Shown one piece after another: positions 1 through 64,000 of a stretch of DNA of 64,000 nt. The DNA lies in contig JAAHFN010000001.1 of NCBI GenBank assembly GCA_010672965.1, positions 62,001-126,000 of the forward strand, in the 5' to 3' direction. The stretch's first letter is position 1. Each line of letters opens with the position of its first letter. The translations under genes were made by a program, and so were the position numbers. Below the pieces are notes generated by a model. It had not been told where the DNA came from. It ran no database searches and worked only from the letters and a program-made list of their open reading frames with translations. This DNA is from Oscillatoria sp. SIO1A7 (lineage in GTDB: Bacteria > Cyanobacteriota > Cyanobacteriia > Cyanobacteriales > Laspinemataceae).

Positions 1-791
1 ACATTACCAAACCTTTTCAGGGAGCAGAGGTATTGGCGAGAGTCCAGAACCAATTGTCCCTGCGGAAGCAAAAACAGGAATTGGCGGAGAAAAATGCGCA
101 ATTAGAACAGGAAATCTGCGATCGCGTTGCTGTTGAGGAGGCATTGCGGCGGGAGCAGCAGAAGTCAGAGGCTTTGCTGCTGAATATTTTGCCCCAGAGT
201 ATTGCGGAAAGACTGAAGCAAGACCGACAGGCGATCGCCGATCGCTTCGACGAAGTGACTATTTTGTTTGCGGATATCGTCGGCTTCACTCCCCTGGCCG
301 CCCGCATTTCTCCGAAAGAATTAGTCGCTCTGCTGGATAAAATTTTTTCTATCTTCGACGAGCTGGCGGAAAAACACGATTTGGAAAAAATCAAAACAAT
401 CGGCGATGCTTATATGGTGGTGGGGGGATTGCCGGTGCCGAAGGAAAACCACGCCGAGGCGATCGCGGCTATGGCTCTGGATATGCAGAAGGCGATCGCT
501 GGCTTTCAACCGGACATCGACCAACTTTTCCAAATTCGCATCGGCATCAATACCGGCTCCGTCGTCGCCGGAGTGATTGGCATCAGAAAATTTAGCTACG
601 ACCTCTGGGGAGATGCAGTTAACGTCGCTTCGCGGATGGAGTCGTCGGGAGAGCCGGGGAAAATCCACGTTACCGCCGAAACTTACCAGCGCCTAAAAGA
701 TAAGTATGCTTTCCAAGAGCGAGGGGCGATCGCGATTAAGGGCAAAGGAAATATGACTACTTATTGGCTGTTGGGAAGGAAAAAAGGCTAA
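1..791 (+). CDS. Response-regulator adenylate cyclase (5' end outside window)
   Basis: The window opens inside this gene. The frame is open to the first base, and the first visible residues (ITKPF) are the end of a receiver domain with its conserved Lys-Pro. A charged coiled coil follows, then an NILP signalling helix and a class III nucleotidyl cyclase domain running to the C terminus. Both metal-binding aspartates are visible (LFADIVGFT and the GDAYM loop). The Lys of KIKTIGDAYM and the Asp of YDLWGDAVN fit ATP rather than GTP as substrate, and the transition-state Arg lies in NVASRM. The inferred product is a cAMP-forming cyclase controlled by phosphorylation from a histidine kinase that is not in the window. 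The TTG at 33 is not a believable start, because the receiver domain continues upstream of it. Domain assignment is firm; the signal sensed is unknown. Confidence 0.93.
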   Translation, partial: ITKPFQGAEVLARVQNQLSLRKQKQELAEKNAQLEQEICDRVAVEEALRREQQKSEALLLNILPQSIAERLKQDRQAIADRFDEVTILFADIVGFTPLAARISPKELVALLDKIFSIFDELAEKHDLEKIKTIGDAYMVVGGLPVPKENHAEAIAAMALDMQKAIAGFQPDIDQLFQIRIGINTGSVVAGVIGIRKFSYDLWGDAVNVASRMESSGEPGKIHVTAETYQRLKDKYAFQERGAIAIKGKGNMTTYWLLGRKKG

Positions 792-1012
792 TTTATTTTT
801 TATACTCAGAAACTTCAGAATTACGGTTTTTTGAAGGATTATATTTTTTAGGGACCATTTAATGGCGATCGAGGCTCTTTGGCTGTTACCCTTGGCTATA
901 CAAAAGTGCAGGAAGTGCAAAACGTCCAGAAATTCCCAAAATTTTCTGCCTTCAATGTTGAAATTCGAGGAAAACTGTGCTAATATGGTTTTATACCTCC
1001 CTAGAGGGGGCA

Positions 1013-1278
1013 TAAAAGAGGGCCACGGCTAGCCGCGACCCTTTGTGACAAGGAACATAGCAAACTTTAGCAAGGAGGTGTTTTCACTCAAAAAATTTCT
1101 CTCAAACACCCAGGCTGTTAGGGCTAGGGGTAAGCCTTGGACTCTGGGCAAGTAGTCCGTTGGCTTACTCCAATAGCAGCCCCAGGTGGGAAGCCCAGCC
1201 AAAATGCCGCTTACGGGGGCCCGTAAAGCGGCAGCGGGTGGGTTTCCTTTGGGAGAAATTCACGCTAGTTTTTACCAC
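1013..1278 (-). ncRNA. Structured ncRNA, copy 1 (unidentified family)
   Basis: Read on the minus strand, about 250 nt here match the plus-strand segment 22608-22880 in order: a CCAGTG-TAAAAA upstream block, GAATTTCTC, GGAAACCCACC, CTTCCCACC, GGAGTAAGCCAA with its complement TTGGCTTACTCC, GAGAGAA plus a T-run, and a GC-rich terminator. Several helices form in both copies with different bases: AATTTCTC/GAGAAATT closing a multiloop, a GCCGCTT..AAGCGGC hairpin, GTAAGCC/GGCTTAC with an inner GGACT/AGTCC helix, and GTGA/TCAC. The 3' end is a stem of about 10 bp (GGGTCGCGGC with GCCGTGGCCC) followed by TCTTTT near 1015-1040. It is convergent with the cyclase gene and not part of a reading frame. I could not name the family; 6S RNA or one of the cyanobacterial Rfam motifs are possibilities to test. 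Confidence 0.6.
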
Positions 1279-1681
1279 TGGTCTTAATTAGCCTGGAAGT
1301 CGGGAAAAGTGACGACGTAATGAGCGATCGTCGCACCGAGCTTCCGCGCTAGCTCGCGGGCGATCGCTCTGCGGGCGATCGCTCTGCGGGCGAATGCGCG
1401 TCGCTGAGGAGCGATCGCGCCAACGCGGCTATTTGCACCAGGGAGGAAACTGGGCGTAGTGCCTCCTTGCTTTTTGTAGATTTTACAACGACTTGCTTTA
1501 TTTTGTATGCGCTCTCCTGCCCGACGGAGGGACAACGGCCCTGCGCTGGACTGTGGGGAGGGTGGGGCAGGCGATTTGGCGATCGCGATCGGAGCGAAGA
1601 ATTATCGCAGTAAGGCAGTTCCTACCTCAACTTTGAGTGCAAACTGACTAATTTTTTTTTGGGTTTTAACTTATCAGAGTT

Positions 1682-1815
1682 GGGAGCATTTCACTTTTGT
1701 AAGTAGTAGGTTGAGCCCGGGAACGAAACCCAACAATAGCGTCAGTTTTGTTGGGTTTCGTTCCCGAGCCGCTCCCTACATTGCTATGTATCCCTTGCAA
1801 AATTGAAATGCTCCC
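1682..1815. mobile_element. MITE-like element, GGGAGCATTTCA family
   Basis: Imperfect terminal inverted repeats GGGAGCATTTCA and TGAAATGCTCCC bound 134 bp with no reading frame. The interior holds a second palindrome (CGGGAACGAAACCCAACA and its complement) from another repeat family, so elements are nested. Related copies lie at 9781-9894 (GGGTGCATTTCA variant), 20697-20873 and 30836-30961. Confidence 0.6.
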
Positions 1816-1882
1816 TCAGAGTTTGCAGATTGTCTCGTATCGCATTCACAAGGATGCCAGTTCTAAACCTTTGCCTTTTATG

Positions 1883-2019
1883 TAATACCAACGTCAGATC
1901 CCCCCAACCCCCCGATAAATTGGGGGGCTATTGAGAGATTCAGAGCTTAGCCCCCCTTTTTAAGCCTTTTTAAGGGGGGTTGGGGGGATCGTCCCCTGGG
2001 GCAAAATGGCGTTGGTATT
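1883..2019. mobile_element. MITE-like inverted-repeat element (AATACCAACG ends)
   Basis: Perfect 10-bp inverted ends (AATACCAACG and CGTTGGTATT) enclose about 137 bp. The interior is dominated by a C-rich/G-rich inverted repeat of the CCCCCCAACCCCCC type, able to form a long hairpin. The flank GGTATTGTCCAAAAAACC recurs near 32591, which supports dispersal. No coding capacity was seen. Confidence 0.5.
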
Positions 2020-2056
2020 GTCCAAAAAACCGGGTTTCTCTTGGCGGCGATGTCGC

Positions 2057-2086
2057 AAAAAAAACCGGGCTCGGGGAGCCCGGTTG
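2057..2086 (-). terminator. Intrinsic terminator of the 2105-2329 gene
   Basis: On the minus strand, AACCGGGCT-CCCCG-AGCCCGGTT is followed directly by eight T residues. It starts about 20 bp after the stop codon of the small HTH-like gene, as expected for its transcription terminator. Confidence 0.7.
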
Positions 2087-2104
2087 TCTGGCTAAATTGC
2101 TCGC

Positions 2105-2329
2105 TTACGACAGGCGGAGCAAGCCTATTTCTCTTAACCCTAAGACAGCCCCTCGGCATTGCTCCAAGCTGAGCTTGCACTCCCGGGCCATCTCGGAGTA
2201 GGTGCGATTTGTGCTATGATGGATGAACCAGCCTAAGACGAACGTCTCTTCGCGGGTCAGGCTGCGGCGGCCAGTGGGGTCGCTATCGACATTTACGGTC
2301 AGGCGATCGAGAAATGTTAGCTGATTCAT
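2105..2329 (-). CDS. Small HTH-like hypothetical protein
   Basis: This encodes a 74-residue basic protein starting MNQLTFLDRL. The central and C-terminal part (TREETFVLGWF, then TYSEMARECKLSLEQCR) reads as two or three short helices compatible with a helix-turn-helix. There is no signal peptide or membrane segment. An intrinsic terminator lies immediately downstream on the same strand, which is the main argument that the frame is expressed. No clear Shine-Dalgarno sequence precedes the ATG. The gene sits alone between mobile repeats, next to the toxin-antitoxin island. The family is not recognised; a small DNA-binding regulator is possible but unproven. Confidence 0.5.
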   Translation of the reverse strand: MNQLTFLDRLTVNVDSDPTGRRSLTREETFVLGWFIHHSTNRTYSEMARECKLSLEQCRGAVLGLREIGLLRLS

Positions 2330-2358
2330 AATTTGAAATTAAGTTTTTGCAGTTCAAG

Positions 2359-2382
2359 GAGGGGCTAAATGCCCCTCTTTTT
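2359..2382 (+). terminator. Terminator-like hairpin
   Basis: GAGGGGC-TAAAT-GCCCCTC is followed by TTTTTTC, a textbook intrinsic terminator on the plus strand. No plus-strand gene precedes it. It could end an unannotated transcript or be a hairpin in the leader of the divergent 2105-2329 gene. Confidence 0.45.
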
Positions 2383-2481
2383 CTTGAGATACTCTTAATA
2401 TAGCATCGATTTTCAACTTGTCAACCCTTTTTAGATAAAAATTTGCAAAATTTTTGACTTTTGGCCGATTTATTCAAAAAA

Positions 2482-2511
2482 TGTAGGGGCGATTCGCGAA
2501 TCGCCCCTACA
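2482..2511. repeat. 30-bp perfect palindrome (TGTAGGGGCGATT type)
   Basis: TGTAGGGGCGATTCG and its exact complement abut with no loop. Shorter relatives of this TGTAGGGGCGA/TCGCCCCTACA hairpin occur near 16698-16730 and inside other repeats, so it is a dispersed cyanobacterial palindrome. It lies just beyond the 3' end of the small membrane peptide gene. Confidence 0.6.
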
Positions 2512-2582
2512 TTTAGGCACCTTCTCTATTTATTCTGGGAATCTCTGGGCAGTTGAACAGCCAATGCCCAACGCCCAATTCC

Positions 2583-2732
2583 CTATTGTCCTTTGACAAT
2601 AACAATCAGGCAATAGATGCTCAAGGGAAGGATAGCGATCGCTAAAGTGGCAGAGACAGTAGTATAGATGCCGGCGATCGCCACTCCCGCTTCAATCGCT
2701 TTCAGAATTACATTTGCTTTTTTTGCATTCAT
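2583..2732 (-). CDS. 49-residue hydrophobic membrane peptide
   Basis: A short frame starts with ATG at 2732, preceded by a good ribosome-binding site (AGAGGA, 8 nt spacing), and stops with TAG. The product begins with a positively charged MNAKKAN stretch and continues almost entirely hydrophobic, with a first segment rich in Ala, Ile and Val and a second ending CLIVIVKGQ. It is probably one or two transmembrane helices. The size and layout resemble small membrane toxins or stress peptides, and it lies beside a vapBC pair and the STAND operon, but no family was recognised and the function is unknown. The ribosome-binding site and hydrophobic pattern are the evidence that it is real. Confidence 0.55.
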   Translation of the reverse strand: MNAKKANVILKAIEAGVAIAGIYTTVSATLAIAILPLSIYCLIVIVKGQ

Positions 2733-2920
2733 AGAAATTGTCCTCTTTCTTCGCTACTTCCATGAAAACAAACCCCTTGCTTACTTCTGGTCTTAGCGGA
2801 GGCAAACTTATTCCCGACTTGTTCCCTAGTTTTGGTTCGCTTCCCGACTTAGCTACGCTTAGCCCGACTCGTCTGATATACTAGAAATTGTCTAAAATAC
2901 ATCCAATAAAGGGACTCTCT

Positions 2921-3172
2921 ATGCAAATCAAAGGCATCAAGCGCGGTAAAACCATCGAACTGGCAAACGAACCTAACATTCCTGACGGCCGGGAAATTCT
3001 CATTGATATTAACGATGCCCAGTTAACGAGCCCAGAGGAACAGAGGAAAAGTATAATGGAGTTCTTAGCACAGCCTTGGGAGGGAAGAGAAGATTTTCTC
3101 AAGACTATGGAAGAATTAGAGAGAGAAAAGGAGGCTGAGTGGGAAAAGCTCTACGGTCACTTAAATGATTGA
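2921..3172 (+). CDS. VapB-type antitoxin
   Basis: This encodes an 83-residue acidic protein beginning MQIKGIKRGKTIEL. The N-terminal beta-strand pattern (KGIKRGKTIELANEPNIPDG) is typical of AbrB-like or VapB-like antitoxins of cyanobacteria, followed by a helical toxin-binding C terminus rich in Glu (TMEELEREKEAEWEKL). I chose the ATG at 2921 over the upstream TTG at 2888 because AAGGGA lies 9 nt before it. The stop overlaps the leader of a PIN-domain toxin whose start is 9 bp further on, the usual antitoxin-toxin order and spacing. It should bind and silence VapC and autoregulate the pair. Its partner is interrupted, so it may now act as a free antitoxin. Confidence 0.75.
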   Translation: MQIKGIKRGKTIELANEPNIPDGREILIDINDAQLTSPEEQRKSIMEFLAQPWEGREDFLKTMEELEREKEAEWEKLYGHLND

Positions 3173-3180
3173 GGATATGT

Positions 3181-3576
3181 ATGTATTTGTTAGATACCAA
3201 CGTTTGTATTGCCATTAACAACCTAAACCCTCTAGCAGTGGCTGAATTTGCTGTTAAATCAAGCCAGTGCTATGTGGCAACAATAGTTGTGGCAGAATTG
3301 TATAAAGGGGCATACTGTTCTCAAAGAGTTGAGGAAAATCTAAGGAGATTTAATCAATTTCTGGAACGGGTTCGAGTATTAGAATTCGATCGCCATGCCG
3401 CCGAAGAATTTGGCAAGATTCAAGGGTAATTAAGGCGAATTGGCAGGCCAACGCAGGATTTTGATGCTGCCATAGCGGCGGTAGCCCGTTCCCGTGGATA
3501 TATTTTGGTGACCAACAATACGCGCCACTTTATCAATATTGCCGGTCTCCGTTTAGAAAACTGGTTGGAAAATTAG
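3181..3576 (+). pseudogene. VapC PIN-domain toxin with in-frame TAA
   Basis: From ATG 3181 (GAGGA upstream) the frame begins MYLLDTNVCI, the first acidic motif of PIN-domain ribonucleases, and includes the second acidic motif VVAELYKG. A TAA at 3427-3429 stops it after FGKIQG. The same frame then reads LRRIGRPTQDFDAAIAAVA and VTNNTRHF to a TAG at 3574-3576, which are the missing C-terminal catalytic Asp and the TNNT motif. One nonsense change therefore separates an otherwise complete toxin of about 131 residues. The active site is split, so the product should be inactive unless the stop is read through. I infer recent decay of a VapBC module. Confidence 0.8.
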
Positions 3577-3627
3577 CGCGCTCAGTCCTGTCTGTAGTGC
3601 TTTGGCAAAGCTAAAATTGTGTGTAGC

Positions 3628-3704
3628 TGTAGGGAGCGGTTGAGGCACGAAACAAGGGCGCAACGATTGGTATAGTTGGGTTTCGTGCCCGGGCCAAACC
3701 TACA
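3628..3704. repeat. Dispersed hairpin repeat (TGTAGGGAGCGG type)
   Basis: Ends TGTAGGGAG.. and ..ACCTACA enclose GGCACGAAAC and GTTGGGTTTCGTGCC, related to the palindrome nested in 1682-1815. It fills most of the 320-bp gap between the vapC remnant and the STAND gene, together with a second inverted GGGGCAGCT repeat at about 3727-3790. No gene was seen in this gap. Confidence 0.45.
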
Positions 3705-3896
3705 ATTTTAAAGCAGACAGTCCAGTAGGGGCAGCTCCCCGTGGCTGACCCAAGCCGAACGGGGCAGCTACGGGGGGCTGCCTCTACATAATTTGGCAAC
3801 AAAATAGCTTTTCTATTATCCTCTTCCCTGGCCGTGCGGTATATTTCGTTCCAACCTCCCTTTGCGTAATGAACCAACAGCTACCCAATAGGCATT

Positions 3897-6800
3897 CTAG
3901 CTTTTTGATTCAGGATAAACCAAAGCTCGAAATCCCTCGCTATCCCGAATCCTGTCAAAATCCGGGTTGTGCTTTGCTTCTCTTCGACTACGACGAGGTG
4001 CAATATCGATCGCTTTTTGCAGGTTATCTATCGCCGGTTCCACTTTTCCTTGTAAGGCGTAGTAACAGGCTTTAGCATAATGACCACCTTCACCTTGAGG
4101 ATTTTGCTCTATCGCTTGCTCGCAGTCAGCAAAAGCCTCTGCGTACCGACCCGCCCTCGCCAAAATAATGCCGCGATTGGCTATGAACAATACTTCTTGA
4201 GGTTCCAGAGATATCGCCCGCTCGATAGCTGTAATAGCGCGATCGAAATCTTTGAGCAAGCTCAGCGTTAGTGCTTGAGTATTTAGAGCTTCATAGTTCT
4301 TGGGGTCAATTTTTAAGGCGCGATCGCAAGCTGCAAGGGACTCCTCATACCGTCCTAGATTAAGGAACACATCTCCTCGATCTACCCAAGCATCAGCAGA
4401 TTCGGGGTCTAGCGCGATCGCCTTGTCAAAACTTGCAAGTGCTTCCTCATGTCGCTTTAGATTGCCAAGTACAGCCCCTCGATTTCTCCAAGCATCAGCA
4501 GACTCGGGGTCTAGCGCGATCGCCTTGTCAAAACTTGCAAGTGCTTCCTCATATCGCTTTAGATTGCCAAGTACAGCCCCTCGATTTCTCCAATTATCAG
4601 CAGATTCGGGGTCTAGCGCGATCGCCTTGTCAGAACTTTCAAGCGCTTCCTCATATCGCTCTAGATCGCTGAGTGCAACCCCTTGATATCTCCAAGCATC
4701 AGCAGATTTAGGATCTAGCGCGATCGCCTTGTCAGAACTTTCAAGCGCTTCCTCATGTCGCTTTAGAAGACTTAGTATAACCCCTCGACTTCTCCAAGCA
4801 TCATCAGATTCAGGTTTTAGCGCGATCGCCTTGTCAAAACTTGCAAGTGCTTCCTCATGTCGCTTTAGATTGCCAAGTACAGCCCCTCGATTTCTCCAAT
4901 TATCAGCAGATTCAGGTTTTAGCGCGATCGCCTCGTTAAAACTCTCAAGTGCTTCCTCATATCGCTTCAGATTACCTAGTGCAATACCCTGCCCGAGGAA
5001 GGTTGACGCATTACTCTGCCCTAACTCGATCGCCTTGTTATAGCAATCCAGTGCATCCTCGTAACGTTCCACACCGATTAGCAATTCCCCTATTTGAGAA
5101 AAAAGACTATGCAGCAGTTGCGGGCGGCAGCGAGTTAAGAGTTGTTCGGTTTGGCCTTTTGCCTCTAAAAGCAAGTCGATACTTTCCCTGAGCCTAAGGC
5201 TGCGTAAAGATTTATACACCAGTCCCAGGCACTTGCCAAAGCCATTTTCCAAATCGCCGACATATCGCAACAGGGATTGTATGGATGCCTCAATTTGTTT
5301 CACTAACGCTTCGGCCTCTTCTGCTGAAGCTTCGCGATCGCCTTCAATTGTGATTTTATAGCTGTTAGGCAACTCATCTAGAAAAAGCCAGCCGAACCCC
5401 AGCATAACCGTAGCCGATTCCTTAAAAAATTTGTTTGTCTCCTTAGCAAGCAGATGCTGGTTCTCTTCACTCATTTCCGCACTTATCCAGGCAACAGGAG
5501 CGGCAAATAGATCGGGCTGCTGCAGATCAACTGCAGCAAAGAACTGCTCGATATATTGCTGTAGTCCTTTTGTTCTTTTGCCAAAAAGACCGTGGTAGAG
5601 AGACTCTGCCATGAGTTCTCGCCATTCTTCATCCTCATAGGGTTCCGGTAAAAGGCTTTCGGGAGCAAAAATATCGTCTGCTTGTTGCTTAAAGTAATCG
5701 GCGAGCAGGGCATGAGTTTGACGAAACTGGTTGCGATCGCTCTGAAAGTAGGACTGCCGAAAGACATCCCGCGCTACGTCATCTAAGCGGTAACGCCTTT
5801 GGCTATACTCAACAAATTCCGAGTTTTTCAGCCATGCCAAGATACTCTCTGCATCATTAGCATCCTGTTGCCAGCCCAAGCTATCGTCACTTAGCAAATA
5901 CCGAATAGTTGCCTCATCGAACCATCGACAGCAAGCCACCACCTGCAAAATCTCCTTGCGCTGCCGATCGGGCTTTAGACCCTGCTGGGACTTTGTATCC
6001 TGCTGGGACTTTGTATCCTGCTGGGACTGCAATAGCAACTCGGCGATCGCCTGGTTTCCTTTGGAGAAGTCAGGTTCTTTATCTTTATCTTTTTCGTATT
6101 GCCCCCGCACCCAATTCAGATAATAGGGCAATCCCTTAGTTATTTTGTAGATTTTGTTGCGATCGCCGCCTTTTTTTATGCCAACTTCTTTGAGGTAGTT
6201 GTCCGTCTCCTTCTTGCTAAACCTTTTAAGCTCCACCTCATAAAGTAACTTTCGGTCTTGGCTGAGTTTGCGCCATGCCTCATCTGCTTGCAGCGATCGC
6301 CGCCCTACGACCGCGAGTCTTACCCGAGTGGAAGACAAGGGCGTATCCTCAACCAAATATTGCCACAGCCATTGATTCATATAAGCCTGGGCTTTTTCAT
6401 AAGTATCCAAAACCAGCACTAGGGGTCTTGCTCTGCTCTGGGCAATTTGGATCAAACTATCGGCAAACGCCTGGGTAAGTTGGGAAACTGGCTCCAACAT
6501 TAGCGCCTGTAGCTCGGGTTGATATTTGGTGGCAGGATGATTCCGAACTCGCTGCTGGATAGATTCTTGCCAGCCCTCTGCATATCCCCCTCCCGAAACT
6601 TCGGTTTTTGGCTTGCTTGAGAAGGAGGTAAAACCTGTTGAGCCCAGCCATAAGGAGCTTTCAAACCAGCTTGTAATCTTTCTAGCCTCTTCACTGCTAG
6701 TTTCCTGACCATCTGCTGACTGCCGACTTAACAGGTGTAAGGTCGTTGCAAATTGCTGCTCTCGTTGGCTAAATGGGTCGGGACTCGTTTCCGCACCTCC

Positions 6801-7316
6801 AAGCTCTATTGCTTTTTGATGTAGCCTTCGCATCAGTTTTAGCGGCGTTTCAATATCGTGGGTTTTGGTAAAACAAACTTCCAGAAAGTCAGCATCCCCT
6901 GCATAGGCGTCCTGCAATCGCCGCAACAACGTTGTTTTGCCAACTCCGCCAATTCCGCAAATGTTGAACAGCAAGGGTTGTCCTTGGAGCTGCTTCAATG
7001 CAGTTGCAAAGCGTTCTAGCAGTTTTTTCGCCTCATCTCGCTCGATGTAATACTCGTCCGGCACCGGCGATCGCATCGGAGACTCGCGGCTCGTCCCGGC
7101 TTCAGCTACCTGCCGATCCTGTTCCTTTGCTTGCGCTTCTTTTAGTTGAGCCTTTAGGCTGGCAACTTCCTTGCGCTTCTCCTCTAAATCTATCGCTAAA
7201 TTTGGCTCAAGTGAGGAGAAAGTTTTAGCTGCTACCTGTTTCTCCAAATGTGCTTGCACCCTTTCGGTAATGCCTAGTCTTTCCTTCAAGGTAGCGATGT
7301 CGTCCATAGATGCCAT
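3897..7316 (-). CDS. STAND NTPase with N-terminal adaptor module and TPR array
   Basis: This encodes 1139 residues. Residues 5-60 form a helical module (LEKQ.., then AIDLEEKRKEVASLKAQLKE) that is shared with two upstream proteins of the operon. An NTPase domain follows, with Walker A GIGGVGKTT (about 121-129), Walker B LVLVLDTYE (about 299-307) and a VVGRRSL sensor-like strand. A winged-helix-like region (about 450-560) and a helical linker come next, then 10-11 TPR units (about 750-1110). Several central TPRs (..AIALDPESADAWRNRG..) are almost identical, also in DNA. This is the layout of NLR-like signal-transduction ATPases: a repeat sensor, a nucleotide switch and an adaptor that recruits effectors. 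It lies 78 bp after the RelE gene on the same strand. The inferred role is an intracellular sensor of infection or stress; the ligand is unknown. Confidence 0.88.
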   Translation of the reverse strand: MASMDDIATLKERLGITERVQAHLEKQVAAKTFSSLEPNLAIDLEEKRKEVASLKAQLKEAQAKEQDRQVAEAGTSRESPMRSPVPDEYYIERDEAKKLLERFATALKQLQGQPLLFNICGIGGVGKTTLLRRLQDAYAGDADFLEVCFTKTHDIETPLKLMRRLHQKAIELGGAETSPDPFSQREQQFATTLHLLSRQSADGQETSSEEARKITSWFESSLWLGSTGFTSFSSKPKTEVSGGGYAEGWQESIQQRVRNHPATKYQPELQALMLEPVSQLTQAFADSLIQIAQSRARPLVLVLDTYEKAQAYMNQWLWQYLVEDTPLSSTRVRLAVVGRRSLQADEAWRKLSQDRKLLYEVELKRFSKKETDNYLKEVGIKKGGDRNKIYKITKGLPYYLNWVRGQYEKDKDKEPDFSKGNQAIAELLLQSQQDTKSQQDTKSQQGLKPDRQRKEILQVVACCRWFDEATIRYLLSDDSLGWQQDANDAESILAWLKNSEFVEYSQRRYRLDDVARDVFRQSYFQSDRNQFRQTHALLADYFKQQADDIFAPESLLPEPYEDEEWRELMAESLYHGLFGKRTKGLQQYIEQFFAAVDLQQPDLFAAPVAWISAEMSEENQHLLAKETNKFFKESATVMLGFGWLFLDELPNSYKITIEGDREASAEEAEALVKQIEASIQSLLRYVGDLENGFGKCLGLVYKSLRSLRLRESIDLLLEAKGQTEQLLTRCRPQLLHSLFSQIGELLIGVERYEDALDCYNKAIELGQSNASTFLGQGIALGNLKRYEEALESFNEAIALKPESADNWRNRGAVLGNLKRHEEALASFDKAIALKPESDDAWRSRGVILSLLKRHEEALESSDKAIALDPKSADAWRYQGVALSDLERYEEALESSDKAIALDPESADNWRNRGAVLGNLKRYEEALASFDKAIALDPESADAWRNRGAVLGNLKRHEEALASFDKAIALDPESADAWVDRGDVFLNLGRYEESLAACDRALKIDPKNYEALNTQALTLSLLKDFDRAITAIERAISLEPQEVLFIANRGIILARAGRYAEAFADCEQAIEQNPQGEGGHYAKACYYALQGKVEPAIDNLQKAIDIAPRRSRREAKHNPDFDRIRDSEGFRALVYPESKS

Positions 7317-7394
7317 AATCTCTAATTTAGAGTGATAAAAAGGCTAAATCCAGTTTAAATGCAATTGGAAAGGTTACAGAATGCGGATTCAATC

Positions 7395-7670
7395 CTAGAA
7401 ATTGCCTTGCGACAACAGCAGATCGTAATCCGCATGACTACCAATCCAATACCAAACTATTGTATCCCCATCTCGCAGGCCAACCGCTCGATAGTCTTTG
7501 CTTGCACGCGCCGAATAAATTTGTAGTTTTGGATGTACTCGCTTAAACCTTAGACCTGGGTGTCCGGGATCTTCTTGGAACTGGCGATAGGCTTTACGAG
7601 CCTGCTCTTGAACCTCCTGCGGTAGTTGGGAGAATGCCTTCCGGAACTTGGCAGTCGTTCGTGATTTCAT
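7395..7670 (-). CDS. RelE/ParE-family toxin
   Basis: This 91-residue basic protein has the RelE/ParE fold signature: an N-terminal helical hairpin (KFRKAFSQLPQEVQEQARK) then beta strands with GLRFKRVHPKLQIYSAR, DYRAVGLRDG and the C-terminal WIGSHADYDLLL. This closely matches cyanobacterial RelE-type toxins, which usually cleave mRNA at the ribosome. The ATG overlaps the stop of the upstream antitoxin-like gene by 4 bp (ATGA), the usual coupled arrangement. It lies inside the STAND operon, which is unusual for a toxin-antitoxin pair. Substrate and activity are inferred from the family. Confidence 0.85.
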   Translation of the reverse strand: MKSRTTAKFRKAFSQLPQEVQEQARKAYRQFQEDPGHPGLRFKRVHPKLQIYSARASKDYRAVGLRDGDTIVWYWIGSHADYDLLLSQGNF

Positions 7671-8023
7671 AGCGTTTCCGGATTTAGCGCTTGGGTTTGA
7701 CCGGCACGGTACTCGGCCATTGCCTCAGCCGCAAGCGAGGCTAATAAATCCTGGGAATTAGAAAATTTAGTATCCCATTTTAGTTCCTCTTCTCGTTCTT
7801 CGCTCGTTAGAAAATCTGATTCTCGTTCTTCCGCGATCGCTTCGTTGTAGTCTTCCTTGAATCTTGCCTCCAACTCTGCCACCTCCCGTCGCCTTTCTTC
7901 AAGGTCACTCCGCAGGCGATCGGGTATTTGCAACGCCGTATAGCCAGCAGCTTGCTTTTCCAAAATAGCAAGCGACTTTTTGGCAATTTCCAGTGTTTCC
8001 TTCAAAACAGCGCAATCCTGCAT
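7667..8023 (-). CDS. Adaptor-module antitoxin-like protein
   Basis: This encodes 118 residues. Residues about 8-54 (KKSLAILEKQAAGY, then RSDLEERRREVAELEARFKE) are nearly identical to the C-terminal module of the upstream phosphorylase protein and related to the N terminus of the STAND NTPase. After an acidic stretch (EERESDFLTSEEREEE), the last 30 residues (LLASLAAEAMAEYRAGQTQ, then ALNPETL) resemble the C-terminal toxin-binding segment of antitoxins paired with cyanobacterial RelE toxins. It starts 1 nt after the phosphorylase stop and overlaps relE by 4 bp. I infer an antitoxin fused to a STAND-system adaptor, so that the toxin can be held by, or released from, the sensor complex. No classical DNA-binding fold is obvious. 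Confidence 0.65.
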   Translation of the reverse strand: MQDCAVLKETLEIAKKSLAILEKQAAGYTALQIPDRLRSDLEERRREVAELEARFKEDYNEAIAEERESDFLTSEEREEELKWDTKFSNSQDLLASLAAEAMAEYRAGQTQALNPETL

Positions 8024-8024
8024 T

Positions 8025-9005
8025 TTATTCTCCTTCTTTCAGTCTTGCTTCTAATTCTGCCACCTGCCGCTGCTTTTCCTCAAGGTCAATCCGCAAGTGG
8101 GGGGGCATTTGCAACTCGCTAAAGCCAGCAGCTTGCTTTTCTAAAATAGCAAGCGATCGCTTTGCCATAGCCAGCGCCGGAGTTACTACTTCCCGGTCTG
8201 TCATTACCCCGGGCAAGTCAGGACTTTGGGCGGCCTGCGCGGCCGTACCTCGTTTCTCCTGCCAATCGATCGGCGCAAACTGTAGCGTCTGCACCACAAA
8301 GGCAGCGGCGTTTCCGGCGGCGGTTTGCTGGCGGGCGTCCTTGTCTTCTGCCTTGTTGCCGTCGGCCCAGTCACAAATGCTCTTAACCAGTATCCAATCT
8401 ATCTTTCTGTCATGACAGGCGGCATATAGACCGGCTCCCTCCATCTCCCCACCAATCGCTTCTGGCTCAAAGCCGCGTAGTTGGTCGCGAAAGTCCACAT
8501 TATCCACCAGCTTTTCCCCAGTCAGAACCACGCCAAAACGCACCGGAGCCCCGTTCCAAGACCAGTCTGCGCTCCTGAAGTAATTAATTAGCCACGGCGA
8601 GGCAGGAGGTTTGTCGCCCCGCAAGACAATCTGCGGTTTACCATCTTTTTCGCCCATCCGTTGCAGCTCGTATGGACGCAACTGTTTCGTAACCAGAATG
8701 TCGCCGATCGCTTGCTTGCGGTCGTCGATGCCAAAAGCAATTCCCACCATAATCACAGCAATGGGGGATAGTGCCTCAATACCCTTGCCAACTGCGAGCA
8801 AAGAAGCGTCCAAGCCGCTGCTGCCCATCTCGCATTGCGTTAGAAAAACCCTAGCACCGTTGACCGTTCCCAAGTTAAGGTACAGGCGATCGCCAATCGA
8901 TTTTGGCTCAGCCTCGCGATCGGCGGCCTGCTTGAAAGCCTGAATCACGGCACGGCTTTCCACTTTGGTTACGGTGACAATCAGAACGTCAGCTATAGAT
9001 GTCAT
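8025..9005 (-). CDS. Nucleoside-phosphorylase-domain effector with adaptor module
   Basis: This encodes 326 residues. Residues 1-245 form a purine/uridine phosphorylase-type domain: the strand DVLIVTVTKVESRAV, a VGIAFGID core, EMEGAGLYAA (nucleoside-binding Glu-Met-Glu) and VKSICDWADG (base-binding Asp). The C terminus (about 275-326: AKRSLAILEKQAAG, then IDLEEKQRQVAELEARL) is the helical module shared with the next protein and the STAND NTPase. Nucleoside-phosphorylase domains fused to adaptors are known effectors of STAND conflict systems, where they are thought to deplete nucleotides or nucleosides. It is the first gene of the four-gene operon. A housekeeping phosphorylase is less likely given the fusion and context. 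Confidence 0.85.
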   Translation of the reverse strand: MTSIADVLIVTVTKVESRAVIQAFKQAADREAEPKSIGDRLYLNLGTVNGARVFLTQCEMGSSGLDASLLAVGKGIEALSPIAVIMVGIAFGIDDRKQAIGDILVTKQLRPYELQRMGEKDGKPQIVLRGDKPPASPWLINYFRSADWSWNGAPVRFGVVLTGEKLVDNVDFRDQLRGFEPEAIGGEMEGAGLYAACHDRKIDWILVKSICDWADGNKAEDKDARQQTAAGNAAAFVVQTLQFAPIDWQEKRGTAAQAAQSPDLPGVMTDREVVTPALAMAKRSLAILEKQAAGFSELQMPPHLRIDLEEKQRQVAELEARLKEGE

Positions 9006-9045
9006 AAATGTAATTTGCGATCGAGAAAAAAGCTAATACAAACTG

Positions 9046-9051
9046 ATTATA
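9046..9051 (-). promoter_or_regulatory. Possible -10 box of the STAND operon
   Basis: A perfect TATAAT on the minus strand lies about 40 bp upstream of the first operon start codon. No good -35 is seen at 17 bp, so the call is weak. One end of a GGGAGCATTTCA repeat lies immediately upstream (9074). The wider stretch 9006-9470 holds only repeats and no convincing gene. Confidence 0.3.
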
Positions 9052-9470
9052 AAAGAAAAGCGAGTTTTTAGAGGGGAGCATTTCACCTTTGTAAAAAACA
9101 GCTCTATTGGACTTAGGTGGCAGGCAAAATGGCGCTGCGGGTCCGCCCCAGTCGTGTAATAGCCGCACGCGATCGGGGGTATTGGGACAGGCGGAGAGGT
9201 TGGCATCGGTGCGGTCCTGGTTTTTATTGAGATATTTAAAGGCAAGTAACAAAGGCGCAAAACTTTTGTAACTTTCTATGGAGTGAAGTTTTGTTTTTTG
9301 AATCGGCCTTGCCAGATGCTTGGAAGTGGGTTTTAATGCCTGAAAAACCAGAAGTAGCCCTCCAGGCAAGCCATAAGCAATTATACCATGTATTTGTTGT
9401 TACAAATTGCTAGAGAATGACGGGCTAGCTCTTGGGAACTCTTGCGAACTTGAAAGCTGAGGAAAAACAA

Positions 9471-9749
9471 ATGCGCGATCGCCCAGAAAAAGACCGAGTA
9501 ATGACAGCATTTCGTCAAGAATGCTCTATCCGCCGGACTGCTAGATTGCTACAAGGAAAGCGCGATCGAATTCGAGAAGATCTTCGGCAGTTAATCTCGC
9601 ATATGGCTCTGTTAGTACCGCCGGTGCCAGGAGCGACTAGAGGCACTGACCCTCCCACAGAGGTACTAACAGAAGCTCTCAATAGATTGGGAGATGACGC
9701 CTTTGCCCAATTAGTTTTGCAGATACTCCAAGAAATACAGCCTTATTAA
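9471..9749 (+). CDS. Small HTH-like hypothetical protein
   Basis: I start at ATG 9471 because GAGGA lies 8 nt upstream; the frame is also open to a TTG at 9432. The 92-residue product begins MRDRPEKDRVM and has a basic helical segment (FRQECSIRRTARLLQGKRD) that reads like a recognition helix-turn-helix, then a Pro/Thr linker (PPVPGATRGTDPPTE) and an acidic C-terminal helix (LNRLGDDAFAQLVLQILQEI). It is not a family I recognise. It lies divergent from the STAND operon, separated by repeats, so a regulatory role for that island is conceivable but not shown. Confidence 0.5.
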   Translation: MRDRPEKDRVMTAFRQECSIRRTARLLQGKRDRIREDLRQLISHMALLVPPVPGATRGTDPPTEVLTEALNRLGDDAFAQLVLQILQEIQPY

Positions 9750-9780
9750 TTTGGGCATTGGGCATGTTCGCATTGGGCAT

Positions 9781-9894
9781 GGGTGCATTTCAATGAAAGT
9801 AATTAGCGGTTATTCTCTTCCTCTGCTCCTCTGCTCCTCTGCTCCTCTGCTCCTCTGCTCTATTTGCAAATATGAAATGCACCCTTGGGCATTG
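9781..9894. mobile_element. MITE-like element, GGGTGCATTTCA variant
   Basis: Inverted ends GGGTGCATTTCA and TGAAATGCACCC with a TTTGCAAAT inner block enclose a run of GCTCCTCT octamers. It belongs to the same family as 1682-1815 with one changed base in both ends, a compensatory change that supports a maintained inverted repeat. Confidence 0.5.
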
Positions 9895-10012
9895 GGCATG
9901 TTCGCATTGGGCAGGGAGCAGCAAATTTACCCCTTGCCCCCAACCCGTTCCTTACAAGAGTATGTTTTTTATATTTTGGCATTCAGCAGAGGGATCGAAT
10001 ATCGATTATTGA

Positions 10013-10092
10013 GGGCGTAGGGGCGACAGCATTCCCGAGACAGCTTGTGCTATTAAAGAAAATTATTGTATTGGAATGCTTCGCCCAGAAAC
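10013..10092. mobile_element. Short inverted-repeat element, GAAGCATTCC family
   Basis: This is the reverse complement of the element at 28689-28875: GTAGGGGCGACAGCATTCC at one end and GGAATGCTTCGCCC at the other, around TAGCACAAGCTG-like sequence. Other copies lie at 62500-62764. The rest of 9750-10214 holds GGGCATT-type tandem repeats and no gene. Confidence 0.5.
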
Positions 10093-10214
10093 CCATGCAG
10101 CCTACCGAACGCACTCATTTAGGAAGATTATAAAAACCCCCCAACCCATGCCCAATGCGCCATGCCCAATGGGCAGGTATGGCGCCCAATGCCCAATGCC
10201 CAATGCCCAATTCC

Positions 10215-11036
10215 CTATTCCCCATCCTCAATATATTCCGGCTCTTCAATAGAAATAGGAATTTTCTCCAATTCCGGTAATTTGATAGGTTCTGCTTGCA
10301 CTTCCTTAACGGGTTTCGGTACGAGCATCGGCAAAGGAACGACAGTTTCTGCCTCTGGTTGTTCTATCCAACATTGAGCCACGGGCAGAGTTCTTTCTAA
10401 ATCGTCTAAGGGTCTGGGAATAACCATCACGGCATTTAGCTCGCCAATTTTTTCTGCTTCGTACATCCCTGCTTCTACAGCAACGGCAACATTAGCTACC
10501 GAACCCCTAATCACCGCAGTACATAAACCACCACCAATAGTTTCATAAGCTGCCAATTGTACGTCGGCGGACTTGAGCATAGCATCTGCAGCACCTACCA
10601 TTGCCGGAAATCCCCGCGTTTCCAAAAGACCGACTGCTTGATTGCTCAGGCGAGAGTATCCTTGCTCTTGTTGGAGCATTTCTAGCAAGCGACTGCCAAA
10701 GGGAAAAATAACTTCTAGATTGGGGAAGGGTCTGGGGATAACCAATTTGGAAACCAACTGCCCGAATTGCTCGGCAGTTTTGGCTCCTTCTTCCACGGCG
10801 AGACGGACGTCGGCGACCCCCCCGCGCACGATCGCAGTACAATAACCGCTGCCAATTTTCTCGTATCCGACCAGAGTCACTCCTGCGGACTTCAGCATCA
10901 TATCGGCAGTCCCGACAATGGCCGGAAAGCTCTGGGTGGATACCAAACCTACGGCGCTTTCTAGAATAGAGCGCTCTGACTTAGCAGGTTTCCGAGGGCG
11001 TTTCGGAGGGGCCACCTTTCTTTGTGATAGTTCCAT
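10215..11036 (-). CDS. ccmO: Carboxysome shell protein CcmO (tandem BMC domains)
   Basis: This encodes 273 residues with two tandem bacterial-microcompartment domains (about 28-112 and 133-218). Each has the signatures A(V)GL.., F(P)A(I/M)VGAAD.MLKSA.V and a pore loop (KIGSG, TIGGG), then CTA(I/V).RG.VA. A basic N-terminal extension and a Pro/Glu-rich C-terminal tail follow the CcmO pattern. In beta-carboxysomes CcmO forms part of the CO2-fixing shell with CcmK and CcmL. It stands alone here, away from ccmK, ccmL, ccmM and ccmN, as in several cyanobacteria. The tandem domain fusion distinguishes it from CcmK. Confidence 0.93.
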   Translation of the reverse strand: MELSQRKVAPPKRPRKPAKSERSILESAVGLVSTQSFPAIVGTADMMLKSAGVTLVGYEKIGSGYCTAIVRGGVADVRLAVEEGAKTAEQFGQLVSKLVIPRPFPNLEVIFPFGSRLLEMLQQEQGYSRLSNQAVGLLETRGFPAMVGAADAMLKSADVQLAAYETIGGGLCTAVIRGSVANVAVAVEAGMYEAEKIGELNAVMVIPRPLDDLERTLPVAQCWIEQPEAETVVPLPMLVPKPVKEVQAEPIKLPELEKIPISIEEPEYIEDGE

Positions 11037-11287
11037 CTCAGACCTTTACTATAACTCCGTTCCCAATAACAATACCTTCGCCTTCTCTGACTTTAATGGG
11101 ATACCGACTAAAGCCAGAAACCCTATAGGCAGCGCGATCGCTCCTTGCCGCCAAGCTTGCTAGCATATTATATTATACCCCGAAGAGCCCTTGGGCAATT
11201 TTACCGGGCTTGCTTATCCCGACTTGCCTCTGTTTGGTAAGTAACCTTTAAAATAGAGGTTAAATTCTCCGGACGCAAGATTATTTT

Positions 11288-12511
11288 ATGACAAAGAAAT
11301 CCCAAAAACTAATAGCGATCGCTCGTTCTACTGGCAAGCGCCTCAAATTGGGCAGCTATCGTCCCGACAAAGAAGATCCTAACGACAAAAAATATGCCGC
11401 CGATCGCTATTCCAGCGAAGAACTTCCCTCCCGGGTTGACCTGCGCCAACATATGAGCGCGGTGGAAGACCAAGGGGAGGTGGGCAGTTGCACCGCAAAC
11501 GCAATGGCGGGAGCATACGAATACCTCGCCAAGCGAACTTTAGGATACTCTGGAGATGTCAGCCGCTTATTTGTTTATTACAATGCAAGGGCTCTAGAAG
11601 CAGAACATAAAAAGGACGTCGGAACTTCTCTGCGCAACTGCATTCAAGTCTTGCGGGTTATGGGGACTTGCGCCGAAGAAATATGGCCTTATGACCCGGA
11701 GACGCTAAACGAACGACCCTCCTCAGAAGCTTATGAGGATGCAGCGAGATTTTTAATTGAAGATGCCCAGCGCATTAACATCGATCTGGATGCGATGAAA
11801 CATTGTCTGGCCGAAGGCTATCCCTTTGCCTTTGGACTGGTACTATTCGAGTCATTTATGAAGTCGCGCCAAGGGCGGATTCCCATGCCCGATCTAGAAA
11901 ACGAGCAGTTCCTGGGAGGTCACGCCATGCTCTGCGTCGGCTACTCCGACCAATCCCAAGTTTTTGTTGCGCGCAATTCTTGGGGCTCGGACTGGGGAGA
12001 TAAGGGCTACTGCTATATTCCCTACGATTACATTGCCAATCCCCAATACTGCGCCGACTGCTGGACTATCAGAAAAGTCACCGACCTCGACTTCACCTCC
12101 GATATCTGGTACGAAGACGAAGAAGGTTTTTACGAAGAGGATTGCGAAGACGAAGAGGATTACGAAGACGATTACGATTACGAGGACGAAGAAGATTACG
12201 ACGAAGACTACGACGAAGAATATTACGAGGAAGATTACGACGAAGACGAAGAAGATTACGGCGAGGACGAAGAAAATTACGACGAAGACGAAGAAAATTA
12301 CGACGAGGACGAAGAAAATTACGACGAAGACGAAGAAGATTACGACGAGGACGAAGAAAATTACGACGAAGACGAAGAAGATTACGACGAAGACGAAGAA
12401 GATTACGACGAGGACGAAGAAGATTACGACGAGGACGAAGAAGATTACGACGAGGACGAAGAAGATTACGACGAAGACGAAGAAGATTACGACGAAGACG
12501 AAGAAGATTAG
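11288..12511 (+). CDS. Papain-like C1 peptidase with acidic repeat tail
   Basis: This encodes 407 residues. The peptidase domain (about 45-265) shows the oxyanion Gln62 and catalytic Cys68 in DQGEVGSCTANA, His212 in GGHAMLCVGY and Asn230 in ARNSWG, all in family C1A order. There is no signal peptide or obvious propeptide, so it is probably cytoplasmic. From about residue 275 the protein becomes a tail of roughly 130 residues built of Asp, Glu and Tyr, with a heptad EDYDEDE encoded by near-perfect 21-bp tandem repeats (about 12230-12510). The tail is extremely acidic and could bind Ca2+ or basic partners, or act as an inhibitor; this is inference. No partner gene is adjacent. Confidence 0.88.
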   Translation: MTKKSQKLIAIARSTGKRLKLGSYRPDKEDPNDKKYAADRYSSEELPSRVDLRQHMSAVEDQGEVGSCTANAMAGAYEYLAKRTLGYSGDVSRLFVYYNARALEAEHKKDVGTSLRNCIQVLRVMGTCAEEIWPYDPETLNERPSSEAYEDAARFLIEDAQRINIDLDAMKHCLAEGYPFAFGLVLFESFMKSRQGRIPMPDLENEQFLGGHAMLCVGYSDQSQVFVARNSWGSDWGDKGYCYIPYDYIANPQYCADCWTIRKVTDLDFTSDIWYEDEEGFYEEDCEDEEDYEDDYDYEDEEDYDEDYDEEYYEEDYDEDEEDYGEDEENYDEDEENYDEDEENYDEDEEDYDEDEENYDEDEEDYDEDEEDYDEDEEDYDEDEEDYDEDEEDYDEDEEDYDEDEED

Positions 12512-12818
12512 GAGTAAAAACGGCGACGACGCAAAAAGCGATAATTATAATAAAATAGGTGAATCGGACTTTTTGAGTTTTGAGAGCGAATCCGTTTAAG
12601 GAGACTTCTGGTAAAGAAAATACCGCTTCCCCTCCACCCACCCCTAACCCCTCTCAGGAGGGGAGGGGGCATCGCGCTCCGATCCATAAGGTACTTTTAT
12701 TACCAGAAATCTCCTAATCACCCCTTTGTCCTTCCCACTCTTCCCACTCTTCCCCATCCCTCCCATGCCCAATTCCGCTCTTCCCAATTCCGCTCTTCCC
12801 AATTCCCAATCCAAAATT

Positions 12819-13148
12819 TTAACTATCAGACTTAAAATAGAGCGAGTCTTTATATAAGACTTGTTCTTGATGGGTTTCCAGGGTGCAATCAGACTGGGGA
12901 GAAGCCACGCAGGTCACTGTATATCCAGCCTCGATTTCTTCGGGTCGCAGAAACGTTTGCTCTATTTGATCGACCCGACCGTCGATGAGTTTGGCCAGAC
13001 AGGCGGAGCAATTTCCTTGGAGACAGCCAGATGGCAATTGGATGCCGGCCTCCCGAGCGATATCGAGGATATATTCGTCTTCTGGGACGGAGATAGTGCG
13101 ATCGAGAGCGATCGCCGGATTTACCAGCCGCACTTGATAAACTGCCAT
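12819..13148 (-). CDS. Plant-type 2Fe-2S ferredoxin
   Basis: This 109-residue protein has the classical cluster loop CLQGNCSAC (C-X4-C-X2-C) and a fourth cysteine in VTCVASP about 30 residues on. The N-terminal strands (YQVRLVNPAIALDRTI) and the EDEYILDIAREAGI helix match chloroplast-type ferredoxins. The C-terminal tail (EQVLYKDSLYFKSDS) is longer than in PetF1, so this is probably one of the minor ferredoxins. It should carry one electron at low potential in the cytoplasm. It is monocistronic by layout; the 307 bp downstream (12512-12818) contain only repeat sequence. Confidence 0.9.
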   Translation of the reverse strand: MAVYQVRLVNPAIALDRTISVPEDEYILDIAREAGIQLPSGCLQGNCSACLAKLIDGRVDQIEQTFLRPEEIEAGYTVTCVASPQSDCTLETHQEQVLYKDSLYFKSDS

Positions 13149-13253
13149 TTCCTTTTAGTCGCGGTTGTCGCGATCGCGCAATTATCTTGATTGATTTTAG
13201 CTTATATTCTATTATGGACCCTTCCGCCTGTCAAGTCTGCGAAGCCTGCCGTT

Positions 13254-13301
13254 AGAGCATCGCACCAGAGCATCGCACCAGAGCGTCGCACCAGATTGTC
13301 G
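13254..13301. repeat. 13-bp tandem repeat (AGAGCATCGCACC)
   Basis: Three and a half copies of AGAGCATCGCACC (one with G for A) stand in tandem in the 689-bp gap between the ferredoxin gene and the GGDEF-EAL gene. Otherwise 13149-13837 is moderately AT-rich with no gene recognised; it should contain the promoters of both flanking divergent genes. Confidence 0.6.
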
Positions 13302-13837
13302 TTAATATCACACAATTAAGTTATTATAAATATTGAACCAAGCCCTTACCCCAAATATACCCGCTCTTGGTCAAAACTCTTGTCCTCAGATTCAATTGAT
13401 GCTGACTCAGAAGGGCGGATAGCTCTTGCGCATTGGGTGCTATTAGGTGTTTTAGCGAGGCTATTCTGGAATCCACATTAATACCTAGGTAAAATTGCTA
13501 ATCAAAAAGTACCTATTTCTAGTAGATTTCTAGGATAGATTTCCAGGATAGACAGCAATGGGTTGGTAAGGCCCACAGCTCTATAGCAAAATCTCCGATT
13601 TGTGGCGAGGACGATAATCCTCATTTGCCCAATTTTTTTTTTGGGTCACTAAGGTTTTTTTGCACTGAGTCGCGATCGCAAGCGAAAAGCAGCGATCGCG
13701 ATAGTTAACGCAGGGCTTGAAAAAGGTGAAACTGGTGCAACTCGTTTAAGCCATCGAATCGGAAGCACAAGAAAATAATGGCTAAAACGAGAGGTGTCTA
13801 ACCCGGAGGCGGATGAAGTCAAGGGAGATTGAATTTA

Positions 13838-16462
13838 ATGGACTGGGAAAAAGCTAACCAAAAATTAGAGAATAACATAGAGCAAGAAAAACTGGCGATC
13901 GCGATAGCAAATAAAATTCGGCAATCTCTAGATCTAGAAGATATTCTAACAACAACCGTGCGGGAAATACGGTCTTTTTTAGGCACGGATAGGGTGAAAA
14001 TTTATCGGTTTGAATCCAATGGTAGCGGAGAAGTGATTGCCGAGTCTATCAAGCGCTACAGTAATAACGATCTGGGGCTGCCTTCCATGTTGGGGCTGCA
14101 TTTTCCAGCATCCGACATTCCAGTCGCAGTCCGAGAGATGTTTGTCAAAGCGCGACAGCGGGTTGTTGTAGATGTAGCTTTGCAGCGGCAAACGATTAGT
14201 CGGCTAGACGACCCGAATACGGGAGAGGCCCTGGCAGCGGAGGATATCCGCTATGGAGCGGTAGATCCCTGCCATAGCGAATATCTCCAGAATATGGGGG
14301 TGCGTTCTTCTCTGACCGTACCGATATTATATCAAAATCAACTCTGGGGATTGTTGGCATCTCACCACAGCCAACCGAAACGCTTTAGCGAACGAGAGCT
14401 AACAATTGTCCAGTTGCTAGTAGATCAGTTATCTATAGCGATCGCCCAATCGAACCTCCTCAGCCGCGCCAAACAACAGGCTAGAGATGAAGCTCTTGTC
14501 AACAAAATCGGCTATCTCCTCCATTCTCCTCAGTCAATTGCCAAAATTCGCCAGCAAGTTATAGAAGAAATTGTCGAGGCTTTGGAGGGGGTCGGGGGAC
14601 GCCTGTATATAACTGCCGATTCCACCGGACAGCCAGCAGAATTATACAGTTGTGGCAAGCAACCCAAAATACCCTGGATAGAAAAAAACTCTTGGTGGCA
14701 AGAAAGGATTTGGGGAACCCATAGTTCCGGCTACAGCATGAAAAGCGGAGAAAATTTTTTCCCATTTTTAACTTCCTTAGACGCAGATGCGACCGAAGAG
14801 CAATCCGCTCAAATCTACCATCTCGGCAACCTTTCCCAAGATCGAGAATCGGAGTTTTTGGTCTTCGCCTTCGAGTCCACCGGCATTGAATCTATTGCTA
14901 TAGTGCCCCTGCGCTATCGGCAGCAGTGCGTCGGGAGCTTAGCTATATTCCGTCCTCGGATAGAAACGGAAACTTTATGGGCGGGACGATGGGATTTAAG
15001 CCTTCGCAACCGGCGACCGCGCCAGTCTTTTGAAGCCTGGCGAGAAATCGTGAAAGAACAGGCCAAGCCCTGGAGTCCAGATGAAATAAAGTTGGCTAAA
15101 TCCCTAGCGCTTCACCTTTATATGGCAGTTATGCAGCGGCGAGTAGAAGATACCATCCGGCATCAAGCGTCCCACGACCCGCTCACGGGTTTGGCAAATC
15201 GATTGTTATTTAAGGAGCGACTGTCCCTAGCCTTGGCCAACGCCCACCAGCGGGGGGAAATGCTGGGGGTTGCTTTTCTGGACTTGGATAGTTTTAAAAC
15301 AATTAACGACACCCTCGGTCATGCGATCGGCGATTTGTTGCTGCAAAGAGTGGCGGCGCGTCTGAGCGAATGTCTCGCTCCTGGAGATAGTATTTCTCGC
15401 TGGGGTGGAGATGAGTTTACCTTCTTGCTATGTCAGATTGGGTCTGGGGAGTATGCTGCCCGAACTTGCCAGAAAATTTTACAAGCCTTGAGCGCTCCGT
15501 TCGAGGTAGATGGAGCTGAGTTTTACGTTAAAGCCAGTTTGGGTATTGCCCTAGCTCCCTATGACGGACAAGATGCGGAAAGTTTGTTGAAAAACGCCGA
15601 TGCAGCTATGCATAAGGTTAAACAAGAGGGCAGAAACAACTACCAACTGTACGTTCCGGCTATCGGCGATCGCGCCCAAAAGCGACTTATTTTAGAAACC
15701 AGCCTCCACAAAGCTCTAGAACGAGAAGAGTTTTGCTTGCACTACCAGCCGCAAGTAGAATTAAACACTGGCAAAATCGTAGCGATGGAATCCCTGATTC
15801 GCTGGCAGCATCCCGACCTGGGCTTGGTGCCGCCCAATCAGTTTATTCCCCTAGCAGAAGAAACGGGACTGATTTGCGAAATTGGGGAATGGGTTTTGCG
15901 CGAGGCTTGCGCCCAAAATAGAGCTTGGCAGGAAGCTGGGCTGCCACCCATCCGCATAGCCGTTAATCTTTCCGTCCGTCAATTACGGCAAAAAGATTTC
16001 TTGCCCGGAATCGATCGCATCCTGCAAGAAACAAGCCTCGACCCCCGCTACTTGGAATTAGAAATTACCGAAAGTATTGCCATGCACGACCTCGATCGTA
16101 CTCTCTCGATCTTGCAGGCTTTGAAGCAAATGGGTATCAAGATTGCTATGGATGATTTTGGGACGGGATATTCTTCTCTTTCTTCTCTGAAACATTTTCC
16201 CTTAGATAGGCTCAAAATCGATAAATCCTTTATTAGCGAACTGACCGCCAAACCCGAGGAAGCGGCAATTGTTAACGTCGTGGTGGCTTTAGGCCAAGGG
16301 CTGAAGGTAGAAGTGATTGCCGAGGGAGTAGAAACTATAGCACAGTTGCAGTTTTTGCGATCGCTCGACTGCTATGGCGTCCAAGGCTACTTATTTAGCA
16401 AACCCCTAGCGGCTTCACAGGCAACGACACTGTACCAACAGCAACCGTATCGGGAGTTTTAA
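13838..16462 (+). CDS. GAF-GAF-GGDEF-EAL bifunctional cyclic-di-GMP protein with bilin-type GAF
   Basis: I start at ATG 13838 (AAGGGAG upstream) rather than TTG 13829, giving 874 residues. GAF 1 (about 15-205) has phytochrome-like PASDIP (90-95) and DPCHSEYL with a Cys145-His146 dyad at the place of bilin attachment, so covalent chromophore binding is likely. GAF 2 spans about 215-430 and lacks this. The diguanylate cyclase domain (about 440-605) has an intact WGGDEF but no RxxD inhibitory site just before it. The phosphodiesterase domain (about 625-865) has ESL in place of EAL with the Glu kept, plus DDFGTGYSSL and KIDKSF, so it may be active. The inferred role is light-controlled turnover of c-di-GMP. 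Its last codons lie in a dispersed GAGTTTTAAG repeat. Confidence 0.92.
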   Translation: MDWEKANQKLENNIEQEKLAIAIANKIRQSLDLEDILTTTVREIRSFLGTDRVKIYRFESNGSGEVIAESIKRYSNNDLGLPSMLGLHFPASDIPVAVREMFVKARQRVVVDVALQRQTISRLDDPNTGEALAAEDIRYGAVDPCHSEYLQNMGVRSSLTVPILYQNQLWGLLASHHSQPKRFSERELTIVQLLVDQLSIAIAQSNLLSRAKQQARDEALVNKIGYLLHSPQSIAKIRQQVIEEIVEALEGVGGRLYITADSTGQPAELYSCGKQPKIPWIEKNSWWQERIWGTHSSGYSMKSGENFFPFLTSLDADATEEQSAQIYHLGNLSQDRESEFLVFAFESTGIESIAIVPLRYRQQCVGSLAIFRPRIETETLWAGRWDLSLRNRRPRQSFEAWREIVKEQAKPWSPDEIKLAKSLALHLYMAVMQRRVEDTIRHQASHDPLTGLANRLLFKERLSLALANAHQRGEMLGVAFLDLDSFKTINDTLGHAIGDLLLQRVAARLSECLAPGDSISRWGGDEFTFLLCQIGSGEYAARTCQKILQALSAPFEVDGAEFYVKASLGIALAPYDGQDAESLLKNADAAMHKVKQEGRNNYQLYVPAIGDRAQKRLILETSLHKALEREEFCLHYQPQVELNTGKIVAMESLIRWQHPDLGLVPPNQFIPLAEETGLICEIGEWVLREACAQNRAWQEAGLPPIRIAVNLSVRQLRQKDFLPGIDRILQETSLDPRYLELEITESIAMHDLDRTLSILQALKQMGIKIAMDDFGTGYSSLSSLKHFPLDRLKIDKSFISELTAKPEEAAIVNVVVALGQGLKVEVIAEGVETIAQLQFLRSLDCYGVQGYLFSKPLAASQATTLYQQQPYREF

Positions 16463-16503
16463 GATTTAAGTTTTAAGATTTAAGTTTTAAGATTTAAGTT
16501 TTA

Positions 16504-16651
16504 ATATCAAATCCGGTTAATCGCCCTAAAATAAGTCTGCGTAGGACGGGCGTCCCGCCTGTCCGCTTGGGCTGGTATGGCGGACAGGCGGGACGCCCGT
16601 CCTACGGGAGATTCCAAATTTTTTCTGTGGGTATTTAACCGGATTTGATAT
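16504..16651. mobile_element. MITE-like element, ATCAAATCCGGTTAA family
   Basis: Inverted ends ATATCAAATCCGGTTAA and TTAACCGGATTTGATAT (17 bp, perfect) enclose 148 bp with an internal CGTAGGACGGGCGTCCCGCC hairpin. Related copies lie at 20593-20905 (with an insertion) and 30648-30799. No coding capacity. Confidence 0.7.
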
Positions 16652-16800
16652 AAGATCGAATCCTGCTATAGTCGTTTCAAATAAAAACGAGACAAGGTGT
16701 AGGGGCGAGAGCGCGAAATCGCCCCTACATTTAGGGCGATCGTAACTGTCTCATCCTTAATTGAAATTACTATAATTACCCATAAATACCGTAGGAGCAG

Positions 16801-16864
16801 TGTAGGGGCAGCAAAGCGTGGCTGCCCAAACCAATCGGGTCAGCCACGCTTTGCTGCCCCTACA
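16801..16864. repeat. Long perfect hairpin (TGTAGGGGCAGC type)
   Basis: A 24-bp arm beginning TGTAGGGGCAGCAAAGCGTG pairs exactly with its complement across a 16-nt loop. A degenerate relative lies near 3727-3790. It sits just past the stop of the minus-strand flavin reductase gene and could serve as a bidirectional stop. Confidence 0.65.
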
Positions 16865-16884
16865 AATACTGTAATTCCTTCCTT

Positions 16885-17364
16885 TTAACCGCCATAATTC
16901 CAGCCGGTGCTTTCGAGCAAGAGCGGATCGCCTTCCCGATGAATACCAGCGGCAATGACTTCGCCGACAAAAACGGTATGATCGCCGCGCTCGACAGCAT
17001 CGACTACATTACACTCGACATAACCTAAAGAGTCCTTGATAATGGGACAGCCGGTTTCGCCCAAATAAAACTCCACATCGTCAAACTTATTGCCAACTCG
17101 GCGCTGGGGCTTGAAAAATTTCTGAGCCATCTCTTTTTGGCCAGCTTCCAGGAAGCTAAGAGCAAAGACACCACTAGCTTTCAGCATGGCGTGAGATCCA
17201 GAACTTTGATTGACGCAGTTGATTACTAGGGGTGGCTTAAAGGATGCCTGCATGACCCAACTGGCTATGAAGCCATTGAGATTGTCGCCGTCGCGGACGC
17301 CGCAGACATAAAGACCGTGAGGAATCTTGCGCAGTAGAGTTTTTTTCGCTTGTTCGTCTAGCAA
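16885..17364 (-). CDS. Flavin reductase-like FMN-binding protein
   Basis: This 159-residue single-domain protein (LRKIPHGLYVCGVRDGD, then IASWVMQASFKPPLV, SGVFALSFL, CPIIKDSLGYVECNV and DHTVFVGEV) matches the flavin reductase-like FMN-binding fold. The sequence is closest to the C-terminal module of cyanobacterial flavodiiron proteins, but here it stands alone. The only start in frame near the domain border is TTG at 17364, since stop codons lie just upstream. It should reduce or carry FMN using NAD(P)H. It may be a genuine stand-alone reductase or the surviving C-terminal part of a flavodiiron gene cut off by the repeat array upstream. Confidence 0.82.
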   Translation of the reverse strand: MLDEQAKKTLLRKIPHGLYVCGVRDGDNLNGFIASWVMQASFKPPLVINCVNQSSGSHAMLKASGVFALSFLEAGQKEMAQKFFKPQRRVGNKFDDVEFYLGETGCPIIKDSLGYVECNVVDAVERGDHTVFVGEVIAAGIHREGDPLLLESTGWNYGG

Positions 17365-17409
17365 GAGATAACCTGCCCGAGGGGTATTACAACATTGTGT
17401 AGTTTATCA

Positions 17410-17869
17410 TTGGGCGTTGGGCATTGGGCATTGGGCATTGGGCATTGGGCATTGGGCATTGGGCAGTCCCCTCCTGGGAGGGGTTAGGGGTGGGTGGCAT
17501 TGGGCATTGGGAATTCGCCCCTACTGCTGAGAGCTTAAGGGCGAATGCCATATGCCCTTGCGGGCAGGCTCCGCCTACGCCCCTACTGCTGACTGCTGAC
17601 CGCTGAGAGCTGAGAGCTGACCGCTGAGAGCTGACCTAGCGCTGGCGAAATAGGTGGGCGGGCATTGGGCATTGGGCATTGGGCATTGGGCATTGGGCAT
17701 TGGGCAGTCCCCTCCTGGGAGGGGTTAGGGGTGGGTGGCATTGGGCATTGGGAATTCGCCCCTACTGCTGAGAGCTTAAGGGCGAATGCCATTCGCCCCT
17801 ACTGCTGAGAGCTGAGAGCTGAGAGCTGAGAGCTGAGAGCTGACCTAGCGCTGGCGAAATAGGTGGGCG
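17410..17869. repeat. Duplicated repeat module overlapping the end of cobM
   Basis: Two direct copies of about 209 bp each contain (GGGCATT)n, a CCCTCCTGGGAGGGG palindrome, GGGAATTCGCCCCTACTGC and (GAGAGCT)n tracts. Both end with the same 32-bp block AGCTGACCTAGCGCTGGCGA and its continuation at 17629-17660 and 17838-17869. The second block is the last codons of cobM, so the duplication captured the gene's 3' end. No gene lies in 17365-17844. Confidence 0.7.
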
Positions 17870-18723
17870 TGTTCGGGATGATAGAGGCGCGATCGCGTTG
17901 GCGTAGCCTCCTGCTCTATGGCCATAGCGTCTCCTGCGATCGCCTCCGTCCCCGCCTGAAAATGCGCCGAAGCCAGAGCCGGACTGACTATATATAGTAC
18001 GGTTCTAATCAGTTTTTCTTCATGGGTAATAGCAGCCATCTGCTCCAGAGGCACTAGCCAAATTTTTTCGTCAGGCCAACCGACCCGGTAGCAAATGGCC
18101 ACCGGAGTATCTGCCGGGTAATGTTGCAGGAGCTTTTCCCGGGCAGAATCCACATGACGAGCGCCGAGATAAAGGCAAAGGCTGGCTTGGTGGGCGGCCA
18201 GGGAAGCCAGTTCCTCGGAGTTCGGCACCGCTGAGGCCCGACCGCTAATGCGGGTGAGGATTATCGTCTGAACCAGTCCGGGAACGGTGAGTTCTACATT
18301 GAGGTTCGCCGCCGCCGCCTGAAAAGCACTAATTCCGGGAATGACTTCAAAGGGAATGTCGGCTTCTGCCAAAACTTGCATTTGTTCGTAGATGGCACTA
18401 TATAGACTGGGGTCGCCAGAATGGAGCCGAACTACGGATAAACCCGATCGCACCCGTTCGATGGTTAGGGGCAAAATCTCTTCTAAGGTCATATTTGCCG
18501 TGCCAATTTTCTCCGCATCCGGCCGGCATATTGCCAAAATTTGTTTGGGTACTAAGGAGTTGGCATATAAGATGACATCGGCTTGGGCGAGTAACTTTTG
18601 GGCTTTTATCGTTAGCAAGTCCGGGTCTCCCGGTCCGGCACCAACAATATATGCTTTTGGCGCTAAGGGCTTTGGCGCATTGGGCGAATTGTTTTCATTG
18701 TTGCGATCGCTCGTTATTGTCAT
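17845..18723 (-). CDS. cobM: Precorrin-4 C11-methyltransferase
   Basis: This 292-residue protein has the tetrapyrrole methylase fold: YIVGAGPGDPDLLT near the N terminus, VVRLHSGDPSLYSAI, FEVIPGISAFQAAAA and the LTRISGRA segment typical of CobM/CbiF. It uses S-adenosylmethionine to methylate C11 of precorrin-4 (or the cobalt form) in corrin-ring synthesis for cobalamin. It lies 58 bp downstream of lgt on the same strand. The cobalt regulator coaR and exporter coaT are within 8 kb, giving a local cobalt/corrin theme. The last nine codons are repeated in the array downstream. Confidence 0.92.
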   Translation of the reverse strand: MTITSDRNNENNSPNAPKPLAPKAYIVGAGPGDPDLLTIKAQKLLAQADVILYANSLVPKQILAICRPDAEKIGTANMTLEEILPLTIERVRSGLSVVRLHSGDPSLYSAIYEQMQVLAEADIPFEVIPGISAFQAAAANLNVELTVPGLVQTIILTRISGRASAVPNSEELASLAAHQASLCLYLGARHVDSAREKLLQHYPADTPVAICYRVGWPDEKIWLVPLEQMAAITHEEKLIRTVLYIVSPALASAHFQAGTEAIAGDAMAIEQEATPTRSRLYHPEHAHLFRQR

Positions 18724-18781
18724 TATTGGCAGATGCCTCCCCTAAAATATAAAATCCAAAATACTTTCAGCCAAAATAAAT

Positions 18782-19669
18782 CTAAGATTGCTCGTTGGCA
18801 GACTCTTCTCTGGCATATTCTTGTTGCTCTGGAGAGACTACATCCGGTAGGGGACGCTTTAAGACGTACAGCCAAGCCAATCCCGCCAATCCCAAAATAA
18901 TTCCGGCAATGCTGACTAATTGGGCAATTCGCAATGGGCCGACCATTAAGCTATCGGTGCGCAATCCCTCAATCCAAACGCGACCGGCGCTATAGGCGAT
19001 CGCATAGGTTAGAAATATGGTGCCTAGTTTGAGATGGAGTTTGCCCTTTAGACCCGAAAAGAATAAGGTTAGCAGCAAAATAAATACCATTAAATTCCAG
19101 ACAGATTCATAAAGAAAAGTGGGATGGAAATATTCAAAATCTTTGTATTGATAGGGACGAAGGGCTGGGGGAATATATAGTTTCCAGGGCAGATCCGTAG
19201 GACGGCCAAAAGCTTCTGAGTTGAAAAAATTGCCCCAGCGACCGATTGCCTGACCCAAAATCGCAGCGGGAGCTACGATATCTGCGAGCTGCCAAAAAGA
19301 AACTTTCTGGAGGCGGGCAAAGATAATGGCAGCTAGGGTTGCGCCAATCATTGCCCCGTGAATGGCAATGCCTCCTTTCCAGATAGCGATGATATCTTCT
19401 GGACGCCCAGCGTATCGCGGCCATTCAAAGAGAACGTAGTAAATTCGGGCGCAAGGAATGGCTCCGACAACCAGCCAAATTGCTAAATCGCCGATAATTT
19501 CTGGGTTAACGCGGCGGCGTTTGGCGAGATATTGGCAGAGGAAAACGCCAATCAAAACTGCACTTGCAATTAGAAGACCGTACCAGCGCAGGACGAGCGG
19601 TCCTATATCGAATATAATTGGCCCCGGCGATTTGAATTGAAAGGCTAAAGGCAGGCTGAGAATGTTCAT
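18782..19669 (-). CDS. lgt: Prolipoprotein diacylglyceryl transferase
   Basis: This encodes 295 residues from ATG 19669 ([10 protein letters not shown]). An in-frame extension to 19795 exists but reads only translated GTGTGGG tandem repeats, so I reject it. Lgt features are present: [12 protein letters not shown] with the essential aromatic/His region, an HGAMIGA motif, the signature [13 protein letters not shown] (Arg and Asn conserved) and HPTFLYES. It has seven transmembrane helices. The enzyme transfers diacylglycerol from phosphatidylglycerol to the lipobox cysteine of prolipoproteins in the plasma membrane. It is probably co-transcribed with cobM, although the functions are unrelated. 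Confidence 0.95.
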
Positions 19670-19681
19670 AAATAATAAGGG

Positions 19682-19773
19682 CGTGGGGTGTGGGGTGTAG
19701 GGTGTGGGGTGTGGGTTGTGGGTTGTGGGGTGTGGGTTGTGGGGTGTGGGTTGTGGGGTGTGGGGTGTGGGGA
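19682..19773. repeat. GTGTGGG/GTTGTGG heptad tandem repeat
   Basis: About 13 units of the 7-bp series GTGTGGG, GTTGTGG and GTGTAGG stand directly upstream of lgt. They give a long spurious in-frame extension to Lgt. Similar runs occur inside the beta-helix gene (about 33790-33840). Confidence 0.7.
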
Positions 19774-19782
19774 AAATCGATC

Positions 19783-19856
19783 GGGACTTACGCATGGATT
19801 ATATATGTAGGGTGCCGCACCGCGCACCAGAGGCTTTCTTATATAGGACTTACGCT
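19783..19856. mobile_element. Element with GGACTTACGC ends
   Basis: GGACTTACGCATGG and AGGACTTACGCTTTC flank GTAGGGTGCCGCACCGCGCA. This is part of a dispersed family whose complete copies (47902-48010, 55327-55418) carry AGGACTTACGC/GCGTAAGTCCT inverted ends. Confidence 0.4.
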
Positions 19857-19977
19857 TTCTCGTCAGACTGAACTTTATATATAGGCTTTGGTGCGCATTG
19901 CTTTGGGCGAAGGCTGACCGCTGACCGCTGACAGCTAAAGGCTATATAGAGTTAGATATGGCAAGAAAGCCTAAGTC

Positions 19978-20370
19978 TTAGGTAAAAATTTGCCAAACAA
20001 TAACGGCGATCGCAATCAATGAGGTGACGTAAGAGAGCGATCGCAATAAGCTTATGCCTGCAATGTAGAATACGGCATGGAATATGCGAGCTGCGACCAC
20101 AACTATCGACGCTATTGCAGTAATGTCATCTGCTTGTCCCGTTACTGCAGCCACTAAGATTGTTGCGGCGATCGCGGCTAAATTATCGTGATGGTTGCGT
20201 TGGGCGCGATCGGCACGACCGACCCAGGGGGGTGCTTCTGGCAAAGTCTCGCGGTTTCCCATCGCCCACTCCAAGCCGCCAGAGTAAACAGTGCGAGCGA
20301 TCGCTGGGGTATGGTTGAGAGGAATTGACCAAAGAGCCAAGATAATGAGGCAAATCAGATCGGTAGTCAT
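19978..20370 (-). CDS. MAPEG-family membrane protein
   Basis: This 130-residue protein has four hydrophobic segments: the N-terminal LICLIILALWSIPL, LAAIAATILVAAV, ITAIASIVVVAARI and a C-terminal LIAIAVIVWQIF. A polar RAQRNHHDNL motif sits before the second helix. This matches the bacterial MAPEG (membrane-associated eicosanoid/glutathione metabolism) family, in which that motif contacts glutathione. Its substrate in cyanobacteria is unknown. It is monocistronic by layout, flanked by repeats on both sides. Confidence 0.8.
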   Translation of the reverse strand: MTTDLICLIILALWSIPLNHTPAIARTVYSGGLEWAMGNRETLPEAPPWVGRADRAQRNHHDNLAAIAATILVAAVTGQADDITAIASIVVVAARIFHAVFYIAGISLLRSLSYVTSLIAIAVIVWQIFT

Positions 20371-20592
20371 AGAAAATTGTCAGAAACGCACAGGCCAATG
20401 TAAATAGTACCGCTGTTGAGGGGAATGCTGTTGCCCCTACAAGATTGCACTACGAGATTGCGGGGTTTGTGGGCGAAATATGCCGGTGTTTGGGTTTCCG
20501 ATAATTTTAACCCGTAGGACGGGCGGCAGGGACAGGCGCGAGGTCGGTCCTACGCAAGACTTGATTTTTTCAAGACTTACACATAGCCCCTA

Positions 20593-20905
20593 TATATCAA
20601 AATCCGGTTAAATACCCATACAAAAAATTTGGAAACTCCCGTAGGACAGGCGAGACGCCTGTCCTACGGGCTGTCCTACGGGGGATTGTTTTTTTAGGGA
20701 GCATTTCAATTTTGTACGGTGCCGCCCTATGCCCTCCGGGCAGGCTCTGCCCCAGAGAGCAGGCTACGCCAACGCCTAGACTTAGCCTCGGGAGAGCCCT
20801 GACGCCTAAAGGCGCGGCTACACAAACCTTCGCCCTTCGGGCTATTAAGCTGTTGCAAAAGTGAAATCCTTCCGTTTTTTTAGAGCGATCGGCCAGATTT
20901 GATAT
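20593..20905. mobile_element. ATCAAATCCGGTTAA-family element interrupted by another element
   Basis: The left end (ATATCAAAATCCGGTTAA, then GTAGGACAGGCG) and right end (AGATTTGATAT) belong to the family seen at 16504-16651. They are separated by a complete GGGAGCATTTCA-family element at 20697-20873. This is a clear nested insertion giving the relative age of two families. The following AGCACTATGGATTAA and AACGCGCCTTTTGC sequences recur near 56262-56310. Confidence 0.6.
20697..20873. mobile_element. MITE-like element, GGGAGCATTTCA family (nested copy)
   Basis: Ends GGGAGCATTTCAATTTTG and CAAAAGTGAAATCCTTCC enclose about 177 bp containing shorter GGCAGGCTCTGCC palindromes. It lies inside the element at 20593-20905. 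Confidence 0.55.
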
Positions 20906-20973
20906 TAGCACTATGGATTAAAGTTAGGACAGGAATCAAAACGCGCCTTTTGCTTAAAATTGGAAGACTTTGA

Positions 20974-21005
<32 letters not shown>

Positions 21006-21027
21006 TACTGCTATAGCACTCAGCATT

Positions 21028-22131
21028 CTAATCCAAATGGGAACTCAGATAACAATGGCAGTCGGGCTTTTCAATCGTGGATTCTGCTAAAGCATTGAGG
21101 GCAACTGCTGCCAATAATCCACCGCCTATGGTGCCGTCAACGGTAATAAAAGGAATTCCGAGAGCGCGCAATCGGCGCTTGGCCGCTGGAGCGTGACTAA
21201 AACCAATGGGCATGGCGATCGCCAAGGCAGGTTGCAGTTGACCGCTTTCGATAGCAGAACAAACAGACATCAAAACCGATGGAGCATATCCCACTACGAC
21301 GATGCAGCCGGGAGCGAGCTGCGACCATTTTGCCTCATGCGATCGCCAGGGAAATTCTCGTTCGGCTTCTGCAGCACTGGCGATATGGGGATTGTCGATT
21401 AAGACTTTCACCGCACATCCCAAATGAGCGAGTCGCGTGGCATCGAAAGCAGCAGCGATCGCCGGTACGTCGGCGACAATTTGGCAGCCAGATTTTAGGG
21501 CATCGCGAGCCGCTGCAATTGCCCCTTTGCCGACTTTGGCGAAATGCACTATAGTAATGTCCCCAGAAGCTAAGGCGAGTTTGGAAAGCAGGTGGGCTTC
21601 AATTTCCGAGCGATCGGATAAATCTGGCAAAATATACTGCAAGGATTCCTCAAATTCTTCTGGATGAGAATCGGCAACGGCATCCAAAGCATCCCAGAGT
21701 TCGTCTATTCCTGTTTTTTCTAAATCCAGAAGTGGTAGTTTGGCGATCGCTTCGGACTGAACCATCTGACAGGAAACATCCCGCCCCAGTATCCGCTCTA
21801 GAGCCGACGCAGTTTGCCGCAGCTTAATTAATTTTTCAATAATGGAGCGATATTGCTGTTGTAGTTTGCCCAACAGTTCTTCGGAGTTCCCTCCTTGGGG
21901 ATTTGCTTCCAGTAACTTGCGAATCTGTTCGAGCTGAAATCCCTGTTCCTTGAGAGCCACAATTTGCCGCAAGCGCCGCACCTCTTCCTCGGTATAAAGT
22001 CTATAGTTACTCGGCGATCGTCTCGCCGGCGGCAGCAGCCCTATTTGGTGATAATGCCGCACCATTCGCGGAGTCAGACCGCCGCCCACCACCTTTGTCA
22101 GTCTCTTAATCGTTAAATATCGATCGTTCAT
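21028..22131 (-). CDS. coaR: Cobalt-responsive MerR regulator with precorrin-isomerase domain
   Basis: This encodes 367 residues. The N terminus (about 1-75) is a MerR winged helix-turn-helix (LTIKRLTKVVGGGLTPRMVR, then HYHQIGLLPP), followed by a dimerisation coiled coil. Residues about 160-350 form a precorrin-8X methylmutase (CobH/CbiC)-like domain. The C terminus carries Cys358-His359-Cys360, the Cys-His-Cys motif established in Synechocystis CoaR as needed for cobalt sensing. CoaR activates the cobalt exporter gene coaT and is thought to bind a corrin intermediate. Here it diverges from coaT across about 1.3 kb filled with repeats and an ncRNA. A stand-alone CobH enzyme is excluded by the DNA-binding domain. 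Confidence 0.93.
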   Translation of the reverse strand: MNDRYLTIKRLTKVVGGGLTPRMVRHYHQIGLLPPARRSPSNYRLYTEEEVRRLRQIVALKEQGFQLEQIRKLLEANPQGGNSEELLGKLQQQYRSIIEKLIKLRQTASALERILGRDVSCQMVQSEAIAKLPLLDLEKTGIDELWDALDAVADSHPEEFEESLQYILPDLSDRSEIEAHLLSKLALASGDITIVHFAKVGKGAIAAARDALKSGCQIVADVPAIAAAFDATRLAHLGCAVKVLIDNPHIASAAEAEREFPWRSHEAKWSQLAPGCIVVVGYAPSVLMSVCSAIESGQLQPALAIAMPIGFSHAPAAKRRLRALGIPFITVDGTIGGGLLAAVALNALAESTIEKPDCHCYLSSHLD

Positions 22132-22236
22132 TTTATATATAGCAGTAAGCAGTCAGCCTTCAGCCTTCAGCCTTCAGTCAAAGTCTTGCTAATTATGGTG
22201 CGAGATCGCCCTAAAATTTTTAGGATTTACGCAAAT

Positions 22237-22408
22237 AGGACTTACGCATTAACTCTATGTGTGGTAGGGGTCAACGGCCGTTGACCCCTACAGGTGGTAT
22301 GGGACGACCTCTTTTGCGTAAGTCCTGGCAAATTACTAGAGCTAAGAATATATTTAAGGCTTGGTGCGCGGTGCGGCACCCTACAGAAAGAGTCTTTGCG
22401 TAAGTCCT
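22237..22408. mobile_element. AGGACTTACGC-family elements (nested)
   Basis: AGGACTTACGCATTAAC at 22237 faces GCGTAAGTCCT at 22316-22326, and another GCGTAAGTCCT ends at 22408 after GGTGCGCGGTGCGGCACC. An internal GGGGTCAACGGCCGTTGACCCC palindrome is also present. Two overlapping or nested copies are likely. It lies upstream of coaR on its 5' side. Confidence 0.5.
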
Positions 22409-22607
22409 GATTTTGCGTAGGACGGGCGGAGCGCCTGTCCCACTAAGCACTATAGCGTTTCTCAAATAAGTGTAATGAACGATCTGGTAGGGGCGACAGC
22501 ATCAAGAGCGACTATCTGGGCTGTAGAAATGGTATAAGTCCTGTGTCCCCCGGTTCCCCAGTCTCCCGCTCCCCCGGTCCCCCAGTCTCCCTGCCCCCCG
22601 ATTCCCC

Positions 22608-22880
22608 TGCCAGTGCTAAAAAAAAGGCGAATTTCTCTCAAGGAAACCCACCCCCCGCAGCGATCTGCTGTGAGATCGCGCTGCGGGTTTTTGCGTGGGC
22701 GGTCTTCCCACCCGGGCTAGCTTTGGAGTAAGCCAATGTCCGATTTTCCCTAGTCCATTGGCTTACTCCGTGCCAGTCCGGTTAAGAGAGAAGTTTTTTT
22801 CCTCGAGTGACAACGCCTCTTTACTAGGTTTACTCTTTTACACTCACAAGGGGTCGCGCTAAGCGGCCCTTTTTTTTGAT
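22608..22880 (+). ncRNA. Structured ncRNA, copy 2 (unidentified family)
   Basis: This is the plus-strand counterpart of 1013-1278. Conserved blocks are CCAGTGCTAAAAA, GAATTTCTCTCAAGGAAACC, CTTCCCACC, GGAGTAAGCCAA and its complement, GAGAGAAG plus a T-run, and GAGTG..CACTC. The first hairpin (CCCGCAGC-GATCT / AGATC-GC-GCTGCGGG) differs in sequence from copy 1 but pairs just as well, and GGAGTAAGCCAATG pairs perfectly with CATTGGCTTACTCC. The 3' end is GGGTCGC-GCTAA-GCGGCCC followed by eight T, a strong terminator. It lies between divergent coaR and coaT, transcribed toward coaT. The family is unknown. Confidence 0.65.
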
Positions 22881-23400
22881 CCCTCATGGAAGCATTAAAA
22901 GTATAATAGCACAGTTTTTGTCGAAAAACAACATTAGCTGCAAAAAATTTTTTTGCATTTTCTGCAGCTTTTGTAGCTTTTCCAATGTCGTATAGCCTAA
23001 TGTTACAGAGAGCGATCGCCATTGCCTTATTTCCGGCCAACAGATTGTCTGGCATCACAAGTATTCGCGGCCAACCCTCTAACTGGCCCCGTATTTGACG
23101 AAGTAGGGTTTGCGCTCATATTGCAGTACCAAGACGGCTTAGGACAAAGGTTTTGTAGGGGCGTTAGCGCAGCGTGCCCTACGCCCCAAAAGGTTGTCCT
23201 AACCTGAGTCCGTAGTGCTATAAACCTAAAAAAACTCTCCCCCCTCTCCCCACACTCCTAAAATTTTGCGTAGGACGGGCGGAGCGCCTATCCCCTAGTG
23301 CTTAGTAGGACAGGCGCTCCGCCCGTCCTACGGGAAATCGCTTCTTTAATAAGGCCCCGTGGCGCGACGCAGCAGCAAAAAAAAATTTTCGTAAAACCCC

Positions 23401-23432
23401 TTGACCTTGACATTAATGTCAAAGTTTAGGGT
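23401..23432 (+). promoter_or_regulatory. MerR-type promoter/operator of coaT
   Basis: TTGACC at 23401-23406 and a TTAGGG-like -10 near 23426 are separated by about 19 bp. The spacer contains the dyad TTGACATTAATGTCAA. A long spacer holding an operator dyad is the mark of MerR-family activation by DNA untwisting. It lies 27 bp upstream of the coaT start, and the coaR product is the obvious ligand. Confidence 0.75.
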
Positions 23433-23458
23433 GGCAGAGTAAAGAAATAGGGAACCCT

Positions 23459-25459
23459 ATGAACCGTCAAGCTCTGTCCTTCTCAAACTATCTGATGCTA
23501 GCGAAAGAATATCCAGAGGCCGCCGCCGCCGCTGCCTGCGGAGTTCTCGTCCTGCTGGGTTGGCTGGCACTTAACCTCGGCTGGATTGGTCTAGCTCTAT
23601 TTATATTATGGAGTGCCTATGCGATCGGCGGCTATGAAAGCGCCCGCGAGGGACTGACGACTCTCTGGCAAGAAAAAGAATTCGACATTGACCTATTAAT
23701 GATAGTAGCTGCCTTGGGGGCTGCTTGCTTGGGCTTGTGGCAGCGAGACTATTACTTAACAGTTGATGGGGCGGTGCTAATTCTGATTTTTGCTATTAGC
23801 GGCGCTCTAGAAAGTTTTGCAATGCAGCGCACCGATCGCAATATTCGTCGCCTCATGGCCGCCACCCCGGATACGGCGCGAGTCATCCAGAGCGATCGCG
23901 AAAGCGAGGTAGCCGTTGCTAAATTAGAAGTGGGAGATCTAGTATTAGTCAAGCCCGGAGAACTCATCCCCATTGATGGAATTATTCTCGAAGGAAATAG
24001 CGCTATCAATCAAGCCTCGATTACCGGCGAGTCCTTGCCAGCCCAGAAAAGCATCGGCGATGAGGTCTTTGCCGGCACCCTAAATGGCAGCGGTGCCCTG
24101 AAACTACGGGTAAACAAACCGCCGGAAAGCAATCTGATTCAGCGGATAGTCCGTTTGGTAGAACAAGCCCAAACCGAGCAGCCTCCTTCTCAGCAATTTA
24201 TCGAACGTTTCGAGCGAGGCTATGCGCGATTTATTGTCTTGGCTGGGTTATCGATCGCAATTTTTCCTCCTTTATTTCTCGGCTGGGATTGGACAAGTGC
24301 GATTTACCGATCGCTCGTTTTTCTAGTAGTCGCTTCTCCCTGTGCCTTAATGGCTTCAATCATGCCCGCCCTGCTATCGGCCATTGCCAACGGGGCGCGG
24401 CAAGGGATTTTATTCAAAAACGGCGCTCAAATAGAAACCATCGGTCGGGTCAAAGCGATCGCTTTCGACAAAACTGGAACTCTAACCTCTGGCAAATTAA
24501 AGGTAGTGCGAGTTATTTCTAGCTCCGGTAGCTCGGAAAACCTGGTTTTGCAATTAGCCGCTGCTTTGGAATCTTGCTCGGAACATCCGATTGGAGAAGC
24601 AATAGTTTTGGAGGCACGGCACAATCGCCAATTGGATTGGCCGCTGGCGACTAACGTACAAGCTCGGGTGGGTCAAGGTATCGTAGGCGACATTGAAGGC
24701 AAACGAATTGTAGTTGGTAAAGCAGCTTTTGTTAGCGGAGAAGTTGGCGGCTTGCATCCAGAACTGCTAAAAGAGAGCGATCGCTTAGAAGCGGAAGGCA
24801 AAACCACAGTTTGGGTAGCTGCCAATACCGAAAACCCAGACAGCAATAAAAGCGATAAGGCAAGCGGGCATATTTTGGGGTTAATTGCCGTTGCCGATAC
24901 GCCGCGATCGGAAGCCGCCGAAACGGTGCGGCGCTTGAAAGAATTGGGCATCGAATCTATTGCCATGCTCACGGGGGACAACGAGCAAACGGCTCGCAGC
25001 GTTGCGGGAGCGATCGGTATTGAGGAAGTCTATGCAGAACTTTTGCCGGAAGACAAGCTCGCCGTAATTCAACGCCTCCAGCAGAAATATAAAATCGTGG
25101 CAATGGTGGGAGATGGAATTAATGACGCGCCAGCTCTAGCTCGCTCTTCTGTAGGAATTGCAATGGGAGGAGCAGGGACGGATGTGGCTTTGGAAACTGC
25201 AGATATTGTTTTAATGGGCGATCGCTTGGAAAAATTAGAACCTGCCATTCGTCTCGGTCGCCGCGCTAATCGGATTATCAAACAGAACATTACCTTAGCG
25301 CTGAGTTTCATAGTCCTGCTCTTGCTCGCTAATTTTGCAGGTTTTCTCAATCTCTCTATTGGCACTATCGGACATGAGGGTTCTACAGTTCTTGTCACCC
25401 TCAGCGGCCTGCGCCTCTTGAAAAATGTGAAATCCTCAAGAGGGGAGTTCTTAGCTTGA
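23459..25459 (+). CDS. coaT: Cobalt-exporting P1B-4-type ATPase
   Basis: This encodes 666 residues with no N-terminal metal-binding domain. P-type ATPase motifs are in order: TGES (189-192), the SPC membrane metal site (293-295), DKTGT (337-341), SEHPIG and GDGINDAP. Near the C terminus IGHEGST supplies the HEGxT partner of SPC that defines the P1B-4 (Co2+) subgroup. It exports cobalt across the plasma membrane at the expense of ATP. AGGGAA precedes ATG 23459 and a MerR-type operator lies upstream, fitting CoaR control. Zn- or Cd-export is less likely because SPC replaces CPC. The stop codon falls in a repeat (GAGTTCTTAGCTTGAGAG) found elsewhere in the window. Confidence 0.93.
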   Translation: MNRQALSFSNYLMLAKEYPEAAAAAACGVLVLLGWLALNLGWIGLALFILWSAYAIGGYESAREGLTTLWQEKEFDIDLLMIVAALGAACLGLWQRDYYLTVDGAVLILIFAISGALESFAMQRTDRNIRRLMAATPDTARVIQSDRESEVAVAKLEVGDLVLVKPGELIPIDGIILEGNSAINQASITGESLPAQKSIGDEVFAGTLNGSGALKLRVNKPPESNLIQRIVRLVEQAQTEQPPSQQFIERFERGYARFIVLAGLSIAIFPPLFLGWDWTSAIYRSLVFLVVASPCALMASIMPALLSAIANGARQGILFKNGAQIETIGRVKAIAFDKTGTLTSGKLKVVRVISSSGSSENLVLQLAAALESCSEHPIGEAIVLEARHNRQLDWPLATNVQARVGQGIVGDIEGKRIVVGKAAFVSGEVGGLHPELLKESDRLEAEGKTTVWVAANTENPDSNKSDKASGHILGLIAVADTPRSEAAETVRRLKELGIESIAMLTGDNEQTARSVAGAIGIEEVYAELLPEDKLAVIQRLQQKYKIVAMVGDGINDAPALARSSVGIAMGGAGTDVALETADIVLMGDRLEKLEPAIRLGRRANRIIKQNITLALSFIVLLLLANFAGFLNLSIGTIGHEGSTVLVTLSGLRLLKNVKSSRGEFLA

Positions 25460-25875
25460 GAGTTTTAGCCCAACCCCCAGGGCGATCGAAGGCTTAACCT
25501 CCCCCCCCGCCAGCCCAGGGATTATTCGTTCTATATAAATTAATGCGCTTCCTTCGACCCTATGCGCTCCACGACGCGCAGGCAACGCCATTCGACAAGC
25601 TCAGGACATGCTTTCAACCAACCCCTACCCCTCCTGGGAGGGGAACTTACCTCCGATTCCTTCCCCTCCTGGGAGGGGTTAGGGGTGGGTCTCTTACATA
25701 TAATTTTTCAAGAACGAATAGTCCTCCCCCGCGAGCCGAAGGTTACAGTAGTTATTTTCATTTATTTGTATTATTAACTAATTTCCGGGCAGGTAAAATT
25801 TTAAAATCTACGTTATTCAAATGCACCCAATTTAAATCCACCTAATTAAAACACACCCAATTTAAACACACCCAA

Positions 25876-26925
25876 TTAAAATGCACAGAAATATATATAA
25901 TGCACGTCAACTGGCTGCATCCCTTCTGAGGTCTGCATCAACAATTCAAAGTGATTGCCTTCAAAGCTTGGACGCCAGAGAACTATGGTCGGCATTGAAT
26001 CCTCGCCAAATTGGAAAACCCCCACTGGTTTCGGAATTCCGGGTTGAAAAGGGATAGAAAAATCTACGGGCTCGTGGTAAACGCCCTCCATAACTGAATG
26101 CTCGGCCTCGGTACTGAAGACCTTTTCTGAGTTTACGGCAACAGTTAGCTGAGCCTTATCCTTGTTCTTTTTCTCCAATAATATAATAGTCTTACCTGCC
26201 TTCCAAGCCAGTGCTTTAGTTGGTTCGCGCTTTTGCTTTGGCAATAGACTCTCGGGCACCGCATCCAGAGATAGTTCTTTGAGGGGTATTCCCACTGTAT
26301 TATTTGCTATAGCAGTATTAACCATAGCAGTATTAGCCGTAGCAGTATTAACCATAGCAGTATTAACCATAGCAGTATTAACCATAGCAGTATTAACCGT
26401 AGCAGTATTAGCCGTAGCAGCATTGGCCGTAGCAGCATTGGCCGTAGCAATGGTTCCAGCCGGAGGTAGCAGCCATATTGGCCCCTCTGGTACTGGGGTC
26501 GAGCTGGTGAAGGTTGCCATCGGCGTGGGAGTCTCGTTGCAGCCGTAGGGTTCCTCTGTCCAGCGCAGAAACCGAACTTCTTGCTTGAATCCCGGCCCGA
26601 TCGCTACCAAGGGGGTGCCTTCTTCCACTTCGGACCAATCTTGATGTGGAATCGCCACCTGCCCAAGCGAGTTAATCGGAGACCAGGGAAATTTGCGTGG
26701 ACTATCTTTTTCCGCTATAGTGCCAAACCCCAGCCAACCGGGTACGGGAAGGCTTTGGCTTGGCAATTTCACTGGCTCTGGATTCCTTTCCTCGGGTGGG
26801 GGATCTGGTTTTTCTGACTGGGAAATACAGCCAGTTGGCCCCGCTAAGGTTGTGGCCAGCGCTAACAGGGTCAGGAGCAATTGCGGTTTGTTGCGTTTTC
26901 GGTTAGAAAGTTGCAGGCAGTACAT
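25876..26925 (-). CDS. Secreted/lipoprotein-like hypothetical protein with pentapeptide tandem repeats
   Basis: This encodes 349 residues. An N-terminal basic stretch (NRKRNKPQ), a hydrophobic segment (LLLTLLALATTLAGPTGC) and a following Pro/Glu-rich region suggest a lipoprotein signal, though the lipobox (GPTGC) is imperfect. The middle (about 155-205) is a low-complexity array of NTAMV-type pentapeptides encoded by 15-bp repeats (about 26305-26460). The rest is not a family I recognise. The 416 bp downstream (25460-25875) hold only repeats, including ACACCCAATTTA-type tandem units. Function unknown; envelope location inferred. Confidence 0.7.
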   Translation of the reverse strand: MYCLQLSNRKRNKPQLLLTLLALATTLAGPTGCISQSEKPDPPPEERNPEPVKLPSQSLPVPGWLGFGTIAEKDSPRKFPWSPINSLGQVAIPHQDWSEVEEGTPLVAIGPGFKQEVRFLRWTEEPYGCNETPTPMATFTSSTPVPEGPIWLLPPAGTIATANAATANAATANTATVNTAMVNTAMVNTAMVNTATANTAMVNTAIANNTVGIPLKELSLDAVPESLLPKQKREPTKALAWKAGKTIILLEKKNKDKAQLTVAVNSEKVFSTEAEHSVMEGVYHEPVDFSIPFQPGIPKPVGVFQFGEDSMPTIVLWRPSFEGNHFELLMQTSEGMQPVDVHYIYFCAF

Positions 26926-27215
26926 TATTTAATCTATACGAAACAAGACCACCGAGCAGCCCAATTTTGTACCAGTTTTGCTAGTTCTGAATAACCGGCT
27001 ATGCCTGGGGTGCGACTTGGATATTGTCACTGCAGCTGCTGCGAATGCCCATCCTTGTGCCCATTCGCAGCAGCCCGATTTAACTGTATCCAGGCCGCGA
27101 ACTTTTAGATTGTGACATAAAGCGGCCATTCGGCTAAATAACCGGAAAATTTTTTAGATTTTACTGTCGATCGCCCCTGAAGTCCTAGCCTATCGGTAAA
27201 AACAGTATATTATTT

Positions 27216-28397
27216 TTACTGTTGGGATAAGCGTTCTACTTTTTGCCCTCCCAAAAGCTGATGGGCATCGGCAAGGAGTGCAGGGATTTTTTCAGCATGG
27301 GGACTGCGAGCAAGACTTGGGGCTAAGTCCAGGTTTTGCACCCCGTCTGCATTAGCTCCTGGAAACCAATGACTGCCGTTACCCAGAAGGTTGTAGCGCA
27401 TTTTTCCGTATTCGAGTAGATCGTAAGCTAGGGCCAGATTTCTAAGCCAGAGAATAGTAGTAATATTAATTCCCCCGGGAGTTTCTTCTGGTTTGGGTAG
27501 CCCAATATGCCAGCTTTTGACCCAATCTTCTCCGAAGCGGGCGATCGCTTCTTTTTCTAAGCGCTCCAAAATCGGCGGCAGAATTTCCTCTGCCTTATCT
27601 AGTAGCTCTAAGGTTTTGATATGTTCGTCAAAATCCGTTGGTTTCGCCGCTCCCAGGCTCAGAGTATGTACCTGACTGTGACTCAGACAAAATAAGTCGT
27701 TAAATACCATCGGACTAAGGGGCTGGCAAAGTTCCACCAGTTTTTGCGGCGGATTATAAAGCCGCCCCCCTTTATCAGACGGACTAATAATAAACACCCC
27801 CATATCGTGGCGGTTTGCGGCCTCTATTGCCGGCCAATTTGCTTGAAAAATATAATACCAATGCAGATTAATGTAATCAAACAAATCTGTTGCAATCGTT
27901 TTAAGAAGTACATCAGTCGGCCCGTGAGTAGAAAAGCCGATAAACCGCACTTTTCCCTGCTCTTGTAGCTTTTTCGCCTCCTCGTAGCAGCCCCCCGATC
28001 GCACGCTCTCATGTAGCAATTCTTCTGTGTTTATTCCATGCAGGGATAGCAGGTCAACATAGTCTAGCTTGAGATTCTCTAGAGATTTGTCAAACTTGCG
28101 TCGAAATTCTTTCGAGCCGCCAGGTATAGTTACCTTAGTCTGGACAATCAAGCTATCCCGCTGTTGTTTGGGTAGAATTTTTCCGAGCTGCATCTCTGAA
28201 CTTCCGTAGGCTCGCGCTGTTTCTATATGATTAATCCCCAGCTCTAGAGACCTGCGAATAATTGCTTCTAGATTCTGCTGATTCGCAGCGTTAATATCCG
28301 ATTCTGGTACGTCTTTCCAAGAATTTTGATAGCGCATTCCCCCGCAGGAAAAAACGGGCATCTGTAACTCCGTGCGTCCAAATCTTCGATACTGCAT
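27216..28397 (-). CDS. Aldo/keto reductase
   Basis: This encodes 393 residues. The N-terminal two thirds form an aldo/keto reductase barrel: MQYRRFGRTELQMPVFSCGG, the catalytic Tyr in ETARAYGSSE, Lys in IVQTKVTIPGG and His in LLSLHGINT, with SLENLKLDYVDL between. The C-terminal third (about 290-393) is an extension with no Cys-rich 4Fe-4S motif. It is expected to be an NAD(P)H-dependent oxidoreductase in the cytoplasm; the substrate cannot be told from sequence. Start ATG 28397. It is monocistronic, with mobile repeats upstream. Confidence 0.9.
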   Translation of the reverse strand: MQYRRFGRTELQMPVFSCGGMRYQNSWKDVPESDINAANQQNLEAIIRRSLELGINHIETARAYGSSEMQLGKILPKQQRDSLIVQTKVTIPGGSKEFRRKFDKSLENLKLDYVDLLSLHGINTEELLHESVRSGGCYEEAKKLQEQGKVRFIGFSTHGPTDVLLKTIATDLFDYINLHWYYIFQANWPAIEAANRHDMGVFIISPSDKGGRLYNPPQKLVELCQPLSPMVFNDLFCLSHSQVHTLSLGAAKPTDFDEHIKTLELLDKAEEILPPILERLEKEAIARFGEDWVKSWHIGLPKPEETPGGINITTILWLRNLALAYDLLEYGKMRYNLLGNGSHWFPGANADGVQNLDLAPSLARSPHAEKIPALLADAHQLLGGQKVERLSQQ

Positions 28398-28619
28398 CTT
28401 GTTGTTTAAGATTTAATGGATAGAAATGACTAATCTTGCAGGAATGAACGGCTAACTCGCCATACTATCCCAGCTACTGCTGGAGAGCTGGCGGCTGCCG
28501 AGGGTAACTTTGGCGGCAACTTTGGCTTGCTCCCCGATAGGTGATAGGTGGCGATCGCCACCTACCACAAGAAAATGCTACCCTGCCGAATCGGCCGATA
28601 ACATTAGTATATCTTTATT

Positions 28620-28992
28620 TAGGGCTTGCTGAAAAAGGCAGAGGGTGGGGAGAGGGGGGACTGTGGGGAGAGGGGGGACTGTGGGGACTTTCAAGGGTAT
28701 GTTTTTTATAATTCCCCTTTTTGGAGTTGCCGGTGGGTAGCAGAGGTTTTTGGGGCGAAGCATTCCAATACAATAATTTTTCTTTAATAGCACAAGCTGT
28801 CTTGGGAATGCTGTCGCCCCTACACCTTATTTCGAGTGCGATCGACATCAAATCTAAAAAACATACCCTTGAAAGCAGTGTGGGGAGAGGGGGAGAGGAC
28901 AATTTTATTTAATTCTTCCCACACTTCCCACACTTCCCACACTTCCCACGCTCCCCACACCCCGGCTTTTTAAATTTATTCAGCAAGCCCTA
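28620..28992. mobile_element. Element with TAGGGCTTGCTGAA inverted ends, containing another element
   Basis: TAGGGCTTGCTGAA and TTCAGCAAGCCCTA (14 bp perfect) delimit 373 bp. Inside are GGCAGAGGGTGGGGAG-type runs and a second complete inverted-repeat element at 28689-28875. A rearranged relative with only one good end lies at about 48870-49040. Confidence 0.65.
28689..28875. mobile_element. Nested element, GAAGCATTCC family with TTTCAAGGGTATG ends
   Basis: Ends TTTCAAGGGTATGTTTTTTA and TAAAAAACATACCCTTGAAA (about 20 bp, perfect) enclose 187 bp including GGGGCGAAGCATTCC and GGAATGCTGTCGCCCC. It lies inside 28620-28992. Partial copies are at 10013-10092 and 62500-62764. Confidence 0.7.
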
Positions 28993-29054
28993 TTTAGGGT
29001 GTAGGGTGTAGGGTGTGGGGTGTAGCTGACCGCTGACTGCTTACCGCTAAAAAA

Positions 29055-30566
29055 TTACAAACAGGCAATCGTGGCATAGATCTGGGCGCGAGCCTTCTGC
29101 AATGATTCTTCCCATTCTTTTTCGGGAATGCTGTCGGCGACGATACCCGATCCTACTTGTCCCACTACCAGCGATCGCTCCGGGTTGCTCGGATCGTTTA
29201 AGTACAAAAGAGTCCTAATTAAAATATTTAAATCTAGATTGCCGCGCCAGTCTATATAACCGCAGGAACCGTAGAATAAATTGCGGCGGACTGGTTCGAG
29301 TTCCTCGATAATTTCCATACAGCGCACTTTGGGACAGCCAGTAATAGTGCCGCCGGGGAACATGGCGCGGATGGCATCTATTGCGTCGCAGTCCGGGCGA
29401 AGAGTACCGACAACATTGCTGACTAGATGCATCACATGGCTGTAACGTTCTATAGCAAGTAGTTCGTTAACCCGCACCGACCCCCACTCACAAACTCTTC
29501 CTAGGTCGTTTCTCTCTAGGTCAACTAACATAATATGTTCCGCTCTTTCTTTAGTATTAGCAATTAACTCTTGCTCCAGGCTATAGTCTATTTCTGGACT
29601 AGCACCGCGCTTGCGCGTTCCGGCTATAGGTCGCGTTTCGGCAGCTCGCCCCTGCAACCGCAGCAACCTTTCTGGAGAACAGCTGATCGTATCTCCCCAC
29701 GGGGTCTGCCAATAACTGGCAAAGGGAGAAGGATTAATCTGCTGCAAGGCGCGATAAATTCGCCAACTTTCCGCAGCAGTATTCACCTCGAATCGCAGGG
29801 AAATATTAGCCTGGAAAATATCCCCCGCTTCGATGTGTTTTTTTACTTTGACGACCGCTGCTTCATAATCGGCCTGAGAGGTATAGAAACGCGGCTCTAG
29901 ATTATTGGCTCCTAGATTGGGCGCTAGATTGGGCGCTAGATTAAAAATATCCTCCGCTATTGATTCTACATATGGCTTCTGTATTTCAGAATCCAACTCC
30001 TGGAGCTCTAGCTTCTGCTCCATTGCATCGAGGGTTTGCTCTTCGCTCGCTGCCAGCCATAGGGTTTCTTCTAGGCTATCGATAATGGCAAATTCGGCGG
30101 GTTCGTACCAATAAGCCACTGGAAAGGGCAGGGATTCTGGCTTTAGCAAAGGCAAACGCTCGATTTCCCAAGCTAGGTCGTAGCCCAGCCAACCGAGCCA
30201 ACCGCCGGTAAAAGGAAGGCGATCGGGAATATCGCTTTGGTTACTTTTAGCGATCGCTCTTTGGCTTTGAAGCCGATCGCGCAGAAAAGGAAGAATTTCG
30301 CCAATTCCCGGCGTCCACAACAATTGGCGATCGCCCTCAGTACGAGGCGAACCCGCACAGATAGAATATCTAGCCAAGAAGTTGCTCGGACTCGGCGATT
30401 CTAGCAGAGTAGCAATCCCAGAGCTATTGCTAAAGCCATTATCATAATTATTGCCAGCATTCTTGCCAGAGCTATTCCTACATAGAAATAACTTACTAAA
30501 TACTTGCGAGCCCGTGCGGTTAGCCAAAGGAAGCTTACGCCAATACCAAGGTTTTATGGGGGTCAT
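29055..30566 (-). CDS. pabB: Aminodeoxychorismate synthase component I / chorismate-binding enzyme
   Basis: This encodes 503 residues from ATG 30566 (MTPIKPWYWRKLPL). A longer in-frame start at 30623 reads only GGGCATT-derived codons (MPNANMPNAH) and is rejected. The C-terminal 260 residues are the chorismate-binding domain: NPSPFASYW, RPIAGTRKRG, ERAEHIMLVDLERNDLGRVC, FPGGTITGCPK and GSCGYIDWRGNLD. It should aminate chorismate to 4-amino-4-deoxychorismate for folate synthesis with a glutaminase partner not in the window. TrpE-type anthranilate synthase is the alternative; the Lys in TITGCPK favours PabB. Confidence 0.88.
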   Translation of the reverse strand: MTPIKPWYWRKLPLANRTGSQVFSKLFLCRNSSGKNAGNNYDNGFSNSSGIATLLESPSPSNFLARYSICAGSPRTEGDRQLLWTPGIGEILPFLRDRLQSQRAIAKSNQSDIPDRLPFTGGWLGWLGYDLAWEIERLPLLKPESLPFPVAYWYEPAEFAIIDSLEETLWLAASEEQTLDAMEQKLELQELDSEIQKPYVESIAEDIFNLAPNLAPNLGANNLEPRFYTSQADYEAAVVKVKKHIEAGDIFQANISLRFEVNTAAESWRIYRALQQINPSPFASYWQTPWGDTISCSPERLLRLQGRAAETRPIAGTRKRGASPEIDYSLEQELIANTKERAEHIMLVDLERNDLGRVCEWGSVRVNELLAIERYSHVMHLVSNVVGTLRPDCDAIDAIRAMFPGGTITGCPKVRCMEIIEELEPVRRNLFYGSCGYIDWRGNLDLNILIRTLLYLNDPSNPERSLVVGQVGSGIVADSIPEKEWEESLQKARAQIYATIACL

Positions 30567-30647
30567 TTTTTGAGTTCTTAGCTTTAGTTTTGAATGGGCA
30601 TTGGGCATGTTCGCATTGGGCATTGCTAAGGAGGTCGAAGGGTGGTA

Positions 30648-30799
30648 ATATCACATCCGATAAATGCTCGCACAAAAAATTTTGAATACCCCGTAGGACA
30701 GGCGGGACGCCTGTCCATACTAGCCCAAGCGGACAGGCGGGACGCCCGTCCTACGCAAGACTTGACTTTTTTTGAGAGAGATCTACCGGATTTGATATA
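30648..30799. mobile_element. MITE-like element, ATCAAATCCGGTTAA family
   Basis: A degenerate left end (ATATCACATCCGATAAATG) and right end (CGGATTTGATATAA) surround a GTAGGACAGGCGGGACGCC hairpin. It is the third copy of the family at 16504-16651, located upstream of pabB. Confidence 0.55.
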
Positions 30800-30835
30800 A
30801 GAGGGGGAAGGACTCAAGATATGCCCAATGCCCAA

Positions 30836-30961
30836 GGGAGCATTTCATTTTTGCAATCGATAGCCCTTTTGGGCTTTGTTTGTGTAGCCGCGCCAGCCGC
30901 GAGCGGAGCCTGGGCTAAGCCCAAGGGGCGAGGCGTCTGCGTGCGAAATTGAAATGCTCCC
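30836..30961. mobile_element. MITE-like element, GGGAGCATTTCA family
   Basis: Ends GGGAGCATTTCATTTTTG and CGAAATTGAAATGCTCCC enclose 126 bp with GGGCTTTG and TGGGCTAAGCCC palindromes. The element is flanked on both sides by ATGCCCAATGCCCA-type heptad repeats, suggesting insertion into a heptad array. Confidence 0.6.
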
Positions 30962-31018
30962 ATGCCCAATGCGAACATGCCCAATGCCCCATTCAAAACT
31001 TAAACGTAAAAGCCGGGA

Positions 31019-31729
31019 TTACATTTCTCGTACCACGGGTTGGCCGTCTTTGATTTCGCCAATAAGTACGACATTCGCGACGCCGACAAAAAGACCGTTT
31101 TCTAAAACCCCGGGGATATTATTGAGAGTTTTTTCAAGTTCTGCTGGATTGGCAATCTCGTCAAACTTGACATCGATTACAAAATTGCCTTCGTCGGTAA
31201 TAACTGGACCGGCTTTTCTCACCCCCATGCGCAGTTCGGGTTTGCCGCCGAGGTTTTCTATCGCCCGCATTACTGGGGTCATCGCCATTGGCAGCACTTC
31301 GACGGGCAATAGAAAAGTCGAATTGAGCCGGTCAACTATTTTGGAACTATCCACGACGACGATAAATTCTGCTGCTAGAGAATCCACCACTTTCTCGCGA
31401 GTATGGGCAGCGCCGCCTCCTTTAATAAGGTTTTTGTTCGGATCTACTTCGTCGGCCCCGTCAATAGCTACGTCAATCCGATCTGCCTCGTCTAGGGTTA
31501 TTAAAGGAATGCCGTATTGCTTGGCCAGCACTTCCGCTTGAAATGAAGTAGGAATGCCTTTAATATCTTTAATTTCTCCGGATTGGAGACGCTCGCCGAT
31601 AAACTGAATTGCATAAGCTGTCGTGGACCCAGTGCCCAGTCCTACGATTGTGCCGGATTGCACGCGGTCTGCCGCTGCTTTGCCGACTTGCTGTTTCATC
31701 AACTTAACGGTATCTGCTGCTGCGCTCAT
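31019..31729 (-). CDS. rpiA: Ribose-5-phosphate isomerase A
   Basis: This encodes 236 residues of normal family length. Signature motifs are [13 protein letters not shown] (phosphate loop), [20 protein letters not shown] with the catalytic Asp and Glu, and [17 protein letters not shown]. It interconverts ribose-5-phosphate and ribulose-5-phosphate in the Calvin cycle and pentose phosphate pathway. Start ATG 31729. Mobile repeats separate it from pabB downstream, so it is probably its own transcription unit. Confidence 0.96.
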
Positions 31730-31932
31730 AGAAATAGACTAACGATAAAATTGGGATTACAATCGATTCCAAGGCTTAATTTACTGCATTTTGGGTTAAA
31801 AAAATAAAACTATAACAGCAATCGCAAACAGGTTATGATAAAATTTATAGGGTCTTGTAGGGGCATGTCTCCCCCCATCTCCCCTTGTCTCCCCCCATCT
31901 CCCCTTGTCTCCCCCCATCTCCCCCCATCTCC

Positions 31933-32499
31933 GTGACAAACACAATTACTCAAGCCTTGACGATCGCGCAGTTTCTGGGGCTCCCAGAAACCAAACCTGC
32001 TAGGGAATATATTAACGGCGATATCGTACCGAAACCAATGCCAAAAGGAAAGCACAGCAGATTGCAGCTAAGACTTTGCAATAGCATCAATCTCATCGCC
32101 GAAGCATCCCAAATTGCTTGTGCTTTTCCAGAGTTGCGCTGTAGTTTTGGCGATCGCTCTATTGTACCCGATATAGCCGTGTTTTTATGGTCGAGAATAC
32201 CATTCGAGCCCGACGGCGAAGTGCCCAATGACTTTTTGTTATCGCCGGATTGGACAATTGAAATTCTCTCCCCCCAACAAAGTTCAAATAAAGTCATTGA
32301 CAATATTCTCTATTGCTTGCAGAATGGTTGCCAGCTAGGTTGGTTAATAGACGAGAGCGATCGCTCGATTTTAGTTTTACGGCCGGGACTACAACCATTG
32401 CTCTTGCGAGGCAGCGATCGCCCACCAGTTCTAGGGTCTGTTGAGTTAGAGCTAACAGTCGCCGATATTTTTAGTTGGCTGAAGATGACAAGTAGTTAA
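31933..32499 (+). CDS. Uma2-family (DUF820) restriction-endonuclease-like protein
   Basis: I start at GTG 31933. The frame extends upstream to 31885 only through CTCCCCCCATCTCCCCT repeats, which are unlikely to be coding. The product is 188 residues: TIAQFLGLPETKPAREYING, an SIVPDIAVFLW strand carrying the conserved Asp, a WTIEILSPQQSSNK strand with Glu and Lys nearby, and LGWLIDESDRSILVLRPG. This is the PD-(D/E)XK nuclease-like Uma2 family, very abundant in cyanobacteria. The biological role is not established. A role in defence or DNA processing is inferred only from the fold. Confidence 0.85.
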   Translation: MTNTITQALTIAQFLGLPETKPAREYINGDIVPKPMPKGKHSRLQLRLCNSINLIAEASQIACAFPELRCSFGDRSIVPDIAVFLWSRIPFEPDGEVPNDFLLSPDWTIEILSPQQSSNKVIDNILYCLQNGCQLGWLIDESDRSILVLRPGLQPLLLRGSDRPPVLGSVELELTVADIFSWLKMTSS

Positions 32500-32878
32500 T
32501 ACCATTTTCATAAAAAATTGCTACGCATTTGCTCTTTAGGCTGTATTCACAAGGATCCTAAGCCTAGCGCTTCGTTTTAAAATTGGCGAAGGTATTGTCC
32601 AAAAAACCGGGTTTCTGGCTCCGGTTCGGGGTCGTAATCTAAATAGGATTGCTATGTTTGAAATTTTGCAGGTTGCGAAATGGGTTAAGAAGCTGGCGAT
32701 CGCTCCTCCAATCCCTGCATCGCAAATCCCGTAGGGGAGTCCCCCCGTGGCTGCCCCTTTTCGCGGGGCATGGGGCGCTCCCGGGGGCACCGCCCCTACA
32801 GGTAGGATTTGATATAATTTGCTATTTTCAAAATTCATAAGCTTAAAACTCAAAACTCAAAACTCTCAAGCTAAGAAC

Positions 32879-34873
32879 TCAAAACTCTAGTTCCCTAATC
32901 TCGGCATTGCGAGCTGGTTCTGAAGTGCCGTAGTCGGGATGAGTAGCGATCGCACTTATCCTATCTCCTTCGCGTAGGGGCGATTCGCGTAGGGGCGATT
33001 TCACCATTTGCCCTACAATACCAAAACGCCCTTGGGCATCGGTTTCTACCGTAGCGATCGGTTCCGTCAGCGGTCCGTGATTTGAATTTCCAGAATTAGA
33101 AGAAACGCGATAGATTTCTACCGTCGAGCCGGGGTCGGCGATGCCATCGATGCGAACTTTTCCGTCCTCCATAATATAGAACTCCCTTGCTAAGAATACC
33201 GGCGCATTAATCGCCCCATTGCCCGTTCCCTTGCGCCGATTGCCAGTATCTCGCTGGGGATTGGGTCCATCGCCAATTTGGTAATGGCTGACACCTTGGT
33301 TCAAACGGGTATTGAGGTCAATGCTCAACCCTTCTAATCGCTCAAAGCGGTTGCCTTGGATAAAGTTGCGCCGGTTTTGACCATCTGCAGAAACCACCAC
33401 CCCCGGCCCGGGTTGACCGATAATTTGGTTATTGCGGACTTCGTGGCCGCTGCCCATCAAATAAACGGCTGCCCGTCGCAGGCGTCGCCCGTTATTGGCA
33501 ATTTCGTTATCTTCAATTAGGACAGAACCGGAAGGCTTGAATAAGAATATCCCCGCTCCGTCGTTTTCAGAAATAACATTTCCCGTCACGCGACTGTTAG
33601 CGGTGTTTCCCTCCAGGCGAATTGCATCGGACATCCCCGACAAACCATTAGCAAAAATAATATTGTCTTCTATTTGCAAATTATCCGATCGCACGCTAGT
33701 AATAATGCCGCTGCCGTCGTGATAGGCAATTTGGTTCTGCCTGACGGTAACGTTGCTGCCGTTATAGACAAAGATGCCAAAGCCCGATCGGGGTAGGGTG
33801 TAGGGTGTAGGGTGTAGGGTGTAGGGTGTAGGGTGTAGGCGAGTATCTCCCTTGTCCCCTTGTCTCCCTTGTCTCCCTTGTCCCCTTTGTCTCTCTTCAA
33901 CCGGGCCAATCCCCAGCCAGTTATTTTCGATGAGGATATCTTTTGGAGGAGGAGCGGTTTCGCCGTTATCGCCGACTTCCAACCAGTCTTCACCGACAAT
34001 TAAAATATCTGCGGCTGGCGTATTAGTTAGGATATTGGCGCTGCTATCGGATTGGCGCAACATCTGCGCGGGAGAATCCCGAAAGCCATACAACATTAAA
34101 CCGCGAATGGTGACGCGATCGGCCATTATTGTTAAGCCTCGACGAGGCGCGCCACTGTTAGCCTCTGCTATAGCTGCTTCGCGTCCTATTCCCCCAACAA
34201 GCTCCCCTCTATTAACATCTTTTTCTACAGGGGCAACAGCAGTAATAGAAACTACTGGGATTGGGAATGGGGAATTGGGAATGGGGAATTGGGCATTGGG
34301 CATTGGGCATTGGGAATCGGAAGAGGCAGGGGGGCAGGGGAGATGAGGGGCAGGGGAGATGGGGTGAGTAAGACTCCCTTGCTCCCTTAGTCTCTTGGTC
34401 CCTTGCTCCCTGCCCAATGCCCCATGCCCCATGCCCAATGCCCCGAATGGCTGAGTCGTGCCATCTATGGTTAATCCTGGTTTAGAGAGCGGCGGCAAAA
34501 GCTCGACCAATTTTATTTCGGTTTGTTCTGGGGCTAGGTCAAAAGCAATTGTGATTTCGCCCGGGGTCTCGGTCTCTGCAGGAGAATCGCTTAAGGAGAT
34601 ATTGGCTTTTTCTGCTTCGCTTAGTTCTTCAAAGGGCAAAGTACCATTGGCAATTTCAATCGCCTCCCGCAGAGTAAGCTGGTTATCTGCTTGTACGGGG
34701 TCATCTTCGTTGCTATTAACAACAATTAGGGTCGGGTGTGGGGTGTCGGGTGTCGGTTTTGCAAGACTTTTGCTTGCAGCCCACAGCCAACAGCCCATGC
34801 CTGGGGCGATCGCCAAACCTGCCGCCATCCAAGCAGATACAAATCCCTTTCTCTCCAAAACTTTTTGAGCCAT
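32879..34873 (-). CDS. Secreted parallel beta-helix protein with in-frame repeat insertions
   Basis: This encodes 664 residues. An N-terminal signal-like segment (AWMAAGLAIAPGMGCWLWAA) precedes a CSLREA-like region (ADNQLTLREAIEIANG). Right-handed beta-helix repeats follow (ILIENNWLGI, NVTVRQNQI, LQIEDNIIFANG, SRVTGNVI, LIEDNEIANNG, HEVRNNQIIG), then an Ig-like C-terminal segment (IDGIADPGSTVEIYRV). Two low-complexity inserts (about 145-215 and 330-365) are translations of intergenic-type heptad repeats such as [12 protein letters not shown] and HPTPYTLHPTPYTL. It is the last gene of a surface cluster on the minus strand and probably an exported surface protein. The stop codon lies in a dispersed GAGTTTTGAG repeat. 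Confidence 0.85.
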   Translation of the reverse strand: MAQKVLERKGFVSAWMAAGLAIAPGMGCWLWAASKSLAKPTPDTPHPTLIVVNSNEDDPVQADNQLTLREAIEIANGTLPFEELSEAEKANISLSDSPAETETPGEITIAFDLAPEQTEIKLVELLPPLSKPGLTIDGTTQPFGALGMGHGALGREQGTKRLREQGSLTHPISPAPHLPCPPASSDSQCPMPNAQFPIPNSPFPIPVVSITAVAPVEKDVNRGELVGGIGREAAIAEANSGAPRRGLTIMADRVTIRGLMLYGFRDSPAQMLRQSDSSANILTNTPAADILIVGEDWLEVGDNGETAPPPKDILIENNWLGIGPVEERQRGQGRQGRQGDKGDTRLHPTPYTLHPTPYTLPRSGFGIFVYNGSNVTVRQNQIAYHDGSGIITSVRSDNLQIEDNIIFANGLSGMSDAIRLEGNTANSRVTGNVISENDGAGIFLFKPSGSVLIEDNEIANNGRRLRRAAVYLMGSGHEVRNNQIIGQPGPGVVVSADGQNRRNFIQGNRFERLEGLSIDLNTRLNQGVSHYQIGDGPNPQRDTGNRRKGTGNGAINAPVFLAREFYIMEDGKVRIDGIADPGSTVEIYRVSSNSGNSNHGPLTEPIATVETDAQGRFGIVGQMVKSPLRESPLREGDRISAIATHPDYGTSEPARNAEIRELEF

Positions 34874-34933
34874 TACCGTTCATTGCCTCCCCAATTTCAT
34901 CTGTTCGGAACTGACGCAAATTGTCAGGCCGCT

Positions 34934-35037
34934 ATCCGTTCCATCCGTTACTTATCCGTTGCCAACCATCCGTTCCATCCGTTACTTATCCGTTGCCAAC
35001 CATCCGTTACATCCGTTACCTCATCCGTTGCCAACCC
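34934..35037. repeat. 34-bp tandem repeat (ATCCGTTCCATCCGTTAC type)
   Basis: Three copies of a 34-bp unit made of ATCCGTTCCATCCGTTAC plus TTATCCGTTGCCAACC lie between the beta-helix and outer-membrane barrel genes. Each unit itself contains three ATCCGTT heptads. No gene in this gap. Confidence 0.7.
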
Positions 35038-35075
35038 ATTTCCCCATTCAAAACTCAAAACTTAAAACTCAAAAC

Positions 35076-38000
35076 TTAAAACTCTTCCTGTACTGGCTGT
35101 ACTGGAGTCACTGACTGGTTGCCAAATCCGGGCCAAAGTTGGTTTAATTTCATGGTCAAGCCAACGTAAGGGCCGCCAGCAGAGCGATCGCGATCGAACT
35201 CGCGATCGCTGACATTGCCAAAAACGTAACCGGCGGAAAGTCGCAAATCCGGGGTTATATAAAAACCCAACTCCGCAACAGCACCGATTTCGTCAAAGCT
35301 GGCTTCCGGCTGATGTATCCAGCGACCCTCGGCGGCTAAATCCCAGCGATAGGCAAAACGATAGGTAGCTCGCAATTGGGTCAAAGACAGCATAGAAGTG
35401 CCAGCCAAATCGTCGGCCAAGAAAGAGGTACTCTTGCGCCACGCATATTTCCCATACAATTCCCATTGCCAACTAGGAGCATAAATAGTTTCCAGAGCCA
35501 GAGTATGATCCTCCGATCGCGTGCCGCTGCCAAATAAAATAGTATCGGGAATAGTGCTGGGATTTTGGCGAAACTCATAGCGGAGCAGGGCATTCAATTT
35601 ATCGCTGGTTGGATGGCGATAGGCGACACCCAAGCGTAAGTTAATCGTATCGCCGATATCGTCCAATAGTGGATTGGAACTGGATGCCTGCTGATAGCGA
35701 GCCAGTATCGAGAGCCATTCTGTGGGCTTGCCCGTTGCCGCAGCAGCAATCACGGTATTATTGCCGGAGCTGGAGAAGCGGCGATCGTAGCGAGCGCTGG
35801 CTTGGAAATCGGGATTGTCAGTATATTCAAGGCCGATGCTATAAGTATCGCCGCCTCGGATGCCCAAGGATGACGCACTCTGACCGGGGGCAAACGGTTG
35901 GCTGAACTGCGTTGACGAACTGCTGCGATCGAACAGAGAACCAAATATATGTTCGTAAGCCAAGTTCAGGCGCAAACCCGGACGAATCGTCCAGCCATGT
36001 TGAATCCCCAGAGCCGCTGACATAGTTTGACTGTTAACAAAAGAATAGCGCCCAGTTAGGACAGTGTTGTCAGTCAAATTGTAGTTGCCATTTAGCCCCA
36101 CCGTGGTAATCGAATTGTCGTCAAATTGACCGCCGCTAAAAAATTGATGATTAACTGCGAGGCTGACCCCGGGCAAAACTTGGAAATCGGCACCGATTAT
36201 AGTGCGGTTGGGATAAACTAGGTCTTGCTCGTCGGAAAGATTAATTTCATTTTGAGCGTGAACCGATAATTTGTCGGTAATCGGCACCAAAAGGCGACTG
36301 CGCAATTGAGAAGATGTGGTATCTAGAGGACTCGTCGCTAAGTTATCTTCTCGATTTCGCCGAATATAGTCCAGCCCAAACGTTCCCGGTCCGATGCGCT
36401 GCTGCAATCCGGCAGTAATGGTACTCAAAGAGTTATCGACCGAAACTCCGGGAATGGGCTCGGTTCGGGGATTTGTTAAATCCTCAAACGCCGTTAAAGG
36501 GCGGGGTGCGGTGCCAGTATTTTTTTCATAGTCATAGGATAATTGCAGTTGAGTCGAGTTGGTAAGATTGGCATTTAAGCGACCCCCATAACGAGTTTGT
36601 CCCGGGACGAAGCTGGTAGTAGTATCGTTCGCGAAGCCGGTGTCTGTGGAACGATAGTAACTATTGAGGTTAAGAGGGCCGAAGAAACCGTTAAAATCTA
36701 CTCGGTAGGCTTCGCCGACGACCAATCCCAATATTTCCGAGTTGTTAGTGGAATGGGCGTATTCGGCGATAAGCTGACCCCTTGCTGCTGCTGTTGGGTC
36801 GCCAAAGGATAGCAGCATGTCTGCGCCATAGAGTTCAAAATCTCGGATGCCTTGGTCTTGGCGGATGTAGGTAGCGCCCAACCAGGTTGGGGAATCTAAG
36901 TCTCGGGAAAAGTGATAGCGCAGGCGACCGCCATATAGATTAGTATCTCCTTCTTGGCTTTCATATTGATAAGTGGCAATAATTCGCCGCACGACAGTGG
37001 TGCTAATTCCATCTGGCGAGGTGGAGACGTCGGTGCGCAGGATGGGGCGGTGGAATAATAAGCTGCCCCGGTCGTAGTCAATTTCATAGTCTTGACCGCG
37101 ATTTAGTTGCTGGCGGCTGAGGACGGTTCCGGGTCGGTCTAGTTCTTCGGTTTCTATATATATGTTTTCGCTACCTTCGATAACCAAGCGGCGAGATAAG
37201 AAATAGAAGCCGCCGGTGCCGTCTGGGGGAATAGTGTCTCGTTGGAAGCCTTCGATGTCGGTTGCATACATTCCAGTGACTTGCAGCGAGCCGATGGTGT
37301 AGTTGCCTTTGAAGCCGTGCAATACTTGGCTGAAGGCAGTGAATTGCTGGGATTGGCTGGCTAGTTCCCTGCTGTTGTAGTCTCCCCACATGAAGTAGTC
37401 TGGTCCGGCGTTGGCGATCGCCGAGGAACGCTCGAAGCGCAGATATACGCTGTCGCTGGATGGGGTGGTTCTTTGGGAAGTAGAGCGATCGCCGTAAGTA
37501 GGATAGACTTGCTCGTTAAACTGAGTGTCTCCAATCAACCGATTGCGATCGCAATCGCAGCCTTTATTCAAACTGCGCTCGGAATTGTAAGCGCCGGTGA
37601 ATAACCAATTGCCTATTCTACCCGTGGCAAATGCAACCCCGCTGAGATCCGCTTCGTACTCGTTATCCTCGTCGAGAGGCAGAAAATTCTCAAAACCATC
37701 CCAGAAGTCCGTCCCGCGCCGCCCGAGCCGAAAATCAATCACGCCGGTTACCAAGCTGGGACGCAGGTAGGTGGTAAATTCCATCTGGGTAAAGGCTTCT
37801 ATATAACGATTGGGAACCGTTACCTCGGTATTGTCAGCTTGACCCTGATTGGGAATGCTGGCGCGAATGCGAACCGTACTGGCATCGAAGCCCGCTCGCA
37901 AGCTGGCGGTATATTGCCCGCCTACCGCCTGGACTTGAAATCCCGGTTGGTCGGTATCGTAGTCTGCTCCTACAAATTCTCCCGCACTGGTAGAAAGAGT

Positions 38001-40148
38001 TACTATCGCATCCCGAGTGCTAAGTTTGTCATTCTCATCTAGAAGCTGACCGCTGATAGTGGCGATCGCTCGACCGTCTGCAGGAATTCGCGCCTCTAGA
38101 GTTTCTACACTTATCTGCGTCGGCGCGCCCCGCACGAAAACTATGGTTGGGCATGGGGCATTGGGCATGGGGCATTGGGGTTCGCTGCCCGCCTGCCCGA
38201 TCGCTTGGCTGTCCGATTCGCTGCCGGTTTCGCTGTCAACAATGTTCGCAGTTATTGCATTTTCTCCTTCTTCCAGAGGTACGCCGTACCAAGTCTGGGT
38301 AACCGTTTCTTCTGAAGTTTCAGTGCGGCCGATTAAGTCTCTAGGTACTGGCTTGCCGTTAACTTGCAATTCTATTTCCGAGCCAACGGGAAACTGTAAT
38401 ATAACCGTTGCCGCTGGTGCATCTAAAGTTTCTCCAACAGCCGGAGCAAGAATTTTTAGACTTGGCGAATCCAACTCGGCCAATTGGGTATCGGGCATCG
38501 GGCACCCTGCATTGGGCATCGTACAATCCCCCCCTTTGGAAGGGGGATTGGAGGGGATTGTCTCCTGAACTGAAAATTGGGAATTATTTTCCAAAGGGGG
38601 GATTGTCTCCTGAACTGAAGATTGGGAATTATTTTCCCCAATGCCCAATCCCCAATGCCCAATGCCCCCTTGCAAAACTAAATCTTGCCCTGGCTCTAAA
38701 GCTTCCTGGGGCAAAAGCAAATCATCGCTATTCTCCAAAACTAGATCTTGCCCTGGCTCTACAGCTCCTTGGGGCAAAAGCAAGTTACCGCTATTCTCCA
38801 AAACTAGATCTTGCGCATCGGAGGTCTCAGCTTTCGGCAAAAGCAAATCATCGCTATTCTCCAAAACTAGATCTTGCGCATCGGAGGTCTCAGCTTTCGG
38901 CAAAAGCAAGTTACCGCTATTCTCCAAAACTAGATCTTGCCCTGGCTCTACAGCTCCTTGGGGCAAAAGCAAGTTACCGCTATTCTCCAAAACTAGATCT
39001 TGCGCATCGGAGGTCTCAGCTTTCGGCAAAAGCAAATCATCGCTATTCTCCAAAACTAGATCTTGCGCATCGGAGGTTTCAGCTTTCGGCAAAAGCAAGT
39101 TACCGCTATTCTCCAAAACTAGATCTTGCCCTGGCTCTACAGCTCCTTGGGGCAAAAGCAAGTTCCCGCTATTCTCGAAAACTAGATCTTGCGCATCGGA
39201 GGTTTCAGCTTTCGGCAAAAGCAAATCATCGCTATTCTCCAAAACTAGATCTTGCGATTCCTCTGTTGCGATCGCAGAGGGCACCAGCAAGGTCTTTTGC
39301 GATTCCTCTGTTGCGATCGCAGAGGGCACCAGCAAGGTCTTTTGCGATTCCTCTGTTGCGATCGCAGAGGGCACCAGCAAGTTAGCGCTATTTTCCAAGG
39401 CGATATCTTCGCTTGAAAATTGGTAATTTTTTTCCCCAATTCCCAATTCCCCATTCCCCATTCCCATATCTTTTAGAGTTGCTTGAGTTGCAGGCATCTC
39501 CAAAACAACAGAATTAGATATTCGTTGGCGTAGCTGCTCTGTAGGAGAAGCGCGTAGCGGCTCTGTAGGATAATCGCTTTTGTCTGCCTCGTTTATAATC
39601 GGCCTTGCAGATGTTTGCAAGCCATCAATTTCTAATTCTCTATATCGCTTATTTAGATCTACTTTTTCTAGTTTTTCTGCTGCCACTTGGCTGATGCCAT
39701 TGTACAACCAATCGCCCCGGTTACTGAAAGCAGTTATAGCTGTAGATATTGCTCCGCTACTTACCTGCGAACTTTCCGCCTCTATTCCCGATATTACAAA
39801 CCATGAAGGATACTCTGAGGTTAAAGCAGTCTCGGCTGCATCTAAAAAGAGTCTAGCTTCCAGATCGGGAGCTTCCCTTCCACTTGTTAGTTTTGGCAAT
39901 AAGCTTCTGCCCTCAGGAATAGTGGCAATGGAATTTGCTAATGTCAGATTTAGCCGGCTTGCAGCACCTAGGCCGCTTTCCGCCTTGTCTCCATAGCCGA
40001 AACCTTCTTGGTTTAGGGTTATTTTGTTATTGCGATCGCCTTCCAACTCTCGTAATGCTTCATTTCCCACAGTAGCGATCGCTTTTTCCCCAGAAGTAGC
40101 GAGTAGCATAGCACCCGTCAACTGCACTAGATATCTTGAATTTATCAT
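35076..40148 (-). CDS. Giant outer-membrane beta-barrel protein with tandem 21-residue repeats
   Basis: This encodes 1690 residues from ATG 40148; the upstream TTG at 40163 is less likely. It has an N-terminal signal-like segment (MINSRYLVQLTGAMLLATSG) and a low-complexity region with three ATEESQKTLLVPSAI-like units. Nine 21-residue repeats (QDLVLENSGNLLLPKAETSD plus Ala, and variants) follow at about residues 300-490. An Ig-like segment resembling Big_1/invasin domains (ARIPADGRAIATISGQLLDE) comes next, and a C-terminal half of about 900 residues made of alternating amphipathic strands ending in Phe, typical of an outer-membrane barrel. Several inserts (CPMPNAPCP, GHWGLGIGE) are translated heptad repeats. 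It probably anchors or exports the neighbouring DUF11 proteins; this is inference. Confidence 0.85.
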   Translation of the reverse strand: MINSRYLVQLTGAMLLATSGEKAIATVGNEALRELEGDRNNKITLNQEGFGYGDKAESGLGAASRLNLTLANSIATIPEGRSLLPKLTSGREAPDLEARLFLDAAETALTSEYPSWFVISGIEAESSQVSSGAISTAITAFSNRGDWLYNGISQVAAEKLEKVDLNKRYRELEIDGLQTSARPIINEADKSDYPTEPLRASPTEQLRQRISNSVVLEMPATQATLKDMGMGNGELGIGEKNYQFSSEDIALENSANLLVPSAIATEESQKTLLVPSAIATEESQKTLLVPSAIATEESQDLVLENSDDLLLPKAETSDAQDLVFENSGNLLLPQGAVEPGQDLVLENSGNLLLPKAETSDAQDLVLENSDDLLLPKAETSDAQDLVLENSGNLLLPQGAVEPGQDLVLENSGNLLLPKAETSDAQDLVLENSDDLLLPKAETSDAQDLVLENSGNLLLPQGAVEPGQDLVLENSDDLLLPQEALEPGQDLVLQGGIGHWGLGIGENNSQSSVQETIPPLENNSQFSVQETIPSNPPSKGGDCTMPNAGCPMPDTQLAELDSPSLKILAPAVGETLDAPAATVILQFPVGSEIELQVNGKPVPRDLIGRTETSEETVTQTWYGVPLEEGENAITANIVDSETGSESDSQAIGQAGSEPQCPMPNAPCPTIVFVRGAPTQISVETLEARIPADGRAIATISGQLLDENDKLSTRDAIVTLSTSAGEFVGADYDTDQPGFQVQAVGGQYTASLRAGFDASTVRIRASIPNQGQADNTEVTVPNRYIEAFTQMEFTTYLRPSLVTGVIDFRLGRRGTDFWDGFENFLPLDEDNEYEADLSGVAFATGRIGNWLFTGAYNSERSLNKGCDCDRNRLIGDTQFNEQVYPTYGDRSTSQRTTPSSDSVYLRFERSSAIANAGPDYFMWGDYNSRELASQSQQFTAFSQVLHGFKGNYTIGSLQVTGMYATDIEGFQRDTIPPDGTGGFYFLSRRLVIEGSENIYIETEELDRPGTVLSRQQLNRGQDYEIDYDRGSLLFHRPILRTDVSTSPDGISTTVVRRIIATYQYESQEGDTNLYGGRLRYHFSRDLDSPTWLGATYIRQDQGIRDFELYGADMLLSFGDPTAAARGQLIAEYAHSTNNSEILGLVVGEAYRVDFNGFFGPLNLNSYYRSTDTGFANDTTTSFVPGQTRYGGRLNANLTNSTQLQLSYDYEKNTGTAPRPLTAFEDLTNPRTEPIPGVSVDNSLSTITAGLQQRIGPGTFGLDYIRRNREDNLATSPLDTTSSQLRSRLLVPITDKLSVHAQNEINLSDEQDLVYPNRTIIGADFQVLPGVSLAVNHQFFSGGQFDDNSITTVGLNGNYNLTDNTVLTGRYSFVNSQTMSAALGIQHGWTIRPGLRLNLAYEHIFGSLFDRSSSSTQFSQPFAPGQSASSLGIRGGDTYSIGLEYTDNPDFQASARYDRRFSSSGNNTVIAAAATGKPTEWLSILARYQQASSSNPLLDDIGDTINLRLGVAYRHPTSDKLNALLRYEFRQNPSTIPDTILFGSGTRSEDHTLALETIYAPSWQWELYGKYAWRKSTSFLADDLAGTSMLSLTQLRATYRFAYRWDLAAEGRWIHQPEASFDEIGAVAELGFYITPDLRLSAGYVFGNVSDREFDRDRSAGGPYVGLTMKLNQLWPGFGNQSVTPVQPVQEEF
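38674..39255. repeat. 63-bp coding tandem repeat with 189-bp higher-order unit
   Basis: Nine full copies of a 63-bp unit (AAAACTAGATCTTG-start on the plus strand) encode the 21-residue repeats of the barrel protein. Two alternating unit types (..KAETSDA and ..QGAVEPG) occur in a repeated three-unit order, so the array grew partly by 189-bp duplication. Beyond it at 39254-39390 is a 54-bp repeat (TTGCGATTCCTCTGTTGC) in three copies. Confidence 0.85.
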
Positions 40149-40417
40149 AAGATAACGCCCCAAAATGCAGCAAATAATTAATCAATTAAAAAAATAAGAT
40201 AAAACACCCTTAATATTGCCTGGATTTCTCCAAGGCTTTCGCCAAATATTTGTCTTTAGCAACAATGACTCTATCCATACTCTCCGCTACTAGGAGCGGC
40301 GACAATCAAAACTCTAAAACCAACAATTATACAAGCCAATAATTAAACCATTTCGTAGCTCCCATCTAATTAATACTTGGATTAGAACTCAAAACTCTCA
40401 AGCTAAGAGTTCAAAAC

Positions 40418-43063
40418 TCAAAACTCTTCCTCTGAAGCTGGCGTTACTGCAAAATTCATTCGCGCTATGCCCCCTGGTTCTAAGCGAACCAAGCGGGATT
40501 GGCTGTTGCGCTCGCTAAACTTCAAGTTGGGAGCTATAGCATATCCGGGTAAACTCGCTAGGTCTAAAACTCCACTGCGATAACCAGAAACGACATTGGC
40601 TAAAGAGAACAAGCCATCGTCATCGGTAATAATCCGGTTGCCATCATCTAAGAAAACTACTGCATTGGGAACTCCCGGTTCGTTAGCTTGTTGCTCGCCA
40701 TCGAAGTTTTTATCCACAAACACGCGCCCGATTAAGGTGCCGCAATTAGATAGAATTCCCGGATCGATTCGCAACTGGTGAATAGCCGGACCATCGCGCA
40801 CGGGTAGGAAATTATCGACGCGCTGACCGTTGACGCTCGCCGAGTTGCGACCGTTGCCCCGGATTGCATCGGGAGTTACCCGAGCCGCGTAGGCAATATT
40901 GAGGGTTTCTCCACTGCCTAGGGTTAAGTCGGGCAAATCGAAAATAATATTTTGCCCGTCTTGCCGGGAAGAAATCGGCACTTGGGTTTCGCCTAAAGCC
41001 GCTCGCACCGAGTCCCCACGGAACTGCACGCCGAGAGGCAGGCGATCGGAGATGGCTAGAGTATTTAAAGCAGTAGCCGCTAGATTTCTAACTGCCAAAC
41101 GATAGACTACGGTATCTCCGGGTTCGGCGACGATTCTATCTCCGGTTTTGGTTATCTGAATTTCTTGTGCTTCGCAGATGTCGGTATCTAAATCCAGGAC
41201 TGCCAAGTTCAAGCCCACGCGCTCGGCGTCGTTAATCTGAATAGTGCCTTGTACGGAAGTGCCGCCATCGGTAGAGCTGATGGGACGCCCATCTAAAGAG
41301 GTCGCGGTAAAGACTATGTTATTGCCGTTTCGTTCTCCAAAGACCAAGCGGATGCGGCGTTCTTCATAAATACTTCCGGCAGGAGGGCTGACTAACAAAA
41401 TATATTCACTGCCCGGATCTAACTGACCTCGACCCATATCAAGGAGGAAGTTATAAGCCCCGCCATCGCCATTGGTCACGAAGAAGGGATTGGCATTTTC
41501 CGTATTGGGACCTAAACCTAGCTGAATATTATTATCCGGGCGATCGGGGACTTCCGTTGGGGTTAAGTCAACTAAGCTTCCAACGCCGCCGGTGGGATCT
41601 CCCGGATTGGGCTGGAAAACTCCAACGCTAAAGCCGGTATAGTCTGGCAGGGTTTCCCCAGCACAACCTGTAATCCGTCCCAGAGGATCTCGCAAGGGTT
41701 CCGGCGTAATTGCTGGGGGAACAATAACTGTTTGTTGGACGGGCTCTTGCTCCTCAGGAGTGAGAACCACCGTAATACCAGTGCCGGTTTGTGGTATCGG
41801 ACCAACCTCCACTTCGACTCGAATTTGGATTTGCCCCTCGGGAGGAATAATTACCGGAGGAGTCTCGGCGGTGACTTCCGTTATTTCTGGGAAAGCAGGC
41901 AGTTCCGGCTGTGGCAGAACTTGCGGCTGCGGTCCAGTTGTCGGAGGCAGAGTCGGCGGCTCCGAGGGCGGAGTTTGACCGGGAGTTTCCACCGTAGGTT
42001 GGCTTGGCCCAGTGCCCGGACCGGGTTGGGGCGGCAACGAAGGCGGTGGCGTTCCCGGTTGTTCCGCTTGCGGTTCTGGAGGTACACCACAATCGCTAAC
42101 TAAAAAGGAGCGATCGCCTTGATTACTCCAGAAATAGCTGACTCTAGCCACTTCCGCTCCCGTAGTCAGCCGTTGAATCGCCCCCGCCTCCGGCACTTGG
42201 AAGCGCAGGGCTCTATTGCTCGTATTGGTAACGACAAAATCAAAAAAGAGCGGATCTCCTTGCTCGATACTGCTGCGCACTCCTTGGCGAATGAAGCGCA
42301 TTTCCTCAACAAGTTCGTCCCTTAAGGCGACGAGAGTTGCGTCTCTCGCCGGCACTGCGCCTCTGGCTGTTTGGAAAACTGCTTCAAATGCTTCGTTTGC
42401 CGAGCTGTCTCCACCAAGAGTAAGCAATGTCAATACGCCTTGTTCCACAGCGGTGTCGGCTTCTGCTTCCGTAAAACCTGCCCCTACAAGAATTGAGCTG
42501 GATACTCTACTGATAAGAGCGATCGCCGTGTCTTGTGCAGTTTCTCGCTGCAACCCCTGCACGATACCTGCCCGATTGGGAACTGCTTCGACAATCGCAT
42601 CCCTACCGGCGATCGCTAATTCTCGGAAACTCGAATCTATCGGCAATTGCGATAATTCAATAGTTACTGCGATCGTCGCTCTTGTTGCTTCTTCTTGGGT
42701 GAATCCCAAGTTCCTCAATTCGTCCGCAAGGGCTCCAGCAAACGCTCCCGTAACTCGGTTATTATTTGCGTCTGTGATGCCGCTGGCATTTACCAGCGCC
42801 GGACCGCCGGAAATAACGACCATTCTGAGCGAATTGGACGAGCCACTAATGCGATCGCTCCCGCCAACGTCGTAACTAAAATTACCTTGATTTTGCAGCA
42901 AATAGCCCGGAATAGCGCATTGCGGCTCATCTTGGGCTGGTGCTGGAGACTGTTGCAGTCCATTGCCAAATAACAGCACCATACCTACAGAGATAGGCAA
43001 AGGTAGCAGAAGTTTTGCCTTTTCCCCAACATAATTATAAAACTGGTTTTGCCGTAATAACAC
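40418..43063 (-). CDS. Secreted DUF11/SdrD_B-like surface protein
   Basis: This encodes 881 residues from GTG 43063, preceded by GAGGAG at 5 nt. The N-terminal signal peptide (LLLPLPISVGMVLLFGNG) ends near SPAPAQDE. An Ala-rich helical region (about 80-270) is followed by a Pro-rich linker (PPPSLPPQPGPGTGPSQP), an Ig-like segment, a DUF11 domain (about 650-770: ITKTGDRIVAEPGDTVVYRL) and a C-terminal SdrD_B/carboxypeptidase-regulatory-like domain (GRVFVDKNFDGEQQANEPGV). DUF11 and SdrD_B are beta-sandwich modules of large cell-surface proteins. It lies just upstream of the giant barrel gene and probably works with it at the outer membrane. The stop codon lies in the same GAGTTTTGAG repeat as two neighbours. 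Confidence 0.87.
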   Translation of the reverse strand: MLLRQNQFYNYVGEKAKLLLPLPISVGMVLLFGNGLQQSPAPAQDEPQCAIPGYLLQNQGNFSYDVGGSDRISGSSNSLRMVVISGGPALVNASGITDANNNRVTGAFAGALADELRNLGFTQEEATRATIAVTIELSQLPIDSSFRELAIAGRDAIVEAVPNRAGIVQGLQRETAQDTAIALISRVSSSILVGAGFTEAEADTAVEQGVLTLLTLGGDSSANEAFEAVFQTARGAVPARDATLVALRDELVEEMRFIRQGVRSSIEQGDPLFFDFVVTNTSNRALRFQVPEAGAIQRLTTGAEVARVSYFWSNQGDRSFLVSDCGVPPEPQAEQPGTPPPSLPPQPGPGTGPSQPTVETPGQTPPSEPPTLPPTTGPQPQVLPQPELPAFPEITEVTAETPPVIIPPEGQIQIRVEVEVGPIPQTGTGITVVLTPEEQEPVQQTVIVPPAITPEPLRDPLGRITGCAGETLPDYTGFSVGVFQPNPGDPTGGVGSLVDLTPTEVPDRPDNNIQLGLGPNTENANPFFVTNGDGGAYNFLLDMGRGQLDPGSEYILLVSPPAGSIYEERRIRLVFGERNGNNIVFTATSLDGRPISSTDGGTSVQGTIQINDAERVGLNLAVLDLDTDICEAQEIQITKTGDRIVAEPGDTVVYRLAVRNLAATALNTLAISDRLPLGVQFRGDSVRAALGETQVPISSRQDGQNIIFDLPDLTLGSGETLNIAYAARVTPDAIRGNGRNSASVNGQRVDNFLPVRDGPAIHQLRIDPGILSNCGTLIGRVFVDKNFDGEQQANEPGVPNAVVFLDDGNRIITDDDGLFSLANVVSGYRSGVLDLASLPGYAIAPNLKFSERNSQSRLVRLEPGGIARMNFAVTPASEEEF

Positions 43064-43503
43064 GTTGCTCCTCGTGCCGCACCTGACTACATCCCAATCT
43101 CAAATACAAGCTAAAAGCTCATAATCATATCCAATCCTCAAACACCCCGTTAAACTTATATTATCGCGCGCATCAAAATTCTCGCACATTTCAAACTTTT
43201 TCTAACAATCCCATTTTACCTTTTAAATTTGTTTTTATTATTAGCGTTCAAAATGAATTATATTAATATAATTTTGTAATTAAGTTAATCTTTATCTTTA
43301 TATCAAATTTTGCTATAAAAATTAATAATAAAATACTAGATGTTTCAAAATAAATATACAGCTATTAAGCATTAGCATAAGTCAAAACGAGCGAGTTATT
43401 TATTATCCCCTTCGCATATTATTGACTTAACACGATACAATATTATCGTATATAAATTTCAGAAAATAACAAACTCAAATGTCAAAACAACTAATTTAAT
43501 ACC

Positions 43504-43689
43504 TCAATCCCTTGCCCTTACAAGGGTTATTTTTTTGCTATCCCAAATACTGGCTTTGCCCCAGCAAGCCTGAAACCCCTGTGAGGCTAAAGCATTGGTA
43601 TCGTTAAAATCATACAGTTTCCTGGTATGCTCTCTAATTATCTTAGCCTCTGAAAACTGACTCGGGCGATCGCGATATCGGGAGTTCAT
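43504..43689 (-). CDS. Possible small protein overlapping the DUF11-like gene
   Basis: This 61-codon frame has an ATG that overlaps the upstream stop by 4 bp (ATGA), as in translational coupling. The product (MNSRYRDRPSQFSEAKIIRE onwards) is basic, soluble-looking and matches nothing I recognise. It could be chance. The flanking 43064-43503 is strongly AT-rich with no other gene. Confidence 0.3.
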   Translation of the reverse strand: MNSRYRDRPSQFSEAKIIREHTRKLYDFNDTNALASQGFQACWGKASIWDSKKITLVRARD

Positions 43690-44252
43690 TTCACTTCTAC
43701 CTGAAATTCTCCTGTCACCATAGCGCCGGATTGGATAGCTTCTCTTAGACTCCAGCGGATATGAGTATAAGCTTCTGCTGGAGCTGGCTGCGTTCCCAGG
43801 GCGCGATCGCCCTCTCCCGCTCCGGTACTCGAATCCTCTGAGAGGGCGATCGTTGGCTGAGCCGCAAACGTCTTGCCCCCATCAACACTATAAGTAATAG
43901 TAGAAGAATTAGTCCCTTTAGCCGAACCCAGTACAAAAATAGTTTGGGCGGGAATTGGCTGAGTCAACACCAGCGCCTCCAGGGGTTCGGCTCCCTTATT
44001 TTCTGCCACAAGCTGGTAGCGAATCAAATCCCCTGGCAGCACTTGGGCTGACTCTGGCAAATCTTGCCACACCAAGCGTTCTGCCCCAGAACCTTCATCG
44101 ATAACTCTTGTCTGTTTATCGGCTTGCAAAACCAACCGAACTGGCGACCCTGTAGTCTCATCCCGAGCCAGAGAAATTCTTCCCCAACTTAGACCGGCTA
44201 CCAGCGCCAAACTCCACAAGCCAATGTAAATTACTTTTCTCAATTTTTCCAT
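43686..44252 (-). CDS. Secreted DUF11-like single-domain protein
   Basis: This encodes 188 residues. A signal peptide (IYIGLWSLALVAGLSWGRIS) ends near LARDE. The mature part is a beta-sandwich of the DUF11 type: VLPGDLIRYQLVAENKGAEP, LEALVLTQPIPAQTIFV, then TYSVDGGKTFAAQP and a final IRWSLREAIQSGAMVTGEFQ. It lies between two larger DUF11 proteins on the same strand, so it is a likely component of the same surface assembly. Gaps of 317 bp upstream (44253-44569, repeats only) and 440 bp downstream suggest separate or long mRNAs. Confidence 0.8.
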   Translation of the reverse strand: MEKLRKVIYIGLWSLALVAGLSWGRISLARDETTGSPVRLVLQADKQTRVIDEGSGAERLVWQDLPESAQVLPGDLIRYQLVAENKGAEPLEALVLTQPIPAQTIFVLGSAKGTNSSTITYSVDGGKTFAAQPTIALSEDSSTGAGEGDRALGTQPAPAEAYTHIRWSLREAIQSGAMVTGEFQVEVK

Positions 44253-44569
44253 AAAACTAGCATCCGCAAGCTTATTTACCTTTTTGCATATCTTGGATTT
44301 ACAAATTAGCGGTCAGCGGTCAGCAGTCAGCTAAGAATTAAAACCTTATTGCTGTTGGGCGCAAGTCCTTCCCGCAGAGAGCCAGCTTTTTTGCCCGATA
44401 CCTGACGCCACCCACCCCCAACCCCTCCCAGAAGGGGAATACCCAATGCCCAACTCCAACGCCCTTATTTAGAGCGTGGCTTGTAAGGTGTAGGGCATCT
44501 ATTTCTTTTCCCTAAACCCCACACCCCACACCCCACACCCCAGTTATTGCCCATTCCCCATTACCTTTT

Positions 44570-46990
44570 TTAATTAACTCTCCTGCGAAAAGTAAACGTC
44601 CCCGATTGTCCTGGTTCCAGAGTTGGAACCGTCACCCGATACCTGCTCACATCGGTTTCGGTCGTCGTTCCCGATTGGTCGGGAGCTGGTGTATTTCCGT
44701 CCTGACCGCTGAAAAACTGAACTAAGCCGCCGTTAGAATCCACCGCCGAACCGACCTCATTCCTGGTATCAATGCCAGTATTGGTTTGACCATCTCCATC
44801 GCTATTGTCATTGTCCAAAGCCCAATTATTTCCCGAGGGATTCGTCACCGGGTCGTAGGTCGTGCCATTTTCGTCAATAACCACATTGTTGGCACTTAAC
44901 GTCCGATTTCCTTCAGCACCATTTTCCGAAAAATTAGTGTAAGTCAATCGATACTCGATAATATTTCCGGGAGCGGGACTTTTCTGGTCTGTGCTAAATG
45001 TTTCTTGCCCGGGCAGAACTGCTTCCCCCGTACCGCGCAGAACTCGCGATTCCTTTTCCAACCGCAAGAAACCGCCGGTATAAATGCGATTAATTGTCTC
45101 ATTTGAAGGCTCGTTCGGACCTATTTGGCCGTCTCCGTCTTGGTCAACAAAAGCAGTAATCCCTATCGGATAAACCGTGTCGGCTTCGGCTGTCGGTAGT
45201 TGAACGCTAATGCCATAGTCCGCTGAGGTTAGCGTTCCAGGGATGGTAATGGGCGGGTCGGACGTAGTGAAGCCGGTGGCGGGGTCGTAAGTGTAAGTGA
45301 CGGAGCGATCGCCAAAAGTAATCGTCACAGTAGTTCCCGCTGGCAAACTATTCGGGTCTGCCGGCGCAGTCGGCAGCAGCACAATATCCGATCCTGTAGT
45401 ATTTTCCACTGTATTGGCGAAAGTCGCCGGGGAGGGTGGGCCATCTTCAGGAATCGCTAGGACGACGTTACTGAAATCATCGCTATTGCTCGTCGGTCCG
45501 ACTGCACTTGCCGAGCCTTGAGGTCCATTACTTATACCTCCAGAAGGGGCTGTAATAACGACCAAGTTATCCTCGCCTCCAGGGCCAGTGCCGGTATTAT
45601 TGCCATCAGTATCAATTCCATTGGCTTCTGGGTTGCCGACCCCATCGCCTATCATTGGATTGTTTTCTTCGTCAACCGGGCCAAAACTGCCATCGTCGTT
45701 AAAGTTATTGGGGTTTTGGTCGCCGGATTCGTCAAAAACCAATTGATTTGAGTTACCTTCGGTCGTGCCAAAAACCTGAGCAATATTGGCGATCGCTGTA
45801 GTCTGAGTCACCCCAGAAGTCACCACCTCAAACTCAAACCCAGTGACAGTGGTTCCTTTGGCCAACGTGCCGTTAAAAATAAATCCAATTCGCGTCACGC
45901 TGCCAAAACCCCCAACATTATCAACATTGGTGCGCCAGTTTGCATCCATTGCTGCAACAGCGCTGGGGTCATCGCTAGTAAATACTGCCTGCCAGCCATC
46001 CGGTGCCGAGAAGTTCCCAGTCAGTCGTACCACCGAAGCAATGGCATCGGACACTAAAATCCGATTTGCAAAATTCCCATCTATAGTTAGGGTCGTACCG
46101 CTCAACCCTGCCAAGTCATCCGGAACAAAACCGCTACTACCTGGAGGAATACTAGAGAGAACTTCCAATCCTAGTTGATAAGTAATGACATCATCGCTAG
46201 GGTCGTTGGGGTCATTAGCTGCTACCGGAGTTGCGTGGGTTTTGAGCAGGTTGACTAGAGCCAGAGGAACCTCGGCGACAGTTACTGTCTGACTGGCGCT
46301 CGCTTCCCGCGTGCCATTCACCGGCACTCCATTGACTTCGCCACCACCCGTCCCATCGGGATTATCACTTGTATAAACATCCGTCGGATTATCTACACGT
46401 TCTACATTCTGGGCGCTTCCAGGGGTATTCCCCAGTTGCACGGTAATTCCGTCTCCCACCCCTGCGCCATTGGCTACGGTAACCGGCACCCGCACCAGAA
46501 TACTTGCATCTGCAGGTATAGAACCTGTAATCAGTTCGGTTCCGGCAATATCGACAAAATTGTTGCCTCCATCGGTACTAACTTGCAGGTTTCCCGATAT
46601 ACTTGCCGGCCCCGTAACTGTTGCTGAGTTAGGGATACGAAATCGGGTGGGGTCGTTCCCCACGTTGGTAACGGTATATTGATACAACAGCAAATCGCCA
46701 GGAACTATCTGGCTATTGCCATCTGCTTCAGTCACGCCGCTGGCCTGCACTGTAATGCCAGCTACTTCTGCCACTGTCAGAGTTACTTCATTCGACTCCA
46801 CCTCGGTAACAGTTCCATTGGAGTCTTCAAAAGTACCCGTGGCTCTATTTCTAATCGTCGTACTTGCAGGAGTACCCTCGCCCAAGACAGGCAGAGCGAT
46901 TCTTAGCAAGCCACCTGCAACCATTGCGATCGCGACAGCATACCCGCAATATTTACACCTAGTCATCCCTGTTTTTCGGGAGATATTCAC
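44570..46990 (-). CDS. Large secreted DUF11-type repeat protein
   Basis: I take GTG 46990 (AGGGA upstream) as start, about 806 residues; ATG 46966 and TTG 47026 are alternatives. A signal peptide (YAVAIAMVAGGLLRIALPVL) precedes several DUF11-like beta-sandwich modules beginning TTIRNRATGTFEDSNGTV and VTEADGNSQIVPGDLLLYQY. Acidic DGDGQIGPNEPSN and DNDNSDGDGQTN segments look able to bind Ca2+. The C terminus ends in a DUF11-type strand (LEPGQSGTFTFRRRVN). It is the first gene of the surface cluster and probably a structural outer-surface protein. The substrate or ligand is unknown. Confidence 0.85.
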   Translation of the reverse strand: MNISRKTGMTRCKYCGYAVAIAMVAGGLLRIALPVLGEGTPASTTIRNRATGTFEDSNGTVTEVESNEVTLTVAEVAGITVQASGVTEADGNSQIVPGDLLLYQYTVTNVGNDPTRFRIPNSATVTGPASISGNLQVSTDGGNNFVDIAGTELITGSIPADASILVRVPVTVANGAGVGDGITVQLGNTPGSAQNVERVDNPTDVYTSDNPDGTGGGEVNGVPVNGTREASASQTVTVAEVPLALVNLLKTHATPVAANDPNDPSDDVITYQLGLEVLSSIPPGSSGFVPDDLAGLSGTTLTIDGNFANRILVSDAIASVVRLTGNFSAPDGWQAVFTSDDPSAVAAMDANWRTNVDNVGGFGSVTRIGFIFNGTLAKGTTVTGFEFEVVTSGVTQTTAIANIAQVFGTTEGNSNQLVFDESGDQNPNNFNDDGSFGPVDEENNPMIGDGVGNPEANGIDTDGNNTGTGPGGEDNLVVITAPSGGISNGPQGSASAVGPTSNSDDFSNVVLAIPEDGPPSPATFANTVENTTGSDIVLLPTAPADPNSLPAGTTVTITFGDRSVTYTYDPATGFTTSDPPITIPGTLTSADYGISVQLPTAEADTVYPIGITAFVDQDGDGQIGPNEPSNETINRIYTGGFLRLEKESRVLRGTGEAVLPGQETFSTDQKSPAPGNIIEYRLTYTNFSENGAEGNRTLSANNVVIDENGTTYDPVTNPSGNNWALDNDNSDGDGQTNTGIDTRNEVGSAVDSNGGLVQFFSGQDGNTPAPDQSGTTTETDVSRYRVTVPTLEPGQSGTFTFRRRVN

Positions 46991-47026
46991 CTTATTTATT
47001 TCCCTGAACAACGGATAGATACCCAA

Positions 47027-47901
47027 ATGCCCCTAATTTTTTTAACGGTAGATACCGCAGCAAACTGAAACTTATATACAGTATAATTCCGGTTATATCC
47101 GGAAGTTTTTGGCATCCTTTTGGCACCAAATAACAAAACCAAACAATTTTCTTAACTAATAGCTACCTCAGCTCCTTTCTAGAGAGTAAAGATAACCCGT
47201 ATTCTAGTTTAAGACTAATATAGGGATTTCTCAGAGGGCGGTAGCCCCTTATCTTAAAAGGCCCTCTTATCGATCTGCGCTAGCTCCATTCTCTAGTGCA
47301 GGGTGGCAGAAATAATCCACCAGCCCGATCGGGCCGCGAGCCAGAGTACAAAGGCATTATTACCTTGAGACTTCTTACCTTGAGACATGGAGCGCAGGGG
47401 CACTAGCTTCCCCAGCGTATTTTTTGGCCCCTTAGGAAAACGTTGGCCTTTTCCATATTCTACTCCGTAATTGTTCTAAGCCCAACTTCATAAAGGGTCT
47501 GTACTATCAGGGGCAAGACCCCTCACTTTGTTTTTTGGTCTTAAAATTCCCCAAGACTGCCGATATACTTGGAATTCGGGTCTAGACTTGGGGAAATCTC
47601 TAAGCTGTCAATACTATATAGACTTAATTTAGTTTTAACTCCTAATTGCCCAAACGGCATCCGCCGTTTGGCGTAATCCTTATTATTACATAGATCTGAC
47701 TACCTGCATTACCAGGATAACCCGTATATAATTTCTCAATTTAACAGAACACATACCAAGCCCCTCACACCCTTATAAACTCACCTTAATTTCAGGCGAA
47801 TAAGTTACAGGGGATAAAAATAATTGGCAATACAGCTTCTACATCCTGGAAGGATCGCTTTGATTTGAGCCGTATTGTAGATCCAATAGAGTCTATATAT
47901 T
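47027..47901. other. Gene-free stretch with hairpins
   Basis: No convincing gene was found. Several short inverted repeats stand out on the plus strand: AGGGGCAAGACCCCT followed by TTTGTTTTTT near 47506-47535, TTCCCCAAG..CTTGGGGAA around 47549-47597, and CCAAACGGCATCCGCCGTTTGG near 47648-47670. They may be part of an untranslated leader of the DUF11 cluster (opposite strand) or a small RNA, but nothing was recognised. Confidence 0.35.
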
Positions 47902-48010
47902 AGGACTTACGCATGGGCACTGTTTGTATGAGGCGCGCCAAGCACCAGACGCCACATATAGAGATTGCTTTTGCGCCAAGCAAAAGATCCTATAAGAAAG
48001 CGTAAGTCCT
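47902..48010. mobile_element. MITE-like element, AGGACTTACGC family
   Basis: AGGACTTACGC and GCGTAAGTCCT (11 bp, perfect) enclose 109 bp with TTGCGCCAAGCAAAAG. It is the best-preserved copy of a family also at 22237-22408, 54512-54600 and 55327-55418. It lies just upstream of the Sua5-type gene. Confidence 0.7.
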
Positions 48011-48109
48011 GTCTATCTTTTGAATTGGACCGTTAGCCACTCAAACCCAGACCATGAGGGCCAAACGACAAAACCTAATAAGAATACCTTAGCAAAAGAG
48101 ACTAATCTC

Positions 48110-48763
48110 ATGGCCACTATTTACCAAATCCACCCCAATAACCCACAAGCTCGCAAGCTGGAGAAAATTGAGAAGGCTCTGCGCAATGGCGCTGTGATGC
48201 TCTATCCGACTGATACGGTCTATGCTATCGGTTGCGACATTAATGCCAAAAGTGCCGTGCAGCGGGTCAGGCAGCTCAAGCGCTTATCCAACGATAAGCC
48301 TCTGACTTTTTTATGTCCTTCTTTATCTAATATCGCCGCCTACGCCAGAGTCAGCGATCCGGCCTATCGCATTATCAAACATCTGGTTCCAGGACCTTAT
48401 ACCTTTCTGCTTCCGGCCACCAAGTTAGTGCCCAAGCTGGTTATGGACCCCAAGCGCAAAACCACTGGCATCCGAGTTCCCAACAACCAAGTCTGCTTGG
48501 ATCTGTTGAAAGCATTGGACAATCCAGTTATATCTACTTCCGCTCGCCTTCCCGATGAAGAAGAGAGTAACGAATACCCAGGCAAAGCAGAGCTATTCGA
48601 TCGCCTGGAAAAGTTGGTGGACCTAATAGTTGACACCGGGGAGGAACTTAAATATCAGGTTTCCACGATTTTGGACTTTACTGGGGAATCTCCGGCGATC
48701 GTCCGCGAAGGCTTGGAATGGGAAACTGCAGCCGCTTGGGTTTCTGAGTTTAGCTACTCCTAG
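48110..48763 (+). CDS. Sua5/YciO/YrdC-family protein
   Basis: This encodes 217 residues from ATG 48110 (AAAGAGA upstream); the frame also opens at 48020 without support. Family motifs are YPTDTVYAIGCD, RVRQLKRLSNDKPLTFLC, PGPYTFLLPATK, GIRVPNN and STSARL. The fold binds ATP and L-threonine and makes threonylcarbamoyl-AMP for the t6A tRNA modification in TsaC/Sua5. This form without the Sua5 C-terminal domain is closer to YciO, whose role is less certain. It is followed by an intrinsic terminator at 49042. Soluble, cytoplasmic. Confidence 0.9.
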   Translation: MATIYQIHPNNPQARKLEKIEKALRNGAVMLYPTDTVYAIGCDINAKSAVQRVRQLKRLSNDKPLTFLCPSLSNIAAYARVSDPAYRIIKHLVPGPYTFLLPATKLVPKLVMDPKRKTTGIRVPNNQVCLDLLKALDNPVISTSARLPDEEESNEYPGKAELFDRLEKLVDLIVDTGEELKYQVSTILDFTGESPAIVREGLEWETAAAWVSEFSYS

Positions 48764-48867
48764 TAATTTGGGACCTAATTTTTTTTTGAACCTTTAGCTT
48801 AGCCCGCGTAAGCGCATCGTAGCCATAGGCATTGAGCCCTACTAACACCTTATATATATAGAGCTTG

Positions 48868-49040
48868 CTGAATAAATTTAAAAAGCCGGGAGTGTGGGAA
48901 CTGTGGGGAGTGTGGGGAGTGTGGGGAGAGGACAATTAATTTTGCGCGCCTTCTTCCCACAGTTCCCACACCTCCCACAGTTCCCACACCTCCCACAGTT
49001 CCCACACCTCCCACAGTTCCCACACTCTGCCTTTTCCAGT
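48868..49040. repeat. GTGTGGGGA / TCCCACACC tandem-repeat element
   Basis: GAGCTTGCTGAATAAATTT at the left matches one end of the 28620-28992 element. It is followed by GTGGGGAGT and CCACACCTCCCACAGTT tandem units that form a giant imperfect palindrome, ending in CACTCTGCCTTTTCCAG. It is a rearranged relative lacking the right inverted end. Confidence 0.5.
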
Positions 49041-49041
49041 G

Positions 49042-49076
49042 GACCCTAGCTTACTACTAGGGTCTTATTTTATTTT
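49042..49076 (+). terminator. Intrinsic terminator
   Basis: GACCCTAG-CTTACTA-CTAGGGTC followed by TTATTTTATTTTA on the plus strand. It is the first good terminator downstream of the Sua5-type gene. Confidence 0.6.
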
Positions 49077-49305
49077 ATGGCGACTTTGCCCATCTTTGAT
49101 TGGAAGTAACGCGCCTATTAAACGTCTTATTTGATAGCTGCTTTATCCGTTTGCTGGAAGTAATTGCGGGATCTGGCTGAGGACCGATCGCCTATTGAGG
49201 CTGCCAACGTCCTATCGGGTGGAGGTTGGGCAGAAAAGGTATGGCAAGCTCAATCGCTAGATTGCCAATTATCGATATACCAATTAATCAAATTTGATGA
49301 AAGGG

Positions 49306-49336
49306 TTGACAAACCAGTTGTAAAATTGTCTATTAT
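49306..49336 (+). promoter_or_regulatory. Possible hetZ promoter and long leader
   Basis: TTGACA (49306-49311) and TATTAT (49331-49336) are 19 bp apart, slightly long for a housekeeping promoter. If used, the hetZ mRNA has a leader of about 250 nt (49340-49596) rich in local inverted repeats, for example TGGCAGCTTGGG..CACTTGCCA and GGGTTCCC runs, with no gene in it. Weak call. Confidence 0.35.
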
Positions 49337-49596
49337 AGTAGGGGGTGTAACCCCTCATGGGTAACGCCAGTTCCCATGCTATATGGCCCCTGAGTGCCAT
49401 TGGCAGCTTGGGTTCCCGAAAAAAAGGGTTATGGAGCCACTTGCCAGGGTGCCCACCTATCTGGCTGGCACTTTTAATAGTGGCAACCTGCCATCCCTCT
49501 AAAGGATTGCAGCCTCATAGAGTGTAGATATCGAGCGAAACTCGACACCTACCAAAAACAGTTCAATTACGGTGCGTCACCATCAGAGGCAAAATT

Positions 49597-50859
49597 ATGA
49601 ACGTCAAATTTGCAGACTCTCGAAACCAAGGTTCTCAAAATTCCAGCTTCGCCCCTACCTCCAAGATTGCAGCGGACGCAAATAAAGATAGCCGCTCCGC
49701 CCAAACTGCTGAGGTTGCTCTTGAGGGAATGGCTACTGAGGTTCTTGCCAGCCAACTGCTAGAAGAATTGGTCGCTAAGCTAAAAGCCGGATCTCGGAGC
49801 GCCGAAGCCGTGACCATGCGGATGGCTAAGGAAGTAGAGCGCATTTGCCAGAAAAGCTCTCGCATCCAAAGTTCCGGCCAGATTCGCTCCTGGCAGTTGA
49901 CTTTAGGCCGGCACCGGCTGCAAAAATGCCTGGAGTTTTATCGCCTGGGCTCCCACCAAGGGCGGGTAGAATTGCACGCGCAACTCAGCTCTATTGTTTA
50001 TCGTCACGTTGCTCCTTCTGGGAATCTCAGCTTCCAAGCTCGATACAATCTAATTGAAGATTTCCTGCAAAACTTCTATATTGAGGTCCTCAGAGCTTTC
50101 CGGCGAGAGCATTCTCTGCCGGAGAACTATACTCCTCGCACTCAGTTGGAATTGGCCGAGTATATGGCTTTTACCGAGCAATACGCAAAACGTCGGATTA
50201 GCTTGCCCGGTCGCTATAACCAACAACTGATTGTTTTGCGGGCTCAAGGGTTTGCCAACGGTCAGCCCCAAGAAACGGTTCTCGATATCGAGCAAGCTGT
50301 GGAATTTCCCAAGGGAGAAGAGGCAGAGTCTCATAATCGTTCTTATGCTGTGCAACAAGTTCGGCAGCAAATGGTGGCCGAGACTGTTGACCCGTCGGAT
50401 GCGGTGTTGCGCGATCGCGTGGTAGCGGAGCTAATCCAATATCTGGAAGGTCAAGGCCAATCGGACTGCGTTGATTATCTGGTCTTAAAGCTCCAAGACC
50501 TGTCGGCACCAGAGATTGACGACATTCTCGGACTGACTCCGCGCCAAAGGGACTATTTGCAACAGCGCTTTAAGTACCATGTGGAAAAATTCGCTCGCAA
50601 TCACAACTGGAAATTAGTGCATCAATGGCTCGGAGCAGATTTGGAGCAAAACCTGGGTATGCCTCCGCAGCATTGGGAAGCTTTTGTCAGTAAATTGTCT
50701 GAGGAGCAAAAGCAGATTCTAGAGCTGAAACGCTCTGGGGCGAGCGATCGCGAAATTGCTGACAAGATTAAATGCACTCCCAAGCAAGTGCAAAAGCGTT
50801 GGTCTTCTCTGCTCGAATTGGCATGGCAAGCTCGAAATCATCAAGAAAAATCCAAGTAA
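49597..50859 (+). CDS. hetZ: HetZ-family regulator
   Basis: This encodes 420 residues. The body matches HetZ of heterocyst-forming cyanobacteria as I remember it: IRSWQLTLGRHRLQKCLEFY, GRVELHAQLSSIVYRHV, LIEDFLQNFYIEVLRAFRRE, LELAEYMAFTEQYAKRRI, LPGR-NQQLIVLRAQ-F and the C-terminal LGLTPRQRDYLQQRFKYHV with a sigma-like helix-turn-helix near the end (ASDREIADKIKCTPKQVQKR). HetZ acts early in heterocyst patterning in Anabaena, but homologues also occur in filamentous species without heterocysts, where it may control other cell differentiation or filament genes. The N-terminal 40 residues are low-complexity. DNA binding is inferred. Confidence 0.88.
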   Translation: MNVKFADSRNQGSQNSSFAPTSKIAADANKDSRSAQTAEVALEGMATEVLASQLLEELVAKLKAGSRSAEAVTMRMAKEVERICQKSSRIQSSGQIRSWQLTLGRHRLQKCLEFYRLGSHQGRVELHAQLSSIVYRHVAPSGNLSFQARYNLIEDFLQNFYIEVLRAFRREHSLPENYTPRTQLELAEYMAFTEQYAKRRISLPGRYNQQLIVLRAQGFANGQPQETVLDIEQAVEFPKGEEAESHNRSYAVQQVRQQMVAETVDPSDAVLRDRVVAELIQYLEGQGQSDCVDYLVLKLQDLSAPEIDDILGLTPRQRDYLQQRFKYHVEKFARNHNWKLVHQWLGADLEQNLGMPPQHWEAFVSKLSEEQKQILELKRSGASDREIADKIKCTPKQVQKRWSSLLELAWQARNHQEKSK

Positions 50860-51001
50860 TGCCCTTGCGATCGCTTTTCAATAGTGGCTGTCGGTCGTAG
50901 AGCCTATGTTCGTCTATGCTCTGCGACCTGTCGCTCTGGCTACAACGCCTACTTCCCTTATCTCGGATCTTTATTTTTACCACTAAGCCTTTTTAGCCAA
51001 G

Positions 51002-51805
51002 CTATAGACGTTTGGCCGTGCCTCTATAGATTGTTATCGTGGCTACGCCCTCTGGTTTCTCGGCAATACTTCGCAGAAACTCTAAGCCAGCTTTTAATCT
51101 AGTTTTATTCTTTCCTAAACTTTGCACGATTTGAGGAATCACAATTACCAAAAAATCGCAGACAAATTCTACAAAATGACGTAGATTTTCAGGCGCTAAC
51201 TTATAAGAGTAATACATCGCTAAAGGAGTATTATTAACCTCACTGAAACCAGCATCAAATAAGAGAGAGCCGAGAATTCTGCCTATATAGGGATTGTACC
51301 CAGATAGCTCGAATAGCTCGCACAAAGCATCTTGCAAATACAGATAATCGGGAGACTCCGGCCAAATTAGTAAAGTCTTGTAGTCAACTTCATTTAAAGC
51401 GATCGCACCGCCCGGTTTCAGTACGCGGTAGGCTTCTCGCAGAATTACTTTCGGATCCGAAACATGCTCCAATACCCACATAGCATATACGCGATCGAAG
51501 CTGGCATCTGGCCAAGGAAGGCAAGCAGCATCGCCTACATATAGTTCAATATTATCCAGCCCCTGGCTTTTTAGATATTTGCGGGCGTATTCTATTTGCC
51601 TGGGTTCTATATCTATTCCGGCTAGATTGAGATCTGGGAAAACTTTGCCAATTTCGCCTAGTACTGCTCCTACGCCGCAGCCGATTTCTAATAACTTTTC
51701 TCCACGATAAAAACTCAAGTCGTGCAATATAAGGCGATCGCGCCAATATTTAGCTTGCTGTACCAGGCGGTCTTGTTCTTCGGTGGCATAACCTTGAACG
51801 TACAT
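51002..51805 (-). CDS. Class I SAM-dependent methyltransferase
   Basis: This encodes 267 residues. Motif I is LLEIGCGVGAVLGEI, followed by LAGIDIEPRQIEYARKYL, the motif after it LYVGDAACLPWPDASFDRVY and WVLEHVSDPKVILREAYRVL with KPGGAIALNE. This is the UbiE/COQ5-like small-molecule methyltransferase layout. A C-terminal region of about 100 residues probably recognises the substrate, which cannot be named. Start ATG 51805. It stands alone, convergent with hetZ. Confidence 0.9.
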   Translation of the reverse strand: MYVQGYATEEQDRLVQQAKYWRDRLILHDLSFYRGEKLLEIGCGVGAVLGEIGKVFPDLNLAGIDIEPRQIEYARKYLKSQGLDNIELYVGDAACLPWPDASFDRVYAMWVLEHVSDPKVILREAYRVLKPGGAIALNEVDYKTLLIWPESPDYLYLQDALCELFELSGYNPYIGRILGSLLFDAGFSEVNNTPLAMYYSYKLAPENLRHFVEFVCDFLVIVIPQIVQSLGKNKTRLKAGLEFLRSIAEKPEGVATITIYRGTAKRL

Positions 51806-52136
51806 GGCAGAAAAATTAAATTTTATATCTGGATGTTCGAGCTTTTCGATTATAGATCTTAATTTACTTTTTTTATAAAATTACACAATATCAGCCTGGG
51901 GATTGGGGGGATTTCCCTGAGGCACTCCCTCCAATCTATACGGTATCGCTTAAAGTCGCAAATAAATTATGCTTTGCAACAGTATCGGTGCCAGTTTGCG
52001 AGCCAGCCCTTAGCAGGTGCTAAGCTTGCTAAGCCAGATACAGCAGTAGTATTTGAGTCGTAAATTTTATGGGGCTTTCAGCCCTGGTGTACCTATATCG
52101 GCTGTTTACATCTCAAATGACATTGCTGTACTAAGC

Positions 52137-52619
52137 CTAAAGGTTGCTTGACAATATAGACCTTAGCAACTGAGCTGTAGAATCTTCAAGTTCCGCTATA
52201 GACTCGATGCTTTTAACCACGCTCTGTTCTACTCCTAAAATTTCCGCAGCTCGGGCAACTGCTGCCTTTTCTTTTTCGTGATACAGTCCATCAGCTCGAC
52301 TCATCTTTATAGCTTGGTATAATAGCGATCGCTTCACATTAAGGGGAAAGTCAAAATTTACCTTACTCAATACTTCCTCAATGTTGACGTTCTGCCAGTC
52401 TATTTTGCGGATTGCGTCAACGTACTCTTGGGTTACTCCCATTAAAAGAACTTCGTCGATATACCACTGCAACTCAGCATCCGCTAGTTCGCCTTCCGCC
52501 CCGGCTATTGCTAATAAAGCGCCACTGTACTCGATACCCATATCAAAATCAACCAATTCCGTAGCGTTGTATTTACGCTCTGCATATACACTAGGTTTGA
52601 TTTTTGGTTGTCCGCTCAT
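52137..52619 (-). CDS. TerB-like helical protein
   Basis: I start at ATG 52619 because AGGAGG lies 6 nt upstream, giving 160 residues (MSGQPKIKPSVYAERKYNAT). The all-helical body (GALLAIAGAEGELADAELQW, VKRSLLYQAIKMSRADGLYH, EKEKAAVARAAEILGVEQSV) resembles the TerB/tellurite-resistance fold, with acidic residues repeated in two halves that bind metal in that family. There is no signal peptide. The 331-bp region upstream of the methyltransferase (51806-52136) shows no gene. The role may be stress-linked, but this is inferred from the fold only. Confidence 0.7.
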   Translation of the reverse strand: MSGQPKIKPSVYAERKYNATELVDFDMGIEYSGALLAIAGAEGELADAELQWYIDEVLLMGVTQEYVDAIRKIDWQNVNIEEVLSKVNFDFPLNVKRSLLYQAIKMSRADGLYHEKEKAAVARAAEILGVEQSVVKSIESIAELEDSTAQLLRSILSSNL

Positions 52620-52878
52620 GCTTTCCTCCTTTGTTGCTTGCATTTGAAGCAGCATTTCCCGATCCTAACTGGAAATGAGGTATTCAACCCCCCCAGTTAG
52701 GTTAGTAAATTGCTCTGTTTCGCGTTTATTTTGTTGCCGGATACAATAGTTCGTCAATCCGCAAAAATGCTTAGTCAATCTAAAGTGGGTTAAGACCCCA
52801 CTCGCAAAGTGCCGTGCTACCCAGGAAAAGCGAGCGTAACCATCTTTTATAAAAATCGTGGGTTTAAGATATATATAA

Positions 52879-53574
52879 CTAGGGATTTTTGCAGTGACAT
52901 CCGCTATTAAAATGAAATAAAATTGCGGCGGGGCTCCACGGCCATAAAGGAGTATTGACATCGGCGCGCCGCAAGCCTTCTGCAAGCCAAGTGTTGCAAT
53001 GTCTCAAGATAGAATAATCCCCGGTAGCGGCATAAAATCCAGAACTGTTATAGTGACCGTTGCCCAGTCGCATGGGTTGTCCCGACTCGCCAAATTCAAA
53101 GGATGCCCAGATAAATTGCTGAAGTTTTAGATAATCCTCTCGACTAATTCGGGCGCATTTCACTTCTAGGTTTTGGGGAAATTCTCGATATCCTATAACC
53201 TGCATTGTCGCCGCAGTGGGCATTAAGGCAGCTCGGGCAGCTAAGGCTGGGTTCGTGTCAGCTAAGGTCGGCGTTTGCATATAAAAATCGCGATCGCCCC
53301 AACCAAAACTCAGATAATTGTAATTTTCTTTGGCATCGCGACCGATTTCTGCCAAGGACAGATAGTGCTGCCAATTCCAGATTGGATTTCGCACCGGCAC
53401 TATGATATCGGAGTGCATGCCTCTGTCAGCCACATAAATCTCGACCTCGCAATCCTGGCGCGACAGATTGCCCCATTTTCTGGGGGTGAAGTAACCTATA
53501 GCCAGAGCAACGGCCAGGGCTCCAATCCCCAGAGCAAAAATAGCGGCTATTTTTTTGATAATTATTCGGCGCAT
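52879..53574 (-). CDS. DUF2459-family membrane-anchored protein
   Basis: This encodes 231 residues from ATG 53574; a TTG two codons upstream is possible. One N-terminal membrane anchor (IAAIFALGIGALAVALAIGY) precedes a soluble domain with DRGMHSDIIVPV, YLSFGWGDRDFYMQTP, GYREFPQ and the C-terminal HCNTWLAEGLRRADVNTPLW. This fits DUF2459 (TIGR02117-type) proteins. The conserved His, Cys and Asn in MHSD, GWGD and HCNTW look like a catalytic set of the NlpC/P60 or cysteine-hydrolase kind, but no activity is established. It faces the periplasm by the positive-inside rule. Confidence 0.8.
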   Translation of the reverse strand: MRRIIIKKIAAIFALGIGALAVALAIGYFTPRKWGNLSRQDCEVEIYVADRGMHSDIIVPVRNPIWNWQHYLSLAEIGRDAKENYNYLSFGWGDRDFYMQTPTLADTNPALAARAALMPTAATMQVIGYREFPQNLEVKCARISREDYLKLQQFIWASFEFGESGQPMRLGNGHYNSSGFYAATGDYSILRHCNTWLAEGLRRADVNTPLWPWSPAAILFHFNSGCHCKNP

Positions 53575-53653
53575 TGGCAATTGGAATGGGGTAATGGGGC
53601 CTCTTGCAGCTCAAACCCTAGCAGCGATTTTAGGCATTGCCTTTACCACGATG

Positions 53654-54466
53654 CTAATTGCCCCGAACAATCTCTTGAATTTCTGCCAAACTCGGGCTTG
53701 GAGTCTCGCTCTCCATCGCCAACCAAAGCAGATATTCGATATTTCCTGCCGGCCCTTTTAGAGGCGATTGGGTTAAACCGCGATAGTGCCATCCCAGTTC
53801 GAGGGCGGCTTGCAAGACCTGGAAAATGCTATCGGCACGATCGCTCTTGTTGCGCACTACACCTTTTTTGCCTACTCGCGATCGCCCTACTTCAAACTGC
53901 GGCTTGACCAGCAGTACCGCTTCCCGAGATGGTTGAAGTAGGTCCCAAAGAGCTGGCAGAATCTTAGTTAGAGATATGAAGGAAACATCTACCACCCCCA
54001 AATCTGCCACCGGGTCGCTGCCACTATATAAATCCTCTTTGGTTAAGTAGCGCAAATTGGTGCGTTCCCGCAGAACCACGCGAGGGTCGTTGCGCAATCC
54101 CCAATCCACCTGGCCGTAGCCGACATCAATGCCATATACCAACTTGGCCCCTGCTTTTAGCAAGCAGTCTGTAAAGCCGCCAGTGGATATGCCCCCATCC
54201 AGGCAGACCCGACCTGCTACGGGAATTGCAAAGACTTTTAGGGCTTCGGCCAATTTTTCGCCCCCTCTAGAAACGTAGGGCGATCGCTCCTTCACCTGGA
54301 TTTGGGCATTTTCGTCCACCAGAGTGCCCGGTTTGTCAATCCTCTGTTGATTCACCATCACCTCCCCAGCGCGAATTAGCCTCTGGGCCAATTCCCGCGA
54401 AGAACAGAGGTTAAGATCCGCTAAAAGCTTGTCCAGTCGAACTTTGACCAAAGCACCTCTTTCCAT
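53654..54466 (-). CDS. tlyA: TlyA-family rRNA 2'-O-methyltransferase
   Basis: This encodes 270 residues. The N-terminal S4 RNA-binding domain (VRLDKLLADLNLCSSRELAQ, RLIRAGEVMVNQQRI) is followed by an FtsJ-like Rossmann fold: SRGGEKLAEAL, CLDGGISTGGFTDCLL, GIDVGYGQVDWGLRNDPRVV, DVSFISLTKILP and LLVKPQFEVGR with the catalytic Lys. TlyA methylates the 2'-OH of cytidines in 16S (and in some species 23S) rRNA. Start ATG 54466. The hemolysin name of older annotations is misleading. Confidence 0.93.
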   Translation of the reverse strand: MERGALVKVRLDKLLADLNLCSSRELAQRLIRAGEVMVNQQRIDKPGTLVDENAQIQVKERSPYVSRGGEKLAEALKVFAIPVAGRVCLDGGISTGGFTDCLLKAGAKLVYGIDVGYGQVDWGLRNDPRVVLRERTNLRYLTKEDLYSGSDPVADLGVVDVSFISLTKILPALWDLLQPSREAVLLVKPQFEVGRSRVGKKGVVRNKSDRADSIFQVLQAALELGWHYRGLTQSPLKGPAGNIEYLLWLAMESETPSPSLAEIQEIVRGN

Positions 54467-54511
54467 TTCTATAAAATTTACGCATTATGGCGGCTCTAAG
54501 CAGTTATGCAT

Positions 54512-54600
54512 AGGACTTACGCGCGGCTTCTCGGGCTATCGCTACATCTAGAGTATGGCGAGAAATGCACGCACTACATAAAGTTCTCTGCGTAAGCAAC
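54512..54600. mobile_element. AGGACTTACGC-family element (degenerate right end)
   Basis: AGGACTTACGCGCGGC at the left and CTGCGTAAGCAAC at the right enclose about 89 bp upstream of tlyA. It is the same family as 47902-48010. The remaining part of 54467-54914 has CTGACTGCTGAGTG tandem runs and the leader of the RRM gene. Confidence 0.5.
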
Positions 54601-54914
54601 TATCTTGGGCTCACAGTCCATGTCCCGATCCCAACGCTATTCCCAATCTAAATGCGCTTATCTCCATATATAGTGGTTATGAGTCATTCCTGTAAAGAGT
54701 TGTAGGGGCAATCCCCCTGCTGAGTGCTGACTGCTGAGTGCTGACTGCTATATTTTGCCTTTTCTCGAAAATTTCCTGGATATAGGATTTCGATTGGCAA
54801 AATACCGTGCTATAGTGCGAGATGGAGAAATTCGGTAGCAGTGTTGGTTTTAATCAATTCCTTGGGCACTCTCCGGGTTCAGATCTAGGTAACATTCGAT
54901 TCCGGAGAGACCCC

Positions 54915-55220
54915 ATGTCTATTTATGTAGGCAATTTATCATTTGATGTAACTGAGGACGACCTGAAAGAAGTTTTTAACGACTACGGCACGGTTAAAAA
55001 AGTTAAATTACCCACCGATCGCGAGACCGGTCGCCCGCGCGGTTTTGGCTTTGTGGATATGTCAACCGAAGATGAGGAAGTTGCTGCTATTGAAGCCCTC
55101 GATGGAGCTGAATGGATGGGCCGCGATATGAGGGTCAACAAGGCCAAACCTCGCGAAAACAACAAGGGCGGGAGCTTTGGTGGCGGCGGCGGCGGCGGTC
55201 GCAGAAGAGACCACTACTAA
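54915..55220 (+). CDS. RRM-type glycine-rich RNA-binding protein
   Basis: This encodes 101 residues from ATG 54915 (GGAGAG upstream); the longer in-frame start at 54822 is not supported. A single RNA-recognition motif carries RNP2 IYVGNLSF and RNP1 RGFGFVDM, followed by a Gly-rich tail (GGSFGGGGGGG, then RRRDHY). This is the cyanobacterial Rbp family, several of which rise in the cold or help target photosynthetic mRNAs to thylakoids. It has a leader of about 100 nt, typical for the family. Confidence 0.95.
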   Translation: MSIYVGNLSFDVTEDDLKEVFNDYGTVKKVKLPTDRETGRPRGFGFVDMSTEDEEVAAIEALDGAEWMGRDMRVNKAKPRENNKGGSFGGGGGGGRRRDHY

Positions 55221-55326
55221 GTTTTAAGACTTGGGCAATCGGAAGCAAGGATGGATTTGAGTCGGAGCTAGCCCTCCCGCTTTCTGCTCCCGCAAGTGGC
55301 TCTTGAAGGAGCGATCGCGCTCGGTT

Positions 55327-55418
55327 AGGACTTACGCATAGACTCCTTATCTAGGTGCGCGCAGACCAGACAGTGGATGTAGAGATCTGAATCGATCTGA
55401 GTTGAAAGCGTAAGTCCT
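55327..55418. mobile_element. MITE-like element, AGGACTTACGC family
   Basis: AGGACTTACGCATAGAC and GAAAGCGTAAGTCCT enclose 92 bp. A single AGACTTACGCATAGC end recurs at 55563. The rest of 55221-55900 contains CCCTCCTGGGAGGGG repeats, which create a spurious frame, and no gene. Confidence 0.65.
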
Positions 55419-55900
55419 GTATGTATTTTGCCCCTTTCGTAAGTTAGGGGGAATGTCAGGGCTGTGCCAGTGATAAGGCGCTCTTCCCTCGCCCCCTGCC
55501 GCCAATCCCAGATAGCTATTTTTAAAAATAGCTATCTGCAATCGGTTTTATCCATATAAGTCAAGACTTACGCATAGCTTTAGATTGATGCTTGCGCACC
55601 CTACGCTACTATGCCCTATGCCCGTGGAATGCTTAGGAGACTTCTGGGAAAGAAAGTACCCCTTCCCCTCCTGGGAGGGGAAGGGGTGGGTTCTTACCCG
55701 GTCGCAGTACCCACCCCCAACCCCCTCAACCCACCCCTAACCCCTCCCAGGAGGGGAAGGGGGCCGAAGCGCTCCGATATTCTGGTACTTTTATTACCAG
55801 AAATCACCTTAATCGAAAGTATTGGGTTATGTTTGTCTCAATTGATAGCAGCGCGCAATTTGGATAATTTTTGGATGATTTTCTATAAACAGAGATAGTG

Positions 55901-56212
55901 ATGCCTAAATTATTTGCTGTTGTTGTCGCGACAGTTCCAGAATATTACGAATATAAAAAGAAGAACCCTCAACACGAGCGCGACCAACTTGGTTGGTTCC
56001 GCCAAAAATATGAGGAAGGCATTCTGCTTTGCTGTGGCCCTTTCTCTCCTCAGGATGGAACGGGAATCTGGGTTATAAAAGCAGAAGATATAGAAGAGGC
56101 TAGGAAAATTGTCAACAGTAGCCCTCGCGTTCGAGATGGTATGTTAGCAAACTCGGCGAGGGTTGTTGAGTGGCAAGTTCATATTGGGCGATATCGGTTT
56201 GTAGATGAATAG
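55901..56212 (+). CDS. YciI-like protein
   Basis: This encodes 103 residues from ATG 55901 (MPKLFAVVVATVPEYYEYKK). The ferredoxin-like fold of the YCII family is recognisable: an N-terminal strand, HERDQLGWFRQKYEEGILLC, CGPFSPQDGTGIWVIKAEDI, EEARKIVNSSPRVRDGM and VVEWQVHIG. The family has a conserved His (here in QHERDQL) and Asp and is linked to small-molecule breakdown, with few proven activities. Cytoplasmic; function unknown. Repeats separate it from neighbours on both sides. Confidence 0.85.
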   Translation: MPKLFAVVVATVPEYYEYKKKNPQHERDQLGWFRQKYEEGILLCCGPFSPQDGTGIWVIKAEDIEEARKIVNSSPRVRDGMLANSARVVEWQVHIGRYRFVDE

Positions 56213-56386
56213 AATTAAAATAATCTAGCTCGCGCCCTGACGAATAGGAAGATTTGATATAGCACTACGGATTAAGGTTACAACAGTTACAAAACGCGCC
56301 TTTTGCTTAAAAAAGCATAAGACTGAATGCTGACTGCTGAAAGCATGTCCTGAGCTTGGTCGAAGGGCTGAAAGCTGACTGCTATA

Positions 56387-58222
56387 TCAATTGCCCAATA
56401 GCTGCAATTTGTACAAACTGGCATAGAGCCCGCCTTCTTGCAACAATTCCTCATGGCTGCCAGACTCGACTAACTGGCCGCGCTTGAGAACTAATATTCT
56501 ATCTACATTTTTAATAGTAGAGAGCCGATGAGCAATGATAATTGCCGTGCGGTTCTCTATTATTTTGTCTAAAGCCGACTGAATTAGCGCTTCCGTACCG
56601 ACATCCAGGCTGGCAGTGGCTTCATCCAGAACTAAAATGCGGGGATTGCGAATGGCCACGCGAGCAAATGCCAAGAGCTGCTTTTGACCCCCAGAGAGAT
56701 TCGTGCCTCTCTCCCGCAGTTCCGTATCGTAACCATTGGGGAGATCCTCTATGAAGCTGGCCACATTGGTTTGCGTGGCTGCTGTACGAATTTGTTCTAG
56801 GGAATAAGTTTCCCCAAGACTAATGTTGCTTTTGACATCTCCAGCAAATAAAAAACCATCTTGGAGAATTACGCCCAAATGTCGCCGCAGTTCTGCCTGT
56901 CGCAAATTCCGAATATCAATGCCATCTACTAGAATGCGACCCTGGTTTGGTTCGTAGAGGCGACAGAGCAATCGGATAATAGAGCTTTTGCCCGCGCCAG
57001 TTGGCCCTACTAAAGCGACTTTCTCTCCGGGCTTAATGGTAAAATCTAGGTTGTGGATAACATATTCATCGGGCTTGTAAGCAAAGGACACGTTTTCAAA
57101 GCGAATTTCTCCAAGTTGTCGGGGGTTTGCAGCCGAGGTTTGGCCAATGGCAGTGGCAGATTCGGGATCGCGAATGTCTATGGGTCGATTGAGAATATCG
57201 GCTATGCGCTCGACTCCTGTTAAGCCCGCTTGAATGGCGGTAAATTTATCGGCAAATTGTCGCAAGGGATCGAATAAGCGTTGGCTGAATAGGATGAATT
57301 CTGATAGTTGGCCAAATTCTAAGGTCTCTCTCATAACCAAAGCGCCACCAAACCAGAGAACTCCAGCGATCGCCACTAAAGCAATCCACTCTAGAGTAGC
57401 CGAGACCGCCGCATCGTAAAATATAGTTTTGTCTAGCTCTTCGACATAGCGCTGGTTTTTGCTGCGAAACATTTCGGCATTAAACTGCTCCCGCCGAAAT
57501 ATCTGCACTACTCCAATGCCGATTATGTTTTCTTGCAATTGCGCGTTTAGGTCAGAAAGCTCGTCCCGGGCTTGATAATTTGCTTTGCGGTACTGCTGCT
57601 GAAAATAAATTATGAGAGCAGTCACTGGCAGTAGCATCAGTAAGAGCATGGTGCCGAGCTGCCATTGGCGCAAAAACATAACAATGACGATCGCCACAAT
57701 CAAAAACATATCGCCAATAGCGCCGACCGCTCCTGTGGAAAAGACTTCTCCTAAAGCTTCCACATCGCTCGTCAGGCGAGTGATTAACTTTCCCACTGGG
57801 GTTCGGTCAAAAAAAACCATCGCTAAGGAGGTGATATGCTCGAACAAATCGTTACGAACATCTGCGGTAATTTTTTGGCCTACTTGTTGCACCAGATATG
57901 TCTGCAACCCTTGCAAGCATAAGCGTATGGCGATCGTGACAGTCAGCAGGGCAGCCAGGATATTTAAGCCTTCCGACAAGGTGAGATTTTGGAGAAACCC
58001 CAAGATGTTGGATTCCGAGCGAATCAGGGAGATGGCCTGCCCAACTAGAATCGGCTGGACAGCGCCAGCGATGGATAAGGGCACTAATAAGATAATGGAT
58101 GCGAGTAGCAAGGACCCGGTGCGACGGGCATAGGGCACTAAGCGCAGGAATAATCGCCAATCGGTTTCGCGAGCTAGCAATTGCTCTTTTTCTTTGTCTG
58201 GAAACTGGTAGGAGCTGGTCAT
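56387..58222 (-). CDS. ABC exporter, fused permease and ATPase
   Basis: This encodes 611 residues. The six-helix exporter membrane domain (about 30-330) is followed by an ATP-binding domain with Walker A GPTGAGKSS (406-414), Q-loop LQDGFLFAGD, signature LSGGQKQLLAFARVA, Walker B RILVLDEATAS and H-loop IIAHRLST. The MdlB/MsbA-like half-transporter would work as a homodimer or with a partner not in the window. ITADVRNDLFEHITSLAMVF is the usual coupling-helix region of multidrug/lipid exporters. The substrate cannot be told. Start ATG 58222. Heptad and GAGAGCT repeats fill the 425 bp upstream (58223-58647). Confidence 0.93.
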   Translation of the reverse strand: MTSSYQFPDKEKEQLLARETDWRLFLRLVPYARRTGSLLLASIILLVPLSIAGAVQPILVGQAISLIRSESNILGFLQNLTLSEGLNILAALLTVTIAIRLCLQGLQTYLVQQVGQKITADVRNDLFEHITSLAMVFFDRTPVGKLITRLTSDVEALGEVFSTGAVGAIGDMFLIVAIVIVMFLRQWQLGTMLLLMLLPVTALIIYFQQQYRKANYQARDELSDLNAQLQENIIGIGVVQIFRREQFNAEMFRSKNQRYVEELDKTIFYDAAVSATLEWIALVAIAGVLWFGGALVMRETLEFGQLSEFILFSQRLFDPLRQFADKFTAIQAGLTGVERIADILNRPIDIRDPESATAIGQTSAANPRQLGEIRFENVSFAYKPDEYVIHNLDFTIKPGEKVALVGPTGAGKSSIIRLLCRLYEPNQGRILVDGIDIRNLRQAELRRHLGVILQDGFLFAGDVKSNISLGETYSLEQIRTAATQTNVASFIEDLPNGYDTELRERGTNLSGGQKQLLAFARVAIRNPRILVLDEATASLDVGTEALIQSALDKIIENRTAIIIAHRLSTIKNVDRILVLKRGQLVESGSHEELLQEGGLYASLYKLQLLGN

Positions 58223-58647
58223 TTTTTAGGCTTTGGGCAATGGAGAATTGGGCTTTGGGCTTCGGCTGGCTTGGCGATCGCCTACAGGTTACATGGGGGC
58301 CTTTGATAGATGGTTCGTAAGGGCGAATGGCATATGCCCAAGGCGAGGCATACGGCCGGAAAATCCCCCCATCTGTTCCCATATTCCCTCAAAAATCTCC
58401 AATTCCGCTCTTGCGCTCTTCCCAATTCCAAAAGAAGCGGTTAGCGCTCAGCTCTCAGCTCTCAGCTTTTAGCGCGAGCTGAGAGCTGAGCGCTTTTTTG
58501 CCCCAATGCCCATTCCCCAATGCCCAATGCCCAATGCCCAATGCCCAGACGATCGCGATCGCTCCATTGTCGCAGTTAAATCGTTTATCTTAGAAAACAG
58601 GAAAATACTTTCGGGGAATCAAAGAGTCCCACAGAAATCGATAAATC

Positions 58648-59022
58648 ATGTTGTCTCAACCCATTTTTGACGACAGCTCTCTCGCCGAATCCTTTTACTC
58701 TGCGATATTCGAGCTATTTTGTCGCTCTTGCCAAAGCGAAGTTCGGGAACTATTAAGCGAATGTCGTTTTGGCATAGCCCCCTTAAAGGGCAATTCCGAT
58801 AGCGGCCCGTCTGGCGAAAAAACATTTTTCATTGTCGCTCCTTGCTTAGATGTGGCAGAGCAACTGCTCCAAGAGGCTGACAGTATTATCGAGCAGGTCG
58901 CTAACATTATGGCCGGTGTCGAGCAAACAGTTATCTGCATTCTGCCAAACGGCCAGCAAGACTTACAGCAATTTCCCCCTAAATCAATGGTCGGTAAAAT
59001 ATTTCGCAACAGAGTCGAATAA
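58648..59022 (+). CDS. Conserved-looking hypothetical protein
   Basis: This encodes 124 residues (MLSQPIFDDSSLAESFYSAI). It is predicted soluble, with a helical N terminus carrying two cysteines (ELFCRSCQ), a central strand (KTFFIVAPCLDVAEQLLQEA) and a C-terminal strand-helix (GVEQTVICILPN, QFPPKSMVGKIFRNRVE). Codon use and HIP1 density look like the neighbours. The family is not recognised. It lies 116 bp before the metallophosphoesterase on the same strand, so a two-gene unit is possible. Confidence 0.65.
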   Translation: MLSQPIFDDSSLAESFYSAIFELFCRSCQSEVRELLSECRFGIAPLKGNSDSGPSGEKTFFIVAPCLDVAEQLLQEADSIIEQVANIMAGVEQTVICILPNGQQDLQQFPPKSMVGKIFRNRVE

Positions 59023-59138
59023 GGGTCAATTGGCTCTGCCTCCTCTGCCCCTCTGCCTCCTCTGCCCCTCTGCCCCTCTGCCCCCTCCGGCGGTTTTGCT
59101 ATCCTAAAGTTGCCCTATGTCAGCAAAGATTTTCCGGA

Positions 59139-59960
59139 ATGCACCAGATATTAACAGGTCGCTTGCAGGTAGAAAAGTTGACGATCGCTATCCCCAACCT
59201 TCCAGAAACCCTGCAAGGCACCAAGATAGTGCAACTGTCGGATTTTCATTACGAAGGCTGGGGATTATCAGAGGACTTGCTTGAAGCCGCGATCGCCGCC
59301 AGCAACGAAGCATCTCCAGACCTCGTATTCCTCACCGGGGACTATGTAACAGAAGAGCCGTCTCCAATTCGCCCCTTGGCCGATAGTCTCAAATCCCTGC
59401 AGGCTCGCGCCGGAATTTATGCGGTTTTGGGTAACCACGACGTTAAAACTGCCCATTCAAAAGCACTCATTACCGATACCCTGACTGATGTCGGCATTCG
59501 CGTTTTATGGAACGAGGCAGTTTATCCTCTCGGCTCTGGTTTGGCCTTAGTGGGTATGGCGGAACTGCGATCGGGCTATTTCAACCCCAAAGTCTTGGCG
59601 GCAGTCGCCCCCGAAATCCCCCGCATCGTCCTATCCCACAATCCCGATACTGCTGAGTTCCTGCGGCCTTGGCGGGTAGATTTGCAACTCTCAGGGCATA
59701 CCCACGGAGGTCAAATTATTCTTCCCAAGATTGGGCCGGCTCCCAAGTTGCTCGTCCCAATTCGACGCCGAATTCCCGAACCCCTGCGCCCCTGGATTCC
59801 TTTTATGTCTAATTGCTATAAGATTGTCGATCGCTGGCAATGGAGCCAGGGATTCCATAGGGTGGGTAACAATCAGCTCTATGTCAATCGCGGATTGGGC
59901 ACCTATCTCCCGGGACGCCTCTTTTGTCCCCCAGAAGTGACGGTATTTACTCTGGCGTAA
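59139..59960 (+). CDS. Metallophosphoesterase (YkuE-like)
   Basis: This encodes 273 residues with the complete metal-binding motif series of calcineurin-like phosphoesterases: QLSDFHYE (D-x-H), LVFLTGDYV, VLGNHDV, IVLSHNPD and SGHTHGGQIILP. The C-terminal YVNRGLGTYLPGRLFCPPEV matches the YkuE/LpxH-like group acting on lipid or nucleotide phosphoesters. There is no signal peptide, so it is cytoplasmic or peripheral. Start ATG 59139. The substrate is unknown. The 463 bp downstream (59961-60423) contain heptad repeats and no gene. Confidence 0.9.
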   Translation: MHQILTGRLQVEKLTIAIPNLPETLQGTKIVQLSDFHYEGWGLSEDLLEAAIAASNEASPDLVFLTGDYVTEEPSPIRPLADSLKSLQARAGIYAVLGNHDVKTAHSKALITDTLTDVGIRVLWNEAVYPLGSGLALVGMAELRSGYFNPKVLAAVAPEIPRIVLSHNPDTAEFLRPWRVDLQLSGHTHGGQIILPKIGPAPKLLVPIRRRIPEPLRPWIPFMSNCYKIVDRWQWSQGFHRVGNNQLYVNRGLGTYLPGRLFCPPEVTVFTLA

Positions 59961-60423
59961 TTGGGAATTGGGAAGAGCGGAATTGGGAAGAGCGGAATTG
60001 GGCATTGGGCATTGGGCATTGGGCATAGCGCAGAAAATTTAGTACCAGTCCAAGAGCGTTACCGTTCGGGCTGAGCGGAGTCGAAGCCTGTCCCGAGGCG
60101 GAGTCGTAAGCATAGCCTGCATAGCCTGCCCCCCGGGGCATAGCCCAAGAACCCGGTAAATTATTAACTTGCAAGTATCATAGCGTTCAGCTAAGAGTCC
60201 TTAGCCTTCAGCCTTTGTCCTTTAACTTGCCGCTGACCGCTGACCAATTTTAAGGTCATAATTCCCCGTTTTTTGACTTTTTACTGGATTTAGCAGATAT
60301 TCACTGTATTGCCGGGGGATTTGCGATCGCGATCGCGCCTTTTTTGCAATAACCTTTAAGGCATGTTTACGGTTACATGAGGCTGCGCTGATATCGTGGC
60401 TATAACAGAAAAAATTGTGCCTC

Positions 60424-60870
60424 TTAGTTTTGGCTGGAAAGACAACTGCCTATAACGCAAGAAACCTCAATTAAATAGGAGCCTGTAGAAGTATTAGGAG
60501 TAACTATGAAAGTGTACGTACCCGTCTCCTTTAAGGTCAGCTCATATCTAACTCCTTTACCTCCTCGTTTATCGAGGGTATTTCCACTAGGATCGATGAC
60601 CTCAACCTGCTTGCTAATAGAGGCAGAAAGGCCAAAGATTATACGATCGCCAGCAGTACCCTCAAGACGAAATATATCGGAATCCCCTCCTCCGTGTAGC
60701 CCGCAAGTGATGCGATCGCCGTAAGTGATTGTCATGTCAGTCGGTTCCGGCTCGCATTTTTTTACTTCGTCTTCAGCCCGGGCGACTTCGGGGAGAAAGA
60801 GCGCAGGTGCTAGGGCAGATAGTAAGGCGATGTATGAGGATACTGCCAGAATTGAAAATCTTTTCAGCAT
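60424..60870 (-). CDS. Secreted PPC-like domain protein
   Basis: This encodes 148 residues. A signal peptide (FSILAVSSYIALLSALAPAL) is cleaved near ARAED. The mature part reads as a pre-peptidase C-terminal (PPC)-type beta-sandwich: MTITYGDRITCGLHGGGDSD, IFRLEGTAGDRIIFGLS, VEVIDPSGNTLD, ELTLKETGTYTFIVTPNTS. Such domains are usually attached to secreted proteases; here it stands alone. Four cysteines could form disulphides. An accessory or sticky exoprotein is inferred. Confidence 0.75.
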   Translation of the reverse strand: MLKRFSILAVSSYIALLSALAPALFLPEVARAEDEVKKCEPEPTDMTITYGDRITCGLHGGGDSDIFRLEGTAGDRIIFGLSASISKQVEVIDPSGNTLDKRGGKGVRYELTLKETGTYTFIVTPNTSTGSYLIEVSCVIGSCLSSQN

Positions 60871-61167
60871 GATTTGGATGTCACCTCTTGGACTTTGGAT
60901 TTTAGATTTTGTATTTTGTATTTTATGCCAAATACGGATTGTAAAATGTTAAGGCGATCGCTAATAACCGAATCCAACGCATAACTGACCTAAAATACCT
61001 ATTTACATACTAGAAACATGACTGGGGCGTTACCGCTGTTACCTCTTAGGCTTTGAAGTTTGGATTTTAGATTTTGGATTGGTATTTAATTTAAAACTTC
61101 AAACTTAAAACTCAAAACTTAAAACACTCCAATGCCCAATGCCCAATGCCCAATGCCCAATGCCCAA

Positions 61168-61398
61168 TTACATATATTCCTTAAACTCTTCTGTTAGCGG
61201 TTCGTCGAAGTCATCGGCAACCCAGATTATATCCTTCATACTTCCAAACTGTCGGGGCGATAGCGGCTTGTCTGCAATTGGCACCAGCTTGGCAACTGGG
61301 CGATTTCCTTGGGTTATAACCACTTCTTCTCCGCTCCGGGCGATTTCGAGTAACTCCTGCAGCTTAGTCCCCGCTTCAGCAATGTCTAATTGTGACAT
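61168..61398 (-). CDS. Orphan Phd/YefM-type antitoxin
   Basis: I start at ATG 61398 because AGAGGA lies 7 nt upstream; the longer start at 61434 lacks support. The product is 76 residues: MSQLDIAEAGTKLQELLEIA, EEVVITQGNRPVAKLVPI, then a C-terminal tail KDIIWVADDFDEPLTEEFKE typical of antitoxins paired with VapC toxins. The Phd/YefM fold binds DNA and its C terminus covers the toxin. No toxin follows: the stop codon abuts GGGCATT repeats and the next 290 bp hold no PIN domain. I infer that the toxin gene was lost. Confidence 0.8.
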   Translation of the reverse strand: MSQLDIAEAGTKLQELLEIARSGEEVVITQGNRPVAKLVPIADKPLSPRQFGSMKDIIWVADDFDEPLTEEFKEYM

Positions 61399-61523
61399 GA
61401 TTTTTCCTCTTGTCTGTGGTTTCGATTTTACCATAAGGTGCGTTGTTTGCAGTCTTGGGAGTTTCAGGGGCTATTGTTTAATACCTTAGCCCTTTACTTA
61501 TAATCTCAGAGCTGCGACACCCG

Positions 61524-62252
61524 CTAACGAGGGGGAAACACTTGTTTTTTGACTACTGTGAACTCAGAAACCACCGTACCGTAGGACTGAGGCTTGCCCG
61601 CAGAATTGACATATTGCTGAGATACTCCCCGAGTAGAGCCTCGTTGTAAATTAAAGACTTCCCACGATCGGAAACGACCATCGCACAAAAAAAGAATTTC
61701 CGAAGCGGAGACAAATCCCTGATAGAAGGCAAATGAACTGGGACAGGGGGAAACTGACGAAAGACGATAGCCATTTTGCGAATCCAAGATGCCATAAAAT
61801 GTCACTATCTCTCCACCATCGAAAACCCCGTCATGTTCCAATACTATATACCTGCTGTCTGGGGAAAAAGAGATGGGATTGCTAATGACGTAAGCCTCGT
61901 CGGCGGGATCCGAGCTAATGCGTCTTGTGCCCGCACCGCTTTCAACAACCATTTCTATGACGGGAGTCTCTCTACCAACAGGGTTGCAATAGGAACCGAA
62001 TTGCCGATCGCCCCTTTGTCCTACTCTTCGGATTGTTGCGTTATAGTAGGCCACGCTATTGCCATCGGGCGACCTTAGTTGTTGCGATCTATAGGTCAGT
62101 TCTGTCGAGCCTTGGCAGTTTCCCGCCTCCACTTGTTGGACTACCTTCTTTGTGCCTTCAAATGCTCGCGTTGTGCTACTCCAGCCCAGGATTGCGCTAC
62201 CGAGCAGCAACCCTAAAATTACTTTCAGTTTGGTTGACTTCATCGAAAACAT
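61524..62252 (-). CDS. Secreted hypothetical protein
   Basis: This encodes 242 residues from ATG 62252 (MFSMKSTKLK); ATG 62243 is equally possible. A signal peptide (VILGLLLGSAILGWSSTTRA) precedes a beta-rich domain with four or more cysteines (GNCQGSTELTYRSQQLRSPD, RYIVLEHDGVFDGGEIV, YRLSSVSPCPSSF, EILFLCDGRFRSWEVFNL). The DGNSVAYYNATI and FSPDSRYIVLEHDG segments resemble single blades of TolB-like beta propellers. The family is not recognised. Periplasmic or extracellular by inference. Confidence 0.7.
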   Translation of the reverse strand: MFSMKSTKLKVILGLLLGSAILGWSSTTRAFEGTKKVVQQVEAGNCQGSTELTYRSQQLRSPDGNSVAYYNATIRRVGQRGDRQFGSYCNPVGRETPVIEMVVESGAGTRRISSDPADEAYVISNPISFSPDSRYIVLEHDGVFDGGEIVTFYGILDSQNGYRLSSVSPCPSSFAFYQGFVSASEILFLCDGRFRSWEVFNLQRGSTRGVSQQYVNSAGKPQSYGTVVSEFTVVKKQVFPPR

Positions 62253-62499
62253 TGCAACACCCCTAGAAATACTTTGGCTTTGGTTGATTTCACCGTCTGG
62301 GTTGCAGGTTGGCCCTCTGGCAGCCCGCTGTTTTGCTTGGCCCTCCGGCGGCTGAGTTGTTACATATTCTTATTGGGAGAAAGATCGAAAAGTTATGCGC
62401 CTTTTTTCGGCAAATTGGAAAAAATTTTTTCCCGACCGGGCTGGCAAGGGACTGGGGGACTGCTGGGGGACTTGGGGACTTGGGGACTTGGGGACTTGG

Positions 62500-62764
62500 G
62501 GAGTTGCTAGCGAGGGGCATAAATTTCTGGGGCGAAGCATTCCAGCTTATAAATTTAGTTTATAGCAAAGCATATCTCGGGAATGCTATCGCCCCTACGC
62601 CTTATTTCGAGGGTCGATCGTGGGTATGTTTTTTCTAATTCCGCTTTTTGGAGTTGCTAGCGAGGGGCATAAATTTTTGGGGCGAAGCATTCCAGTTTAT
62701 AAATTTAGTGTATAGCAAAGGATATCTCGGGAATGCTATCGCCCCTACGCCTTATTTCGAGGGT
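62500..62764. mobile_element. Two tandem GAAGCATTCC-family copies
   Basis: Two copies of about 115 bp, each running from GGAGTTGCTAGCGAGGGGCA to GCCTTATTTCGAGGGT, stand in direct orientation separated by a GTGGGTATGTTTTTTC junction. Each contains GGGGCGAAGCATTCC and GGAATGCTATCGCCCC. The flanks 62253-62499 and 62765-62928 are GGGGACT and CTTTTGACTTTTCA tandem repeats without genes. Confidence 0.55.
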
Positions 62765-62928
62765 TGGTGGTGGCCCGATCGACATCAAATTTAAAGGGGG
62801 GACTGGGGGACTGGGGGACCGAGAGACCGGGGGACGTGGAGAGTGGAGAGTGAACAGTGAATAGTGAATACGCGAACAGAGCGAACGGCGTTGGTTTTCT
62901 TTACTTTTCACTTTTCACTTTTGACTTT

Positions 62929-64000
62929 TCACTTTTGACTTTTCACTTTTGACTTTTCACTTCTCCCAATGCCCAATGCCCAATGCCCAATTCCCAATGC
63001 CCGATGCTCCATTCCCCATTCCCAATCCAAAAGCCTGCGCCGACTTTTTTCTAGCATCGCTTTATCTAACTTGCCTGCTGCTTCTGCTTGCAATAAAAAA
63101 TGCATCGCCGGATAATATAAGTCGCTATCAAAGGCAATCAAAATTAAATCTACGCTGGCATTCATCGCCGCTACGATCGCTCCGGCTAGACCGAGCTTGT
63201 TATTGTAGGCGGCTCGCATGCAAAAATCATCGGTAATTAGAATGCCATCGTATTGCCAGTCTTCGCGCAGAATATTGACGATCGCCTTGTGAGAAAAAGA
63301 AACCGGGCGATCGCTATCTACCGCCATCAACTTAGCGTGACTGAGCATAATCAGCGATCGCGTATTCTCTATTACCGCCCGAAAGGGAACCCAATCATCC
63401 TCGCGCAGTTCCTCCAGGGAAGCATTCAGCTCGGCATCTTCAACATGAGTATCCGCTGCCACTCTTCCCAACCCGGGAAAATGCTTTAGGGTACAGCCAA
63501 CTCGATGCTTTTCCAGAGTTTGGCAATACCAGGACGCCACCTTAGCCACCACATCTTTATCTGCGGAAATCGCTCGCTTATAAATTAGAGAATATTTATC
63601 TTCGGGGTTGAGCGCGCCTTTATTCAAATCCACCACCGGAGCAAAATTAAGATTAATGCCAATCTCAGCTAGTTCTCGACCCTGAAGCTCGGCATATTCT
63701 ATAGCGGCCTTTTTGCTCTCTTCGATATCTATATTTTCGGCAATAATCTCTGACAAAGGCGGCAAATAAGTTAGCGGTGGAGAGAGTCGCGAAACGATGC
63801 CCCCTTCTTGGTCTGCTGCTATCCATAAAGGAGATAGCCCCTGGCGGCGGCGCGTCTCTTGCCAACCCAGGATTTCTTGCTGAATTTCCGTTTTGCTTTT
63901 GCCTTCGATATTGCGAGCGGTAATAAAGACACCGCCGATCGCTCTTTTCTCGATTAAAGCAGCTATCTCCTCTGAATCTCGATAGCCGACCACGAAATGC
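62929..64000 (-). CDS. GH3 beta-N-acetylhexosaminidase, NagZ-like (5' end outside window)
   Basis: The frame runs off the window at its 5' end (HFVVGYRD..). The GH3 catalytic domain shows [50 protein letters not shown] (with the Asp-His acid/base pair of NagZ enzymes) and the nucleophile loop [14 protein letters not shown]. NagZ trims N-acetylglucosamine from muropeptides in cell-wall recycling. The GTG at 63993 is probably internal. The last 20 residues ([12 protein letters not shown], then [11 protein letters not shown]) are translated GGGCATT and AAAAGTGAAAAGTC repeats, so the native stop has been replaced by repeat sequence. Confidence 0.88.

Follow-up and report, generated by a model that had tools for sequence, protein, structure and literature searches.

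The 118-residue protein encoded at 7667–8023 (minus strand) of the window joins the tail of a cyanobacterial antitoxin to a small adaptor that also occurs on two neighbouring proteins, a phosphorylase-like enzyme and a STAND-type NTPase. The window is the whole stretch of 64,000 nucleotides of Oscillatoria sp. SIO1A7 that was analysed. With moderate confidence, we read the gene cluster as an EAD-coupled STAND conflict system that captured a RelE toxin–antitoxin pair as an extra effector arm. On the sequence side, this reading is backed by the shared adaptor, the antitoxin tail, the RelE fold, the gene order and an EAD-like distribution of the adaptor.

A gene cluster with three adaptor copies

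The source genome is a 9.08-Mb draft in 182 contigs (completeness 100, contamination 0.32). Four intact ORFs follow each other on the minus strand of the window, in order of transcription: a PNP_UDP_1 effector assigned by Pfam (nucleoside phosphorylase/nucleosidase-like, 326 aa, 8025–9005), the 118-aa adaptor-antitoxin (7667–8023), a RelE/ParE-superfamily toxin of 91 aa (7395–7670), and a STAND-type NTPase of 1139 aa with C-terminal TPRs (3897–7316). The ATG of the antitoxin lies 1 bp past the phosphorylase stop and is preceded by GAAGGAG, a strong Shine–Dalgarno-like sequence. The 4-bp overlap with relE reported in the earlier note is exact (7667–7670), and the STAND start follows the relE stop after a gap of 78 bp. 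A sigma-70 scan of 7250–9500 gave 0 promoter-like sites versus 1.7 expected, which says little.

The 118-aa protein consists of an EAD-like adaptor (residues 1–57), a linker (approximately residues 58–70) and a tail (residues 71–118) that is predicted to bind the toxin. That its N-terminal part is common to the phosphorylase and the NTPase, as had been noticed previously, was borne out by a search of the whole genome: the N-terminus was 60% identical to the C-terminus of the phosphorylase over residues 2–59 (E 4.5e-15) and 47% identical to the N-terminus of the STAND protein over residues 1–59 (E 3.8e-7), and the next-best places in the genome had E values of 0.09 and 0.85. A nine-row adaptor profile, built with the three window copies among its rows, gave these copies 93.8–106.2 bits and the next place an E value of 0.28. 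The copies are located at 7853–8023 (antitoxin), 8031–8204 (phosphorylase) and 7134–7307 (STAND protein), all on the minus strand. Thus, the three adaptor copies belong to one gene cluster, with no other convincing place in the 9.08-Mb genome. The copy on the antitoxin scored 104.5 bits, the second-highest value among 32 copies, in a comparison that favours the window copies as members of the profile.

The adaptor is small (about 57 aa) and non-enzymatic. It was predicted to form a two-helix hairpin, with block-mean pLDDT values of 76–89 over residues 1–60 in a model based on a shallow, seven-row alignment. Sequence searches of Pfam, NCBIfam, PADLOC and PDB with the adaptor returned no meaningful match, and no Pfam EAD model matched the 118-aa protein or any of nine adaptors at E ≤ 1. 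The best PDB match of the adaptor profile, to Csf5, had an E value of 0.095 and was treated as chance. A death-like fold (DD, CARD or bDLD), which is a six-helix bundle of about 80–90 residues, was ruled out by the length of 57 aa and the two predicted helices. Chance coiled-coil likeness was rejected as the source of the sharing given the 93.8–106.2 bits of the three copies versus the next E value of 0.28.

The STAND-type protein has a P-loop (GIGGVGKT) at residue 121, a Walker-B-like LVLVLD recognised by eye, and TPRs (TPR_1, E 2e-80). Its Pfam NTPase scores were 32.2 bits for AAA_16 (cut-off 32.6) and 22.6 for NACHT (cut-off 26.7); the STAND-type protein of a sister locus scored 46.9 bits for NB-ARC (cut-off 23.5). 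A search with the STAND protein yielded 11 matches in nine genomes. Only those in the window and in one other genome (G099) extended into the adaptor region; the other nine matches, to STAND relatives without the adaptor, began at query residue 72 or later. Convergent with the STAND gene is a further pair of genes with a 4-bp overlap (2888–3429, plus strand), presumably of the VapB and PIN families, in which the PIN-like ORF is just 86 aa long and looks truncated.

The antitoxin tail and the RelE-type toxin

The earlier note had called the C-terminal tail typical of antitoxins, and the comparison with other cyanobacteria agrees. Residues 71–118 (7670–7813) match the C-terminus of widespread stand-alone cyanobacterial antitoxins of about 72 aa, with identities over the matched stretch of 53–77% in the loci of a pattern-based scan and down to 36% in the phylum search. 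Leaving out the window genome, 62 loci contained 63 tail ORFs, of which 39 were accompanied by RelE homologues at the exact 4-bp overlap, eight had RelE at other spacings, and 16 had no recognisable RelE ORF. By homology, the tail and RelE are a conserved pair of cyanobacterial toxin–antitoxin systems, and as sequence features both halves of the 118-aa protein, like the overlap, go far beyond what chance would produce.

The N-terminus of the stand-alone family (MTELLExAIxxLKxLPxxEQDAIAxxILEELEDE) is missing from the 118-aa protein, in which the adaptor occupies its position; the N-terminus of this antitoxin is therefore not family-typical. The earlier note had set this half apart from a DNA-binding fold. 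This contrast calls for a qualification: the family N-terminus looks helical by eye, a scan of one member gave DUF1654 as the top Pfam hit (E 0.032), and DNA binding by it would be at most putative. The window genome showed no stand-alone antitoxin of the tail family, and so the fusion is the sole candidate antidote of this family there. Beyond a match to a 23-residue fragment, no second RelE of the toxin's family was found in the same genome.

The tail also occurs on other N-termini. At L112 (2353–3126, minus strand), it is attached to an unrelated N-terminus of about 210 aa that matches HSDR_N weakly (E 0.0011), and the ORF lies directly 5' of a RelE homologue. Different short N-termini precede it at L070 (7914–8147, plus strand; SKYDFAQMEGSIRGKYVKR) and at L066 (7950–8147, plus strand; SEYDFAQMEAGIRGKYVKR), with no RelE neighbour found at either. 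N-terminal exchange thus occurs outside STAND systems, and an accidental origin of the fusion is therefore quite possible. A natural antitoxin–toxin fusion was seen at L110 (1937–2488, minus strand), where a 183-aa ORF runs from a stand-alone-type antitoxin in frame into a segment that we take to be HigB-like.

The toxin matched the Pfam family PF24732 (ParE_like) at E 4.9e-12. It keeps 34 of 38 near-invariant columns, defined by conservation in at least 95% of a set of 33 homologues selected at 85–95 aa; the changes are S39G, P50Q, I72V and F74Y. A search of PDB sequences with a toxin profile gave YoeB as best match, at E 0.15. An AlphaFold2 model from 34 rows (mean pLDDT 86.5, pTM 0.75) had RelE, YafQ and YoeB toxins as its best structural matches. 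Foldseek placed it with RelE chain 3bpq_B at E 3.6e-5, and VIA-align superposed it on RelE (3bpq) with Z 11.3 and an rmsd of 2.3 over 84 residues, on YafQ with Z 10.9 and on the RelE-fold part of Cami1 with Z 10.0. ParE chains mostly gave Z values of about 7.9–8.9, and a chain titled YoeB/ParE gave 10.3. Judged from the modelled fold, ribosome-dependent mRNA cleavage is the more probable activity of the toxin, although the family name ParE_like may point to a target other than translation.

Adaptor loci, rarity of the fusion and its origin

We estimated the distribution of the adaptor with the nine-adaptor profile. Three of 386 phylum genomes matched at E ≤ 0.001, and 22 of 388 order genomes matched at E ≤ 0.01, with 15, including the window genome, below 1e-6. 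These 15 strong genomes made up the census; the other seven (E 0.0017–0.0099) were left out before counting. A weak match in G407 (E 0.009), from the search of 38 other relatives, fell in an ORF of about 730 aa that appears kinase-like by eye, and was rejected. Two families in which strong matches had been found (20 and 61 genomes) added no further genome. G525 and L050 (Spirulina SIO3F2), which have identical ORFs, were counted as one locus.

In all 16 loci of the 15 genomes, a STAND/NB-ARC-type frame and a neighbouring effector frame both carried the adaptor. Effectors were caspases (six loci), PNP (five), TIR (four) and a PNP remnant (one); types were assigned by Pfam, except at two TIR loci, which were assigned by similarity of at least 79% alone. 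Of the 16 STAND frames, 14 had a visible P-loop. The frame of G454 is cut short at 120 aa, close to the start of the contig, and that of the second G529 locus, which shares 60% identity with the window protein, contains an internal stop. The loci are not 16 independent events, as they include close relatives such as G663/G668 and G622/G636/G658. As far as sequence can tell, this distribution is the published EAD pattern, and it strengthens the adaptor reading beyond the evidence of the earlier note, whose proposed architecture, an antitoxin tail on a STAND adaptor, proved right. Because the adaptor follows the EAD pattern at all 16 loci, we read the toxin pair as a captured arm.

Some of the sister loci are visibly degraded. 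At the second G529 locus (L141, 4205–6556, minus strand), the PNP body is gone and an adaptor-only ORF of 65 aa is left in a decaying system. At L073 (8562–10542), a caspase-adaptor effector is split by an IS-like insertion, with transposase-like ORFs recognised by eye at 9221–10089, beside an intact adaptor-STAND gene.

A third adaptor copy, on an antitoxin, was found only at the window locus. The other 15 loci, as fetched, contained no antitoxin-tail or RelE ORF, and their adaptors were located on an enzyme (14 loci) or in an adaptor-only remnant (one locus), never on an inhibitor. The earlier note had suggested looking for other antitoxins with this N-terminal module; none turned up in 385 other phylum genomes, 38 other relatives (an overlapping set) or the scan of a contig collection. 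The objection named in that note, that adaptor antitoxins might never lie next to STAND genes, therefore keeps its weight. In the first search, the 118-aa query had matches at E ≤ 0.001 in 45 of the 386 phylum genomes, one of them that of the window, and none of the 44 other matched genomes had the adaptor and tail in one match; G099 and G338 have both, apart. Some tail matches in this search extended to query residues 29–48, which corresponds to the stand-alone N-terminus, three of them through read-through of stops, and none covered adaptor residues 1–28. Among the 38 other relatives, which partly overlap the phylum set, 15 matched at E ≤ 0.01, none with an adaptor–tail fusion. The pattern-based scan of the genome contig collection gave 38 loci, 37 with the tail, one with the adaptor (L050) and none with the fusion. 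The plasmid records had no match to the 118-aa protein, and relatives were likewise absent from the viral contigs. RelE relatives were present on three plasmid records, and one stand-alone antitoxin had no plasmid match. The fusion is a single case in the searched genomes, which is the main weakness of the captured-effector reading.

The geometry of the locus suggests how the fusion arose. At the other adaptor loci, excluding the decayed G529 locus, the STAND and effector frames overlapped by as much as 20 bp or were up to 481 bp apart; in the window, the PNP and STAND genes are separated by those of the toxin and the antitoxin. At L050, the adaptor-STAND gene follows the phosphorylase gene after 3 bp with no toxin–antitoxin pair between them, and it is this position that the antitoxin start takes up in the window. 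The adaptor DNA of the antitoxin is a mosaic of 51 bp that are STAND-like (34/51 matches to STAND versus 25/51 to PNP) followed by 120 bp that are phosphorylase-like (97/120 matches to PNP versus 56/120 to STAND), with the boundary placed by eye. Because of this mosaic and the gene order at L050, we infer that the pair inserted at the beginning of the STAND gene and retained the start and adaptor of that gene, that conversion by the PNP copy followed later, and that the STAND gene would have been left with a more divergent adaptor after the insertion. Just 5' of the phosphorylase gene lies a caspase-effector remnant of 22 codons (9145–9210, minus strand; 68% identity over 22 residues, E 3e-4), and intact caspase-adaptor effectors are present in some sister loci; the remnant suggests an earlier effector change at the locus.

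An adaptor tree, in which 14 of 28 inner branches stayed open, placed the antitoxin copy beside STAND copies (93/86); its nearest sequence is the PNP copy (63%). The origin of the antitoxin adaptor is blurred by this disagreement, which is to be expected since the copy is a mosaic. Between the PNP and antitoxin copies, 23 of 120 bases and 11 of 40 residues are different. The mean number of residue changes in neutral simulations was 14.8 or 14.7 versus the 11 observed, with 72 and 96 of 2000 runs as low. Purifying selection on the antitoxin adaptor is thus faintly visible, and the pairwise values over codons 17–57 (dN 0.14, dS 0.52) point in the same direction.

These results leave room for an addiction module that landed in the PNP–STAND cluster, an alternative that we consider unlikely. 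The adaptor would then be no more than a borrowed start codon and helical N-terminus outside STAND control, and the antitoxin would still neutralise RelE and at most stabilise the cluster. The one fusion example, the tail on other N-termini at L112 and L066/L070, and the slight selection signal all suit such an accident. A neutral 57-residue passenger, however, would be expected to drift, and the adaptor is complete, with the second of 32 scores. It also resembles both partners of the same cluster piecewise, and the gene order and adaptor sharing fit the effector slot of all 16 loci.

We regard as improbable a second alternative, in which the 118-aa protein acts through its adaptor only, as a decoy or brake that caps the STAND/PNP adaptor assembly, much as CARD-only and pyrin-only proteins cap assembly in animals. 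RelE binding would couple its level to the proteolytic state of the cell, so that PNP and RelE would both be licensed once the antitoxin is lost. In favour of this alternative, the protein lacks any enzymatic domain, and the adaptor that it carries, nearest to the PNP copy (63%), could compete for that of STAND. The adaptor-only 65-aa ORF in G529 (L141) might pass for a parallel, but it looks like what is left of PNP after a deletion, next to a STAND frame interrupted by a stop, rather than a selected decoy; the sequence itself favours neither a decoy nor a recruiter. A dead or decaying chimera, that is, a recent accident with a silent toxin, would fit the unique occurrence and the turnover in the cluster (caspase remnant, broken copies in sister loci), but is very improbable given four intact ORFs, the 34 of 38 near-invariant columns kept by RelE, the strong Shine–Dalgarno-like sequence and the family's usual 4-bp overlap.

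Proposed mechanism and known systems

Returning to the captured effector arm, the complete adaptor copy, the restriction of copies to the cluster, the conservation of RelE, the insertion geometry and the mosaic speak for it. Against it stand the single case, the slight selection signal, the absence of the adaptor from inhibitors elsewhere, the blurred origin and the name ParE_like. Its more specific form, which we put forward tentatively and rate at somewhat less than an even chance, is a new EAD family in which an NLR-like STAND protein would gate a toxin–antitoxin pair in trans. The antitoxin would be the signalling adaptor, and adaptor assembly, rather than general antitoxin proteolysis, would convert the sensing of infection into RelE release together with the attack of the phosphorylase on nucleotides.

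In the captured-arm reading, the antitoxin would have exchanged its own N-terminus for a copy of the cluster's adaptor. Homotypic adaptor–adaptor contact would tether the RelE–antitoxin complex to the STAND protein, alongside the phosphorylase, and in the resting state the 118-aa protein would, most likely, keep RelE inactive through its tail. Upon sensing of a putative trigger by the TPR/NTPase part, the STAND protein would oligomerise, and the clustered adaptors would rearrange the antitoxin or open it to proteolysis. Freed RelE would halt translation while the phosphorylase attacks nucleotides, with growth arrest or cell death as the presumed outcome. A model of the 118-aa protein, based on a seven-row alignment of adaptor rows only (mean pLDDT 77.7, pTM 0.42), shows a helix at residues 2–26 and a long helix at 35–112. 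It faintly hints at a continuous helix from adaptor helix 2 into the toxin-binding helix, which would let adaptor assembly pull on the latter.

According to the excerpts of Kaur et al. (2020, 2021; PMC7159879, PMC8195603), EADs are small adaptors of which one copy lies on a core component and others on effectors that can be exchanged; joining by homotypic contact was proposed, and the systems occur in cyanobacteria. Like the systems in these excerpts, the present loci have a small non-catalytic domain on the terminus of an NTPase and on effectors encoded by adjacent genes (PNP, caspase, TIR). Copies are present on core and effector, the domain is small and predicted to be mostly alpha-helical, and the effectors are diverse. 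The present adaptor differs from EADs in having no Pfam EAD model and in being a predicted two-helix hairpin of about 57 aa, and, with respect to EADs as described in the same excerpts (PMC7159879, PMC8195603), in having one copy on an antitoxin. No fusion of an antitoxin with the adaptor of an EAD or STAND system was found in the open-access PMC literature, including the excerpts of PMC7159879, PMC8195603, PMC10907252 and PMC7935541.

The pair shares with RelBE, YafQ–DinJ and YoeB–YefM the RelE fold, the antitoxin gene in first place and the 4-bp overlap, and its tail is conserved within the cyanobacterial family. Unlike in those systems, the antitoxin N-terminus is an immune-type adaptor and the genes lie inside a PNP–STAND cluster. 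The orthocaspase MaOC1 of Microcystis is described in the excerpts of PMC7935541 as cleaving the free antitoxin of a ParE/ParD-like toxin–antitoxin system, so that the toxin is no longer blocked. In both cases, a cyanobacterial toxin–antitoxin pair lies beside a gene of the cell-death type and the antitoxin is the control point; the control in those excerpts is proteolytic, and they describe no shared adaptor (PMC7935541). The present cluster also differs in having no intact caspase gene, only the 22-codon remnant.

In CapRel, sensing is performed by the antitoxin part. The excerpts of PMC11578894 and PMC13423816 describe this fused toxin–antitoxin defence protein as sensing phage proteins itself. 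The present system would resemble CapRel in using a toxin–antitoxin pair as an immune switch, and would differ from it in passing the sensing to a separate STAND protein. Cami1 is a CRISPR-associated effector. The titles of its PDB entries (8phb, 8phj) refer to cA4-bound and ribosome-bound forms, and it has a RelE-fold part. Both Cami1 and the present cluster would use a RelE domain as a signal-gated effector; gating by cyclic tetra-adenylate is in cis in Cami1, whereas the gating proposed here would be in trans, via the antitoxin. By analogy, these precedents would cover single steps, namely the cleavage of an antitoxin by MaOC1 and the RelE domain of Cami1.

How a specific signal triggers chromosomal toxin–antitoxin pairs is a long-argued question. 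If the proposed reading is true, an antitoxin with the adaptor of an NLR-like switch would provide a defined route from sensor to toxin, and RelE-type toxins would join the list of EAD/STAND effectors. The census yields a small and tractable family of adaptors, 57 residues in length, whose partners are caspase, TIR, phosphorylase and antitoxin. Elsewhere in the window, an ORF at 11288–12511 (plus strand) encodes what is presumably a papain-like peptidase with a long acidic C-terminal repeat of the YDEDEED type.
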